Source: Halichondria panicea (lineage: Eukaryota; Porifera; Demospongiae; Suberitida; Halichondriidae). From it: a stretch of DNA of 64,000 nt. Where the stretch lies: positions 6,744,315 to 6,808,314 of the forward strand of contig NC_087382.1 of NCBI RefSeq assembly GCF_963675165.1, in the 5' to 3' direction. The notes below the pieces were generated by a model. The model had not been told where the DNA came from and searched no databases. It was given only the letters and a program-made list of their open reading frames with translations. Below, piece after piece: positions 1 to 64,000 of the stretch. Made by a program: the position numbers and the translations under genes. How positions within the stretch are numbered: position 1 is the first letter of the stretch; each line of letters opens with the position of its first letter.

Positions 1-240
1 AATGTATGCAGAATGAAATCACCCATGGGTGAACTAAAGTACAAGAATCTCGCCACTATTGCTCTGAGACTATTGTCTGTTCCTACATCTAATGCTGACT
101 GTGAACGTGTTTTCAGCCATGTGCGAAGAATCAAAACTGATTTTCGACCCACTGAAACAATATCTTCTTTGATAGGATGTCAGTTTAACAGGACGCCAAG
201 GCCGATATCCGCTCCCAGAACGTTTAACCCGATCATACTC
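1..240 (+). pseudogene. hAT transposase C-terminal fragment (hATC dimerisation domain)
   Basis: The frame is open from the window edge, so this is the 3' end of a longer ORF. It holds the hAT dimerisation signature: LA-x2-AL-x-LLSVPTSNADCERVFS followed by IKTDFRP, matching the conserved C-terminus that hAT transposases use to form dimers. The catalytic RNase H-like part lies outside the window. The frame ends in TGA exactly where the solo LTR begins (TGACTATA), so the native C-terminus may have been cut by that insertion. Family assignment is firm; activity cannot be judged. Confidence 0.85.
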
Positions 241-408
241 TGACTATATATGAGTTATTGTTATTGCATTATTCTTTAATTGTAAGGCGTGTTGTCATGT
301 GATGCCTTAGGGCAGTCTCGTGTTATATGAATTATTAACAAAGTGATTGAGTTCAGTGGGGAGCTGGCATTATTAAGCTTATAGTCTAGTTAGCGAAGTT
401 ACGTTACA
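241..408 (+). repeat. Solo LTR of the Ty3/gypsy element found at 58 kb
   Basis: About 165 bp starting TGACTATATATGAG and ending near GCGAAGTTAC match the LTR at 58272-58953 once a 500-bp insertion in that copy is removed. Shared blocks include TCTTTAATTGTAAGGCGTG and ATTAACAAAGTGATTGAGTTC. No primer-binding site or gag follows here, so this is a solo LTR left by recombination. The exact 3' end and the target duplication are unclear. Confidence 0.75.
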
Positions 409-1520
409 CATACGATGTGTGGTTGGTTGTTGCCAGCTTCAATCCCGGTGGAGTGCCCCTCTATCAACAATTATGAGTATAAATAGTATTGTACAAATAG
501 TATTGTACAAACAATTGCATAAATTGCTGATCACATACATGAGGCTGGATGCAAGTCAATTATTAGAGAAGGCTACCTATATAATTATAATGTATTGTAA
601 CGGAGTGCTACCTTCTGCTACAAGTGCAAAGGCTGCTACAAGTGCAAGGCACTGCATCTTACTTACGCAGTACTTCATTATATTTATTATAGCGATTGAC
701 CACTTGTGAAAGTTTGACTCAAACTCTTGTCTTAGTAAAGCGAAAGCGAAATCTAGAGATGCCTATAAAGACATAATATTAGTAAAACCAGTAGGTTTTA
801 CATAGGATTGGCATTGGGTTTGCCCGTATTTACCAAAATTTCACTTATTTTGACTCATGTTCAAACTGTTCTATCTCTGCAGGGAAAGGCCACATCAAGA
901 AAGTGAATGGACAGATAGTTTATTTACCCTTTTCTCTGTTTATATCTCTTATTTTATTATCCATGAACCTTTTAATGAATTAATATTGTCATTTTAAAAA
1001 TTGTACTATTTCCACATTTCACCGCACTTTGTCTGACTGACTAAGTAAGTGAGTAAGTGAGTAAGTGAGTAAGTTTCTTGCCCATCATTTGCTCCAAGTA
1101 CAGCCATCTCCAGGACATTGTGCATAGCTTTTCCAAACGAACACAACTTGGATTAAAAAGCAGTTCCTCAGATTTGCGATCGGTTTCAAAATGCACCTGA
1201 CCTCTCTTGACAACAATTTTCCAACCAAGAAAATTCCGCCATTTTCATTATACGCATGCGTTGTACAAGCCACAGCAATAATATACAGGTGGCTCCTGTG
1301 CAACAGAACCTCGTGGTTCATGCTATAAGGAAGACGCATCAGCTAATTTCTTAGGTGAGTTACTTACATCTTTATATATATTTGAATGACTTTATATTAT
1401 TACAGTTACACTTGGACTGCTTGCTGCACTTGTTCTGTTGACTAAGAGCATTTAAAGTTACCTCTACAATCAACTGATAAGTGTTGTATTCTTAATTATT
1501 ATAAATGGTTTGTTTGTTAG
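409..1520. other. Unassigned sequence with a short tandem array
   Basis: No gene or known element is recognised. A run of about five (G)TAAGTGAG units lies at roughly 1040-1075. Short ORFs here lack recognisable domains and are interpreted as chance. Confidence 0.4.
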
Positions 1521-1850
1521 CATGCCTTTCAAAAGCAGCAAACTCACAAACCGTAAAAAGCGCAAAACACGATACCAAAACCTTTCAGACACTCAGAAAT
1601 CATCTGGTACTGACTATTACCTGGTACTGACTATTACATATCTACATTGTTATTAAAAAAGCTTTACATTATCGTTCCCAAAATGTTGAGAAAGCCACAG
1701 CCTCCACAAGGAGAGCTGTATCCAAGCATAGGGGTTTACACCCTGAAAAGGCCAAAGCCTCCACAAGGAGTGCTACGGTCAAGTGGCGAAATTCTGATCC
1801 CGACAAGGCCCTCTACTGGGCGTGACAGTTTAGCGACATCATGTGGGTGT
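1521..1850 (+). pseudogene. Fragment of a repeat-type TE protein N-terminus
   Basis: ATG at 1522 opens a basic peptide beginning MPFKSSKLTNRKKRKTRY. A 17-bp tandem duplication (1604-1620 and 1621-1637) follows, then, in another frame, a repeat of the type KA(T/K)ASTRxAV with HPEKAKASTR. Arrays of K/R-rich 'PEKxxAxxR' repeats occur at the N-termini of several sponge and cnidarian TE proteins (KDZ- or Helitron-type). The family is not resolved from this fragment. Confidence 0.4.
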
Positions 1851-2438
1851 GGGTGTGGTTATATGGGTTGATGATCACGTTTACCATTGGTTTTACAAAT
1901 CTATAATCTGATTGGCGCAGGGGACCACTCCACATGCACACTCCACATGCACACTGTTCCTAGAACCTGATATGGAGTAGAGTCCACTACTCCATAATGG
2001 TAGTTCTTCATTCAAAAGACACACAGACATTACGTTACAGCCTGCATAAATTTGCATAAATTTGACACATCCTAATAAACAAAAAATAAGTTCAGATAAT
2101 TGCCGAGTTTTCACTGCTTCCAACGGGGTCAGTCAAGGGATGTACTACTGCATTGCCTCGTCCATTGCTATTGCTGCCTCCACCTCCAAATGTGCATCTG
2201 CATAGTTAATGAAAATTTGCAAACTAAGTGTTTAACTCACAGAAGCAGGCTAGTAAAATAGATGTCAGGCTTCTCAGGTTTTTTATGTTTTTATGGATGT
2301 TGGAGTAGTTGTGACGTGAATCACACCGCCCAATAGTTTAACTCGGACAATAGTCGACTGGAGGGATAAATCTAAGAATAAAATCTCTAAGTGGTAACAC
2401 CGGACGTAAACAGTGTGCATATGTAAACAGTGTGCATA

Positions 2439-3833
2439 TGTGACAGGGCCTAGGAAAACACCCCTTAACGCGGGTGTACCCAAGTTTATTTTTATTGTTG
2501 AATAGGATAAAGTGTTCTCTAAGCTTCAAAATGATACCAAGATCGACCTCCTAGCTATTTTCTATCTGGAGATATGTTCGAGGGAACGCTACGAAGGTAT
2601 TGCAACGCCCTCTTGAGTAAAACGCTCAAACGTCATGAATAATTGAAGTTCAATTATTGCCTTCCGGGCACTTCCGTATACTCATAAAGCTTCGTAAAAG
2701 ATGTTCTGGAGAAGACAAGTTAGTTAGATGAAGGCTAGGCGTTCTAGGACTCTCTAGCTAGCTAGTATAGCTATGTAGCTGGATTGCTTGGCACCTAGGA
2801 AGGATCTTCGAAGAAATAAAGAGGCAAAGACTCCCGTCGCTCGAATGGTAAGCTCTCATGTCTTGTTATAAGCTTGTACTTATTATCTGTGTAATGTATC
2901 AGTCTTATAAAAGATCCCTCACTTGTATGGAGCCTACAGAAAGTGTCTCTGTCCTTCATACAGCTTAAAGGAAGCCTAAGTGATCTATTATAGGTAGTCT
3001 TTCACTTAGTATTCGTCCGTATCGATCTAAGGCTTGATCCAACTTATTAGTAGCCTTATAAGAAGCCTTATAAGAAGCTTTCCTCCTTTAATTTAGTACT
3101 GGTATCACTGCCATTGTGCTTAGTAGTAACAGGCCTGATGGGATGGGATGGGTGATCACATCATGGAGGGCCCAGGAAACTGCGTGGAATTGTTGTATAA
3201 CATTTATATTGATGGTTCCCCCAGGTGGTGGTAAGTGTCAGAGGCCTGAGAAACGCTAGTCTATTGGCTAGAATGTAAGTGACATTGATATTGTGTCTAT
3301 CTTAACTTACTACTTATCTGTAGGTTGTTATGGAGTGTTTATGAGGACAAGTGGCACGGGATACGTACATCTAAAGAAACAAGAGTGGATCTACGCCAAG
3401 CTAGCTAGCTAGATAGCTGCTCTTTCTAATCTATTTCTGTTGCTAAATTATGTTTGTTAAGAAGTGGAGCTATAATATACCTGGCTCCTCTTGATGATTG
3501 TAAGTACTGGGCTGATGAAATAGTCCTGTATAAGTTGTTATCTTTTATTTGTTAAAAATAATTAACAATAATAGGGAAATTCCCAGGGTATTTCCCCTCA
3601 CGTAGACAGTAAATTTCATTATAAAAAATGAACATTCGGTGAGTTTCTTCAACGTCCGCGCTTGACCTGTTTAAAGCTTCGTAGAGACCCAAATTTTTAC
3701 AGGTAGGTAGAGGAAGGGTTGAAGTTAGTAGCACCTGTGAAAAAAAAATTTTTTGCCCATGTTTTTCTATTTTGGCCTATAGCTTAATTTAATTAGTGCC
3801 GCGTTAAGGGGGGTTTTCCTAGGCCCTGTCACA
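2439..3833. mobile_element. Complete TIR transposon 'TIR1' copy 1 (non-autonomous, 1395 bp)
   Basis: Inverted ends TGTGACAGGGCCTAGGAAAA and its reverse complement extend inward through CCCCTTAACGCG for about 33 bp. A TA dinucleotide flanks each side (2437-2438, 3834-3835), as in Tc1/mariner-type insertion. There is no transposase. The interior has ATGGTAAG and GGTGGTAAG splice-donor-like sites and a minus-strand reading frame at 3552-3734 (part reads LGLYEALNRSSADVEE) also present in copy 5. It may be the promoter/5' exon part of a larger autonomous element. Pieces recur at 7.9, 12.1, 25.0, 33.0 and 45-46 kb. Confidence 0.85.
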
Positions 3834-4364
3834 TATTAACAAAAGTATTCCTAAGTATTCCTTACCATTTTCGGTGAAAAAGTGGTAACACCGGAGTGTG
3901 CATATTACATTTTCGGTGAAAAAGTGAACCCCCACACTGAATGCCTCGTGTCCATCTTCAGAAAGCTTACTAACATTGCAATCAACAGCTGCCCCTGTCC
4001 GGCGTGTACACCACTACCTTCATTTTTTCCCTGTTTAATTAAGTATTAATATGCATGTATTAATATGCATGTACAAGTAGGTAGGGAGAAAAACCTACCT
4101 CTGCGATTACAATTTGATTTTTAGCACGCTACATCGGTTACACCCTGTATGTTTGTTCGATAACCAGCTGATTTTCCAACAAGGTCCATCCAGTAACACA
4201 CAAAATAATTTTCAATATCAATACAAATGGATTTGTCTTTCAACAACACCCTCCCTCTCCACGTTAGACTGTTGGTTTGGTACTCGACATTGTTCTGTAG
4301 AAAAAGAGTATGCCATTAAAAAACACACAAATTGGCCAGCTTAATAGTTATATGGACATAAACC

Positions 4365-4694
4365 CTACCTGAATTTGTCCTCAAACATACTGTCCACCCC
4401 AAGGGAAAAATCGAGTAGTGCCTTTGCGAATGTCTTAGCTACGTCATTGTGATATAGATTCTTCGTCGCTTGGTTGTGTGTACGGGCCAAGGTTTTCACC
4501 AGTCTTTGAATAGCCTTGTCATCATCAATGATGCGTTTCCGTGGCTCTCTGAGCACAGCTGTAGGGTCATCATCTGTACTCGAGTCTAAACCATGTTTGA
4601 AAGTCCCCTCACACGCAGAGGTCAGATACTCCGTCATCTGAATAAAGCAACCCCTCGGCTGTACTACGAAACTAAAACTGCAAGCCTTAAGCAC
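4365..4694 (-). CDS. Hypothetical 109-aa ORF
   Basis: Not recognised. The acidic/basic stretch STDDDPTAVLREPRKRIIDDD is followed by a helical tail ending DSMFEDKFR. A distantly similar reading (…MARTIFEDEFV) appears on the minus strand near 7370-7440, suggesting a repeated TE-encoded fragment. The neighbouring + strand sequence is a piggyBac remnant. It could be part of a TE accessory protein; no function is claimed. Confidence 0.25.
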   Translation of the reverse strand: MLKACSFSFVVQPRGCFIQMTEYLTSACEGTFKHGLDSSTDDDPTAVLREPRKRIIDDDKAIQRLVKTLARTHNQATKNLYHNDVAKTFAKALLDFSLGVDSMFEDKFR

Positions 4695-4828
4695 GTACTA
4701 GATCGCTGTCAAAATCTGTTCGGAGTAGCCCGATCCAAGAAGGGCAGCGGACCAAATAAATAGTTCAGGATGCAGGTCTTAATGGCAAGGGACTGTAGAC
4801 TGGGTTTATCATTAAAACAGGACTTGAA

Positions 4829-5415
4829 TTGAGTTGCAGGCGAGCTGTGTATGGAGTCAATGTCCTCTCTACAACCACCCAGCCCGCAGCTACCAGTTCT
4901 GTTCTGCGACGACAGAAGGATGGAACCCGCATCTCCGTATCTTGTCCAGAGTCAATAATGGCGTACAACCAGCATATGGGTGAGTTGACAGGGGTCAGGG
5001 GCTGCCGAACAAAAAGCAGAAAGTTTTACAAATACGTTTTTATGTTTTTGTTCGACGTGGCTATTACTAACGCCTATATAACACCTATATATTGTACAAG
5101 CATGCAAACGCTCACCCGAAACTAAAGAACATCAAGGAGCCAAGAAGCTCATTGCTCAATATTGTCATTGCTCAATATTGTAGTCGGCGTCGAGCAGGTC
5201 GTACTGGTGGTGCCACTTCAATTGCAACATTTCCCGAAGGATTGGACTGACGACGTCGAGGAAGATGTTCCCATTGTAGCGAAAGGGGAAACAGAACAGA
5301 CACATCGTGGTACTGCGAGGAGTGTAGAGTGTGTGGCTGTGGAGTGTGACTATGCCACAATGGTAACCCACAGCAGGACTGTTTTTATCTGTGGCACAAA
5401 AACAGAGAAAAATCA
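4829..5415 (+). pseudogene. piggyBac (PGBD-type) transposase C-terminal remnant
   Basis: The reading NVLSTTTQPAATSSVLRR, then CPESIMAYNQHMG, then RKFYKYVFMFLFDVAITNAYI matches position by position the end of the piggyBac transposase at 37588-38216 (VMSTASDPTASSTVNRR, CPQCIEDYNRLMGG, KFHKFYMYIYSFLMDICVTNSYI). A shifted frame carries a Cys/His-rich tail with WYCEECR and LCHNGNPQQDCFYLWHK (about 5270-5400), typical of the piggyBac C-terminal zinc-binding domain. Frameshifts, an in-frame stop and a duplicated TCATTGCTCAATATTGT-type block show it is dead. No TTAA-flanked ends were located. Confidence 0.8.
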
Positions 5416-5509
5416 ACCTGGAACAATAGACGGAGAACAAGGACAAAACAAAACAGTGCAATAATTATGACAAAAAACAGTGACAAAAAACAGTGCAACA
5501 TAAAACTAG

Positions 5510-5833
5510 TTGGGCGTGGCCCCACCCTGGACGTGAACGTAGGGTTGGGCACCAGTTCCTGCTGCAGGAAATTTGCAGCCCAATCAGATTGCAGAGTTCA
5601 AGTGTGAAGGCGTGGCTCATTAATGAACGAGTCAGTAACTAGTCATTCTCTTCAGTTAGAGCTAGTGGCATGCAAAAGTGACTCCTGCAGCAGCATTCTA
5701 ACTAGTTACCGCCCACTTGGAATTAATTATATTCATGCTTAGCCACACCCTAAAGCTAAGTACCAGTGGAACAAACCTGACATTGCAGTGGTGCCCAACC
5801 CTACGTGAGCGTCCAGGGTGGGGCCACGCCCTA
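5510..5833. mobile_element. MITE with ~42-bp inverted ends
   Basis: GGGCGTGGCCCCACCCTGGA at 5512 continues to GTAGGGTTGGGCACC and is mirrored at 5790-5831 with few mismatches. The 324-bp element has no ORF and sits just 3' of the piggyBac remnant. Outer bases TTG/TAA may include a 2-3 bp target duplication. The superfamily is not determined. Confidence 0.8.
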
Positions 5834-7895
5834 ATAAATGAGACAAGGAGCAACAGCGATATTGAGTTCGTTATTAGTTCAAATGAAAGGTCCAGAGTTA
5901 TTAGTTCAAATGAAAGGTCCAGCGTTCATGTGCGTGATTTGCATTTTACCTTCACTACCAGTCACTATCAGTATCATTCCCAATGAGATTCCTGCTTGCT
6001 CGCAATTGGTTTGCCAATTGCTATATCCCCCCATATACCCAGCCAGACGGTGTACCTGCCAAGGAAAAAATGTGATAAAAGTTATTTGGGAACCGGCCAA
6101 TTTATGGGTGGGCGGCCATTTTGAGAAGCAATAGTTTGTAGCTTGAGAGGAAATTTAAGAGCTACAACAAAGTCCTACAAAGCTATCATGTCAAGAAAAT
6201 GAGCATAGACAGAAAACAACGGATGATTCAATCACAACAATTTACTGAATTGTAGAGCTGCATACTATGAGGGGTGAGTAGTGCCAAAAGGAGGCTGTTT
6301 TATAGGAGGCGGCAGGCTTAACCTCAAATGTGGCGGAGGCTGTTTGTTTGGTGGCGGTGGCACAGATAGCTTCTAGTCCTGTACCTCCTCTGGTGGGGCG
6401 GTATAGAGTATATATTCGAGGTAAGAGACTCTATCTACGGTGAAGGCGGCTTAACCTCGAATGTATACACCATTTGCACATGCGCTACAATCAAGACGGC
6501 TTAACCTCGAATGTATACACCGTTTGCATATGCGCTACAATCACCTTGGTGATCATTATCATTCCATGTCGGATATCGTTGCACAAAAGAAAGGTGCATG
6601 CTAGTATATTGCTACCACTTTCTCTTCTGGTCTTGCTTTAGCCTCGATCCCAGGCCGCACTTCCCACTTCACTTAGGGAAGTGGGCCTGGTATCGACTAA
6701 TACCCCCCCGCGGTATCTGGGGGCTTTGGATAACATCGAAATGCTCAGTAAAACTATGACATCACAACGAACGGAAGTGGATTGAATGAAGTAGTTCGAT
6801 TGAAGGTTTCTAGTCCATTGGATAGCATTATCTGATAGCTACCCTTAGCCTGCTATGTTAATAAAGCCACAATCGTCTGAACGGAGTGAAAGCTGACAAG
6901 AGCAGGCCACGCCTTAACTTTGATGAAAGTCTACTGTACTACTGCTACTGATTCTATCAGAAGAAAAAACCTACTCAGCTCTGTCTCTAGCTAGCTAGCT
7001 GCTTTTAGGATATTTTCTGTGATGAATTCTGTATTATAGGAAATTTTACGGGAAAAATATCCCTTCTTTTATGAAGCCCGGTGAAGGAGGCTAGTCTTGC
7101 TTATGCTCTCTCGAACTCCTTGGGAAGCCAGGTTTCTATCTTAACTCTCTCCTGGAGTTTGCTCTGGCTGTGGGACTGCTAGAGAAAAAGCTAGAGTCAT
7201 AACCCAGCCTCGTCGCCACCCACCCCCCCCCCCCCGACACATACTTCACAAAACTTCACAAGTTCAGTACAGGCAAATATCATACGATCTAAAGGGACCA
7301 CATGTCAATCTGTGGACCAAAACCATCAACAATTTTTTCCATCCCGTTGCTTGATGGTGTTGTGTTCCGTGACAAATTCGTCCTCAAATATTGTTCTTGC
7401 CATGGTTTGTAGCCAATTACAGATATTAGTGCGGCTATCCCGAGCAGTTGCGCCTATACAGAACACATGAGGCACAATATTCACAGGGTGTAAACTTTAC
7501 CTTGAGATGGTGGTAGTAATTGTCTGTTTCGCCGCTACCTGTGAGGGCACTGCAACATTGGCGTCTAAACATGCATGTATTTGTGCATCGTCCGTCAAGT
7601 TTGTGACCACCACCGGATCCACTGGATCATAGACAAACCTTACAAACATATTTCAATAAAATACAACTCTTATAGACTTACACTCATCCTCATCCTCATC
7701 CTTCTTCCAGCTTTCCGGTTTGGTCCTGTCCTCCTCATAAATCCTGGCCCTTTTGGTCCTGTACGGTGTCCCATTGTGGAAAATTTTTTTACAAGCAGTG
7801 GGTGAATCAATACATCCAATGGAAACCCCGATAATTTGGTTTGGTTTGGTATCTCAAATTGTTTTTATGTGTTAGTTAATAATGCACTGTTATTT
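5834..7895. repeat. Non-coding stretch with tandem duplications and hairpin
   Basis: No supportable gene. Contents: a 27-bp-period duplication at 5870-5922; two ~50-bp units (GGCTTAACCTCGAATGTATA...) at about 6445-6542; a hairpin at 6641-6690 that shares TAGCCTCGATCCCAGGCCG and GGGCCTGGTA with the TIRs of the 22981-24062 element; and a run of about 14 C at 7223-7237. Minus-strand similarity to the 4365-4694 ORF lies near 7370-7440. Confidence 0.5.
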
Positions 7896-8165
7896 ACTGT
7901 CTACGTGAGGGAAATTCCCAGGGAATTTCCCTATTATTGTTAATTATTTTTAACAAATAAAAGATGGCAACTTGTACAGGACTATTTCATCAGCCCAGTA
8001 CTTACAATCATCAAGAGGAGCCAGGTATATTATAGCTACACTTCTTAACAAACATAATTTAGCAACAGAAATAAGAGCAGCTATCTAGCTAGCCACTCTT
8101 GTTTCAGATGTATGTATCCCGTGCCACTTGTCCTCATAAACACTACCTACAGATAAAGTAGTAAG
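7896..8165 (-). mobile_element. Internal fragment of TIR1
   Basis: Reverse complement of roughly 3330-3605 of TIR1 copy 1: CTACGTGAGGGAAATTCCC, the palindrome GGGAAATTCCCAGGGAATTTCCC split across the join, CAGCCCAGTACTTACAATC, and TCAAGAGGAGCCAGGTATAT. Both terminal inverted repeats are absent, so it is a truncated copy. It directly precedes the CR1-like LINE. Confidence 0.75.
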
Positions 8166-8559
8166 TTGAGTACAGTACTGGCAAAAAGTTTCCGAACCGG
8201 GTGATAGAACCTACAAAAAAATAATTTATTTCAAAAGTGGTCTCTGTGGTCTCTGTGGTGACACTGTGGGTGACTGTGAACTGTGGGTGACTGTGAACAT
8301 CAGCGGCTTCTACTTCTCTACTACTCAGCTGCTACTGTGTTACAAAGTGAAGGCTCACTTTATACTCTACCCTATTGTGAGCACACCTACTAACTGAATT
8401 CTTCTTATTTATTTATAACATATAAGTGGCTGCAGTCCATGCACTACACCTGTTGAGTAGAGTTGCTCTACTTATCTGTACAGTGAGGCTCTGATGTATT
8501 TATTATTTACTATATAAATTTAACTTTATTTAATTAACTTTAAATTTCAATTAAGATCT

Positions 8560-9465
8560 TTGTTTCGTTTTTTTGTTTGTTTTTTGTTTGTTACCTGCCA
8601 GGGCTGGCTTCCAAAGCAGATATTTCAGGCCATTTGTACCTCTCAGGACCCATTCCTGTGCCAATGTTGCAGAAGCATCAAACAAGAAGACACAATAAAA
8701 GATCTCCACAATACTATCTGTGATTTGAAAGGCGTAATCAACAACCTAACTGAGAAATGGGCAAATCATGAACCCACACCACCCATCCAGTGCAGCTTTG
8801 CTGAACCTGTGCTATCTACCCCACCAACAAAGGAAGCCATGTCTCTACCCACTCTTACCCCAAACCCTGAAGATCGTAAATACAATATTGTTGTCTATGG
8901 TATTCAGGAATGCAAGAAAGGCTCCTCAAGACACATCCGCCTATCTGAAGACATAGGTGCAGTAGCTTCCCTGGTCCAGAAAGTGGAAGACTCGATTCCG
9001 GCTCAATCTATTCGAGACTGTGTAAGACTGGGTAAATACAAAGAAGAAAGGCACAGACCAAAGACCAATACTAGTCAAGCTTTCCCGCACATGTGAGCAA
9101 TTCTAGCTGGCCGTAGGAACTTGAGAGCATCTCCTGGTTTCTCCATCAAACCAGACATGACCAAAGCAGAGAGTGAATCCACACTTATGAAAAAGAGATG
9201 GGAGCTAATTCAGTCTGGAACTGAAAGAAAAGACATTAAAATAAAAGGTACCACCATAATATGGGTCAAGGATATGAAGTACGGATCTGTCGTAAATTCG
9301 GTTTACAAACCCCATGCAATGTTGGATAATGATCAGGCCGAGCCCAACCCCGTTCACACGGAAGCATCTAATTCTGTCTCTCCTAGGGAGTCTACTCAGC
9401 TTGATAATTCAGAACATTGTGACCCCAATCCAGGTACGCCACCTGAAGCTAGTCAGCAGGACTGA
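8560..9465 (+). pseudogene. LINE ORF1 (zinc finger, coiled coil, RRM-like)
   Basis: A Cys-rich start (CQGWLPKQ…PFLCQCC) resembles the PHD-like finger of CR1 ORF1. It is followed by a heptad-like segment DTIKDLHNTICDLKGVINNL and an RRM-like core beginning KYNIVVYGIQE and ending SIRDCVRLGKY. The frame shifts around 9060 and meets TGA at 9094. The same protein resumes as AILAGRRNLRASPGFSIKPD and ends at 9465. ORF1 proteins bind the element RNA and assemble the RNP. At least two small indels disable it. Confidence 0.75.
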
Positions 9466-9489
9466 CCATCAACAAATTACCAATTCAAC

Positions 9490-12000
9490 CTTATAAATGT
9501 GCGCAGTCTTGCGAACAAATTAGTCAATTTTCAATCGTTTATTTACTCATCCCTTCCTGACATTATTGGTGTTACCGAGACCTGGCTGAACGATTCAATT
9601 ATGAATAACGAAATATTGCCGTATGATTATTCCATCTATTGTAAGGACAGGGGGACTAGAGGAGGCGGAGTTCTACTTGCAATTCACAACTGAATTCCAA
9701 CTAAGCTCATTGTCTCCCCCTCCAATCTAGAACTAATCGCCGTCGAATTAATCCAAATGAAATGTACTGTTTATCTTCCCCCTAATGTGGATCTTGATAT
9801 TTTTACCAACACACTATCATTTCTCATTCAATTGGCCAGGGAGTGTAATATCTTAATCATTGGAGACTTTAATCGCCCAGTCTCAGGTTCCACTATCATG
9901 TCTAATCTTTCTGTGATTTTGTTTTCGATTGTGACCTCACCCAGTTAGTCACTGTACCTACCCATAATAGGGGAAACTGTATTGATTTAGTCCTGTCATC
10001 AACTCCAGAAGCCGTTGGCTTGTTGAGTGTCTCCCCCAATGCACTCATTTCAGTTCTCAGCCAATGCCAGGCCAACTACTCCTGTTACTAAGTGCCGCTA
10101 TGTTCTTGACTATTCAAAACTAGACTATGAATGCTTGATGGTCTATTTGCTTAACTATGATTTCTCTTTGTGTATGAATTGTACGGATGTTGAGGCACTT
10201 TGGTGTAATCTCCAATCGATCATTAACAATGCTATAAGTCAATTCGCACCTCTGGTCAAGCTTAAGGCTAACAAGAATTATCCAAAGTGGTACAATTCTA
10301 CCACAAGGCATCTTATTCACCGTGTCCGCTCGTCCAGGAAGAAGGCCAGGTTTAATGGGTCTGTGTCAAACATAATCTAAACTGGAGACTAACGAAAAAG
10401 AACTGTGTGATCATAATTATGGAAATCTCAAAGTCGATATATGAACAACAACTTGTTGAGGAGTTTGCCCACAATAACAGCAACAAAATCTACAAATACA
10501 TAAATAGTATTCTGCACAACAACAGCCTACCTGTAGCAATGCATCTTAATTCTCACACTGCCACATCTGATGCAGATAAAGCTTCTCTCTTTAATGAGTA
10601 TTTCGAATCCGTCTACTCCAAGCCCACTTCTAATGCCTCCCATACCCACACTCTCTGTTCAGGAACCTCTGTTCTGAATAATATTGCCTTCTCAGATACT
10701 GAAGTATACACAGCCCTCTCAAGTTTGGATCCCTTCAAAGCCTCAGTTCCCTTCAAAGCCTCAGTTCCCTGACTGTATAGGTCCTAGGATACTAAAAACA
10801 TGTTCCCTTGCTCTTTACCCAGTGGTACATCATCTGTTTAAAATGAGCCTGGCTAGCTGCAAGCTCCCAAAGGAGTGGAAATTACACTGTATTATCCCAA
10901 TATTTAAGTCTGGGGACAAAAGCCTTATTTCAAACTACAGACCGATTTCCCTTCTATGCTCGATCTCTAAAGTTCTTGAAAGGATTGTGTATGATAAGGT
11001 GTTTGGGTTCATCAGTTACAATTGAACTACAATCGGACCTTGATATGCTGAATGATTGGAGCAACAAATGGAACCTTTCTTTTAATTCGCAAAAATGTGT
11101 GTTGTTGAAATTCTATGAACTCATCTTACTTCCTTTCGGGGAGGCAGATCTCACCAAAGGAGAGTCACAGAGACCTAGGGATAATACTGCAACAGGATCT
11201 GGGCTGGCACAAGCATTATGACAGCATTTCTGCTAAGGCATACGAACGTGCAAGAGCTTGCATGTTCTTGCAAAGTATATACTTGCAAGATCTTGCAGAA
11301 GAACGTGTAATTCTTGCATGAATTGCACAAAATGCACGGCATATGTCCATATTCTTGCATTTTCTTGCATGATTATCAATCTTGTAACTTGCAAGTCTTC
11401 TTGCAAGATCGTATAATCATGCAAGAAGTAAGCATCTTGCATGATGATCTTGCAAGTCTTGGCATGCAGGTATTATTATTAGTATTATCTTGCAAGATGT
11501 GCTGCATGTAGTATAAGGTATCATTGTGATTATATTTTCTTTATTGCAAGATGGTGATCTCTTGCAATTTCTTGCAATTTCTTGCAATCCACTTCTTGAC
11601 AATCCCTGTAAGGGTTGCAAGGAGCTGACCAGATTGCAAGATCTTGGATCAGATTGCAAGTTCTTGCAAAGTCTTGCACGTTCGTTTTACCTGGGGAGGT
11701 TTACTCCGCCGTACTTTCTCATCTTCCAACTCAGTATATACCAAGAAAAAGCTATATACCTGTCATTGCTCACAACTTTGGAGACCAATGCTGGTGAAAG
11801 ATACTGAAGCTCTGGAGCGTATTCAGAAGAGACACCGTCAAACACCGTCATTTCTATTTTAACCGTCTGCCCAGACTGTGGAACTGCCTACCGACACTGA
11901 TTAAGCGATTTCTATGGTCCCACTTTGTAACTCATTTCGACCCCTACAACATATGTTCCTTTCATTTTCTCTGTCCCTGCAGTAGATGCTCCACAATGCA
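9490..12000 (+). pseudogene. LINE ORF2: AP-endonuclease and reverse transcriptase, core deleted
   Basis: Endonuclease motifs: VTETWLN (catalytic E) at about 9570, GGGVLLAI at 9660, IIGDFN at 9860. RT begins with LPKEWKLHCIIPIFKSGDK and YRPISLLCSISKVLERI (about 10860-10990). The sequence then jumps from KVFGFI to LQSDLDMLNDWSNKWNLSFN, so the palm segment with the YxDD catalytic motif is missing. An 18-bp in-frame duplication (PFKASV repeated) lies at 10730-10768. Several stops and frameshifts; not functional. Confidence 0.85.
11244..11683. mobile_element. TTGCA-rich TIR element inserted in the LINE
   Basis: Ends GAACGTGCAAGA (11244) and TCTTGCACGTTC (to 11683) are inverted. LINE ORF2 reads SAKAY immediately before and resumes as GLLRRTFSSSNSVYTKK shortly after, so this is an insertion. 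The 440 bp hold some two dozen or more TTGCA/TGCAA words on both strands, mostly as CTTGCAAGATC variants. Dense short-motif arrays next to TIRs are typical of transposase-binding subterminal repeats; here they fill the whole element. No ORF. Superfamily unknown. Confidence 0.75.
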
Positions 12001-12141
12001 TATGATTAGTGTTCATTTGTGAATCACTTGTTCTCTATAATCTGTCTCACACGGCAATCTGACTAGTTTTCAGATTAGCCTTCAGCTGTCCACTCATCCT
12101 GTTTTTTTTTTTTGTAATTACCTGTATTATTATTATTATTA

Positions 12142-12372
12142 AGATAGACACGTCACTTACATTCTAGCCAATAGACTAGCGTTTCTCCTCACTGGTGTTA
12201 AGGATGGCTCAGCCACATGGCATCATATCTTTGTGATTGTGATATATTAATGGATGAAATTTAGTAGGAATGTAGTTTTGTACGAAATGTACACGTTTAA
12301 AATGTTTGGAGGTCATGTGACCTTCAGCGATGTCGTTACAGTGTGATTAAGAATAAGAAGATAAAGGAAGAT
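12142..12372 (-). mobile_element. TIR1 fragment
   Basis: AAGATAGACACGTCACTTAC and ATTCTAGCCAATAGACTAGC match the reverse complement of about 3255-3310 of TIR1 copy 1. The rest, up to the foldback at 12376, is unassigned AT-rich DNA. The match resumes at 12700. Confidence 0.6.
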
Positions 12373-12375
12373 TAG

Positions 12376-12620
12376 AAACAAGTGTAGCCACACCACCAAA
12401 TTTTTTTATGAAGTACAACTCAGTTTTACCATTTTTGTGGTGCCTGGTGCCCGGAATCAGGAAAACTGTCGCATTTTCTATTTAATGCCCTCTACTTAAA
12501 TATGCGTATTTCAATTTTCCGCTTCACCGAAAATGATAGACATCATATCCGGGCGCCATAAAAATGGTAAAATTGAGTTGCACTTCACAAAAAAATTTGG
12601 GGGTGTGGCTGCACTTGTTT
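12376..12620. mobile_element. Foldback MITE with ~70-bp arms
   Basis: AAACAAGTGTAGCCACACCA at 12376 opens an arm continuing through AACTCAGTTTTACCATTTTT. Its inverted copy (AAAAATGGTAAAATTGAGTT ... GGTGTGGCTGCACTTGTTT) ends at 12620. Arms differ at several positions, so it is not very young. No ORF. It sits inside a TIR1 remnant. Confidence 0.8.
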
Positions 12621-12694
12621 GTATTCCGGAAATTGTAAAGTTGTAATTTCACTGTAGCTCCACCCCTGAAAGATCCTTAACAACACTGAGTCAG

Positions 12695-12850
12695 GCCCCC
12701 CAGGCCCCCCAGGGGGAACCATCAATATAAATGTTATCCACGAAGTTTCCTGGGCCCTCCATGATGTGATCACCCATCCAATCAGGCCTGCTACTACTAA
12801 GCACAATGGCAGTGATACCAGTACTAAATTAGATACCAGTACTAAATTAA
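12695..12850 (-). mobile_element. TIR1 fragment
   Basis: GGGGGAACCATCAATATAAA, GTTTCCTGGGCCCTCCATGA and ACTAAGCACAATGGCAGTGA match the reverse complement of about 3105-3230 of TIR1 copy 1. ATACCAGTACTAAATTAG is duplicated at its end. Confidence 0.7.
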
Positions 12851-13029
12851 AGGAGGAAAGTAGGGTCAACAGAAGCCATACCAAGTCCGATCACCATAGG
12901 TTAGCAATTAAAAATTTGCTTAAAATTTCATGTGAAATTTGTGTTTATATAAATTCAATATCAATCTCAAAAGTGAACATACATTATAATAAATAATAAA
13001 TACAATTACAATTAATTCATTCTATGGTA

Positions 13030-13240
13030 CAAGAGGCCAGGGGATGAGGTACTCCTGGGTATCTTGGATAGTAGTGACAGTGAGTAGGACTTCTCAGACC
13101 CATAAGATGGTGGTGGTACCATGGCAGATAGTAGTGACGATTGTTTCACAGACCTGCATGAGGAAGAAAGAGTATTACCAACCAAGCAGATCAACTCTAG
13201 AATCAATGGTTCTTACACACAAGTAGCACAGAACCTGACA
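13030..13240 (+). pseudogene. piggyBac transposase acidic N-terminal exon remnant
   Basis: The reading GILDSSDSE, then DFSD, then MADSSDDCFTDLHEEE parallels the acidic exon of the piggyBac gene at 40401-40265 (GILDSSEQDLSDSEHTDG, MAEGSDDEFTDLDEEE). One stop and no recognisable downstream transposase. It is probably a left-over exon of a related element. Confidence 0.5.
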
Positions 13241-13372
13241 AACACCAGCCAACAAGCCAGCCATAAAGAATTGAATTTTATATGTAACCTATGTAACCTT
13301 TGGGGTGGTGCCTAAAAGATCAAAAGATTATCAATACACACACTAAATTGAATAATAACATTCAGCCACATA

Positions 13373-13570
13373 CCGTTAGCGCGAAATTTTCGAGGCACTT
13401 ATATTTCGTGGATTGGCCGCACAATGTTCGCGGAATGACTGCTTACCGGAAGCCACGCCTTTAAATATTTGCATGATAGCAGGTAATTTTTCGTAGACTT
13501 AATTTTCGTGTAGAATTCTAACCCACGAAATCCGCGAAAATTAAGCCCCCGAAAATTTCGCACCATACGG
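13373..13570. mobile_element. TA-flanked MITE
   Basis: Ends CCGTTAGCGCGAAATTTTCG and CGAAAATTTCGCACCATACGG are inverted with mismatches and flanked by TA on both sides (13371-13372, 13571-13572). The 198-bp interior is rich in CGAAAATT/AATTTTCG words. TA target use suggests a Tc1/mariner-type MITE. Confidence 0.75.
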
Positions 13571-13876
13571 TAATTATAACAGACAGCACACTAAAAATTG
13601 GGTAGATACATGTAACACAGCACTAACTCACAAGCCAACAAACCTAAAGAAGTATACTGAGAACATGAGAACAGCCATACACAAAGTACAGTACATCTCA
13701 TACAAGGCAAACTTACATGTAATGGCACTGCAATTTTATGATCCTACAACAAACTGGGAGTTCATGCATAACAAGATTCATAACTTGGGCACAGAAGAAT
13801 TACAATGCATATCACAGGCAAACACACAAGCCAACTAATGACAAATTACAGGGGCGTACACAGGGTGGTGCTTAGG

Positions 13877-14130
13877 TATGGAGGGCCGTTCGTGACAAAA
13901 ATGGGTACTACATGTACATGTCGATTTCAAAACGCGAGTAGGAAAGACGCGTTCTCTAACGCGTATAGGGAACACAACACGTTTTGCCTACACACGTCTA
14001 GTAGACGCGTGTTGCCTACACACGTCTAGTAAACACGTATAATTATGCTACACACGTCTAGTAACCGCGTGCTAGGAAACGCGTGTTGCCTACACACGTC
14101 TTATAGCTACGTTGCCTAGTGCCTACACAA
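13877..14130. repeat. Left TIR and subterminal ACGCGT/ACACGTCTAGTA array
   Basis: After the TIR come repeated units such as CTACACACGTCTAGTA and AACGCGT, about six in this copy. The right end (21400-21850) carries matching units in inverted orientation. Such arrays are usual sites for transposase binding, which is an inference here. A small ORF across this array is meaningless. Confidence 0.75.
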
Positions 14131-14260
14131 GTTTAGTTGAAAAACCACATAGAGTTGCATGACCATGTGCTAATCACATGACCATACTTGTATAGTCACG
14201 TGACATTTGTGAGCCATGTGGTATTAATTATTTTTTGGAAACTGATAATAGCTGTTTAGT

Positions 14261-17200
14261 ATGTCTCAAGACACTGATCAAAAGAAAGTTGATGAGGCTG
14301 TTCGGCTTCTAGTGTCCTTGCAAAAGGACAGTGTAGCAGGCCCTTCAAGGTCAAGAACAAATTAACCATCTGGGCACAATGGTGAGTTCAACTACCATTA
14401 CTTTATACATTCTAATTACAGCACCACAAAAAATAATTTTACACTTGTGCTCATTGAAAAAAGAATTAAATATCGAAGTTGGTGCTTCAATTAGAGCGGC
14501 GCATAGTAAAAGAGCAAGTTTGGACACTTTCTACATGGTAGTTTAGTAGAGAAGCTATAGGATCTGTAGGTACAGCTTTATATAATGGCTACTGAAAATT
14601 AAGCAGCGTTACCAGGTTCTTGCATCACCCCTAGCATCACCCCTAAGTTATTTATTCACTGTATTTATGACTGCAATCCATGTATCTTCCTATAATAATT
14701 GTTGCCTCCTCTATTTAAATCATTGTAATTCTAATTAGCTTAGCACCAGAAAATAATAATTCAGAACAGAAAAAGAATTATAATAAAAATTATTATTTCT
14801 AGGTTGGTGCGGTAATACGATAAAACCTCAATTTAAGGCGACACAAAGTAGAGTTTTACGTAAAACTCTACACAAAAAAATTAATTTATATGGTGCTATA
14901 ATTATGGGCAAAATGTTCAAGTGTCGCATATTTAGAGGGTCGCCTTAAATCGAGGTTTTACGTAACCACCCCCACCCTGTACTGTTTCTATAGGTACGTA
15001 GTGAGCAAAAGTAGCTTTTTGACAGATGCTGTAGTTATGTGTTTGATAATTATTTTGTTCACCCCAATAGATAAAGTTGTGTTGGAGCTTCAAGAAAAAG
15101 CTGTCCAGGCGCTGAAGAGTCTGAAGAGTCTCAAGAGTGTTAAGGAAGAGCAGCGCTTCAACTTCTCACCTTATATGAAAGATAGCAGGAAACGCTCGGC
15201 TCTGTGTGGAAGTTCTAGCACCCCCAAAAAGCCCAAGAAGAGTGTGAGCTGGACACATATATTTTTTTGTCTTGCGAAATGTGACCAAGCCAAAGTTCCT
15301 GGAACCATGTGGGAACGCGAACAGCTTCTAGATGCTGGGTTAGGCGAGCAAAAATTGACCTTCAATGATTTGGAATGCACTGCAGAAGAGTACAAAAAAG
15401 TGCTAGTTCGCCATTTTCCGAAACTTAGTGATTCGGGCGGATATGAGTTGATGCGTTGCTGTCCCAACAGTCGCAATCTGGAATGTATTTCCTCAACTGA
15501 TTTGAAATCACCTCAATCTACACAAGAACGCGTTGGCAGATCAAAGGTTTATGTTCGCCCTATTCAAAGAGATCTCGATGTGACACCACTTGAGAATGAA
15601 GAAAGTCTAGAAAGCAAGGTGAGAAAAGTCAGTATTGTCTTTGTAACTTTTCAATTTGGGTATAGGTACTGGAGAAATGCCTAACTTGTGGCAAATGTGT
15701 TAACTTGTCTAACCTGAGACAACATGTGGCTGGATGCAAGGGAAGCCCGTGAGTTTAATTATTTTTATTGTCTTTGAGCAAAGCGAGTCCGTACCTAGTC
15801 TTCACGTTGCAATTCTGTCTGTATGTATATATGTCATGGACCGGCACGATAATTTAGTTCAGACTACTCGGTTATTTGTTGTTTTATAGCTGTGCGCCCA
15901 GTTCTTTTGGCATAATGAGTTGGAATCATAGATCTATAACAATTCGCGCACGCTCGCCCATCACAATGCTGTATATTCTCTTAGTAATACTTATTCTGGT
16001 TCAGGATTGTTTATGGTGGCGGGGATGGCCCACTGTCAGTACATTCATCTGGAAGGTACATGTATTTGTTACCCAAAATACATCTTCAGTTGATGGTCTG
16101 CACATTCACTGTTTTGTGTTTGCTATTAATTTTGTCCTCAGTGAAACTGAAAGTGAAGGAGGATTGCCATACGTATTCATACGTATTCATACCAGGACTG
16201 AAAGGGAAAAATCCAAGGTTAATGTGTTATATTTTGACTCGTCAGTAATTTAAAATGTAACTTCCATGTAGGGACGGCGAAGGTCAAAGTACATCTGGAT
16301 ACCAGTAAGTTGTGACTGTATTATAGCTGTGAACCCATTCTCTAACTATGAATGATGCATTTACACTATACTATGCAATTGTAGAAACTACCTTTCTTTG
16401 TTGGACGAGCCATCAAGCGATCTTTCGGAAGATGATGCTGACCTGCAAGCAGCAATTTCTGCAAGCCTACAACATAAAACGACATTGACGTTACCTGATG
16501 AGTAAGTGCATTTATAATAATAAAAATATACCCTATGTTGAATTCTGGTAGGCTTGTTGCTGAGAGTATTGAAAAGATTTTGAAGGATCACTCTACCAAA
16601 CACATTTCAAGTGACCTGTCATCTCAAATAACTGTAAGAAGAACGCACATTTGGGAAGACTCCCTGAGATTATTTCGCCGGATTGATGCTAGCAAAACGC
16701 TAAGAGTTACCTTTCTAGGAGAAGCAGGAGTGGATGATGGAGGGCCACGTCGAGAGTACCTCAGGCTGAGGCTGTTGATGTCAGCGATCAACAATCAGGG
16801 TCATTTGTTAACTGGTCCACCTTCTAGCAAAGTACCACTACACAATACCCTAGCATTGAGTAACGGTTGCTTCTACAAAATCGGTGTCTTCATTGTGCTG
16901 TCACTTTCGCAAGGAGGGCCTGGGCCTACATTTTTCTCATCTTGCGTTGTAGACTATCTGTTTGGAGGAACAGCAGCTGTTAAAGCATGCATTGATGACA
17001 TCCCAGACAAGGAGGTTTGTGAGAAGTTGCATAAGGTAATATTTTTGTCATTAATAAAATAGTTTTAAAACATGTTAAACCCATGCAGCTTGAGAGTGCT
17101 TCTACCAACGAAGAGTTGCAAGATCTTCTTAATAGCGAGCAATTTTCTTTCCGCTTTGATTGCGGAGTGTGTCAGCCGGCATCCTCCATTAACATCAACG

Positions 17201-17866
17201 ACAAGCAACACCTTGTTTCAAGCATTGCACTACACTACTGCATCTATGCATGTAAAGCTGAACTGGATGAAATCAGACGTGGCTTAGTCTCCCTTGGGTT
17301 TGTAGGCCTGATGACCCAGTATCCGTGCTTGATGTCTCTCTTTAAAGCCAGTTCACAAAAGCTCACAAAAGCTTACAGCTGATATTTTGCAGAATATGTT
17401 TTCACATACATTTAGCCTCGCTGGCTCAAATTCCCGTGCCAAAGAGCAACAAATTATGATGCATATTCTGGAGCTACTGCATGATGTCGAAGGTATGTAT
17501 GGTATAATAATTATGGTACGGGTTTTTGTATTATACATGCATAGCAATAATTAAGAATTTTATGCATGCGTGCATGCAGATGGGAAGTGAGAAGTCGATG
17601 TTTTGGACGATGGTAATCGTGAGATTATTCCAATTTCCTTGGAGGATATCCTCGTTTTTGCGACTGGTGCAGCAAGTGTTCCTCCTATGGGGTTTTCAGA
17701 ACGGCCTCGCATTGTTTTTAAAGAAGACAGTGCAAGTGATCTTCCAACTGCCAGCACATGCTCTAACACATTGTATGTTCCTACAGTGCACCACAATAGT
17801 TACGATAAGTTTAAATACAAATTTGTTTTTGGTGTTACTGGTGCTGTTGGCTTTGGAACAGTGTAA
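14261..17866 (+). pseudogene. HECT-type E3 ubiquitin ligase gene (G2E3-like), multi-exon, in transposon
   Basis: Proposed exons: 14261-14381; 15071-15618; 15666-15748; one or two uncertain exons in 15890-16225; 16272-16303; 16385-16501; 16552-17035; 17089-17492; 17580-17866, all with GT/AG borders. Domains in order: a small zinc-finger-like motif CLTCGKCVNLSNLRQHVAGC; a ubiquitin-interacting motif DDADLQAAISASLQ (about 16431-16472); HECT N-lobe with TLRVTFLGEAGVDDGGPRRE; C-lobe with LPTASTCSNTLYVP, whose Cys codon (17759-17761) aligns with the thioester Cys of HECT ligases. Lesions: exon 1 frame problem, a 10-bp duplication near 17353-17372, TGA early in the last exon. Resembles the G2/M-phase E3 ligase-like genes abundant in sponges and fish. 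Confidence 0.85.
14818..14962. mobile_element. TA-flanked MITE in HECT intron 1
   Basis: CGATAAAACCTCAATTTAAG at the left is mirrored by CTTAAATCGAGGTTTTACG at the right, with TA on each side (14816-14817, 14963-14964). Near its left end is the palindrome AGTTTTACGTAAAACT. 145 bp, no ORF. It is contained in the first intron of the HECT gene. Confidence 0.75.
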
Positions 17867-19052
17867 ACTGATAATCGAATCGAACTGAGAATCAAATTGA
17901 ACTGAGAATATGAAGTTGATCCCGCAAGAACATAATTATATAACTATTAGAAGTTGTGATGCGGACGTAATCATTTATTTGTTTTAATTATTGGCTTTTA
18001 TAACTATTGCCTTTAAGTATTATTATTCTGATGCTAATTTTAATGATGCTTGGGTCAAATTAAAGTACTGCTTGCTAATAATAGGCATGGACTATGTAGA
18101 TATAATAATAATTATTGTGAAATGATACAAATTAAATCCCTAATAAAAAATTATACATAATAATAACTGTGCATGCAATGGAGACTGACCGCATAAGCCA
18201 TAACAATCCATAACTAAATAATTTACATGTAAGAGAATGTATTCACAAACGCACGAACAAGTACATATTTTTGATCAATGTTGCTCATAATTATGTATAC
18301 TGTGTCTGGAGAAATTTCTCTTTGTAAGACTTCGTACAAACATTGAGGTAAATGATTATTGACCGCTGTTACTGTAACTTGATCCACTGACTGGGAAGTA
18401 GGTGCAGGCCCAGTCCAGTCTACACCATACCACTGCAATTCTTCCTATAGAAAATGCTTGTAGTAATATACTGCAATCTGATTGGTCACTGAGAGGTCCA
18501 TTATTTCACTTATAGACCTGTCACTGTCAGAGGTCTTCTAATTAGGTCTATTACTGATTAGCCTACAGGCTATGGAGGGTGATTAGTGCCAAAATGTTTG
18601 AATGGATACCCAAATAATGTGAATCCCAAATGTAATTTCTTAGTACCCTGAAAATCAAATTTGTTGGTGCAAAGTTTAAAGTGTAAAGTTACTTGTGCTT
18701 TATTAAGAATACTTTGTGGATACTGAATGGTGCATACTGAATGGTGCATAGAGAATTAAAAGGTCTTGCCCCCATGCATGCAGACTACATCAATTTGTTC
18801 AGTGATTGTCTTATCATGCATGTTCAATGCACATGTTACATATTTTGTCCATGGAGCACTGCAGCCACAAGTTATCTGTACACTCTCTGCAGTTGGGCAA
18901 CGTGGCTATCTACATGTACCTCCAAAAAATCAATACTTCTGCCATCTCTATAAACACATAGCTAAGTCACTGACGACTCTTTCAGTGCATGCATGCATGG
19001 CGTAGGATGGCAGGGCTCTAGTTTTTTGAATGCAAAAAAAGTACGCTTACAT
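17867..19052. other. Intergenic part of the 8-kb transposon
   Basis: AT-rich spacer downstream of the HECT gene. A short + strand reading at 18741 (VHRELKGLAPMHADYI) resembles the 3' part of a LINE RT protein but is too short to assign. Nothing else is supported. Confidence 0.35.
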
Positions 19053-19667
19053 CAGGGGCGTAGCTACCATTGTTTCCTGGTTGCCCAGAAACCCCCCCAG
19101 GAGCTGCTGAGAAAATTGGGCAGGGCTCCCCAATAATTGAAAATCAAGCAGCCCTGCCCATCTTTTCATGCACGTGGCTGCAAATCATGTAGAGATAGCA
19201 CCGTGAATCGTTTCACTTTGGCTAGCTTTGTCTCAGCTGGCTAGCTAGCTACCTCAAACAAAGAAGACCAAGACTTAAGTTCTAGTATCAATCCTGCATG
19301 CTCCAGTATTCTCAGACTCAGCTCTAAGCACAACTTTATTCGATATTCAGGAAGGACAAGTTTAGAACAATCTCAGCCACATGAAACCTCTCAGGTAAAT
19401 GTAATGGTGCTCAGCTAGACTAACAATACACAATTGACACCTGCCTTTTAGAATGTCTATAGCTAGCTAGACTAGCTAGTCTAGCTAGCTTATCACAAAC
19501 ATGTAAAAAAAGTCATTACAAACAATTAGCAGTAGGTGTAACCAGTAGGTGTGCCCCAATCAAGAGGGTGTGGTACCGGAAGTGGGCGTGGCTAAAATTT
19601 CCCGGCGCTACTGCGCCGCTGGTTTTTCAAAGGAAACCCCTATGTCAAAAGTCTGGCTACGCCCCTG
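19053..19667. mobile_element. hAT-type MITE with CAGGGGCGTAGC ends
   Basis: CAGGGGCGTAGCTA at 19053 and TGGCTACGCCCCTG ending at 19667 are inverted. This terminal sequence is a widely seen hAT end. TACAT flanks both sides, which may be part of an 8-bp duplication. A 615-bp non-coding element nested in the 8-kb transposon downstream of the integrase gene. Confidence 0.75.
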
Positions 19668-19948
19668 TACATCTACATATAGTGCAGCTTGATGATCTCT
19701 ACTTAATAGCGTATAAAGAGATGGGGAGGCTCCAGCCCCCCCCATTCCTACGCCACTGTCTTTGTAAAAAGAATTGATGCACCATCCATGAAGTATTCTT
19801 ATTCTTATCAATTAAAGCATAAATGCTTTACACTTCCAATTTTGCACCGCTGATTTGATTTTTAACTTAAAATAATTATTTGGGTACATACTTAGAAATT
19901 ACATTCGGGTATTGGCAAAATTATTTAGGTGCCTCGGGCCTTTGGGTC

Positions 19949-21228
19949 TCAAACCCACCTTGGACTCAGCATATAACTATAGAAGTATAGATGTATAAGC
20001 ATACTCACTTGGTTTATAGGGTCCATCAAACTTTGTATAACAGCCTGTTCTGCAGTGGTACACATTCCTAAAACCCATAATTGATGTGGTGTCTTGTTTC
20101 GTTCAGTGCTAAGAGGATGATGTTTCCAAGAGTTACTAAATTCGTACATCTGCCGATTCAGTAAGGGTATGGCACAATAATGTAGGGAAAACAGTAGGGA
20201 AAACAGGTCATTGTCAATATTGAGTAGCCCTGCATTTTCCAGTTCACAGAATAAAGTATAGAAAGATGCTATGCACCCCAGAATGTTTCAATCCTTTGAT
20301 TGTGGACGCTTCTGCCAGTAATCATGCTTCCTCTTCCTGGTCCTCTACATGGATGATTGAGCATATACTCTGAAATGCCAACATTTTCACCACCCTTGTC
20401 ACTTCTCACCCTTGATGGCAATCCATATGTATCGACACCCTCAAGAAAAGACGATAACACTGTTGTGGCTCTGTTGTTGTTGGCAGCTTTTAGGTATACA
20501 ATAAGTCTTGAATACCTGTCGATTCCTCCATGGATAACAATCTTCCAGTTTATTAGTTTATGATATCCATCAACATGCCATAGACTGTTCGGGCCTATCA
20601 CTGAATATTGGCGCCGATGTAAGGTTTTCCGAAGCCTATTCGCTACTCCAGTGGGATCCACACGAATAAGGCTGTCCCTTGCTCTTTGTCTTGGTATCCG
20701 AATATGAAGTGATCGTAAGTGGCCAATAAGAATTCTGTAACCACTCATTGGATGGCACTGAACAAACTCTGACACAATAACATCTAGGTCGATATCACTA
20801 ACAATAGAATGAAGAGAATTTGCTAATCCAAATTCTTGAATACGTCTATAAATAGTTCGTGGTGAGCACTGTAGCATCTTTGAAATATCCTGTACAGAAA
20901 AATGGCTATTCAACAGCTGTATAAGCTGATCTTCAGTTATTACCATCTTAGGCCTACCTCTACGGCTATCTCTGTCTCGGTTTCTAGCCAGCACCCTCTC
21001 AAGCCAACTTTCCAACTGTTCAATAATGTCAGACAAATGAGCAATGACGATTCTCACGGCTTGTGCCAACCTTGAGGCACCATTTAACAAAATAACCCCT
21101 TCCAGCAATACACAGTATGTTGTTAGCGACTCACAAGCTATCAGTAAACCCTCTAGCACATCTTCTTCTTGGAAATTAGCAACATAAAACTGATGCAAAA
21201 TGAAATGTCTTCTAAAATGGCAACACAT
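19949..21228 (-). pseudogene. IS3/rve-type integrase (transposase) gene
   Basis: Order from 21228 downward: a helical N-terminal region; a basic linker [11 protein letters not shown]; a helix-turn-helix [19 protein letters not shown]; then an rve/DDE core with [11 protein letters not shown] (first D), [11 protein letters not shown] (second D) and [10 protein letters not shown] (E). The uninterrupted frame stops at 20269 just after FWGA. The family's next helices continue in a shifted frame ([36 protein letters not shown]) to 19990, pointing to a small deletion. A donor-like CAAGTGAGTATG lies after MDPINQ. A 12-bp in-frame duplication is at 20182-20205. It would cut and join the transposon ends; near-intact but probably inactive. 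Confidence 0.85.
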
Positions 21229-21399
21229 AGGTCAATATGTTGAGAGTTTCTGCTTCTGCCATGTTTTCTATGTACCTCTATAATTAATTATGCCACTGTA
21301 AATACTTAGTGGAAACCACGCCCCTTTCTTTGGGAAATAGGACTGTAAGAAAGGGGTGTGGTTTCCGTTTGTGGTTTCCGTTTATGTACAACCTCTAGA

Positions 21400-21850
21400 C
21401 GCGTGTAGCCTATATAGCCTATACGTGTTTAGAAAACGCGTGTAGCCTATACGTAACGCGTGTAGCCTATACGTAACGCGTGTAGCCTATACGTGTTTAG
21501 AAAACGCGTGTAGCCTATACGTGTTTAGAAAACGCGTGTAGCCTATACGTGTTTAGAAAACGCGTGTAGGCAAAAGTAGCTAGACGTGCGTAGGCAACAC
21601 GTGTTTCCTATATAGACGTGTTCTCTGAACGTGTTTTCCCTACTCGCGTTCCCTATACGCGTTCTCGTGTCTTCCCTACTCGCGTTCCCTATACGCGTTC
21701 TCTGAACGTGTCTTCCCTACTCGCGTTCCCTATACGCGTCTTCCCTACTCGCGTTCCCTATACGCGTTCTCTGAACGTGTCTTCCCTACTTGCGTTTTGA
21801 AATCAACATGTACATGTAGTACCCATTTTTGTCACAAATGGCCCTCCATA
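21400..21850. repeat. Right TIR and subterminal ACGCGT-type array
   Basis: About eight units built on GCGTGTAGCCTATACGTGTTTAGAAAAC are followed by units built on CCCTACTCGCGTTCCCTATACGCG, then the TIR. The array is longer and more regular than the left one, consistent with local amplification. ORFs across it have no meaning. Confidence 0.75.
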
Positions 21851-21856
21851 CTTAGG

Positions 21857-22980
21857 GTGCTCCAGCACCCCCATCCAGGCTCTGGTGCTCTAGCACCCTA
21901 TCCAGACTCAGAGAAGCTCAGGTAGATAGTTCAACCATCACTGGCTGGCTAGAAGGAAGCTACACTTACTGCAGCTATCTACAGCTTAATAGTGATAGTT
22001 ACAATAAGTGAAATCCAGCTAGCTAGCCTAAAAAACTTACTTTTCTTCCATCCTTTAATACTGGGATATCCAATAAAGAGTGGGGAGGGGCTCAATAATA
22101 AGGCTAGGTAGCAGGAAGTGGTTTGCTGTATCAAACATGCCTCACAACATGCAGCACAACAAGGTTCTTGGATCCAGGTACATGAGGTACATGAATGTAT
22201 AGTATAATTATATAATTAAGCCTACATGTATGTACAATAAATTATAATAATAATCAATGTTTGCAATGTAAACTACAAAGTCTCTTTTCCTCAACATCAA
22301 GGTACGTACTGGTGGTCATACTTTGTACGCTGCCTGTCACCTCCTGGTAAGCTGATCAATCTTTTAGTGGCCTGAAAAGAAAAGAATCAAGACTGTCGTC
22401 AGATCAAGCAAAGGAACGAACAAAGGAACAAACGTTTATCATCACTTAATAACTTCTACATTTACACAGAGACTAGACATGACATGATTGCATTGACATT
22501 TGACATACCTTAAGAAGAGTGCCATCCCAGGCGAATTGAGCTTCTGGTCGTAAACATTCTTGACTTGCTGATGGCACTGTCAGTACTGTGGCTGTGCACC
22601 ATCTAGAAAACAGTGGGCGTTGCCGACAAAACGGGCGTGGTCTAAATTTTGCGGCGCGCAATGAGCACCCCCATTGACTGAATCCCCCTGAATTATGACC
22701 TAATCCTAGCATAACACAATTTGGGAAGAAAATGTCCTTACACAAGTAAACAGTACACTCATAAGCCCAACAAGCCTTTGCTTTCCCCTGAAAAGGTCAA
22801 AACATTTTTATGCAATCAACCTCTGTACATGTACTGTACATGTACACAGTGAGTGAGCCTAATGTAATTGAGTAGTAGCCTAATTGAATTGTAACCTTGG
22901 AAGCAAGCAGAAACTTCACACAAGCCTAGGCATAAGAATTAACTGTAAATTGTTAGCAGTATAAAGTATCATGCCACAGG
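21857..22980. other. Non-coding stretch with possible minus-strand exons
   Basis: It begins with the right half of the hAT-like MITE that the 8-kb element hit (GTGCTCCAGCACCCCC). On the minus strand two short readings have splice-like borders: about 22620-22510 (ending GGCACTCTTCTTAAG|GTATGT) and 22372-22313 (CAG|GCCACTAAAAG to CCACCA|GTACGT). They read WDGTLLK and ATKRLISLPGGDRQRTKYDHQ in the same phase. They could be exons of a host or TE gene. No family is recognised. Confidence 0.3.
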
Positions 22981-24062
22981 CTAGCCTCGATCCCAGGCCG
23001 AGTTTTCGCTTTTATAACGGTTAGGCGAACAACTGGGCCTGGTACTAGTTGTCTGCGCATGCGTCAAATTTTCATTGTATATTTGTGGTCGGCAAAAATA
23101 TTTAATAAATCAATAATGGAAATTTGTACACAGAAAATGCAGAGTGAGTACACAAAAGATGCACATAGGGAGCTGCTTCACAAAGGCCTGGGGAGTTGCC
23201 AGTTGTGCTGCAGCACAATTACAGTGACCCAGTGACCCAGGGCAACTTCAGGATGATTGAATGCCTTCAAATTACGTTTCAAAAAGATTTAGCAGGCTGC
23301 TGGACTTCTCTGATTCTAGGCCCCAACTCGTAACTCATTGCTTGAGAAAACGTAGATTCTCTTGATGTCTCTGAGCTACCCAGCAACGCTCGAATGAGCA
23401 GGTCATACTGTGAGTATAGGACAATATTAAAAGAAACCAAAGACGGTTAAACCCTTACCTCAAACTGTCCAGTCTCGTCCGTTAGTATAGCCAAGAGGAG
23501 CACTGTTGGGATAGCTGGATATTAGCCATTGCTCCTGTACAGAGAAGTAGACATTTTAAATACGTGTAGATCTATACATATTAAATTTCTCGGTTATAGT
23601 GTCATTGTCGACGAGCTGATGATGGCAGCACCAAGTTCTCTAGCTCACACTCTTCACTTAATCCACCATATTAATGATGAAACTATAGTCTACCTACATT
23701 CTTGCCAAACATGAACAAGACTTGATAGCATAGCCGGCCATAGGGCCCACACAAAAATATCTGACCTTAACAAGCTTGACAAAGCTTTATACCTCTTCCC
23801 TTGTTGTTCAGTCTTCAGAATAAGCTTCAGAGAAGAGAGAAGCTTCAGCTAAGAGCCATTCCAATCGATTCCAATAATGATAAAACGGGAACTGACTTCT
23901 AGTACACGATAGTACACGAATATAAATGTCACGAAAGTGAACGAGAATATCCATTCGTCAGAATCTGACGAACGACTGACGCATGCGCAGACAACTAGTA
24001 CCAGGCCCAGTTGTTCGCCTAACCGTTATAAAAGCGAAAACTCGGCCTGGGATCGAGGCTAG
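22981..24062. mobile_element. TIR element with 86-bp perfect inverted ends and 7-bp TSD
   Basis: The first 86 bp, starting CTAGCCTCGATCCCAGGCCG and ending TGCGCATGCGTCA, are repeated in inverted orientation at the right end without mismatch. CCACAGG flanks both sides (22974-22980, 24063-24069). The TIR itself contains the inverted words CCAGGCC/GGGCCTGG. Perfect TIRs imply recent movement or conversion. A related end fragment is at 6641-6690. No transposase; possible captured exons are listed separately. A 7-bp duplication does not fit a common superfamily neatly. Confidence 0.85.
23285..23535 (-). CDS. Putative two-exon coding fragment inside the TIR element
   Basis: On the minus strand, TGTACAG|GAGCAATGG begins an exon that ends GGACAGTTTGAG|GTAAGG. 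After a ~50-bp intron ending CTCACAG, a second exon reads YDLLIRALLGSSETSRESTF then SQAMSYELGPRIREVQ. One frame joins across as AIPTVLLLAILTDETGQFE|YDLL. No family is recognised. Borders and intron size fit this genome. Could be gene capture by the element or chance. Confidence 0.35.
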
Positions 24063-24069
24063 CCACAGG

Positions 24070-24260
24070 CACACACAGGCGGGCACGCAAACACACACAC
24101 ACACACACACACACACGCACGCACATGTGGGCACCAATAGTGAATACACACACATGTGCACACAAATACACACACACATACAGACACACACACACACACA
24201 TACACTCGCGTTGGAACACATAATTATACAGACACGCACGCGCACATAAAGATACACACA
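24070..24260. repeat. (CA)n-rich microsatellite
   Basis: Runs of ACAC interrupted by GCACGCACATGTGGGCACC and CACATGTGCACAC. Begins directly after the TSD of the 22981-24062 element. The apparent ORFs on both strands (poly Thr-His, poly Cys-Val) are artefacts of the repeat. Confidence 0.9.
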
Positions 24261-24289
24261 CTCTTTGACTGTTCAGATAGAACTACAAG

Positions 24290-24993
24290 GTAGCTTGAAG
24301 AGAACTGTTACTCTTTCTTTGCCACACTGAAACAAATAAATTGAATATCAAACACTGTACACTACACCCTAAAAACACTACACTCTAAAAACAGGCTCTA
24401 AACTAACTCAGCTTCTACACAAGTATACTCATAAGCTCAGAGGCTTATGAAGGCTTATACTAGCTTATACTAGCTACATAATGCTTGCTATAGATCCCTT
24501 GCTCTGGCCCTTGGCTGGTTGACTGTTTCGTTGGAAACCAGGAGATCCTGATACTGTAGACTACTTTGCTAAGAAGTTGAATAAAGAAAACTGTCACTGT
24601 TTCCAAGTTATGCATCTTTCTTTGGTAGATGTGAATGCTGAAAAAGAGAAAATAATTTGCGTTGTAGACTACACTCTAAAAACAGGCTCTAAACTCACGA
24701 AGCTACTCTCCAGTATATTTCACACAGCTATCTAGGTAGGTGGACAAGCATATTAAATCAGCTCAAAAGGCGCTGAACTAGGAAAATGATGATCGCTGTA
24801 CACACACAGAGCTTACTTGTGAAATGATCCTTCGCTGGGGGTATACTCCTCCGTTTGAAACTTAGAGATCCTGGCAGAGTAGCTATTCTAGACTAGTTTG
24901 CAACAAAGTTGCCTGCAGAAAACTGCTACTGCTTCTTAGCTACGCAGCTGATAATGTAAAATTAATTAGATTTTGGTTCCGCGGTGGGCGGTA
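24290..24993 (-). mobile_element. piggyBac-related terminal region, tandem copies
   Basis: The reverse complement matches sequence flanking the LINE inside the piggyBac element at 35700-35745 and 37043-37230: GTACCGCCCACCGCGGAACC, then AGCTGCGTAGCT, AGTAGCAGTTTTCT, CAGGATCTC and CAGCGAAGGATCATT. The ~400-bp unit occurs at least twice here. Its end abuts TTAA (24989-24992), the piggyBac target, at the point where TIR1 reads CAGCTTAAAGG. Probably a truncated non-autonomous piggyBac relative inserted in TIR1. Confidence 0.6.
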
Positions 24994-25519
24994 CTTTGGT
25001 TAAGCTGTATGAAGGACAGAGACACGGCTCCATACAAGTGAGGGATCTTTTATAAGACTGATACATTTATAAGACTGATACATTACACAGATAATAAGTA
25101 CAAGTACAAGCTTATAACAAGCTTACCATTCGAGCGACGGGACCTCTTTATTTCTTCGAAGATCCTTCCTAGGTGCCAAGCAATCCAGCTACATAGCTAT
25201 ACTATACTAGCTAGCTAGAGAGTCCTAGAACGCCTAGCCTTCATCTAACTAACTTGTCTTCTCCAGAACATCTTTTACGAAGCTTTATGAGTATACGGAA
25301 GTGCCCGGAAGGCAATAATTGAACTTCAATTATTCATGACGTTTGAGCGTCATTTACTCGAGGGCGTTGCAATACCTTCGTAGCGTTCCCTTCGTAGCGT
25401 TGCCTCGAACATATCTCTGGATAGAAAATAGCTCGATATCTTGGTATCATTTTGAAGCTTAGAACTCTGGTATACCCGCGTTAAGGGGTGTTTTCCTAGG
25501 TTTTCCTAGGCCCTGTCAC
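24994..25519 (-). mobile_element. TIR1 copy 4, truncated
   Basis: Reverse complement of 2441-2970 of copy 1, from GCTGTATGAAGGACAGAGAC to the terminal TTTTCCTAGGCCCTGTCAC. An 11-bp duplication (GTTTTCCTAG twice) lies in the terminal repeat at 25493-25510, and another 17-bp one at 25047-25083. The left end is cut at the TTAA where the piggyBac-related sequence begins. The right end abuts HECT coding sequence. Confidence 0.75.
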
Positions 25520-25674
25520 GATGGACAAAGATGTAATGAAACACGTTATACAGAGGTTTTCAGGTTGGTTGACTATAGTGACTGTGAAATAAATAGAGCA
25601 TGCGCAATGCACAATAGCTATAGACTCCGCCCAGCTACTTCAATCAATAAACTCGCAAAATTCAAAAACTAAGA

Positions 25675-26652
25675 TGCCGATTCCATACTCGTTGGACCTT
25701 CGTTGGAGAGTAATTTGGCTCTATCTTGCTCATCACTCATCACTTGAATTGTAAAGACATATCACACCAAGTCAGCCTTTCTGAGAGCACTGTCTATAGA
25801 TATATTAATGCTTTTGAGCAAACTGGTGATGTAGCGCCAAGAGTTTCAACACATGGTCCTCAGAAACTACTCGGAGATTTTGAACAGCTTGTACTTCTAC
25901 GAATCATTTTGGAGAACACTGGCATATACTTACATGAAATTCAAGCAAAACTTGTTACAATGTTTGGCGTTACTGTAAGTGTTGCAACCATCTGTCGAAC
26001 ACTGAAGTTCATGAACTGTACACGGCAAGTTATTCAACACATTCATATACGGCGTAATGATGAATTACGTGCTAAGTTTATGGCTGAAGTTACAACCTAT
26101 GATCCAAGAATGCTCATATGGCTAGATGAGACAGGGTGTGATAGAAGAAATTGTGTACGAAAATGGGCATACAGTATAAGAGGTATGACGCCCAGAGACC
26201 ATAGGCTGCTAGCACGTGGAACACGCTACTCAGCAATTCCTGTACTGTCCCTTGATGGAATACATGATGTATGCTTCTTTGAAGGGACTGTGGATGGTGG
26301 AAGGTTTGAGCAGTTTTTGAGAGATTGTGTTCTTCCAATTCTAAATCCATTCAATTGGGTAAATCCCCATTCAGTTGTGATTATGGACAATGCCTCCATA
26401 CACCATGTGGAGGGTGTTATGGATTTAATTGAAAACCACCAAGAAGGAGCACGACTGCTTTTTCTCCCTCCATACTCACCTGATTTGAATCCTTGCGAAG
26501 AGGTTTTCAGTCAAGTGAAATCAATTATGAAGCAAAATGATGGAGTATTTCAATCATGCAGTGCCTCAAGAGTACTCTTAAGTATGGCATTTAGTATGGT
26601 AACCAAACAAGACTGCCTTTCTTATATCTCTCATAGTGGATACATTGACTAA
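25675..26652 (+). CDS. Tc1/mariner-superfamily transposase
   Basis: The protein reads MPIPYSLDLRWRVIWLYLAH then, from 25726 on, an uninterrupted frame: helix-turn-helix (DISHQVSLSESTVYRYINAF), then LIWLDETGCDR (first D), VVIMDNASIHH (second D) and YSPDLNPCEEVF (E). There are 36 residues between second D and first E of CEE, so DD36E type. A 7-bp duplication (TCATCAC twice, about 25728-25742) shifts the frame between the start codon and the body; otherwise the gene looks whole. Cuts at TA and moves its own TIRs. Confidence 0.9.
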
Positions 26653-26722
26653 AACATTATCACAACGTATAATAATAACTATGCACAGCACACCAAAAAT
26701 TGTCAGTTTAATCAATATTATG

Positions 26723-27792
26723 TCACTTTAGTTGTTGAAGTAACTTCATGATTGTACCCTTCTCTTCACAATATTCCTCGTCAGTCAACACCCCACTTTG
26801 CTTTAGATTTTGTAGTTCATTCAACTGCCTGTATAGCTTCGACCTACTTTCTATAACTTTTGCTGGGCTATTGCTTGAAATATGTGTCTGGTAGGAGACA
26901 AAGCTGTAGCAATCACAGTTGCCGCATCAGAGAGAGCCCGAGCAACTGGCACATTTCGAGATGGAGTGCTGCTGCCAGCACGAGTGAACATTGTGGTGTT
27001 AGGCGGATTGTCCATACTACAATACATACCACTTGCTACCATTTCGGCCCATATACGAAATTGCATAGGTGTATAATCACTAAGGTGCTTTTCTTTCAAT
27101 GAGTCGACCAGTTGCTGAACTTTCTGTTCCTTGTCAGCCTTGTCAGGTACTTTTTTCTTTGTATTAACCACAGATACGCCATCACTTCGAGGACGCTTGC
27201 GACTCTCTTTGGTGTTGCTTAAGCCATCACACCACAGCATTACTTTGCCTTTACTTTTTGCAATACAGGACCACACCTCCTCCAGATCACGCCTATTTCT
27301 AATCCGCACAACACTTGAACCCTCCACATATCCAACATCGAAGTCACTATCAACAATGTCATCAGTTAACTGTCTCTTAATGGCATCTTTTAAGTCCTCA
27401 CATGTGAGAATTGTAGTAATAATTATGAGAATTGTAGTAATATCTAAATCACGAAGAGTGAACATCTTTCCAGAGCTTATAGGCCCATCTTTTGATGCAA
27501 CTTTCACCAAAACTTTGGATAGAAGTGGGGAAGCTCCTTGTAATGTTGTATTGAGTTTTGCAGTAGGAACATTATTTGGCATTGAATATGTACCTTTACT
27601 TAATGGTGTAATTAACACGCACCCACCACCGTTCTTTGATACTTGTTTCTGTGATCCACTATTAATAGTCACTCGGCGCCCAGTGGCAGCTACAGCAAGC
27701 GAAAGTGAACATAAAGGCTGTCCTGGTTCCATGATCAGATGATCTTCTAGCATGTGCTTGCAGCTGTGCTGACACAGCAAACCAGAGTACAT
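26723..27792 (-). CDS. Second gene of the Tc1/mariner element: PB1-like and SHOCT-like protein
   Basis: From 27792 downward: a low-complexity start; a ubiquitin-fold/PB1-like stretch (CEDLKDAIKRQL, DVGYVEGSSVVRIRNRRDL, GKVMLWCDGL); basic linker KESRKRPRSD; charged helix PDKADKEQKVQQLVDSLKEK. The main frame stops at 26851, but a +2 reading continues SRSKLYRQLNELQNLKQ then SGVLTDEEYCEEK to TGA at 26723, a SHOCT-like end that implies a 2-bp insertion near 26885. Tc1/mariner elements normally have one gene. Function unknown; PB1 folds mediate protein pairing, so a partner of the transposase or host factor is conceivable. Confidence 0.65.
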
Positions 27793-27851
27793 AGTTCAAT
27801 GTTTTGCGCAAGCGCACATGATAGTTTCTCAAGGAACCTGAAAACCTCTGT

Positions 27852-28450
27852 ACTCCAACATCAACGCCGATGTTGAAGATGTGCAACGAATCCATGTGCG
27901 ACGATTTAACTTGTTTTCGGACGCTCTTCGTCAGTTCTCTAGAAGCAGCTTTGACACTACTAAAATGCTGCGTGTCAGATTCTTAGGAGAGCCAGGATCA
28001 GGGCCCTTTTTAGTGGATCACTGTTCAGTGGGTTTCCTAGCTACCCAGACATAACATCAAGGCTGTTTCTGACAACACGTTCTTCTACATCGGAAAAATG
28101 GAGCATTGTTCAGACTGGTGAGGTGCCATCATGCTTCTCTAAAGCGTGTGCTGATTACATTGCGTACGGTCGCCTGGAAGACATTCCAGAGCAAGAAGTA
28201 ATAGAATGCCTGGAAAAGGTGTGTTGCACTTAAAAAATGTTGCTGGTGGTCAGTCACCTATTCGTTTTTTCCATAGGTACAGTCTGCTGCAGTCATTTAG
28301 TTTTAGGTTTCGTTTTTCGGATCAATTTGGAAGTAAATTTGGAAGACAAGGAAGATATCACTCGTTGCTACATTACGTACACTTTCAAGTACACGCAGAG
28401 CTTGATCAGCTACGTAAAGGAAAGGAATATGTTTGCTGCGTCAGAGGACT
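27852..28450 (+). pseudogene. Second HECT-ligase gene fragment (interrupted by the mariner element)
   Basis: Begins at 25520 (MDKDVMKHVI), is split by the Tc1/mariner insertion, and resumes here with IHVRRFNLFSDALRQF and TTKMLRVRFLGEPG, parallel to ITVRRTHIWEDSLRLF and SKTLRVTFLGEAG in the 14-17 kb HECT gene. Later SIVQTGEVPSCFSKACADYI and a 60-bp intron-like segment (28216-28276) precede VNLEDKEDITRCYITY. Several indels. The thioester C-lobe is missing at this locus; the sequence passes directly into integrase coding DNA near 28460. Confidence 0.75.
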
Positions 28451-28451
28451 T

Positions 28452-29300
28452 TGAAGTGACACCTGCTTACTTGTGTGATTCTATATCGATAGATTATTCA
28501 CACAATGGTTCTGATATTGGTGAAGTAATTCTGCAAGGTCGCCTTTTACACATGGGAATTAAGGTGACCCGAAGTCAACTGCGTTCATCTATTCACAGAA
28601 TTGATCACTCAAATACAGTAGCTAGGCGCTCTCGGGTGATCAATCAACGAGTGTATTCTGTGCCCTATCCCAATGCTGTATGGCATATAATAAAATGACA
28701 CGGTGGCGTTTGGTAGTCCATGCTGGTGTAGATGGTTTTACACGGCTCTACTACAGTGCTTGATGCATGAGAAACTACATATGGTGAAACTACATATGGT
28801 ACACCAGATTGCTACACCAGATTACTACACCAGATTAGGTAAGGTCTGATCACGGCGGTGAAAATGTTTTGGTGTGGAGACACATGTTAGAAAGACATGA
28901 CAATTAGAAAGACATGACAACACATACAGTGTTATAACTGGACGATCACCCATAACGAAAGGGTTGAAAAAATGTGGCGTGATATTACTAGATGTGCTTC
29001 AAGCACTTTTATCAGATTATTCTCTGCACTTGAAGCAGATGGTGTTCTAGACCCAGTGAATGAAGTTGATATATTCTGTCTTCATTTTGTGTAAATCTCT
29101 CCAAGATTTTCAGGGAAGCGGAATTGCCACCAACTTTCAAGTGAAGGAAATATGTCAACTGTTTGTGGACCGCAGACAATTCAGTCACACAACAGAATCA
29201 TATGCTATTTCTAGTGTATTACCATCGAATCCAATCCAACAACTGTGGACTCTAACAAGTTCAAACCGTGCTGTCAGCTTGTTGCCGGTTTGAATACTAC
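28452..29300 (+). pseudogene. Second IS3/rve-type integrase remnant
   Basis: GEVILQGRLLHMGIKVTRSQ, RRSRVINQRVYSVPYPNAVW and WRLVVHAGVDGFTRLYYSA align with the integrase at 19949-21228. After a duplication-rich gap, RSDHGGENVLVWRHMLERHD and HNERVEKMWRDITRCASSTF supply the second D and the E motif. The 'WHVDG' region reads WHI-IK, so the first D has been lost by a small deletion. Frames are broken at least three times. Its convergent partner is the HECT C-lobe at 29612. Confidence 0.8.
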
Positions 29301-29454
29301 AATTGCGAAGGCAAGATTGTGTTAAACTAGTTGGACAACATTTACGTAATGGTTACGATTACTGTTACTGTAAAAATGATGTATGAAATTATTATTATTG
29401 TTGTTTTTTACCATATTGATAATGAACAAATGGCTAATCTAATATGATATTCAA

Positions 29455-29640
29455 ATAGTACCAATGGTTCGGTGGAACGCAAAGTGATAAATGTGATGAA
29501 AATGATGATCGATGATCGACTGCTCAAATAGTTCCAAACCTACCAATGGTTCGGTGGTGATAAATGTGAGATAAATATGAAAAACAACAATGATGATCGA
29601 CACTGAACTGCTCAAATAGTTCCAAACCCGTAAGATCCCT
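29455..29640. repeat. Two diverged ~80-bp tandem units
   Basis: ACCAATGGTTCGGTGG...TGATCGAC...CTGCTCAAATAGTTCCAAACC occurs twice with small indels, between the integrase remnant and the HECT C-lobe. Non-coding. Confidence 0.6.
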
Positions 29641-29990
29641 TGATACAGAAGGTCTGAAACTGTAACAATGCCATCTTCCTTGGAAACATCAGTGATACGT
29701 CACATGTGGACACAGTGGGCAAACAGTCAACATCTGTAAATCTGATGGTGGGCGTTTTTGGAAGGTTTTTGGAAGTCCTGTTGCAGGAACTTTTGACGAG
29801 CCACTCATAAACATCATCACATCCGCCAAGCGTACTACCGAAGATGTACTCGTTCCAATTATACATGATGGTCATCCAGATCTGAAGGGGCAATATCAGA
29901 GTACGAATCCGAGTCAATACCGAAGCAGAGTACTTCTTCTATAGACACTCCAATCGTTTAGTTCTTTCAGTCGTAGCAACTCTTCTTTGC
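29612..29990 (-). pseudogene. HECT C-lobe remnant with catalytic Cys
   Basis: The minus-strand frame 29917-29612 reads TIRFTDVDCLPTVSTCDVSL, then MFPRKMALLQFQTF and ends GSYGFGTI. This matches the end of the 14-17 kb HECT protein (LPTASTCSNTLYVP ... GAVGFGTV), including the thioester Cys and the terminal aromatic-GT. Upstream N-lobe exons are not found; a duplication (CATCTTCTTTGCA) lies at 29984-30010. Convergent to the integrase remnant, the same arrangement as in the complete element. Confidence 0.75.
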
Positions 29991-30030
29991 ACATCTTCTT
30001 TGCACACGTCAATGCATGGCCTTCCGCATA

Positions 30031-30389
30031 TGTGACAGACTCTGGGAAAAAGCAGGCTCTGGGAAAAAGGCCATATTGGAGCAGGCTACAATTGTTGAGA
30101 TTTAAATACCAGATGATAGAGCAAAGAATTGCCTATGCATATGCTTAGTTTGCACATACCTCTCTTTTCATGCCTGAGTTATGCACAAGTTCTGAAATAG
30201 CGGTATTGAGAAACGCCCACTTAAAGATTGCTAAATTGGGAAATTTCGGTGGAACGCGTTGGATTCAGAGCACAAGACTCTAGATAACTATAAGCTAATT
30301 ATGAGATTATACACTGCAGTCCATAAATCTGGCCATTGCTCAATACCAATATCTGCTCCAATATGGCCTTTTTCCCAGAGCCTGTCATA
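30031..30389. mobile_element. MITE with GACAGGCTCTGGGAAAAAGG ends
   Basis: TGACAGACTCTGGGAAAAA...GGCCATATTGGAGCA is mirrored by TGCTCCAATATGGCCTTTTT then CCCAGAGCCTGTCA. The left arm has an internal duplication of GGCTCTGGGAAAAA. Flanking TA(TG) and TA suggest a TA target; the outer TGTGACAG/CTGTCA resembles TIR1. 359 bp, non-coding. Confidence 0.75.
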
Positions 30390-30769
30390 ATATTATTATT
30401 AATAATATTATTATGGTTATAGAAAGGGCTCAATTATTTCGGGGTCTGGGTCTCGACTATACATGGACATTTCCCTACATAATTATATATAATTATATAG
30501 ACACGATTGTGTATTTTGTTTGGCACAATTATACACTATTATTACTGTGGGTCCCAAACGTAATTAAAAAGTGGCCGTAATTATTAGAGAATTATTTGCC
30601 CACATGTTTACCTGCTCCAGGAGTAGCAACTTGGGATTGACTGGTAGAGGAGAGGGCGAGCTTGTACAATACTTGGACTTGGACTGTTGGCAGCCATTTT
30701 CTTTCCTTGCCATGTGCCACTGGGCATGCCCAGTCTCGTATGCAGCATGACGTATTAATTCATTATAGT

Positions 30770-30965
30770 ACGAGCACATAGTATGCACATGTTGTACATA
30801 GTATGCATGATATATATAGTACGCTGTACATAGTATATTATATAGTATATATATAATTATAGTATGTACATGATATATATAGTATGCAGTATGCATGTAT
30901 GCATGATATATATGTATGCATGATATATATAGTATGTACATGATATACAATAATATATAGTACAC
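30770..30965. repeat. AT-rich minisatellite (GTATGCATGATATATA-like)
   Basis: Repeats of GTATGCATGATATATATA and GTACATGATATATA. The 144-aa minus-strand ORF across it (rich in Tyr, Ile, His) is a repeat artefact. Confidence 0.75.
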
Positions 30966-32280
30966 TGTAAAAACAAGTGGGTCTGACACACGTGTCATTT
31001 GATTGTCCCTCCAAATGACATGCTACACGTGTGTCAAATTGAAGGTGTGTCGATTTGACCCACTTCTAGCGTGTCATTTTGACACGTGTTATTAATCCCA
31101 ATTAACGCCATTTCAATCTCATAAAACAATTTACAATAACAAAAAAGTTACAATAACAAAAAATTAATAATGACGAGTCTATAGCATAATTATAGTAACT
31201 GAAAATGAAACAGAAGTGCTCAGAAGTGTTTGCAAAACTTGCGTGCATCCTTATGAGTCTTTACTACAGTCCTTTGAACTTGTACTTCATAGCTCTTGTG
31301 CTTCATAGCTAAAATAATGGTGAAAAAAATATTATAAGTTGTGAACGCATTGTATGAAATTACATACCTATTTCGGACCAGTAAAGATTCAGACAGCGAA
31401 GGCCTACCTGCAAAGATGAGCTACAATAATAGTGCCTTGACAACGGCTAGAAAAAATAATCAGACTGCACAAAGTTTGAGGATAGTGTTAAGAGGGCCTA
31501 CATGTAGAATAATAGCATACAAATCCAATGTGTGTATGTGTTGTGGTGATAAAACTTGTATGACTGTCTAGGTTGTATGACTGTCTAGGAAAGGTACCTT
31601 TAATCGAAGGAGTCTGCCATTGTGGGACGCATCAGCCAAAAAAACAAGTAGAGTCTATCAATTCTACAATAATTAGTCTTTTTAATAGACCTACCACATT
31701 AGATTGACAAGTTTAGTTTATTAGCCTTCATTACATTGTAAAGCATTACAAAGTTTAATATTCTAGGTAGGTATATATATGCATACAATAGCTCACGTCC
31801 AGTTTGGGGAGGGACGTCCTTTCCCCACAATATAAATACATACGCATACAGATCCTCAACCTTACACCATGACTCTTTTATACTTACAAGAACAAACGAA
31901 CAAAGTAGAAAACGGTTGTGTTAGCCTACTAAACTAAAGATTAATAAAACAGTACCAAATAAAATTATAGTACCTTAGTACTCTATGCCCTCAATCGAGC
32001 TTGGCTCACTTATCATGCTCTTGATCTTGGCAAAGAAAATAGCTGCTATTATTGTAGGTGAGAACTAGAGTAGAGACCAAGCCCTTTACATAGCATAGTC
32101 TCATAGAAAGGGCGTGGTCTTCAGTAGAAAGTGCTGATTTTACTAGGCCTTGAATCGAGGCTAGGCTGACACGTTCTTAGCCTCGAGACCACGCCGATTG
32201 AAATAAGACGTGGTCTCGAGGCTTCAAACATCAATGTCTACGATTGAGAGGTCGATAATAGACTAAATCATCACACAGGT
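30966..32280. other. Unassigned sequence with small inverted repeats
   Basis: It opens with CACTGTAAAAACAAGTGGGT and several ACACGTGT/TGACACGTG words; a matching other end was not found. A 17-18 bp hairpin (CCTCGAGACCACGCC ... GTGGTCTCGAGG) lies at about 32181-32222. No supportable gene. Confidence 0.4.
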
Positions 32281-32298
32281 TGCATGTAGATCGAATAT

Positions 32299-32550
32299 CA
32301 ATTGGCGCGGCATATCAAAAATGTATATGGGCGGCCCACTTTTGGATCCTAACGATCTTGGCCTATCCATTGTCGATATTTTTCGATCATCAAAAATGTA
32401 TGACCGCACCCACTTTTGGATCGATTATGTACTTACGATCTTGGCCTATCCATTGTCGATATTTTTCAATCATCAAAAATGTATGACTGCGCCCACTTTT
32501 GGATCGATTATGTACTCACGATCTTGGCCTATCAATCGTCGATATTTTTG
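32299..32550. repeat. Three ~85-bp tandem repeats
   Basis: The unit contains AAAAATGTATGACCGC, CCCACTTTTGGATCGATTAT, GATCTTGGCCTATCCATTGT and CGATATTTTTC. Three copies with few changes. The two overlapping ORFs across it are repeat artefacts. Confidence 0.85.
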
Positions 32551-32624
32551 TCCACTTTGGCGCTTTATAGCTATGGCTAGGTTGTTTACTTGTGCCGATG
32601 GGCTAGCACAGCTTGAGGACAGCA

Positions 32625-32804
32625 ATGGCGGGCGATGTCTCCTCTGGTGATGACAGTGCCTATGAAGGAGAGGGGATAGTAGGATACCTCCCAAAGGCTA
32701 CCAGCTTTATGCCAGACGCTGATGAACTGTCTGGGACTGAGGACATGCATGACATGGCTAGTGCTATGGACCAGGACCAGGACGGTGAAAGACCAGGAGA
32801 GTAA
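32625..32804 (+). CDS. Small acidic ORF, possible first exon
   Basis: ATG at 32625 starts MAGDVSSGDDSAYEGEG, followed by YLPKATSFMPDADELSG and an acidic end DQDQDGERPGE. CCAGGAGA|GTAAAA at its end could be a splice donor. Acidic N-terminal exons of this kind precede piggyBac transposases in this window, but no transposase follows (TIR1 copy 5 does). It could be a host or TE first exon; unproven. Confidence 0.35.
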   Translation: MAGDVSSGDDSAYEGEGIVGYLPKATSFMPDADELSGTEDMHDMASAMDQDQDGERPGE

Positions 32805-33047
32805 AATAGAATTAGCAGTAATGAACAGTCTTTATGTGAGCTTGTAGATCGTTCACCAATATAGTAATACATGTACGTATTGTACTTCAAATTGATATAT
32901 CTTAGCACTGTTACATTCATATGATGTGAAAATCAAGCTTAGTCAAGCCTTTATGCATTCTATTGGTATATGGTTGCTAGGCTGCTCTGGAAACCGACAT
33001 TTCACTTCCCTGTTAATTAAGAATCCGACTTCAAATTGATTACAATA

Positions 33048-34030
33048 TGTGACAGGGCCCCGCCTAGGAAAACCCCCCTTAACGCGGCACTAATTAAATT
33101 AAGCTATAAAATAACACCGTGTACTACATTTGGGTCTCTACGAAGCTTTAAACAGGTCAAGCGCGGACGTTGAAGAAGATAATAAGATGGCTAGTGGAAA
33201 TCAACAAATCGGTCAATAACTCAAGAAGTATGATATTCCCACTTCCAATATATAGCTGAAGCAATAAAATAACACCGTGTACTACTACTGTGACCATTCA
33301 TTTACAATAGATGCAATTCATATGTCAGTTCTTACCCCACAAATAAAAAGAAGAAGCTAAGTGTTGTAAAATCTTCAAATTTTGTGTGCTACCAAGAGTG
33401 AACTCTACCAAGAGTGAACATGACTTCTAGCTAGTAATAATGTTTCATTTTGTACCTAGCCATGCCTCAAGACAAATTTTAGGGCTATTCATACATTTAC
33501 TTACCTAGTATCCTCTCATTTGCTTCTTTTCAAAAGCTTCTCTTGACCTCAAAACCAGTAAAATCACACCTCAAGGTGTCTATTGGTTGCTGAACGCACT
33601 GTCCCAGAGGCCTCACATGGCAAGCATAAGCTCACGTGATCCCGTTTCCAATCCCTCTCCTCTACTATCTATGCCAGTACTTACAATCATCAAGAGGAGC
33701 CAGGTATATTATAGCTCCACTAAACATAATTTAGCAACAGAAATAGATTAGAAAGAGCAGCTATCTAGCTAGCTAGCTTGGCGTAGATCCACTCTTGTTT
33801 CTACGTATCCCGTGCCTCCATAACAACCTACAGATAAGTAGTAAGTTAAGATAGACACAATATCAATGTCACTTACATTCTAGCCAATAGACTAGCATTT
33901 CTCAGGCCTATCACCTTCTCAGGCCTATCACCACCTGGGGGAACCATCAATATACGGAACCATCAATATACGACAATTCCACGCAGTTTCCTGGGCCGTC
34001 CATGATGTGATCCATGATGTGATCACCCAC
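33048..34030 (-). mobile_element. TIR1 copy 5, truncated and interrupted
   Basis: Starts TGTGACAGGGCC after TA (33046-33047), continues AACCCCCCTTAACGCGGCAC as the reverse complement of the 3' end of copy 1. About 33184-33655 is unrelated, ending CACGTGATCCCGTTTCCAAT, then TIR1 resumes (AGTACTTACAATCATCAAGA) to GATGTGATCACCCACTCAGG. Several 12-17 bp duplications lie at 33887-34025. Confidence 0.75.
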
Positions 34031-34969
34031 TCAGGTGTATTAAGGCACGTCCAGAATCGAGAAGGGCCAACATCACATACATCGAAAAGTATTCAATATT
34101 AAACATAATTATAAATTTTATATATTGTTTTGTCATAATTATTTAAGAATCCTTAATCAAAGATAAAGATCACGTGACTATCATGTGACCAATTAACATG
34201 AAATTTTGTTGTAATATTAAATTGTATAAAAACTATTTGCTAATGAAATCCAGCTGCGCAAAATCAGATTCACAGGTAACCACAGTTTACACCAAGAACA
34301 TGCCAACATTTACCTTTATTTTCGCTTATCTCTCCCCCTAACTTGTTTGATCCGCTTCATCCTGTCTTGCGCAGAAGGAAACAAGTACTCTACTACCTAA
34401 TAATAGTCCTGTTGAAGGCCTTGAAGAGATAGTAGGCAGCTCACAACAAATAGTTTTTACTCGATATAATAGAACTAGCTAGCTACAGATAATTAGACCT
34501 AGTACCTTAGTACGTCAAGTGGCCTGAGCCCCACCCTTGCTCAGAGTTTGCCACCCACGCACATACAAGGCACCTGTAGCTATAAATTGTCCGAGTGTTT
34601 GGCTTCAGTGCAAGGATTGTTTGAGAGTGAGTTCAACATTGCATTGTAATTAGCAGGCCTAAATGAGCACTTCATAATTATGTCGATATGAATATACATG
34701 ACTTAGTATAAGCAACACAAACTAATAATTAAACAACACTTATAATAATAATAAATTATACTGCTTAGGTGTTATCTTCAGCGAAATGACCACCACCCTG
34801 CACTTCAAGGTTAACTGTGGCTTTGCTCGTGCAGCCATCAGGGAGTTCTCTGAGATAGGACAAGGAAAACATAGAGCTCAACAAAATCAAGAAACAACCA
34901 CAGAGAAGTTTAAACATCTATTTTCAACTACACCCACTTATAATTATTAGCAGCAATTCTATATTTAAT
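34031..34969. other. Unassigned AT-rich sequence
   Basis: No element ends or genes are supported. A short reading at 34784 (MTTTLHFKVNCGFARAAIRE) follows a TTAG acceptor-like site but has no clear partner exon or family. Confidence 0.3.
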
Positions 34970-35746
34970 AGCTATGAGCACAGAGAATCACCCTTTACTC
35001 GATACAGCAAGTTTATTAACGCCGCACTAATGAAATGGAAAAATCGTGATAAAAAATGTGACTATTTACAGACATTTACAACTGATAATTGGAAAAAGCT
35101 ACCAGCGCACCAAAAAAAGAAGCATACAATGGGTAACTAACTGCAAAGCATGTGCTTTACAATATAGCATTCAGCAACAACACTTTCCAGGACGTACATT
35201 CAGTCTCACAACAAAAGTAGCAGAAAGTGTGAAACAAATTATACAGGGCAACTCTAGCCTACAGAATCCAGCAGTCATTACTACAAGGCAAATTTTAGAA
35301 GAAATTGAGCCACAATTCAAAAAAGCATACCAATCAACGAAAGAACCTGGTACCAAAGTGCAAATAAAACCCACAGCCAATGAAAAAAAGAAATTCAAGA
35401 GAAAAATGCAACGCAACTGCAGAGACGCCATGAATGAACAATTTCTAAATGCCGACCCACTCCAGGTTCTTTCAGAAGGGCAATCACTACAAGGCATATA
35501 AAAGGATGAGATTGTCACAGTCGTTCGAGAAACCAAGTGGCCCGAACAAGAATCCTAACCGCAAACATTCTCCCAACTTTAATAATGTGGAATGGGACAA
35601 AGACAATTTATACAAGAAATTGAGTGAATGGCCTATAGGGGAACCGATCAACTGGACACAAACCGCTGATGAGTTTCACATTAACCGAATAGCCGCGGTT
35701 ATGATTTCATACGTAGTACCGCCCACCGCGGAACCACTTTTTAAAG

Positions 35747-37041
35747 TTGGCTCGAACCACCCCAGGCATTGCTAACCTCCTTAAGCCACTAGAAGAAACA
35801 ATAAGGACAGTCTTTTTGCCAAAATTGACTGGACAGAATGCCTTTGGTGATCTGGAAAGACAGATATTGGCACTCCCAGCCCGCCATGGGGGACTTGGTA
35901 TAGCAAACCCGTGTGAAACAAGCCCTGGTCAGTTCACGATGAGCATGTCAATCTCAGCACCACTAGTCAGCCTGATACTTGACCAATCCGATATATACGA
36001 ACCTACAATGAAGCAAGAGCAAGCCAGACTGAGGAACAATGCCAAAAAATTCCGCCGACAGATGGAAGCCAGGACAGCAAGTGAGCTAAATGAAGATCTA
36101 CCAAACAAGTTGAAAAAAATGGTTGGAATATGCTCAGAGAAAGGTACCTCAAGCTGGATAACAGCGCTGCCTATTGCAGAGCATGGTTTCATGCTACAGA
36201 TGCTCTTTGCCTCAGGTACGGCGGCTGGCGTCCTCAGAACCTACCCTCTCACTGTGTCTGTGGACTTCACTTCACAGTAGAGCATGCACTCAGCTGCTCT
36301 AGGGGAGGATTTCCAACAATACGACATAATGAAATACGCAACATCACAGCAAATCTTATGAGCGAAGTATGTCCAGATGTGGGTATTGAACCAACCTTAC
36401 AGCCTGTGACGGAAGAGCAGTTCCAACTTAGGACAACCAACCGCGAGGATGGGGCTCGCCTTGATGTTGTGGCCCAGAGCTTCTGGAGCAACGATAGACA
36501 GAGTGCATTTTTTGATGTCAGGGTCTTCAACCCGTACGCACCTACCTATCGCCGCTCCACCATGGCCCAGAGCTACAGAAGAAACGAGATGGAGAAGAAG
36601 AGAGCTTATGAACAGCGTGTAAGAGAAGTCGAACATGGATCGTTTACGCCTTTGGTTTTCTCTGCTGCTGGAGGTATGGGTCCGGCTGCAGATATTGTCT
36701 ACAAGAAACTAGCTTCAATGCTGGCAGAGAAACAGGACAAAACATACAGCACAACTCTGAATTGGATGAGGTGTAGGCTAAATTTCTCCCTCATAAGATC
36801 AGAGATTATGTGCATCAGAGGCTCTAGGAAGTCTTTCACCACCACCACACCATGGAAGGCCTTAGACACTGGCACTATTGATCTAGCAACTCAAGAAGGC
36901 CGGGTGCTATCGGTCTGAAACATGTGTTTTCACCCAGGAACTTTATAAAATTATGTCACATGTTTTTGTTGTTTTTTCTTGGTTTGTTTTTTTATTTTGT
37001 CTTTTGTCTTTTGTCTTCTCTTATAATAAAAAAAAAAAAAA
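35747..37041 (+). mobile_element. 5'-truncated LINE with CCHC/REL-type endonuclease end and poly(A)
   Basis: Two frames give the 3' part of an RT protein: LPARHGGLGIANP, then SHCVCGLHFTVEHALSC (CxC-x7-H-x3-C), PTIRHNEIRNITANLM, EDGARLDVVAQSFW and SAFFDVRVFNP. The Cys/His finger followed by RHN and spaced D residues resembles the restriction-like endonuclease end of R2-type LINEs. The tail VEHGSFTPLVFSAAGGMG is shared by many sponge and coral TE proteins. TGA at 36916, then T-rich 3' UTR and about 14 A at 37028-37041. Inserted in the piggyBac element: CCGCGGAACC on its left and AGCTGCGTAGC on its right are adjacent in the related repeat at 24.9 kb. AAAGTT may be the target duplication. Confidence 0.75.
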
Positions 37042-37587
37042 GTTTTCAGCCCTTAGCAAAGAAAGCTGCGTAGCTTCGAAACGGTAGCAGTTTTCTTTGG
37101 GCAACTTTGCAGCTAGCTAGTCTACAGTAGCTACTCTATCAGGATCTCCTGGATTGCAACGGAATTGTCAACCAGCCAAGGCCACAGCGAAGGATCATTT
37201 TAGAGGTAAGCGTTTTGTGCGTATAACGATCGTACTTGTAGCTTGTGAAGCCTTTATAAGCGTTCTTAGCTGATGTACTGTGCTTAGATACCTACTTAGA
37301 TGCCTCAGTATGTAGAGAGTATAGTTTAGTAGTAGCTGAATATGTTTACAGACCCTTTTTAGAGTGTAGCCTACACGGTTAGATATTCAATTTTATCTTT
37401 TTGTTCAGCATTCGCCTCTGGCAAAGAAAGATGCATAACTTAGAAACTACAACCGTTTTCTTTAGGAAATATATACATAGATATATACATAAATATATAT
37501 AGGTAGATAGTACCTGTGTCTGTAAGCACAGCTTTTACAGCCTTTATCATAAACATAATTAGATAAAACAATAATAGATAACAGCAA

Positions 37588-40401
37588 CTAGAGTTCATGT
37601 TGTTGTGACTGCCATGTCATAAAGCGGTCTGTAGAACTGTCTCCTGTGTGGCAGAACCATTTCTGGCATGCCTGGCAAAACCACAGGGAGTCTTTTCTTG
37701 CTTTTATAGATTTGCATAGATGACAGCGCCCTCTACATCCTTCCTGGTGATGCAGGGGGAAGGGTAGCGTCTTCGTTGTAGTATGTGTCCCCACTCCTCT
37801 CTTTCTAGACGCATAGCTTCCGATCAGCTCCTCTGCCAGCCGAAGGCGAAAAGAGAGGCTTGTCTTGCTCTTGTTTGAGGGTGAGGAGTATCTTGAGTGT
37901 AGTATGTAGCTATTGGTTACACATATATCCATCAGAAATGAATAGATGTACATGTAAAATTTGTGAAATTTTGTAGGGCATCGATAGTACCCCCTCATCT
38001 GGTCTCCTCTATCAACGCCACCCATCAATCAACGCCACCCATCAACCGATTGTAGTCTTCAATGCACTGAGGGCATGGTACAGCGATCTTCTCTCCTGTT
38101 CTGCATCGCCGATTTACAGTGGAGCTGGCAGTGGGGTCAGAGGCCGTGGACATTACACGGACAATCCTATTGTCCTTCCAGGCTGTCACTGTGACCGTGT
38201 CCTTCTGCCTCATCAAATAATCTCCTCTGAAAAAGGTAAGCTAAAGTAATAGAATTACTGTAATAATCATTTATAATTATACCTGTCAGGCAGGCTTGGA
38301 TCCTTAAGATCTACAGGGAAACCAACACGGTCGCTGCGAGTTGTTCCACAAGCATAGATCCCATCCTTTTCCAGGAGGTTTAGTGAAGTGAAATAGTTGT
38401 CAAAGTACACATGGTGGTATTTTCCCTTCAGCGAAGTAGTGAGGTCTTTGACAACTCGGGTGCCTAGATGTTTTTCTGGTGTACTCTGCCTTCCAGTGTA
38501 GACTTGCATGGTGTGAAAGTAGCCATTCTTGCCATTCTTGCTATCAGCTAACACCCATACCTTTATTCCCCTCTTCACAGGCTTGTTGGGGAGGTACTGC
38601 TTGAGTGACGATCTTCCCTGGAACTTAATCATCGCCTCATCAACAGCCACGTCCCGGTCTAACAAGTACACTGCCGAACAGCGCTCATTGACTTTGTTGA
38701 TGAGGGGACGTACTTTTGCCAAGCGATCACTACCAGGGGTGCCGGGAGTTGGGAGCGTTGTGTTGTCAGCAGAATGGAGGTAGCGACGAATATCTCTGAA
38801 CCGATCCCTTGAGATCTTGGATGCGATAGGTGAGTAGTGGAGAAGGGTGTCTTTCTTCCAATAATCCTCTATTGATGGGAGCGTAACTACGCCCATCAAT
38901 ATGCAAAAACCTATATAGGCCTTGAGCTCTTCGAGTGTCAAAGGGATCCACTTTTCATGCTGTAATGGGGTCATACTTTGGTCTGCGTACTTATTTGTTT
39001 CAGTAACGATGTACTCCAACATCTCAGGTGTGAACAGTAGATGGAAGGTCTCCAGTGGAGAATCTGAAATGATCACAGTCGGGCCAACAGATTGAGTGAA
39101 CAATTGCCGTGGATGGTCACGAATGGTGGGAGTCCATTTACTGGAGGAACCAGGAGTGGCACTGCTTTGGGTAAGTGTGTGTGTGTGTGTGTGTGTGTGT
39201 GATGCTACAACAAAGTGCCCTTTTACACTGTATGCCAAGGCTTGTATTTGCAATTTCTGTTTGCTACATTGTAAGATATTATAATTATGTGCCTAGGCAG
39301 TGTTTTTACTGAAGGGTTGGCACCATAGGAGAAATTCAATTCTGTATAATTATGACTGGCTTGTGTCATTCTGTGCCCAATGTCATTTTTTTAATTGTGC
39401 TTTGCTTGTAAGGTGTATTTAGGTACAGGCATAATTACTACATGTACTTTGAGTGGCTGTAAAGAGAGTAGGTTATTGATTGCATGATAAAAGGTGACCA
39501 AAATGTGCAGTTGCTGACAAATGTGCAGTTGCTTTCCCAAGACAAAATTAATATTCCTGTTGATAAACTTCTGTACACTCATAATTCACAATTCTAGGTG
39601 TTTCTGTTTCTTGCTCCAGCCTTATGTATTTGCTTTGTCCAAATAGTAATTGAGATTGCATGATAGTGTTTGTGACCTTTTTATTCAATATGTATGTGCT
39701 GTACCTGACAGGCCTATAGGCTTGTGGGGGTGTGAGGTGTTTGTTCCTTAGGCACTCCTGCCTATAAAGTAAGGTTGGTTTGTGTATGTACTGTTTTGCT
39801 ATGTATGGTCACTTGTTCCCAATGATATCATTTTCAATAGTGTTGGCTTTACCTTGTAGAATTAGTTCTGTTCATGACTCTGCCTCTGCCTCTGCCTCTC
39901 CTGCCTCTGTGCAAGTAAAGTTATAATTGTAATTATTAGCTGTATATAATTATTATTAGTACATAATTATTATTAGTACATTCTCTAAAAGTAACTCCAT
40001 TGTTGTCTACTTGGTGTTACCTTGTGGTCGGACGTTTAGGGTGAGTGGGGGGGGGGTGGTTCTAGGTCAGGTGGTGAGATGGGGGGTTCTAAGTCAGGTG
40101 GTGAGAAATTGAAGTCTATGGGTGAGAGGGTTATTTCTGATGATGGGAGGGTTGTTTCTGGTGACTGTCTTGGAGTGTCACTGTGCCTGTGCAAATTTAA
40201 ATCTTTGAAACTACTTTATGCTGATTATAAATTTTTACATACTCGAATGGGATGTCTGGTTGTGTAGGGTACTCTTGTTCCTCCTCATCCAGGTCTGTGA
40301 ACTCATCGTCACTCCCTTCTGCCATGGGGCCATCATCGTCTTCGAGGCCATCAGTGTGTTCTGAGTCAGAGAGGTCCTGCTCACTACTGTCAAGGATACC
40401 C
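37588..40401 (-). CDS. piggyBac (PGBD-type) transposase gene
   Basis: Exons on minus: acidic exon about 40401-40265 (after a TTTAG acceptor; DLSDSEHTDGLEDDDG, MAEGSDDEFTDLDEEE); core about 39170-38283; intron 38282-38227 (56 bp, GT/AG, restores PDR|GDYLMRQKD); final exon 38226-37588. The core has the DDE_Tnp_1_7 pattern: DRDVAVDEAMIKFQGR (first D), HHVYFDNYFTSLNLL (second D), and YNRLMGGVDRGDQ-type end motif (third D). The C-terminus has a zinc-binding CxxC/CH set (RCHLCKSIK, FCQACQKWFCHTG). A 17-bp tandem duplication at about 38013-38046 shifts the frame within the GGVD region; apart from this the gene appears intact. Confidence 0.88.
39172..39204. repeat. (GT)n microsatellite at the piggyBac exon border
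   Basis: About 14 GT units just upstream (in gene sense) of the core exon. The apparent N-terminal poly-HT of the long minus ORF is intronic microsatellite, which argues that translation of this exon starts by splicing and not at the upstream ATG. Confidence 0.8.
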
Positions 40402-41293
40402 TAAAGTACCTCATCCCTTGTATAGAGAGTCCTCTTTGTCATTGTTATGCTATGGAATATATTGTTATTGTATTTATTGTATTATATCAACTGTATCTTC
40501 ACCATTGAAATTATTGCAAAAAAGTTATGTGTGCAATTTTCACAATAAAATATCAGCAAATTTTTGATAACTAACCTACTGTGATCAGTCTCGGTATGGT
40601 TTCTGTTATCCTTTGAGAGAATCCCTGCGAAACTGTGGTGTCTTTGAAGGTTTCAAAATGAGCAAAAAGTGGAGTATTGTGCAGCTGACGCTTCAAAGCG
40701 TCAACCGCGGCTATCAGCTATTCCCGTATTGACGCTTCAAAGCGTCAACCGCGGCTAATCGGTTAAGGGCTCTAACAGAGGACAGATCGTAAAAGAATTT
40801 GCTATTGAAAACGATATAGATGTTACAGAACTCGACAAGCGACCTATGAAAAACAGACTTCGAGCTCGCAAACTGAAACTCCCAGGGGTAGGCATATCAG
40901 TACCTACTCATCCAACAGCGACGGAGATTAAAAAAGAATGGCAAAACATGCTAGGTAATGGACAACTCACACTAGGGGAACCATGCCACCCACAAACAAT
41001 TACAAAAATGTTAATTATGGATGGAGAAGTGAAAAAAACAGAGAATGTAGTGTACTGAAGGAAAAAGAAAAAAATTACTGGCCAAGCACGAAGACCTCAT
41101 GCATCTTCACTCAGACGAAGAGATTGACAAACTAAACAATGAGGAACTTCAACAACTCCTAGTGAGCAAAAGAATAACAGTACCAATTGATTCAACAGAG
41201 AATCAGTTAAAAGAACTAATAAAACGTATTGAACGTACACGAACAATAGCTTGCTGGCACGACCATTCCACTATTCTGGGCAAGGGCTACGTA

Positions 41294-41876
41294 CCTTAAG
41301 GACACTATTTTAAACGAGTACTAAATTTGGCGGTTTGGAGACCTACCAATTTGGCAGGTACTAATTTTAGCTATTTCATAATTCAGTTTCCAAATTTTTT
41401 AATTAGCGATAGGAATAATTATCACACACAATTGAATTGAATGAATTAGCTAGTGTCACAAACAATGCATTCAAAAGGGTCCTCTGGTGGTAAAACAGTT
41501 GTTCCATCCAATAGTCCTGATATGCCAGCCTTCATCCATCCATTATATATGACTTTTCTTCCTTTCTCAGTTGAAAAGAAGTTATACAAGTTAACTAACC
41601 ATTGGGCATGGAGTGGTTTAATCACTGAAAGACGAAAGTCAACTTCAACATCTTCAAGAATACACTACTAAACTAGTACTATACTGTACGTACATATACA
41701 TGTATTATATTTGTTGTACTAGACCTATAATGATAGCTAATAGACTACTTCCATTTAAACGAATTTTAAAAATTTCTTTGGTTAAATAAAAGTATGCGAG
41801 TACTTATATTAGCGGTTTGGGTCGTTCTCGCTAAAAACGCTAAATTTAATACCCGTTTATAATAGTGACCTTAAGG
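41294..41876. mobile_element. TA-flanked MITE inside the large TE gene
   Basis: CCTTAAGGACACTATT and AATAGTGACCTTAAGG are inverted ends; homology continues through AAACGRGTAYTAAATTT. TA flanks both sides (41292-41293, 41877-41878). Removing element plus one TA restores the reading GKGYV|LVTTKVVYDP. 583 bp, Tc1/mariner-type MITE; small internal ORFs are ignored. Confidence 0.92.
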
Positions 41877-43559
41877 TATTAGTCACTACAAAGGTGGTAT
41901 ATGATCCTGCAGTTTTTAAAGCACAGCAGGACATGAACACTCAGGCATTTATTGAGGAACCTGAAATACATATAATTGCAATGTCTTCCTCATCAATCGA
42001 AGATCAAGCTGCTTTAATTGAGGACCGGTTAGACTGCATTAGGGAAATGAAACTACCCCTTGAAACAAAAAAGAACATAAAAATCAATGATAAACTAATG
42101 TTTTTCATGGGGGACAAGCCTGCAGTTCAGTTCGAACGAGGTACACAAATGGGTGGTTACTTCCCCTGTGGATCATGTGGTAGCCATGCTTCCAGGTTTA
42201 CTGACTTTGCACACTGCTCGAATGCAGAAGTAAGGTCATTGGCAGACTTACAGGCATTGGCAACAGGAGGTAAGATACTACAATGTATTTACTACTTACC
42301 ACCATAGCCATTTGATCAGCTTACATATATTTTTCACGGGGAGCAACGGGGAGCAATGTGTGTCTAAAATTCTTATTATAATACTCACTTCAAATTTAGG
42401 AGGAGAATGTGGAAAACAGGCAGGATATATCAAGCCATTTGAGTCCCTAGACACTAAGGGACTGGCAAAGGAACTAAAGACAAGAGAATGTGATGTATCG
42501 GGCACAACCAAAAAGGCACTAGCAACGTCACTGAAAAATAACTTGAAAGGTGTGCAACGAGTACCATCATTACTTCTAACCAACCCAACCGAGTCCCTTG
42601 AAAGCTTAAATATTGAAAACTACCACATTCTAGATTATGAACCTTTACACGACCTCAAAGGTCACTTGCATAATATAATAGATGAGCTACCAAACAAATT
42701 GGAAGAACCACTTTCAGGGGAAGTAAAAGCTATCATTGAATGTGATCTGAACTCTAAAGAAACTAAGCGGGGAGGCGACTACAGACTAACTTGCATACAC
42801 TTACTAGCGTTGCTAAGGAAAAGGGAAACTCCATCGAAATTAGACAACTTTTTGAAACGGGATAATGTACGCACAAGAAAACAAGCGTTCCCGAAGCTTA
42901 TTCTTGAATTTTACAATGCTACATGGCTACATTTTGAGTTATGTAAAGAATTGTTTCATTCCCCAAAGGCAGTGTCCCTTAGAAGAACGTTTGGTATTAT
43001 ACTTACATTCTATCACTGTACATGCTCCAACTCAATACGAGATTGTGAACTTAAAATCTACAAATACCGAACACGAAGAGCGACTTTTTGGTCAAGCGAA
43101 AGACCTAGCTCACAGAGCTTCCAATAGACAGCCTAACACAATTGTCCCAACTATTTTACTACGAATTCAAGCAAAACAGCTAAAAGGGGCACTATATACC
43201 TCGTACAAACAACTGTGTACTCGAGTAGCAAAGGCAGCAGGGAGCTATACAAAAACACACAAGGAATGGCAAATACTAAATACTAACCGTTACAAATGAA
43301 TTTCTTACCTCAAGAATGTGCAGCTTCTTCTTTCCTGAAACATGGACCTGGAATTTGGTGGCATAAAGTTGATGGGGATGGGGGTTATGAATTCCACGAC
43401 GGCAGTACAGAGCATGACTACAGAAATGGAGACTACAGAAATGGACCTTCGCTGTTGCATTGCCGAGATACGACGACACAAGAAATACAAAAAAAGCAAC
43501 GAACAGCATGGAAAGAAATATGTGACAGCAAAACTGAAATACCCACCACTTTTGTAACA

Positions 43560-43830
43560 ATATTTCAAGAGAACGGAGATTTCTCAAGAACGGAGATTTC
43601 TCAGAAAGAATTACTTACGAAGATGAATTGAATATTGAAGACGTAATTCAAAACGAACATAATATTATGGAAATGGAGAAAGACCACACCACACAAGTAC
43701 ACGACGAAGATGAATTGAATAGTGAGGACGTAATTCAAAACGAACATACGGAAATAGAAAAAGACCACACCACACATACAAACGAATCGAGTGGGGACAT
43801 AGTTAGTATCACAACCAACCTTTAAGACGA
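43560..43830 (+). repeat. Acidic tandem peptide repeat in the large TE gene
   Basis: EDELNIEDVIQNEHNIMEME followed by KDHTTQVHDEDELNSEDVI encodes two ~30-residue repeats (EDELNxEDVIQNEH...EKDHTT). Immediately before it AGAACGGAGATTTCTCA is duplicated in tandem (17 bp), breaking the frame. Confidence 0.7.
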
Positions 43831-44149
43831 AGCTCGCTGGAGCAGTCTTCCGAGCTTTAGGTAACTCCTCCTTAGTCAAAGAACTTGACGAACAACGGCA
43901 CCAGATGAAGCAGACAACTTGCCTACTTGCCTACCTACCTGCACAAGTACTACATATAAAAAAACAATATCATTAATTAGGGCGAGAATGAATACTGTAC
44001 TGATCGAAACAAAGGAGGCTATTATTAGCTGCCTGGAACATTCATTCTACATGGATAAGAGCTGCCTACCAACAGACGAGGTATCAGAATACACGACTCT
44101 TTGTAAGAAAGTACGTTTCAAACTACTACGCTCTCCCGACTTTTCTTGA

Positions 44150-44940
44150 CGTTACTAGACATTACTAGCCTTATGGTTTTGTACTTATCTAAAAATTATT
44201 ACACGCACAAGCTAAAAAATAATGGTAATACTCCTTTGTTAATACTCCTTTGTTTCTCTGTCCATATAAGTATGTCAGTAAACGTGACTCCATTATAACT
44301 TAGTAGGCCGGTAGGCCGGGTCAACATACAGCTTTGGGTACTACTACTTAGTATATATATATATATATATAGCTTGGGTTCACCTTGCATGCTGCCAGCC
44401 ACCTCGATCCTGCCATTGTTTCATGTTCACTATAGCTGTCCAAACGCACATGGCCACCTAGTACATCTGGTGATCAGCCACACCTTTATTAAATAGTAAA
44501 AAGGCTAGCTTTTTAGCACTGGAAACTTTAGAATATATATATGCATGCGATCTAATACTATTCTACTAGGTATAATACTAGTACATAGCTTAAAAAAGCA
44601 AGTAATAAAAGTTTTACTAGGAACTACAACTTACCATAATTATAATATTATGTTACCACTGGACAGAGCTTAAAGCGATTCCGGCATCATCTTGTAGATC
44701 TTTGACTGGTCTTTCTTCCTATAGACTAACTTGCACAATCAAAGTCGAAGCGCTTTCGAGTTATACAAGGTTTGCTCAGGCATGATTATTGTTGCTTTTA
44801 AAATCATTATCACTCTGGGGGTGTAACCCTTACGTGACGTTTTCAATTACGTAATAGTCACATGATACATCAATGAATTTAATTAAAGGATATTTACATG
44901 CGGAAGTGCATCTGGACAGTCCTTAATCTACCTGAGCATA
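44150..44940. other. Unassigned AT-rich sequence
   Basis: Downstream of the large TE gene. A (TA)n run lies at 44351-44371. No inverted repeat or gene was identified. Confidence 0.35.
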
Positions 44941-46261
44941 CTAAGCACAATGGCAGTGATACCAGTACTAAATTAAGCTTCTTATAAGGCTACTAATAAG
45001 TTGGATCAAGCCTTAGATCGATACGGACGAATACTATAATAGATCACTTAGGCTTCCTTTAAGCTGTATGAAGGACAGAGACACGGCTCCATACAAGTGA
45101 GGGATCTTTAAGGGGATTGGAAACGAAATTTTTGCGTGAAGCATTCCACGTGGCTAAAACTACAAAGGATTATATTGATAGTCAGCATGCTCATTACCTG
45201 TCTTGACTGCTCTACTATGTGCTGTACATTGAAACAGTGAAATTGATCATTTTTAATGTTGATTTTTCTAAAAAGTAAAGAGAATTTAGCTCTAAAAAGT
45301 CGACTAAACCATGCAGCCACTATTACTAGACAAATAAATGCTATGCAAGAAGAAATAGCCTTTACTATGAAGTCGTAGGAGGGACAGGCCCGTGGTGTGT
45401 CTAAAAGTATACTAAAGCAGACTATACTGCAAACGTTTATGAACAGTACAGCTTATTTATAGCATGAAGCCATTCTATGTAGCACTTAGATAACCGAGTC
45501 AAGCAATGTCCTTTGCTGTTTTGACTTCACAGGAGGGATGACTTCACAGGAGGGACAGAGAAAAGTTGACATAGAGTAATTCAAGCTAAACTCAAAAGCT
45601 TGTCAGTGCTTACTTGAGAGTATCTCCCAGGCCCTGAGTGATCTCTAGTGGATAGGAGAGCTAGAAACCAGGGATAGCGCAGTCCTCCATGTAATTATTT
45701 CATGTAATTATTTGCGAGCGCAATAATTACACGGAGTGCTTCACCGGATGTCAGTCCTTTTACATAGGGCGTGGGCGTGGGCGGTCGTTTCCAATCCCCT
45801 TTTGTATCTCTGGACTGATACATTACACAGATAATAAGTACAAGCTTATAACAAGACATGAGAGCTTACCATTCGAGCGACGGGAGTCTTTGCCTCTTTG
45901 TTTCTTCGAACATCCTTCTTAGGTGCCAAGCAATCCAGCTACATAGCTATACTAGCTAGCTAGAGAGTCCTAGAACGCCTAGCCTTCATCTAACTAACTT
46001 GTCTTCTCCAGAACATCTTTTACGAAGCATACGGAAGTGCCCGGAAGGAAGTTATTGAACTTCAATTATTCATGACGTTTGAGCGTTTTACTGCGTTGCA
46101 ATACCTTCATACCTTCGTAGCGTTCCCTCGAACATATCTCCGGAGGTCGATCTTGGTATCATTTTGAAGCTTAGAGAACGCTTTATCCGATTCAACAATA
46201 AAAATAAACTCGGGTATACTCGCGTTAAGGGGTGTTTTCCTAAACACTAGGCCCTGTCACA
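44941..46261 (-). mobile_element. TIR1 copy 6, half element with nested insertion
   Basis: Reverse complement of about 2439-3125 of copy 1: CACAATGGCAGTGATACCAG to the terminal CTAGGCCCTGTCACA, followed by TA (46262-46263). It is split by a 692-bp TIR element at 45110-45801. A further isolated terminal piece (GTTTTCCTAGGCCCTGTCAC) is at 46450-46473. Confidence 0.8.
45110..45801. mobile_element. TIR element with AAGGGGATTGGAAACG ends
   Basis: AAGGGGATTGGAAACG and CGTTTCCAATCCCCTT are perfect inverted ends, inserted in TIR1 copy 6. The interior is non-coding with a 17-bp duplication (TGACTTCACAGGAGGGA at about 45532-45565). Related ends occur at 33632-33655 and 63685 (GGGATTGGAAACGGGATCAC). 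The target duplication is not clear. Confidence 0.75.
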
Positions 46262-46530
46262 TATCACTCAATTTGCACCTTCCTACCCTAAGAAACTCCG
46301 CATACAAGAACAGCATGAAAAATTCAATGGCTGCCTTGTAACGGCTATACAAAAAAATTTTCGGATAAAAAATTTTTTTTTTAAGTTAGAGGAGATATTA
46401 AAGTTAGCTCTAAATATTTTTACTTTGTAGTGTACTGAACATTATTAGTTGTTTTCCTAGGCCCTGTCACATATGTAGAGCCTATCGCGATCTCCGCTCT
46501 ATCTATTCCTAGACATTCGCTTCTTTTCCA

Positions 46531-47500
46531 CTACACTGGCCGCTTGCTTATAGTACTCTGTTGGCACGCTGTGTAATCTCGTGCTGAGAAGAGACGTTTC
46601 AAAGCAACTTCTCTACCTTCATTGAACAGAAGGGCAGCTAAGTTAGCAGAAAGTTCAACAGTTTGCTTGCCTAAAAACTGGGTTGGGTTTTGCTTGCTAT
46701 TAAAACTTTCGTTTTGATTCTGGGTGGCACCCAAGGTGCACCTTTCACCTTTCAAGCAGATCCCTGAGCCAGGCGTTGATAAACAGGCTTGATATACTTT
46801 GCCAAATCAGCTGGAATTAACGGTGGGTGTTTATGTTTTGGCATCGGCTCATTGTTGTATTTAGCTACCATAAACTTGCACTAGCTAGGGTTGTCTGGAG
46901 GTTCATGTTTAGGGCATTTCGTGTGAACTGAATATGTATCTGTTGACATAGAATGTAAAAAAGAGGCATCAATATCATTCATCATGCCGTCAATGCTGCC
47001 TGTATTATTGCGGATGGCACCACCGTAGTATGCCTTTATAGAATTGTCAGTCAGTCTCCCTTTGAATTTCACTGGCATACCCCCGCGCAGTTCCCATGCG
47101 TTTTTGTACGCATTCGTGTTTGGTTAATTTTACACCATTACCATAAGGATTAGCAAAAGCTTTAGAATCTCCATCACCGATATAAGTAGTAGCGCGTAGT
47201 AGCGCTTCCAAGTTCTTTCAACGCCTTCCATTTCCATGGATCCCTCATAATTGCTATCATTCCTCATACCTCATACTCATCTTCCATATCTGAGACTTGT
47301 TTCATTTTACATGCTTGACAATGCTTAGACAGGGCCAGCACTAAGCCATACCAAACAATGAAGAAGTACGACCACGCTTTTGCCAAGTTCCGTCTACTGG
47401 TACAGTTACGTCAATGATATCGGTTACAGGCATACCTATTTTCATATCCAAAAAACATTCCTTCAATGATATCGGTTACAGGCATACCTATTTTCATATG
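46531..47500 (-). pseudogene. MULE (Mutator-like) transposase remnant
   Basis: Reading downward: VTVPVDGTWQKRGRTSSLFG (first D region), YIGDGDSKAF (second D), LTKHECVQKRMGTA, LTDNSIKAYYGGAIRNNTGS, HPPLIPADLAKYIKPVYQRL, then LGATQNQNESFNSKQNPTQF (E region). The order is that of the Mutator-like transposase proteins of cnidarians, echinoderms and sponges. Frames are broken in at least five places, and CAATGATATCGGTTACAGGC plus its context is duplicated at 47412 and 47464. Not functional. Confidence 0.8.
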
Positions 47501-47647
47501 TAACTGCTTCTATGCCTCCAAAAAACATTCCTTCGCTACTTCTTCACTAGCAACCACAGGGCCAGATGTCCTAGTGTACAGTAGTGTACAATTTTGTAAA
47601 TGGGGCATAGCACTATGTAGTGTACAAAGCCTTCTCTGGGCAGTTAA

Positions 47648-48322
47648 GGCCTGGGTCAGGCACTGATAAGATTAATTTTATTCATTGCCTACATTTTATG
47701 TAGATCATGTAGATCATGTAGTGTTAATGAGATTCATAATGTTTATTAATGTTATTCATTGCACATGACGTCATAAGGTCAATGTATTTGCTTAGCTAGC
47801 TGCTAGAACTATTATAGATTATCTTTGGCAACAAATACGGCGGACTTAAACAAGGTAAGAGTAGCTGTTTAGGCCCTCAAAAGATAGATTATGTTGTTAT
47901 GATTATGTTTCCTTGATGGGAAGTAAAAATGTCCAAAACTTTCTTAGCTATGCTAGCTTCTTTAGCTCTGACAGCCACCCTAGAGGTAGGCTATTTTGTG
48001 TATCTCAAGAATACAATAACTCCTACTCTTCCCATCAAGGATACTAGTACCTAGCTATGAGATGTTCATCTAGCCTTGTTTTTGAAGCTTGATCTTGGCA
48101 TCTTCAACGCCGTATTTGCACTTCTCTTTCTGAAAGTGGCATGACGTCATCATCATTTATGGGACTAATTAGCATAATTGAATTAAGCTAATTAGTTTTT
48201 TGGAAAAAGAAAACATTGAGCTTCATTTTGGATCATTTTGATGCAGCATACACTGTATATTGCAAATAATACAGCAGTATGAACATAGTGTAAATTTTGG
48301 TGTTAAAATCTGGACCCGGGCC
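47648..48322. mobile_element. TTAA-flanked MITE, copy A (piggyBac-type)
   Basis: GGCCTGGGTC at the left and GACCCGGGCC at the right are inverted ends flanked by TTAA (47644-47647, 48323-48326). 675 bp. The reverse complement of copy B at 59501-60149 along its whole length, including TTAGCTTAATTCAATTATGC-type and GATGACGTCAT words. Ends differ from the piggyBac element at 35685, so its mobiliser is another piggyBac-like transposase. Confidence 0.9.
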
Positions 48323-48612
48323 TTAAGTGCGCAGAGTTGTCTGATATGTGGAGTGTTCTGCACTGAACACTTGAAGAGCTGGATACTTCAAATCTACACA
48401 TAGTTTACAATGACATATGAAGTTTACAATTGACATCTAAAGTTTACAATGATCTGTAGACTCAGCATGCAGTATTATAGCCACAGTTCTTGAGCTCAAT
48501 TCAAAGTTCTTGCACGGTTCCTACACGAAATGAATAAGCATAATATATAAGTATAGCGTATACATGTAAAATAATCAACCACAACTATTATAAGCAAACT
48601 ATTCCTGATCTC

Positions 48613-49255
48613 AACACAACACACACACACATTCCTGCCTACAAGACCGCCGTGAGGCAAGATCGCCGGTCAGGAAACACTCAAACACAACACACACATT
48701 CCTGCCTACAAGACCGCCGTGAGGCAAGATCGCCGGTCAGGAAACACTCAAACAAAACACACACATTCCTGCCTACAAGACCGCCGTGAGGCAAGATCGC
48801 CGGTCAGGAAACACTCAAACACAACACACACACACAACACACACATTCCTGCCTACAAGACCGCCGTGAGGCAAGATCGCCGGTCAGGAAACACTCAAAC
48901 ACAACACACACATTCCTGCCTACAAGACCGCCGTGAGGCAAGATCGCCGGTCAGGAAACACTCAAACACAACACACACATTCCTGCCTACAATACCGCCG
49001 TGAGGCAAGATCGCCGGTCAGGAAACACTCAAACACAACACACACATTCCTGCCTACAAGACCGCCGTGAGGCAAGATCGCCGGTCAGGAAACACTCAAA
49101 CACAACACACACATTCCTGCCTACAAGACTGCCGTGAGGCAAGATCGCCGGTCAGGAAACACTCAAACACAACACACACATTCCTGCCTACAAGACCGCC
49201 GTGAGGCAAGATCGCCGGTCAGGAAACACTCAAACACAACACACACATTCCTGCC
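48613..49255. repeat. 67-bp minisatellite, nine full units plus a partial
   Basis: The unit contains ACACAACACACACATTCCTG, CCTACAAGACCGCCGTGAGG and CAAGATCGCCGGTCAGGAAA. Spacing is 67 bp (48634, 48701, 48768...), with one unit lengthened by extra CACA. Units are nearly identical, with single changes (CAATACCG, GACTGCCG, AACAAAAC). There are no variable spacers. As 67 is not a multiple of 3, the ORF across it is not a protein repeat. Confidence 0.95.
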
Positions 49256-49531
49256 TACTAGTACAACAACAGCTAGCTAGCTAGCTAACTATTTTAACAG
49301 AGGGCTCAATAATATGATATGCGAAGGCAAACGCTTTGTATATCAGGTATACTTATATCAGATATACTATCTAGATATTAGACACACTTACCGTATGCAT
49401 GTGGGCTACTGTACTGAACTGGGATTCCACTAAATACTGGTTGCCATCAAATCTCCATCTGGGGTCAGAGGTCGCATGTGAACAGATATGAATTAAAGCG
49501 CATCAAGATTTGTATTTTGCTACTTCAGATC

Positions 49532-50547
49532 ATGAGCAGCCCATCTAAAGACCCAGGATCATCTGATCACTGCTTTAATATTTTGATGAGCAAGGGATAT
49601 GACCATCAAGACGCAGAAATGATGGTGAGCAGACATACGTAGGCCTACATTTTATCATAATTAATAATTATTTTAATATGCATTTAATGGAAACAAAGCC
49701 GAGGTCTCCTTCATTGTTGCCCTCTCCTCTCCCTGACTCTCCCTGAATCCTTAAGCAGGCACTAAGTTGAATATTACAGATCATACATTCACTGATCAGA
49801 CTCCTCCACAAAGCATTCAGAAGGAATGCAAGGCCAAAAGAAAATTAAACTTCGATGATCAAGTAAGTGTATTTACAATTGTTACAATGTTACTGTTTTC
49901 GTGCCCTGTAGGTGTCACCTTGTAGAGGACAGCGGTCTATAAAGTCAAAGCAAAGAAGACGACAACGATACCGAAATAAAAAGAAGGCAATAGTGGCAGC
50001 ACAGAAGCGTGATTCTCTTAACCTTTTTGAAAACAACTTATGTAAACGATGGAAAAAAAGGGAAGAATTTAGCCAGCAAATTGAAGGACTAGAAACAGCA
50101 GAAAAAGGAATGAACATGTTCTTGCAAAACAAACTTATGCAGGAAAGGCAAGAGGCTAAACGGATTGCTGAAGAAAAAGAGAAAATCGACAGGTGTACAG
50201 TGCATAAAAAGTATGATGAACTACTAGCGAATTCACTACAAAGTGTCACTCAACCTTTACTTCTGCCTGAGGTGTTTGCTTCTACAGAAAAAAATGTTAT
50301 AACCATGGATAAAAACCAGCGCGAGCAGCTTGTGGAGGATATGAGGATTGAACTTCATGATGCCTTATACCAGGCAAAAACTTATAGAAACCTTGCTGAA
50401 AGGCTACAAAAAGAGAAGCGTAAAGTATGTTACCAAATGGAAGAGAAAATGGAAACAGTTACTCATTTTTGGCGAAATATAAAAGAAGGTTCATCAAGAG
50501 CAGCAAAAATTTTGCGATGTGCTGTTCAAAAGGAACCAACTGCTTAA
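49532..50547 (+). CDS. Coiled-coil accessory gene (gene A of the Tnp2-type cluster)
   Basis: Main exon 49912-50547, after a TGTAG acceptor. It encodes a basic start RSIKSKQRRRQRYRNKKKAI and long charged helices (KNQREQLVEDMRIELHDALY, RNLAERLQKEKRKVCYQMEE) typical of coiled coils. Upstream exons: about 49759-49862 (TKLNITDHTFTDQ, LNFDDQ|gtaagt) and probably 49532-49624 (MSSPSKDPGSSDHCFN, |gtgagc), though their phases do not join directly, so an exon may be missing. Ends 270 bp from the convergent transposase gene. Likely a TE accessory protein; no enzymatic motif. Confidence 0.6.
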
Positions 50548-50818
50548 TTAATGATGCTTTGCAGTAATTAATATTCATTATTATTTTGTGAGCATAACTT
50601 TTAGTAAATACAACATTGAAATTGCACAGTGTAATAATAATATTATACATGGGCGTTGGTTGTGTGCACGATTATAATTAACTACGAACTGTAGTCTGAC
50701 AAAACTGATACAACTAAAACAATTTGTTTGCCAATACGACTCCCAAAATCAACCTCATGTTCACAGTAAGCTACTCGAGTTTTTATAGAAGAAAGTTCGA
50801 TATAGTATGCACCTGTTG

Positions 50819-53621
50819 TTAATGACCTACACCATACTTGTGTTGGACCACCAAACCAGACTTTGCATACATGAGGGTCATGAAAAAATGAAAAGTAACT
50901 CGTGCGATCCAGTGAGATTGACTACTATTATTCAAATTATCGTGAACATTGACTCGACAAAAATTATCTATTCTCGCAAGATAGAGCTCATTAGGAAAGT
51001 CAGGATGAATAGCCATTACATGGGACTTAGTAATATGCCGACTCAAAGCTGATCCAAGCACAAACCCCCCAACAATTACTGCAGATGCTTTTTGGTATAA
51101 TAAAAGCAGTGTGTAATCCTCGTGACCAATAAACAAAGTTAAAAGGGATGCCAGTTCTTCCTTGTCCGTCGATTGCCAGGCACTTTCTGATACTGGGGGA
51201 ATAACATTTAAGTCATTGGTACTAAAGTCATTTAGAGCCTGTGTTAAAGAATGAGCTTTGAGTGATCCTTCTTCAAAGAAATGTCTATCAAGTAGTGGAG
51301 CAAATTGACGCTTGAAGTCTGGTGGCCAATGAGCAACTGAAACACGCTGGCAAGACATATATCGTCTCATAATCTGTAAAGATATATCGTGACTATTTGT
51401 ATGAAATGATCCTAAGATTCCGTTCATCCTTTCGTAGCTGAAAAGCCAAAATGAGTAAACAGGACCAAAATCTAAAATGCACTCTTTCAGATGAGCATGT
51501 AAGTGCAGGTTGATGGTGTACTGTTCTTTGCCATAAAGGGATTCAAATACCTCACAGAAATCCATTAGTAGAGCGTCACCTCTTTCAACCTCTGTAATTG
51601 TTACTTGTCTTTGGCACAGAATAGAAACAGCCTTAACAAATAATAACCAGCAATCATAATCCCTGTGAGGAAGAATTCCCTTGAGAGAACACAGAGAATA
51701 AATCAATGTCCAATTACGCCACTGTTCGGCAGTAAAACCAGAGAAGCCAGATGCAATTTTCGAGGGTATACGCCCAACATCAGAAGGTGCTGTGAATGAG
51801 TCAACAGTCTGTTGAATGATCAGAAAGTGTGCCTTGCTAACTAGTTCCTTTGACACCCAAACATTCAGCATGTGCTTGGCAGTCCCAAGCAATAAATTGT
51901 GCATTGGATCCACTACTGTGTATTTGATGACGTCAAAGTATGGTAATACGAGCAGAACTGAGTATCTACATCCATATTCCCTTTCGATCGCTTTTTGTTC
52001 TGCTTTTGTTCTTGCTTCTCTGTGGATAGTAGCAAAATGTTTGTGTGTGTCTAGAGAGCGACAAGGCCAAGTTTCACGGTCAGTTCCTGTATAGTCCGCC
52101 TTTTCTCCAAAGTGTTGTGTTGGAAACATTTTTAAGCATCGTGAGCACGCACGAAGAGCATTATGTCCCACAAAACCTGATACCTTTCTGCTCGCAGGTA
52201 TATCGCATGTTACACAGATTAAAGCCGCTCTTACAAATATATTCATACCAGAACAATTTTTCATAACAATTCCGTTCCAAAGCTCCAGGAGTTCATTTGC
52301 AAAGGGTTTAAGATAGGTATTGCAATCTTTTTTGGGTTCATGTGGTCCAGGCATAACTCCAAGAAGTATAACATTTTCATTTAAGTACCTCTCACGTCGA
52401 GGTAAATTTTGTATTCCGACATATATAGCTCCGAGAGAGTAATTGCTATACTTGAAGGGCTGGAACCAATCAACATTTAGAGCTAGAGCAAAATTGTATG
52501 GTGCAGACAAAAAAGGTATTCCACCAGGGCAAAGAAACTCGTTCCAAACTCTTCCATCATATACATCACGCAATGTTGATGTTTGGACACGTCTCTTTCT
52601 CCAAAGCTCAGTTTTCTCGAAGAATCCAGGTGTCATTAGCTTACTTCTAAGCACCTCTATAATACTTTGGTAACAAAACATCTGTCTAGGATATAGGGAC
52701 GTGGAACCACTTGATGTTTTAATGGTCTTCATTAATTGAGCGTTACAAGGTAGCCTTTGGCGACTATGCGGATGATTAGGAAATGCAACGTGTGAACAAT
52801 GTAGACTTGAAACAGTTTTATCTGGATTCACAATCTTGCACAAGTGTAACGAATACAAGGAGTGACATTGAGGGCAGCTCACATTCTTCAGGAACGGATC
52901 GCCCACTTCTCCAATAAGCTTTTTAGCAGCTGAAGTACTCTTAGGTACCATATCAATGAATTCCTGAATACCTTCAATGTTTACTGGCGCAAGAACCAAA
53001 GAGAGTATCATAGACAAATACAAAAACAAAACAGTCATCCCTGAGTCGGACAGCTTGAACATCGATTGCCACAATAGTAAAAACATGACATAAAAGCGGA
53101 CCGTTTTTTTCGTTCGCGATTCAAAGGTAGTAGTCTGAGACACAGAATCATCAACATCATCCGTATCGAACCATACTTCAGTTACTGAATTTTCTATTTC
53201 CTAGAGGAGTTATTAAAAATGTATTATTGATACAAGTCGATGGCTAGCTTACATTTTATCAGTCTGCTCATCTGCTGAGTCAACATCGTTGTGCTCATAA
53301 TTATCATCAGGATATTCATCGTTTTCTAGATAGATTGATGGAATGTGTATAAAATACAGTACATCTGTAGCACATACACCAGCAAGAGTATAAAACATTC
53401 CATGCCAGCCAATACATATACGTACATAATGTTGGCACTACTTACAGACGCTTACCAGATTCATCACTAGGGAAATAAAATTCATCTGTGTCAGCCTCCT
53501 GATCCTGTGCCACTTTCTGCCATGTGTTTGTAGAAGGAGTGTAGTATTTCTTCTTGTGTTGGTAGTACAGTGTTTTCCCAATTTTTAGGTTGCAATGGAA
53601 GCAGTGAAATCTCTTCTCCAT
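50819..53621 (-). CDS. CACTA/Tnp2-type transposase gene (gene B), apparently intact
   Basis: Exons on minus: 53621-53456 (MEKRFHCFHCNLKIGK, a CxxC finger, FYFPSDES); 53325-53253 (acidic); 53200-50819. The last exon is one uninterrupted frame of over 770 codons, the longest in the window. It has a zinc-like CPQCHSLYSLHLC, FALALNVDWFQPFKYSNYSL, LGVMPGPHEPKKDCNTYLKP, ARKVSGF-type VSGFVGHNALRACSRCLKMF, and YFDVIKYTVVDPMHNLLLGT, landmarks of Tnp2/Transposase_21-like proteins of the CACTA superfamily. An extra in-phase tail (VAYCEHEVDFGSRIGKQIVL, about 50690-50800) in another frame suggests a short last exon or frameshift. Confidence 0.82.
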
Positions 53622-53870
53622 GATGTAGTATAGCTGTAGTCTAGTCTAGATCCAGCCAGCTACTAGGCAGTTGGGCGGAGCCTAGCCTATAACCATGGAT
53701 GCTAGATCTAGCTACGCCTATTATTACATGGGGTATGGCATATCTGTGACTGGCCTCGCCTAGTAGATCTTCAACTTTTTGCTTTTTGAGCGGGAAGATC
53801 TTTTAATTAGAACAACAGGTGTCAACTCAAGTTTAAGTGTCGACAGCTAGCTAGCGAGAAATATAATAAT
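53622..53870. promoter_or_regulatory. Divergent intergenic region between genes B and C
   Basis: A 249-bp gap separates the two start codons on opposite strands, so it probably holds both promoters. No clear TATA box; GATCTAGACTAGA-like and TAGATCTAGCTACG words are present. Inference from gene arrangement only. Confidence 0.4.
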
Positions 53871-55627
53871 ATGCAGAGGAGAGGTCCTAGTACCGGTACG
53901 CAAAGCTTCTACTCCTCATCAAGAAGACCTAATGCCGCTCAGAGCTTGGTGTGTGGAACTCCAAGGGGTCGTTCCCAACCGCAACGGAGAGCTCTCCAGC
54001 CTATTCAAGCCAATGCTGATCATCCAACTCCAGGTTACTTGCCTGGAATGAGCTTGAGTGACTTGGCCTCGAGTATGGTTAGAGATGGAAGTTTATCTCC
54101 ACAGCACAGCAATAGCTCTTTTGATCCACTTGAAGATGAACCAACCACACCACGAACCACACCACAAAGCCGGTTTTCCACAGGAGCAGGTGCTAGTGCA
54201 AGTGATGGAAGTATAATGGCCTTACTACAAAATCAGCAAAGCATTCTACAACAAGTTCTACAAGGCCAAATAAACCTGGAGAATCAGCAGTCGCAACTTC
54301 AACAGAGGCTTGATGAAGTAGAGAAATGGAGGACAGAATCTCAGACACCTCTAAGCTCAAGCTCACCTGACAGCAGCAGTGGGAAGAGGAAAAGAGTAGT
54401 TACCAGAGAATTAACGGTACGTCTTCTGTGCATTTTCAAGTCACTTTAAGATTACTTAATAACTATCAGGTGAAGGTCTCTACTGTTCATGCAAATATAG
54501 ACAAGCAGTTTGTTGCGTCTCAAATGTAAGTTGTGTTAACAATTACAAATGAGCAAATTTTGACACTGATTACATTTTTTAGGTTCTCTTCTACTGAAAA
54601 CAAGCTCGTGCATACAGCAATTATCAAAGAGATATTGCAGCAACCTGATTGCAAATTTTCAGAGAAGGAAATCAAAGGTAAGTTTTTTAGCTAGTAGGCA
54701 TATCTTACTTTTAAGCTTATAGTGGCAGTGAAGCGATGTTTTGAGAACCTCCGACGTCAACACCTACAGCAGCAAGATGGGAAGGAGGAATTTGCTGAGG
54801 AGCAGTCCAAGCGAAGAAAATATCGTTCTCGACGCGAGAGGGTAAGATTTGTGTAATATATTGGACGGTAACAGTTATGGTGATTGTACGTGTAGAAATT
54901 CCAGAGGAGGGCCAATGTGGTTACTCCCAGAGAAATGGAACGATATTGGCGCCATCTTAATTTAGGTTTTATGACAGAGGAATCGGATGACCCAGAAAAC
55001 CCCAATGGAATAGTAGAACACCGACTACTGTGGCGTTCTCAGAGTAAGTTAGTGTTCATGCAGTTACATAATAATTATTTACAAAAATTACAGAACTTGA
55101 TGAATTTATGGAGCATCTGGATGGTAGGCAAGAACAAAAGTCTATGCCTGCTGGACTGGTCGCCAAAAAAGTTAGGCGATACGGTGAGCCTTCCAAGACT
55201 CATCCTCCGGCCGATGCTCCAAAATGGGCTGTACGGACTGTAAGGAATCCAGGTACGAAAACTCATGTTAGTGCATGCTTATCATGTTAGTGCTTATAAT
55301 TTTATGTGCATACATGCATGCAAGAGTATATGATAGAGAAAGAGTATGGAACGTATGCATACTGTACATCAGATGTATGCGGAGAGTAACGTGACTTTCT
55401 GTATCTGTCACAAGCTTGGAATTTGCATACTGACCAATCCAAGTGTGGGTGATGTAATCTGATAGATTACATCACCCACGCTGTTCGATACTGTCTTCTC
55501 TATCATAATATACTTTGATGCATGGGTATAATAATAACATTTCCTAGCTACTAATAACGGCACTTCTATTTCAGGAGATGATTCTGTTGAGTCTACACCT
55601 GAGGCTGCAGGAACTCTTCAATGGTGA
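53871..55627 (+). CDS. Seven-exon accessory gene (gene C of the Tnp2-type cluster), intact
   Basis: Exon 1 53871-54416 (Ser/Pro/Gln-rich, then LENQQSQLQQRLDEVEKW coiled coil and basic GKRKRVVTREL). Later exons join in phase at GT/AG borders: VKVSTVHANIDKQFVASQ, STENKLVHTAIIKEILQQPD, VAVKRCFENLRRQHLQQQ, RRANVVTPREMERYWRHLNL, EHRLLWRSQ then LDEFMEHLD, ending TLQW before TGA at 55625-55627. The 'MTEES...RLLWRS..LDEFMEHLD' ending resembles a motif I associate with TE-linked accessory proteins. Divergent from the transposase gene (about 250 bp apart), so a shared promoter is likely. Function unknown; DNA binding is plausible. Confidence 0.65.
55445..55479. repeat. Perfect 16-bp-arm hairpin in gene C intron
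   Basis: GTGGGTGATGTAATCT, loop GAT, AGATTACATCACCCAC. Located in the ~310-bp intron before the last exon of gene C. Perfect arms with a 3-base loop. Confidence 0.9.
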
Positions 55628-56269
55628 GACAGTACAATTATTTAGTTAGCTGTTCTTAACTAACATTGACATTGTTTCCATTGCTACAGATTCACTCGGC
55701 CAAAAATCGAATTGTTATAATGTTGAAACTGTTGAACATTTCATGATTGAACTCATAATAATTATACGATGATCATAATAACTAATACTTAGAGTTTACA
55801 ACACATTATTTAAAATTAAAAACTTGTGGTCTACATCATAATTTCCAGGAGATTACACTTAGTGTACAACAGGTGTACAAAAGGGAAACTTGACATGCAC
55901 ATAATTGTAAACCATGTTGTTAAATCTTGGTTCATTTACAACAGTATACAACTCTAAAACCTGGAGTGCACAGAGCTGTAAACTTCAGTGTAAACTGTAG
56001 TTTACTGTGTGGTTTCCATCTTGTAAATCATTGTTTCTGGAGCAGTGAACACTTTCTCATTATGGAGTGACGCGCTGTTAGAGGTGGTAACATCCCTAAG
56101 CATGCATTCAATGCACCATGCAGCCAAGCGCATGCCGACGCATCATTGATGGCAGCGTCCTCAGCAATGTAGCTGTTTCTGAACAGTTGAACGCATTCAA
56201 TTTTTAAGCTCGATACCAACCCCGAGAAAATGACTCCTTCAATATGAGGCAAATCGCTATTTCACTAAG
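55628..56269. other. Region downstream of gene C with one minus-strand ORF
   Basis: Contains repeated GTGTACA(A) words near 55860 and a 74-aa minus ORF (56252-56028) reading PHIEGVIFSGLVSSLKIECV and AAINDASACAWLHGALNACL. The latter does not match a family I know but reads like a protein fragment. No TE end found. Confidence 0.3.
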
Positions 56270-56700
56270 GGCACGGTCTAAGTACTAATCAGTCGATACC
56301 CATAGCTTCCCTGTAGGTGTCACTGGCAAAGGACCTACTAAATCCATCTAACTGATACCATGCTTCGGATGCTTCGGATGGAGGGTGGCATTCGTTTTAC
56401 GTAGCTTGCGTTGACACCTGGATGTACAAGTACAAGTTAATAGTGCATGAGATAGCACTTATATATACCCTGTTATCAGGCAATAAAACTTACATAGTCG
56501 CAGGTTTGCTTGTACATATCTGGCACATAATTATCTGGCCAGTAGTAACGCTCGGTCAATTGGCACATTGTCTTGTCTCTCCCTAAGATCTGTATCAGTT
56601 TTCAATCTGTATCAGTTTTCAATGACCGTTTCACTATCTTCTTGCCGTGCCCACCGATATAGTGAAGCTTTCCACCTAACAGCACGAAAAACTTGACTCT
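56270..56700 (-). pseudogene. Ty3/gypsy-type integrase remnant (H2C2 finger and start of rve core)
   Basis: Minus-strand pieces read LKTDTD, then ILGRDKTMCQLTERYYWPDN and YVPDMYKQTCDY, then, after 60 bp with a GTAAGT start, CQRKLRKTNATLHPKH and MDLVGPLPVTPTGKLW. This is the integrase zinc-binding region followed by the first-D 'MDLVGPLP' motif. A 19-bp duplication (CTGTATCAGTTTTCAAT) is at about 56588-56625. The remainder is replaced by the foldback at 56743. Confidence 0.7.
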
Positions 56701-56742
56701 CTTTCGAAGGCTGTTCTTTTGTTTTTTATCAGCGTCACTGGG

Positions 56743-57281
56743 ATCTCAGGTACATTAAGGACTGGGACCAGCAATTATTGTTGATTCAGCGAAAACGAAG
56801 CTCCGCCCACGATTTTTACTATCAATTGTGCAGTAAAAATGGAGTTTTACTGCTCTAATCTTTAGCTCAAATTCCGGAGCGTCAAACCTTAGTTTAAGTG
56901 TTTACTTTTTAGTGCAGTAGTTAGTTCAAAGCTATATGCAGGCACTACCGTTAGCGCCTAACAGTGGGATCAATGAAAAGTAAGTTATTAGCCTTTACAT
57001 GCAAAATATTAAGCTTAAAAAGTACTTTATTTAGAAAATCTCACCTTTAGCTGATCCCACTGTTAGGCGCTAACGGTAGTGCCTGCATATAGCTTTGAAC
57101 TAACTACTGCACTAAAAAGTAAACACTTAAACTAAGGTTTGACGCTCCGGAATTTGAGCTAAAGATTAGAGCAGTAAAACTCCATTTTTACTGCACAATT
57201 GATAGTAAAAATCGTGGGCGGAGCTTCGTTTTCGCTGAATCAACAATAATTGCTGGTCCCAGTTCTTAATGTACCTGAGAT
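56743..57281. mobile_element. Foldback element with ~230-bp near-identical arms
   Basis: The left arm 56743-56972 (ATCTCAGGTACATTAAGGAC ... AACAGTGGGATCA) is the reverse complement of 57053-57281. Reading both through I see a mismatch at GGACTGGG/GAACTGGG and almost no other change. The spacer is about 80 bp. No ORF. Such identity implies a very recent insertion or gene conversion between arms. A transcript would form a long double-stranded hairpin. Confidence 0.92.
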
Positions 57282-57329
57282 AGGTACCAGCTAGTCAAAG
57301 CACTGTCAATCCCAACAGCATTTGCATCA

Positions 57330-57560
57330 CCACTTTCATTGGGTGCACCTTCTTGGTATCTTCCATAGTGTCATTGGGTGCACTTGTTCAGTATCGTGTC
57401 ATTGGGTGCACCTTCTTGGATTACAGCTTGTTCGTGTCATTGGGTGCACCTTCTTGCTTGTTCAGTATCTTCCATAGTGTCATTGAGTGCACCTTCTTGG
57501 ATTGCAGCTTGTTCAGTATCTTCACCTTTTTGGATAGCAGCTTGTTCAGTATCTTTCTAT
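57330..57560. repeat. Imperfect ~51-bp and shorter tandem repeats
   Basis: TGTCATTGGGTGCACCTTCT, TGGATTACAGCTTGTTCAGT and ATCTTCCATAG recur five times or so with deletions. On the minus strand they read as (M)EDTEQAxIQEGAxNDT units of 17 residues, so they may derive from a coding repeat of a retroelement. Confidence 0.7.
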
Positions 57561-57561
57561 A

Positions 57562-58271
57562 GATTGACTATTGAAAATAGATCTAGGTGGCTAAATTGTC
57601 CAGCTGTAAGATCAAGAAGACCTAGCGCTGGATTTTATGGGGGTCCTCAAAACCCGTGAATCTGGCACCTGGGGGTCCCCTGCTTTTGGGGGTGGGAAAT
57701 CTGGGGGTGCCCATTTCACTTCTACACCGGTAATGAATATGAACACATTCGTACATCATATACACAAATGTTGTCAACCAAATAACAATTTGACTATGTT
57801 CTGTGTCACAACAGCACACAGCTATTGTACAATGTATGTTGTTATTATTATATACTATATTTACTATTCTATATTCTATATTTACGAGTTCAAGCAAAGA
57901 CAATTGAAAAATAGTTTGTACTAATAACATAACACAAATTCACTCTAGACTCCTACTATTGTCAAATTTATTTACGTAACAACGTTATACTGTCAGTCAC
58001 GAGTTGTCACAGAAACAAATATAGCATAATTATTATAGTCATTTCATATACATACACAAATAATTACATTCAAATTCAAGTGCATCACTCCAGTTCAAAC
58101 AGTTCTCCAGTTCAAACAGTTACTCTTCAGCAAACCTAGTGATACCAGTTGCGTTTCGTCTTCTTAGATGGAACAGCGAGGCACGATTAAATTTGTGCTC
58201 TCTCTAACATGAGAGTTTGTTCTACTGCCACAAAGAACTGTTGAACGATGTCTAAACCGTATGTAACCAAG
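57562..58271. other. Unassigned sequence before the gypsy LTR
   Basis: G-rich GGGGGTCC words near 57640-57710 and AT-rich DNA after. No supported gene or element. Confidence 0.35.
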
Positions 58272-58953
58272 TGACTATATATGAGTTATTGTTATTACCC
58301 GAGGCCGTGCCGCGGCCAGCGGGTATAGTAGTCTGTTGGTTTGTTTGTCTGTTTGTTTGTTTGTCACGAGAATCTCTACTCACCTGGATGCCATAGCGCT
58401 GCGTTTGCATCATGGATAGCCTTCACACAACAATATCTTGATTTAAATAGTGGCAGATTTTGATGTTAAAGTTTCTTTGTCGAATAAAAGCGAGCAAAAG
58501 CTAAACTTGCCCGTTGGCAGCTGCTAACTACACGCGGCCTTTATTCGAGATACCCTATTTACATTGTGATTTTTCCACATGGGTTACTTACAGCTGAAGT
58601 GATCCTGTACCAGGAATAATGGAACAGGGTCACTAAGTAGAAAGCTAGAATTATCTACCTTTGCTGACTACGTATTTGCAGCTGAAGTGACATGCCATGC
58701 CTCCAGTGTTTAGCTATTGAGTTGCTGTGCTGGTCATACATGCTACATGCACTGCATTATCTGCCGGCCGAGGGTTTGCACTTTAGTGCTCTAGTTGTAT
58801 TATTCTTTAATTGTAAGGCGTGGGCCTTAGGGCTGCCACGTCATACTGTTGTCATGTGATGCCTTAGGGCAGTCTCGTGTTATAAGAATTATTAACAAAG
58901 TGATTGAGTTCAGTGGGGAGCTTTTCTGGGGCTAGCTATATAGCGAAGTTACA
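58272..58953 (+). repeat. 5' LTR of Ty3/gypsy element, with insertion
   Basis: TGACTATATATGAG to GCGAAGTTACA, same as the solo LTR at 241-408 except for about 500 bp inserted at 58297-58796 and a GGCCTTAGGGCTGCCACGTC stretch absent from the solo copy. Begins TG and ends CA as LTRs do. No 3' LTR appears in the window. Confidence 0.75.
58297..58796. mobile_element. MITE-like insertion in the LTR (ACCCGAGGCCG end)
   Basis: Starts ACCCGAGGCCGTGCCGCGG and its far part has GCCGGCCGAGGGT, giving short imperfect inverted ends; then TTTGCACTTTAGTGCTCTAG before LTR sequence resumes. Includes (GTTT)n at 58340-58361. The insertion is defined by comparison with the solo LTR. Borders are approximate. Confidence 0.6.
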
Positions 58954-58955
58954 TT

Positions 58956-58972
58956 TGGAGGTCCTGCCGAGA
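58956..58972 (+). promoter_or_regulatory. Primer-binding site of the gypsy element
   Basis: TGGAGGTCCTGCCGAGA begins 2 bases after the LTR's terminal CA. TGG complements the CCA end of a tRNA, and the length is usual for minus-strand priming. The tRNA species was not identified. Confidence 0.65.
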
Positions 58973-59018
58973 CTGACTTTCTTTGAAGAGAGTCCGTGAA
59001 GACGGAGAAGAGCTACCA

Positions 59019-60920
59019 TGGCTGGACGGACCGAACTCGAAGTCAAGGAGGAGCCATGTGCTGCTGATGGAGATAGTGTGCATGCGTGGCCTAATGCGTG
59101 GCCTAAGCCACGGGCACTACCACTGAACTCTCGGAGACTCACCTTGCGATGGGGTTTAGAACTGCCGGCTGACACCACGTAGGACGACCTGAGACAGATG
59201 ATAGATGGGAAACTGTCGGATAGTGGCAGAGAACCCATGAAGGTACAAGCGTGGCTGTTTGCTGTCCGGTTTGCTGTCCGGATGAGAACAATGTCCGGAT
59301 GATCAAGTTGAGTGATGCTGAAGTATATTTCCTGGAGATACAGATGGAGCGAGCCAGCCCAGGAAGTGCTAGAGAAAGAAGAACTTTTGTTGTCCGACTC
59401 CGAACAATGGGAGAGACAATGTGACCACCAGACCGACCGCAGGCCCTGTTCGAAGCGGAGCGCTATTTGGAAACTACGACCTGGAGCTCTGCACACTTAA
59501 GGCCCGGGTCCAGATTTCAACACCAAAATTTACACTATGTTCATTATTTGCAATATACAGTGTATGCTGCATCAAAATGATCCAAAATGAAGCTCAATGT
59601 TTTCTTTTTCCAAAAAACTAATTAGCTTAATTCAATTATGCTAATTAGTACGTGATGACGTCATGGCACTTTCAGAAAGAGAAGTGCAAATACGGCGTTG
59701 AAGATGCCAAGATCAAGCTTCAAAAACAAGGCTAGATGAACATCTCATAGCTAGGTACTAGTATCCTTGATGGGAAGAGTAGGAGTTATTGTATTCTTGA
59801 AATACACAAAATAGCCTACCTCTAGAGTGGCTGTCAGAGCTAAAGAAGCTAGCATAGCTAAGAAAGTTTTGGACATTTTTACTTCCCATCAAGGAAACAT
59901 AATCATAACAACATACTCTATCTTTTGAGGGCCTAAACAAGCTACTCTTACCTTGTTTAAGTCTGCCGCATTTGTTGCCAAAGATTATCTATAATAGTTC
60001 TAGCAGCTAGCTAAGCAAATACATTGACCTTATGACGTCACATGCAATGAATAACATTAATAAACATTATGAATCTCACTACATGATCTACATAAAATGT
60101 TGGCAATGAATAAAATTAAATTAATCTTATCAGTGCCTGACCCAGGGCCGAGCTGCGACGGGAACAGGAAACAAGGCTGTCTGTGCAGTCATCTCTCAAG
60201 GGTGAGCAGGCCATTAGCAAGGCGGATTGTGTGAAACATGAAAGAGAAAGAGTGAAAAATAAAATTATGTGGAAATTAAATTGTCAACAATAGTGTGCCA
60301 CACCAATAACTGACAGGAGAATTAGATTCTCGTCGATCCTCGCTACTGACGACCGCCGTAGGTATGGTAGAGCACCACCAGTCGACTCGTTCACCGGCTG
60401 GTTGCCTACTCTAGAGAGAGCAGCTATGTGGAACAGCAGCTGGCTGGACATCTGAGGGAGTGGAACCTGATCAGCACAGAGGATAAATCCACCTACCAGT
60501 CAGCCACCAGTGAACTCTCAAGGAGAATGGACCCTGTCCAGGATTTTAGACATGCAATCCAGAAAGAAACAGAAGCGGTAGCAGACTAAGGAGACTGGAG
60601 AGGCAGTAGCCTATGGCCGAGATGACCTAAAGTCTGAGACGCGTGAGACGATGCTGTACAGCCAGCAGGTCTGTTGTTAAGCCTTGCTTCTGTGTCTGGT
60701 TGTCAGCAGTACAAGGATGCTGCCAAACAAGAGGAGAAACGACTTGCTGACATCAAACGCAGCTTAAAGGGAAGCAGCTTAAAGGGAACACTCCAGACCC
60801 GAGCCCCAGTTCGAACCATGGCAATAAGTTCTCAGCCGACCGTAGGCGTCCGATGAAACCAAGGACCTTGACCTGCCATAATTGTGGCAGTCCCGATCAC
60901 TTCATCAGAGACTGCAAGGC
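59019..60920 (+). pseudogene. gypsy gag with zinc knuckle
   Basis: ATG at 59019 starts MAGRTELEVKEEP; DDLRQMIDGKLSDSGREPMK follows at about 59180. The charged helix ends DLELCTLK at the MITE and resumes AELRREQETRL after it. Later WNLISTEDKSTYQSATSELS, and CHNCGSPDHFIRDC (60874-60914), a CX2CX4HX4C knuckle that binds nucleic acid. Internal deletions and 12-15 bp duplications (59075-59105, 59255-59278, 60770-60800) break it. Confidence 0.75.
59501..60149. mobile_element. TTAA MITE, copy B (inverted relative to copy A)
   Basis: Begins GGCCCGGGTC after TTAA (59497-59500) and ends GACCCAGGGCC. It is the reverse complement of copy A. The right TTAA is absent: the join GACCCAG|GGCCGAG equals the expected GACCCAGGCCTTAAGGCCGAG minus 7 bp. 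The interrupted gag reads LK|AEL across the site, so insertion was at TTAAGGCC in gag. Confidence 0.88.
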
Positions 60921-60959
60921 ACCAGAGTTCTGGCAGAGGCTACAGCAATGGAAATACCA

Positions 60960-61660
60960 AGCCGCCCTATGGCATACCTGTATACGTCGGATAGTGACTC
61001 AGACGTTGACTCAGACGTTAAGTTAGTACGTGTTCCTTATGAGGGGAGCCACCCTCGTCGTAGTACAGGGCATCCCAGCGTATGGGGTAGTCGAGCAGAC
61101 ATCTCTATCAAGCTATTTAAGACAGTGACAGTGGCCCGAATGAAGAAGAGAAGTCTTAAACCGGTAGACAAGACAAGCCCATAAAGCTTGATGGGAAACT
61201 TGAGTTGGATATCGTCTTTGAAGACAAGGCTCTTGCTACTCTGAAGATGGACTCCAGTGATTAGTTGCTGTTGTCGGAGGGTCAACTAGGCATCAAGAAG
61301 CGAGGCACAGCCAAGGAGAAACCACCAGTCCGTGTGCCAGTAGTTCGAGTGAAGCTGGTGGAATCGTTGAGTGTTCCACCCCTTCGTTGCGTTCCAGCTG
61401 GAGTGGAACTAGAAGGTGAAGAAGGACTTGAAGGACCCTTTGGTCCACAGCCTGTACGATTGGAAGATTCCCTGTTTGGTGCAGTTGGTCTAAACGAAGT
61501 GTTCCATGTTGTGTTAGAGAACCATACAGGCTTTACCCAGCGAGTCGAGAAGGAGAGCCTCCGATGGAACCTCCCCAGAGTGACAATGATGTGGTGGTCC
61601 GTATGATCACTAGTGAGGATGAGCGGAGAAAGTACCTGGCCAGTATTCAAAGACAGACAC
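60960..61660 (+). pseudogene. gypsy protease and linker remnant
   Basis: VKLVRVPYEGSHP, then SRADISIK-like reading near 61090 where retropepsins have DSGADIS; a small deletion removes the catalytic D-S-G. Then KLDGKLELDIVFEDKALAT-like linker and basic RGTAKEKPPVRVPVVRV. Assignment rests on position and partial motifs. Confidence 0.5.
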
Positions 61661-61776
61661 AAGTTGTATTCACTCCTTATTGGCCAACCATTCGGTCTTC
61701 GCCCTAGACAAGGACGAGAGAGGTGAAACTAGTATGATCCATCTTTACGAACGAGACCACACCTAAGAGACAACCA

Positions 61777-62640
61777 GTGAGACGCACTCCATTTGCTGTG
61801 AGGGGTGAGGTAGCTCGTCAGTTGAGAGAGATGCAACCATCTGCTAGCCCATGGGCAAGCCCAGTGGTTCTAGTCCGGAAGAAAGATGGGACCTTACGCT
61901 TCTACATCGAATACAGGCAACTTAACTCGCTGACAAAAGCTGATACGTTCCCTCTACCTCGTATAGATGACCTGTTGGACCAGGCTAGTACTCTCGACCT
62001 CGCTTCGGGCTTCTGGCAAGTTCAAGTTCATCCTGACTCCAAGGAGAAGACTGCTTTCATCACCCACCAAGGCCTCTATCAATTCAATGTTATGTGCTCC
62101 TGCAGTGGTTGAATATTTGGGACACGTTCTCACACCAATGGGTATTCGTCCAAACCCGGAAAAGGTTAGAGCTGTACAGCAGCCCACCTCGTACTACCGA
62201 CGGTTCGTGAAAGGGTTTGCTACATGCATTGACTGAGGCCAACTGCCGGACCGCGGATTGTCAAGTATCCTTCAATGCCCTTCGATGCCCTCAAGTCGAG
62301 AATGCTCATGTCACCGGTGTTGGCTTTCCCTGATTTCTCTCTCCCTTTCACTCTGGAAACTGACGCCAGTATTAAGGGACTTGGAGCTGTACTGTCTCAG
62401 AAGGGGCAGGAGGATGGAAGGGTTCACCCTGTGGCCTATGCGAGCATACTCAGTGACAGAGTTAGAGACACTCGTGGCAGTCAAGCACTATCATGCATAC
62501 CTCTATGGACATGACGTTGTAGTCTACACAGACCATTCAGCTGTGAAAGCCGTTCTGAGTAATCCTCAGGCTAACGGGAAGCATGCAAGGTGGTGGAGCC
62601 AAGTCGTGGTATCAAGAACCTGGAGATAGTGTATCGAGCA
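61777..62640 (+). pseudogene. gypsy reverse transcriptase and RNase H, catalytic YxDD deleted
   Basis: [57 protein letters not shown]. After QFNV the frame jumps to [20 protein letters not shown], so the segment with the YxDD active site is missing. RNase H: FTLETDASIKGLGAVLSQKG (first D), YSVTELETLVAVKHYHAYLY (E), VVVYTDHSAVKAV (D). Three frames are needed. Confidence 0.82.
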
Positions 62641-63560
62641 GGGCGAGATAATGCTAATGCTAATGCTTTGTCCCGGGCCCCAGTTACCCAGCCGACATCT
62701 GACGTCGAGTTGGTCACGGATGTCCAGATAGCGACTATTGACAGCCTGGAGTGTGAGGACCTCTTACAGATCGATCTCGACCCTAATCAAGGTTGTATTT
62801 GAGTGGCGAGCAAGCTGAAGACCCTGAGTGCCAGACGTTGCTTGATTTTCTGTGAAGAAACAGCGGTCGCCAAGACCCTATTCGATGTGGTGGATGGGGT
62901 ATTGTGCTTCCTAGGCCCACGGCAAGGCAAGGCGAGTGGTCCCCAAGAGCTGTCCAAGGCTATCATAGCAGTGCGTCATTTCTCAGCGCCCAAACTTGTC
63001 AAAGCTATCGCACGACATTGGTGGTGGCTTACTGAACACTGTAGTTCCTGTCTTCAGTGTACTGCCGTTATGCCTCTGGATGCATACATCAGCCCCTACT
63101 CACACCGATCCCGATTATGGGGTTGGACATCATGGACTAACCAAAGACGAAGAATGGCAACCGTTATGTGGCGGTGTTTCAAGACTTCTTGACGAAGTGG
63201 CCCTTCGTGTTTGCGATGCCTGACCAGAAAGCTATCAGACTTGTGAGATTATTGGTTGAAGAGGTGATTCCTATCACAGGCGTGCCTGAGAGCCTACTTT
63301 CCGACAGAGGTACCAATCTCCTCTCACATCTGATGACTGGTCACATCTGATGACTGGAGTTAAGAAGCTCAATACCACTTCATATCACCCAGCCTGTGAT
63401 GGGCGATTCAATCGAACGCTGAAGACTGCTCTGAGGAAACGAGCTGTGGTGACCAGTGGGACAGATACCTCTCCGGTGTTGTGTGGGCGTACAGGATGGG
63501 CGTACAGGAATGTCCCTCACGAGTCCACGGGATTTTTCCACGGGCGAGAAGCCCTCGTTC
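62640..63560 (+). pseudogene. gypsy integrase
   Basis: AGRDNANANALSRAPV marks the RNase H/IN junction. H2C2 zinc: RHFSAPKLVKAIARHWW... HCSSCLQC. Core: GVDIM-like first-D region (63118-63140, shifted), VFQDFLTKWPFVFAMPDQKA, LLSDRGTNLLSHLM (second D), SYHPACDG and RFNRTLK (region of the E). A 17-bp duplication (TCACATCTGATGACTGG) at 63325-63358 and others break it. Confidence 0.78.
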
Positions 63561-63684
63561 CTCCTGTACGTTCCTCCTGTACGGTACGCTCACCAACTGA
63601 GGCTGCACTGCTTCCTCCCTCCCCACTCACGTTGACGTCAACGTCAATGACAAGAAATTGAATACTTCATGAATAAGGCATAGA

Positions 63685-64000
63685 TGGGATTGGAAACGGG
63701 ATCACGTGGGCATGCGAACAATCCAGGCTGCGTGCTAAATCACGCCCGTCCAGAGATACAAAGACAAGGTTTTCTCCTGTTCTAGGACAAAGGTAAAGCA
63801 CTAAAACTAGTAGCAGTCTTACCATGTAGATACTTATTATTTATTGGGACCTGTCCTATATCAGTCTGTACCTATATCTTTTTTGTTATACAAGCTACAG
63901 AATTATACAAGCTACAGAATTAGGTAAGGAATGAAATGGTGTTGAGTTGGCACTAAGAAAAGTTCACAACATGGTGATAAAATGATTCCGTACCTCTCTT
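63685..64000. mobile_element. Left part of a TIR-like element at the window edge
   Basis: GGGATTGGAAACGGGATCAC and GTG match, inverted, 33632-33655, and the first bases match the TIR at 45110. CCAGAGATACAAA matches TTTGTATCTCTGG next to the right end of the 45110 element. A 17-bp duplication (ATACAAGCTACAGAATT) lies at 63889-63923. The element runs off the window or is a fragment. Confidence 0.5.

Follow-up and report, generated by a model that had tools for sequence, protein, structure and literature searches.

The ways in which genome parasites deal with their hosts can be seen in transposons that encode host-regulatory enzymes, and transposon-borne genes for the removal of ubiquitin or SUMO (OTU, Ulp1) and for DNA demethylation (TET/JBP) are already in print. 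The closest described system is the IS3EU superfamily of DNA transposons. In the available portions of two accounts, IS3EU elements have TAYGG..CCRTA termini, terminal inverted repeats (TIRs) of more than 30 bp and a 6-bp target-site duplication (TSD) (PMC12730594), or TA..TA ends and a TSD that is usually 6 bp (PMC10045372), and fungal families carry a TET/JBP gene together with an alpha-kinase gene (PMC12730594). Ubiquitination-linked domains are recorded for Burro retrotransposons in the accessible part of a giant-transposon review (PMC6431247).

With respect to ubiquitin ligases, neither HECT nor ubiquitin was found as a word in the available main text of PMC10045372 and PMC12730594, the term HECT was not found in PMC4255032, and the accessible part of PMC6431247 contained neither HECT nor IS3EU. 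No open-licence paper treating HECT together with IS3EU was found, nor, in open-licence literature represented partly by titles and the starts of abstracts, any report of a DNA transposon with a HECT gene. We found no precedent in the open-licence literature for a ubiquitin ligase that regularly accompanies a DNA transposon as its divergent second gene, the arrangement described below.

Boundaries and transposase of the window element

The window analyzed here is a stretch of 64,000 nucleotides from the sponge Halichondria panicea, within which positions 13877-21850 constitute one transposon enclosing a HECT gene on the forward strand and a convergent DDE transposase gene on the reverse strand. 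The element is flanked by perfectly matching copies of the TSD CTTAGG (13871-13876 and 21851-21856), and its TIRs occupy 13877-13954 (+) and 21773-21850 (−). The sequence at which they start, TATGGAGGGCC, lies at 13877-13887 (+) and 21840-21850 (−), the sole exact matches in 64 kb; allowing at most one mismatch gives five matches, versus 0.55 expected. The inverted arms (13873-13954 and 21773-21854) span 82 nt, a length that takes in four bases of the CTTAGG duplication, and are 91% complementary. When positions 13001-23000 were scanned for TAYGG..CCRTA ends separated by 2.5 kb or more, flanked by a 6-bp duplication (at most one mismatch) and pairing at 13 of their 20 terminal bases, the only pair recovered was this one. 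Inside the termini, CCTACACACGTCTAGTA units form subterminal repeats on the left (13976-14140, +), inverted relative to the tandem repeats on the right (21396-21796, +; periods of 13, 20, 28 and 41 nt). The TIRs and perfect duplication that the sequence-only reading had placed around both genes are thereby confirmed.

By sequence, the ends of the window element are those published for the IS3EU superfamily. Its termini read TATGG..CCATA, and the TAYGG..CCRTA pattern recurs in three related loci (L068, L069 and L071); a fourth, L070, departs from it with TATGAGG. The arms exceed the 30 bp given for IS3EU, and an integrase-type DDE transposase lies between them. An Rfam search of the window gave zero matches. 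Elsewhere in the window, other mobile-looking open reading frames were noted by eye.

The transposase core, an HTH-like region followed by the DDE domain, occupies 20282-21204 (−), with catalytic codons at 20569-20571 (D), 20398-20400 (D) and 20287-20289 (E); these three residues are invariant in five aligned transposases. The convergent integrase proposed earlier is borne out by the rva_4 integrase core, which scores 158.4 bits against a cut-off of 26; the rve profile itself scores 24.9 bits in the window copy, under its cut-off of 32.6, and exceeds that cut-off in the L070 transposase. The frame of the core is left just past the catalytic Glu, and the protein part beyond it is found in a shifted frame at 20011-20287 (−). 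This part is followed by an intron (18445-20010, −) enlarged by nested inverted-repeat sequence at approximately 18571-19950, and then by a last exon at 18223-18444 (−), such that the transposase gene, like the HECT gene, is probably spliced.

The HECT gene and its relatives

The HECT gene is likewise discontinuous. A weak candidate for its first exon (MSQDTDQKKVDEAVRLL.., recognized partly by eye) lies at 14261-14362 (+), and short leading open reading frames are similarly placed in L067, L069 and L071. The next exon (15070-15618, +; 33 matches in the genome) encodes an N-terminal domain that looks ubiquitin-like in its predicted fold, at approximately residues 58-167 of the piece; tblastn with this piece gave no match in L068 or L070. 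It is followed by an exon with a C2HC zinc finger (CLTCGKCVNLSNLRQHVAGC; 15666-15748, +; zf_C2HC_14, 23.4 bits against a cut-off of 25) and by one with a UIM-like motif (DDADLQAAISASLQ, at 16431-16472 within 16385-16502, +; 18.0 bits against a cut-off of 21). The zinc finger and UIM reported earlier thus stand as motifs, both under their Pfam cut-offs. The zinc-finger pieces of four relatives are likewise under Pfam cut-offs, and the UIM-like motif is present in three of five families scanned, with no match to Pfam UIM in the motifs of L069/P0001, P0002 and L071. The ubiquitin-like domain, C2HC finger and UIM-like motif occur in the window copy and several related families, and it is in these portions that further families vary.

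The catalytic region begins with an exon encoding the initial N-lobe segment of HECT (16553-17035, +; 24 matches in the genome), which alone gave no Pfam match, and continues with the rest of the N-lobe (17087-17491, +). The last exon (17591-17866, +) encodes the C-lobe and scores 40.4 bits with Pfam HECT against a cut-off of 23.9; its conserved Cys codon is at 17759-17761, in agreement with the earlier description of a spliced HECT gene in which this Cys is still present. The frame nonetheless looks broken by two short duplications, namely a tandem repeat with a 10-base unit inside an exon (16168-16192, +), which causes an apparent frameshift, and a duplication near 17355-17376 that shifts the N-lobe frame, and by an in-frame TGA stop directly before the C-lobe (17588-17590, +). 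The description of the element as near-complete is accordingly right for its ends and fails for its coding capacity, given the apparently disrupted HECT frame and a transposase core that does not continue in frame beyond the Glu.

Hand-joined exons of L070 and L071 cover positions 2-304 and 12-305 of the 306-position HECT profile (51.7 and 51.3 bits), and a profile built from the protein P0003 and five relatives matches Rsp5 with its Cys aligned to the Rsp5 Cys, which we take to be the catalytic one. In nine chosen C-lobes the motif S-T-C is invariant (9/9) at a mean column identity of 34%, and C-lobes of six families are 29-46% identical to each other. Beyond these nine, weaker matches read NTC, RTC, QTC, QAC or LTC, the L056 C-lobe has no Cys at the motif position, and some C-lobes are shortened (L031, L033). 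With a domain above the Pfam cut-off and a conserved C-lobe Cys (lost, or with varied neighbors, in some weaker matches), the HECT protein qualifies as a putative ubiquitin ligase. Near-identical HECT copies are present at many places in the genome, and C-lobe frames are open in many of them. Between families, dN/dS is 0.26-0.72 for printed pairs with dS below 2.5, dS being saturated; near-identical copies hold too few changes for this ratio. A Mantel test of co-descent, comparing distances between transposases with those between C-lobes, gave a non-significant r of 0.39 (p = 0.13, seven families).

In terms of relatives elsewhere, protein searches, each with 7998-8000 candidates scored, returned 2, 3 and 9 matches without genomic context. 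The Dysidea avara protein P0002 shows a similar order of parts when read by eye; Pfam HECT matches neither it nor P0001, and both proteins end within HECT. SIM-like stretches were noted by eye, for example VIDVDE in P0001. An AlphaFold model of a further relative, P0006 (6 sequences), had pLDDT below 50 at residues 237-360 and was set aside. Scanning with the transposase alignment gave 40 stretches in IMG/VR, none confirmed, and 51 stretches in GTDB, of which one, L072, is a relative; this 4.2-kb contig comes from a sponge-symbiont bin and has no HECT match.

Pairing of HECT and transposase genes in the genome

Across the H. panicea genome, a HECT match lies no more than 8 kb from 76 of 96 transposase loci, in 69 cases convergent, in six on the same strand and in one divergent; the other 20 loci have none. 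Random placement gave a mean of 2.2 and a maximum of 8 in 1000 draws. The convergent gap between the two genes has a median of 920 bases and is below 3 kb in 65 of the 69, and two of the six same-strand cases adjoin a HECT locus already paired with another copy. When the analysis is restricted to the 75 long transposase loci, HECT matches occur at 60 + 5 and are lacking at 10. Several HECT queries were taken from the elements themselves, so the HECT set leans toward the IS3EU lineage studied; when the queries were limited to Pfam HECT and the N-lobe exon of the window element, 41 of the 96 loci were paired. An absence of HECT from loci unmatched in the first searches was considered and set aside, as L073 shows, by eye, a divergent C-lobe in convergent orientation; a genome search with this C-lobe piece gave 34 matches.

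Five copies containing both genes could be bounded (the window element, L068, L069, L070 and L071; L067 and L073, whose ends are not delimited, are left out). They lie at five places, have exact 6-bp duplications that all differ, and encode C-lobes 29-45% identical to each other. Two other copies with the end sequence of the window element are 0.7-kb MITEs with exact 6-bp duplications and neither gene inside. With HECT near 76 of 96 transposase loci and inside four bounded copies besides the window element, the statement that other copies never contain the HECT gene fails for the lineage as a whole; taken literally, for copies sharing the window element's own end sequence, the two MITEs count in its favor. 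Because of the convergent pairing at 69 of 96 loci and the bounded copies, HECT is the regular second gene of an IS3EU lineage in H. panicea rather than chance cargo; of the earlier view of the ligase as transposon cargo, the transposon origin stands, the gene lying within bounded elements. Taken together, this anatomy and regular pairing make it very likely that the element in the window is a degraded copy of a DNA transposon of IS3EU type with two genes.

This assignment extends to at least one annotated protein. P0003 (cluster of 30) is listed at NCBI as "G2/M phase-specific E3 ubiquitin-protein ligase-like [Halichondria panicea]" and shares 97% identity, across 55% of the query, with a HECT encoded by a bounded element, which on sequence identifies it as the gene of such a transposon. 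The proposal that G2E3-like predictions in sponges and fish could be transposon genes held for this one sponge protein; a single clownfish relative was found, at 27% identity and without genomic context. Genes of mobile elements may swell the numbers of HECT family members and of G2E3-like annotations reported for animal genomes.

Discussion

The pairing of HECT and transposase is old, and most members of the lineage detected in the H. panicea genome retain it, from which we infer that the element probably makes use of the ligase. The DDE transposase provides cut-and-paste movement, and the gene facing it encodes a putative HECT ubiquitin ligase. In the mechanism that we favor, albeit tentatively, this ligase would be made together with the transposase and would ubiquitylate a host factor responsible for silencing or restricting the element, and its ubiquitin-binding parts would favor substrates that are already modified. 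Our next choice, somewhat less probable, is that the ligase acts on the element itself by ubiquitylating the transposase or the transposase-DNA complex, with turnover after integration. Such activity would limit copy number or clear the complex so that repair follows, and would accord with the compact, convergent two-gene layout as well as with Ginger1, whose transposases carry OTU or Ulp1 and for which, in the available text, its authors proposed ubiquitin or SUMO steps in transposition or repair (PMC2836005). A separate gene with ubiquitin-like and ubiquitin-binding parts may, however, suit an external substrate equally well.

Capture of a host HECT gene once by an ancestor, then carried without function for the element, would account for the broken window gene, the 20 loci of 96 without a HECT match, the MITEs without HECT, and L068, which has HECT and showed no N-domain exon; the dN/dS values, given their saturated dS, do not decide the matter. 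We regard it as improbable, since neutral cargo of such age would hardly be recognizable, whereas C-lobes only 29-46% identical across six families retain S-T-C in all nine chosen sequences, with many open frames. The reading of these HECT sequences as host genes, either G2E3 orthologues or members of a HECT family favored by the transposon as a neighbor, draws on the NCBI label of one protein and is very unlikely. G2E3 has N-terminal PHD/RING-type fingers, and Pfam detected none in L070 and L071, both hand-joined, or in P0003, a partial protein, for which reason orthology was rejected; moreover, HECT sits inside the element ends, in near-identical copies at many places. Least credible of all, with almost no weight, is the chance insertion of a HECT-bearing element or host gene beside an IS3EU copy. 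The other mobile-looking frames seen by eye in the window would permit it, but in five elements, each at a different place, one pair of ends with one duplication surrounds both genes, the same layout recurs at 69 of 96 loci, and adjacent insertion was rejected as contradicted by the five bounded copies.

Returning to a ligase directed at host silencing, a broader version can be proposed by analogy, although we consider it rather unlikely. Here, an IS3EU lineage spread across animals would have HECT as its core second gene and would use it against host silencing, by ubiquitylating modified chromatin or restriction factors, much as the fungal IS3EU TET/JBP is thought to counter DNA methylation, and multi-copy G2E3-like annotations in sponges, fish and others would be its genes. 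In any event, HECT-bearing IS3EU elements provide a system for studying the benefit that a ubiquitin ligase brings to the transposon encoding it.

In comparison with known systems, the HECT domain is common to the sponge protein and the E3 ligases Rsp5/NEDD4, AREL1, HUWE1 and E6AP, matched through PDB sequences, and the Cys aligns with its Rsp5 counterpart; the similarity is weak (best 29.5 bits, P0003 alone), and the sponge HECT has N-terminal parts of its own. As a transposon, the window element resembles IS3EU/GingerRoot as portrayed in the available text (PMC10045372, PMC12730594), with TATGG..CCATA termini, long inverted repeats, a 6-bp TSD and an integrase-type DDE transposase. The fungal TET/JBP elements are, like the sponge element, IS3EU transposons with accessory enzyme genes, and their alpha-kinase gene is opposite in orientation to the transposase, as HECT is here; whereas one of the fungal accessory enzymes acts on DNA methylation, the sponge element encodes a putative ubiquitin ligase and resides in an animal host (PMC12730594, available portion). 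Ginger1 and the sponge element both link a transposon enzyme to the ubiquitin/SUMO system, but in opposite senses: in the accessible account of Ginger1, the transposase is fused to an OTU or Ulp1 protease domain, which removes ubiquitin or SUMO (PMC2836005), whereas in the sponge element a separate gene would attach ubiquitin.

Structure of the window element and its copies

With respect to the boundaries proposed from the sequence alone, a perfect 6-bp CTTAGG duplication does flank window 13877–21850, and the inverted ends begin TATGGAGGGCC, an 11-mer whose only two exact matches in the window are the ends of this element. The inverted arms are 82 nt long and 91% complementary, with subterminal tandem repeats inside both the left and right ends. 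As had also been claimed, these ends enclose a spliced HECT gene (about 14261–17866, + strand) and a transposase gene (about 18223–21204 or further, − strand), arranged tail to tail.

The transposase core ORF matches Pfam rva_4 at 158.4 bits. Its putative catalytic residues are D 20569–20571, D 20398–20400 and E 20287–20289 (− strand), a triad invariant across all five aligned transposases. The frame is departed just past the E, and the last exon (18223–18444, − strand) lies beyond an intron of about 1.6 kb. This intron holds another inverted-repeat sequence, at 18571–19950, the left part of which begins TATGGAGGGTGATTAGTGCC and resembles an IS3EU end; a 6-bp duplication was sought for this nested repeat and none was found. 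IS3EU elements are described as having TA..TA ends and a duplication of usually 6 bp (PMC10045372), or TAYGG..CCRTA termini, TIRs over 30 bp and a 6-bp duplication (PMC12730594), and in ends, duplication length and transposase type the window element agrees with both descriptions.

Seven copies were read, namely the window element and six fetched loci (L067–L071 and L073). Exact 6-bp duplications and TATGG ends delimit L068 (3950 bp, CTTTTT), L069 (5810 bp, CGGGTC) and L071 (7210 bp, ACAGCC), while L070 has the duplication CTGGTA and TATGAGG ends. HECT and transposase frames are present in each of these four. L067 and L073, with ends not delimited, each have a transposase together with a HECT C-lobe, which in L073 was recognized by eye. 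The sequence-only reading had looked to the terminal repeat for further copies with both genes; this pairing held in the four delimited elements and failed among copies sharing the window's own end sequence, where the remaining matches are two gene-less MITEs. These lie at C8:4419560–4420265 (L004 1502–2207; 706 bp, exact duplication GAAAAG) and C13:2167297–2167964 (L005 1505–2172; 668 bp, exact duplication AGTAGC), and both are too short for the two genes.

Several candidate mobile-element proteins were recognized by eye as long ORFs elsewhere in the window: Tc1/mariner-like (25714–26652), reverse transcriptase-like (35717–36918), piggyBac-like (38267–39292) and a 793-aa transposase-like protein (50819–53200). 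At least four IS3EU transposase loci fall within about 130 kb around and past the window (C6:6764598–6891779).

Genome-wide pairing

In the 131-Mb genome, where the window sits on contig C6, the transposase search (129 of 208 candidates scored; genome match counts are lower bounds) gave at least 136 matches, merged to 96 loci. HECT queries, comprising pieces of several element families and Pfam HECT, merged to 121 loci, presumably including host HECT genes. Within 8 kb of the 96 transposase loci, the HECT locus was convergent in 69 cases, on the same strand in 6, divergent in 1 and absent in 20; the median gap of convergent pairs was 920 bases (<3 kb in 65 of 69). Transposase loci spanning at least 540 bases (n=75) gave 60 convergent, 5 same-strand and 10 unpaired cases. 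Conversely, 79 of 121 HECT loci were near a transposase, as were 35 of 48 matches to the N-domain, the N-terminal domain of the HECT protein with a predicted ubiquitin-like fold. Random placement inside contigs, with the sizes of C4 and C9 guessed, yielded 2.2 pairs on average and never more than 8 in 1000 draws. A first count, using only the window N-lobe exon and Pfam HECT, had paired 41 of 96 transposase and 40 of 72 HECT loci; the increase arose because the added queries came from the elements themselves, and the larger HECT set is therefore biased toward this IS3EU lineage.

Four of the six same-strand cases resemble one family, and the other two adjoin a HECT locus already paired with another copy. 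This apparent single family has copies at C4:2653241, C4:3498264, C7:4193336 and C15:5970420, with the HECT match ~3.2 kb off.

Conservation and variation of the HECT gene

Overall, the pairing of HECT with transposase is regular and deep. Across six families (window, L067–L071), pairwise identity is 42–62% for the transposase core and 29–46% for the C-lobe. S-T-C is invariant in all nine C-lobes picked for alignment (mean column identity 34%); weaker C-lobe matches deviate (NTC, RTC, QTC, QAC, LTC), with the Cys itself missing from that site in one of them, L056. HECT frames are open in many copies and shortened in some. Between families, dN/dS is 0.26–0.72 for the pairs printed, with dS saturated, and near-identical copies carry too few changes. 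The Mantel correlation of transposase with HECT C-lobe is 0.39 (p 0.13, 7 families). Selection on the HECT gene is likely.

The N-terminal parts vary among families. By tblastn, the window N-domain piece matches L067, L069 and L071 and gave no match in L068 or L070, the last having a different N-terminal piece that occurs at least 15 times in the genome. The window zinc finger matches L069 by tblastn, and visual inspection showed similar fingers in L067 and L071 as well. A motif resembling the ubiquitin-binding UIM occurs in three of the five families scanned (window, L069, L071) and is absent from L067 and L070; this pattern, picked after the motif was seen, arises in 0.8% of base-shuffled regions.

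Relatives and annotation

The suspicion that sponge 'G2E3-like' predictions include transposon genes proved justified in Halichondria panicea. Across 55% of the query, the HECT of L070 shares 97% identity with P0003, an NCBI 'G2/M phase-specific E3 ubiquitin-protein ligase-like' protein from a 30-member cluster, so in this sponge the annotation is that of a transposon gene. A second H. panicea protein (P0001, NCBI) is 86% identical to the L069 query over 51% of it. More distant relatives, compared at the protein level, are P0002 of Dysidea avara, which aligns with 57% of the L069 query at 40% identity, and P0004 of a clownfish, which aligns with 57% of the L070 query at 27% identity. P0002 has by eye a similar N-terminal domain, finger, UIM-like motif and beginning of the HECT N-lobe, and gave no HECT match against Pfam; P0004 has a HECT domain covering profile positions 21–304 of 306.

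The distant relative P0008 (ENA contig) represents 109 member sequences of its 90% cluster, a number that multiple gene copies or numerous assemblies could explain. L072, a contig assigned to a Cycloclasticus symbiont of a poecilosclerid sponge, carries an IS3EU-like transposase at 1317–2036 (50% identity in its best segment) with a retrotransposon-like ORF after it, and is probably host sponge DNA that was placed in a bacterial bin.

Proposed role and known systems

This transposon possesses its own, regularly paired HECT gene. The HECT protein would have ligase activity and may choose or stabilize its substrates through its ubiquitin-like and ubiquitin-binding portions. We tentatively rank first, as a quite plausible reading, that it ubiquitylates a host factor. 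Turnover of the transposase or its complex ranks second and seems rather unlikely; the rest falls to another role or none. Among the open-licence papers searched, none mentions both 'HECT' and 'IS3EU', and none uses 'HECT domain' alongside 'terminal inverted repeats' and 'DNA transposons'. Parallels do exist in print: fungal IS3EU elements bear TET/JBP and alpha-kinase genes (PMC12730594), and Ginger1 has OTU or Ulp1, for which the authors propose ubiquitin/SUMO steps in transposition or repair (PMC2836005). By analogy, the fungal IS3EU elements and Ginger1 point to host regulation.
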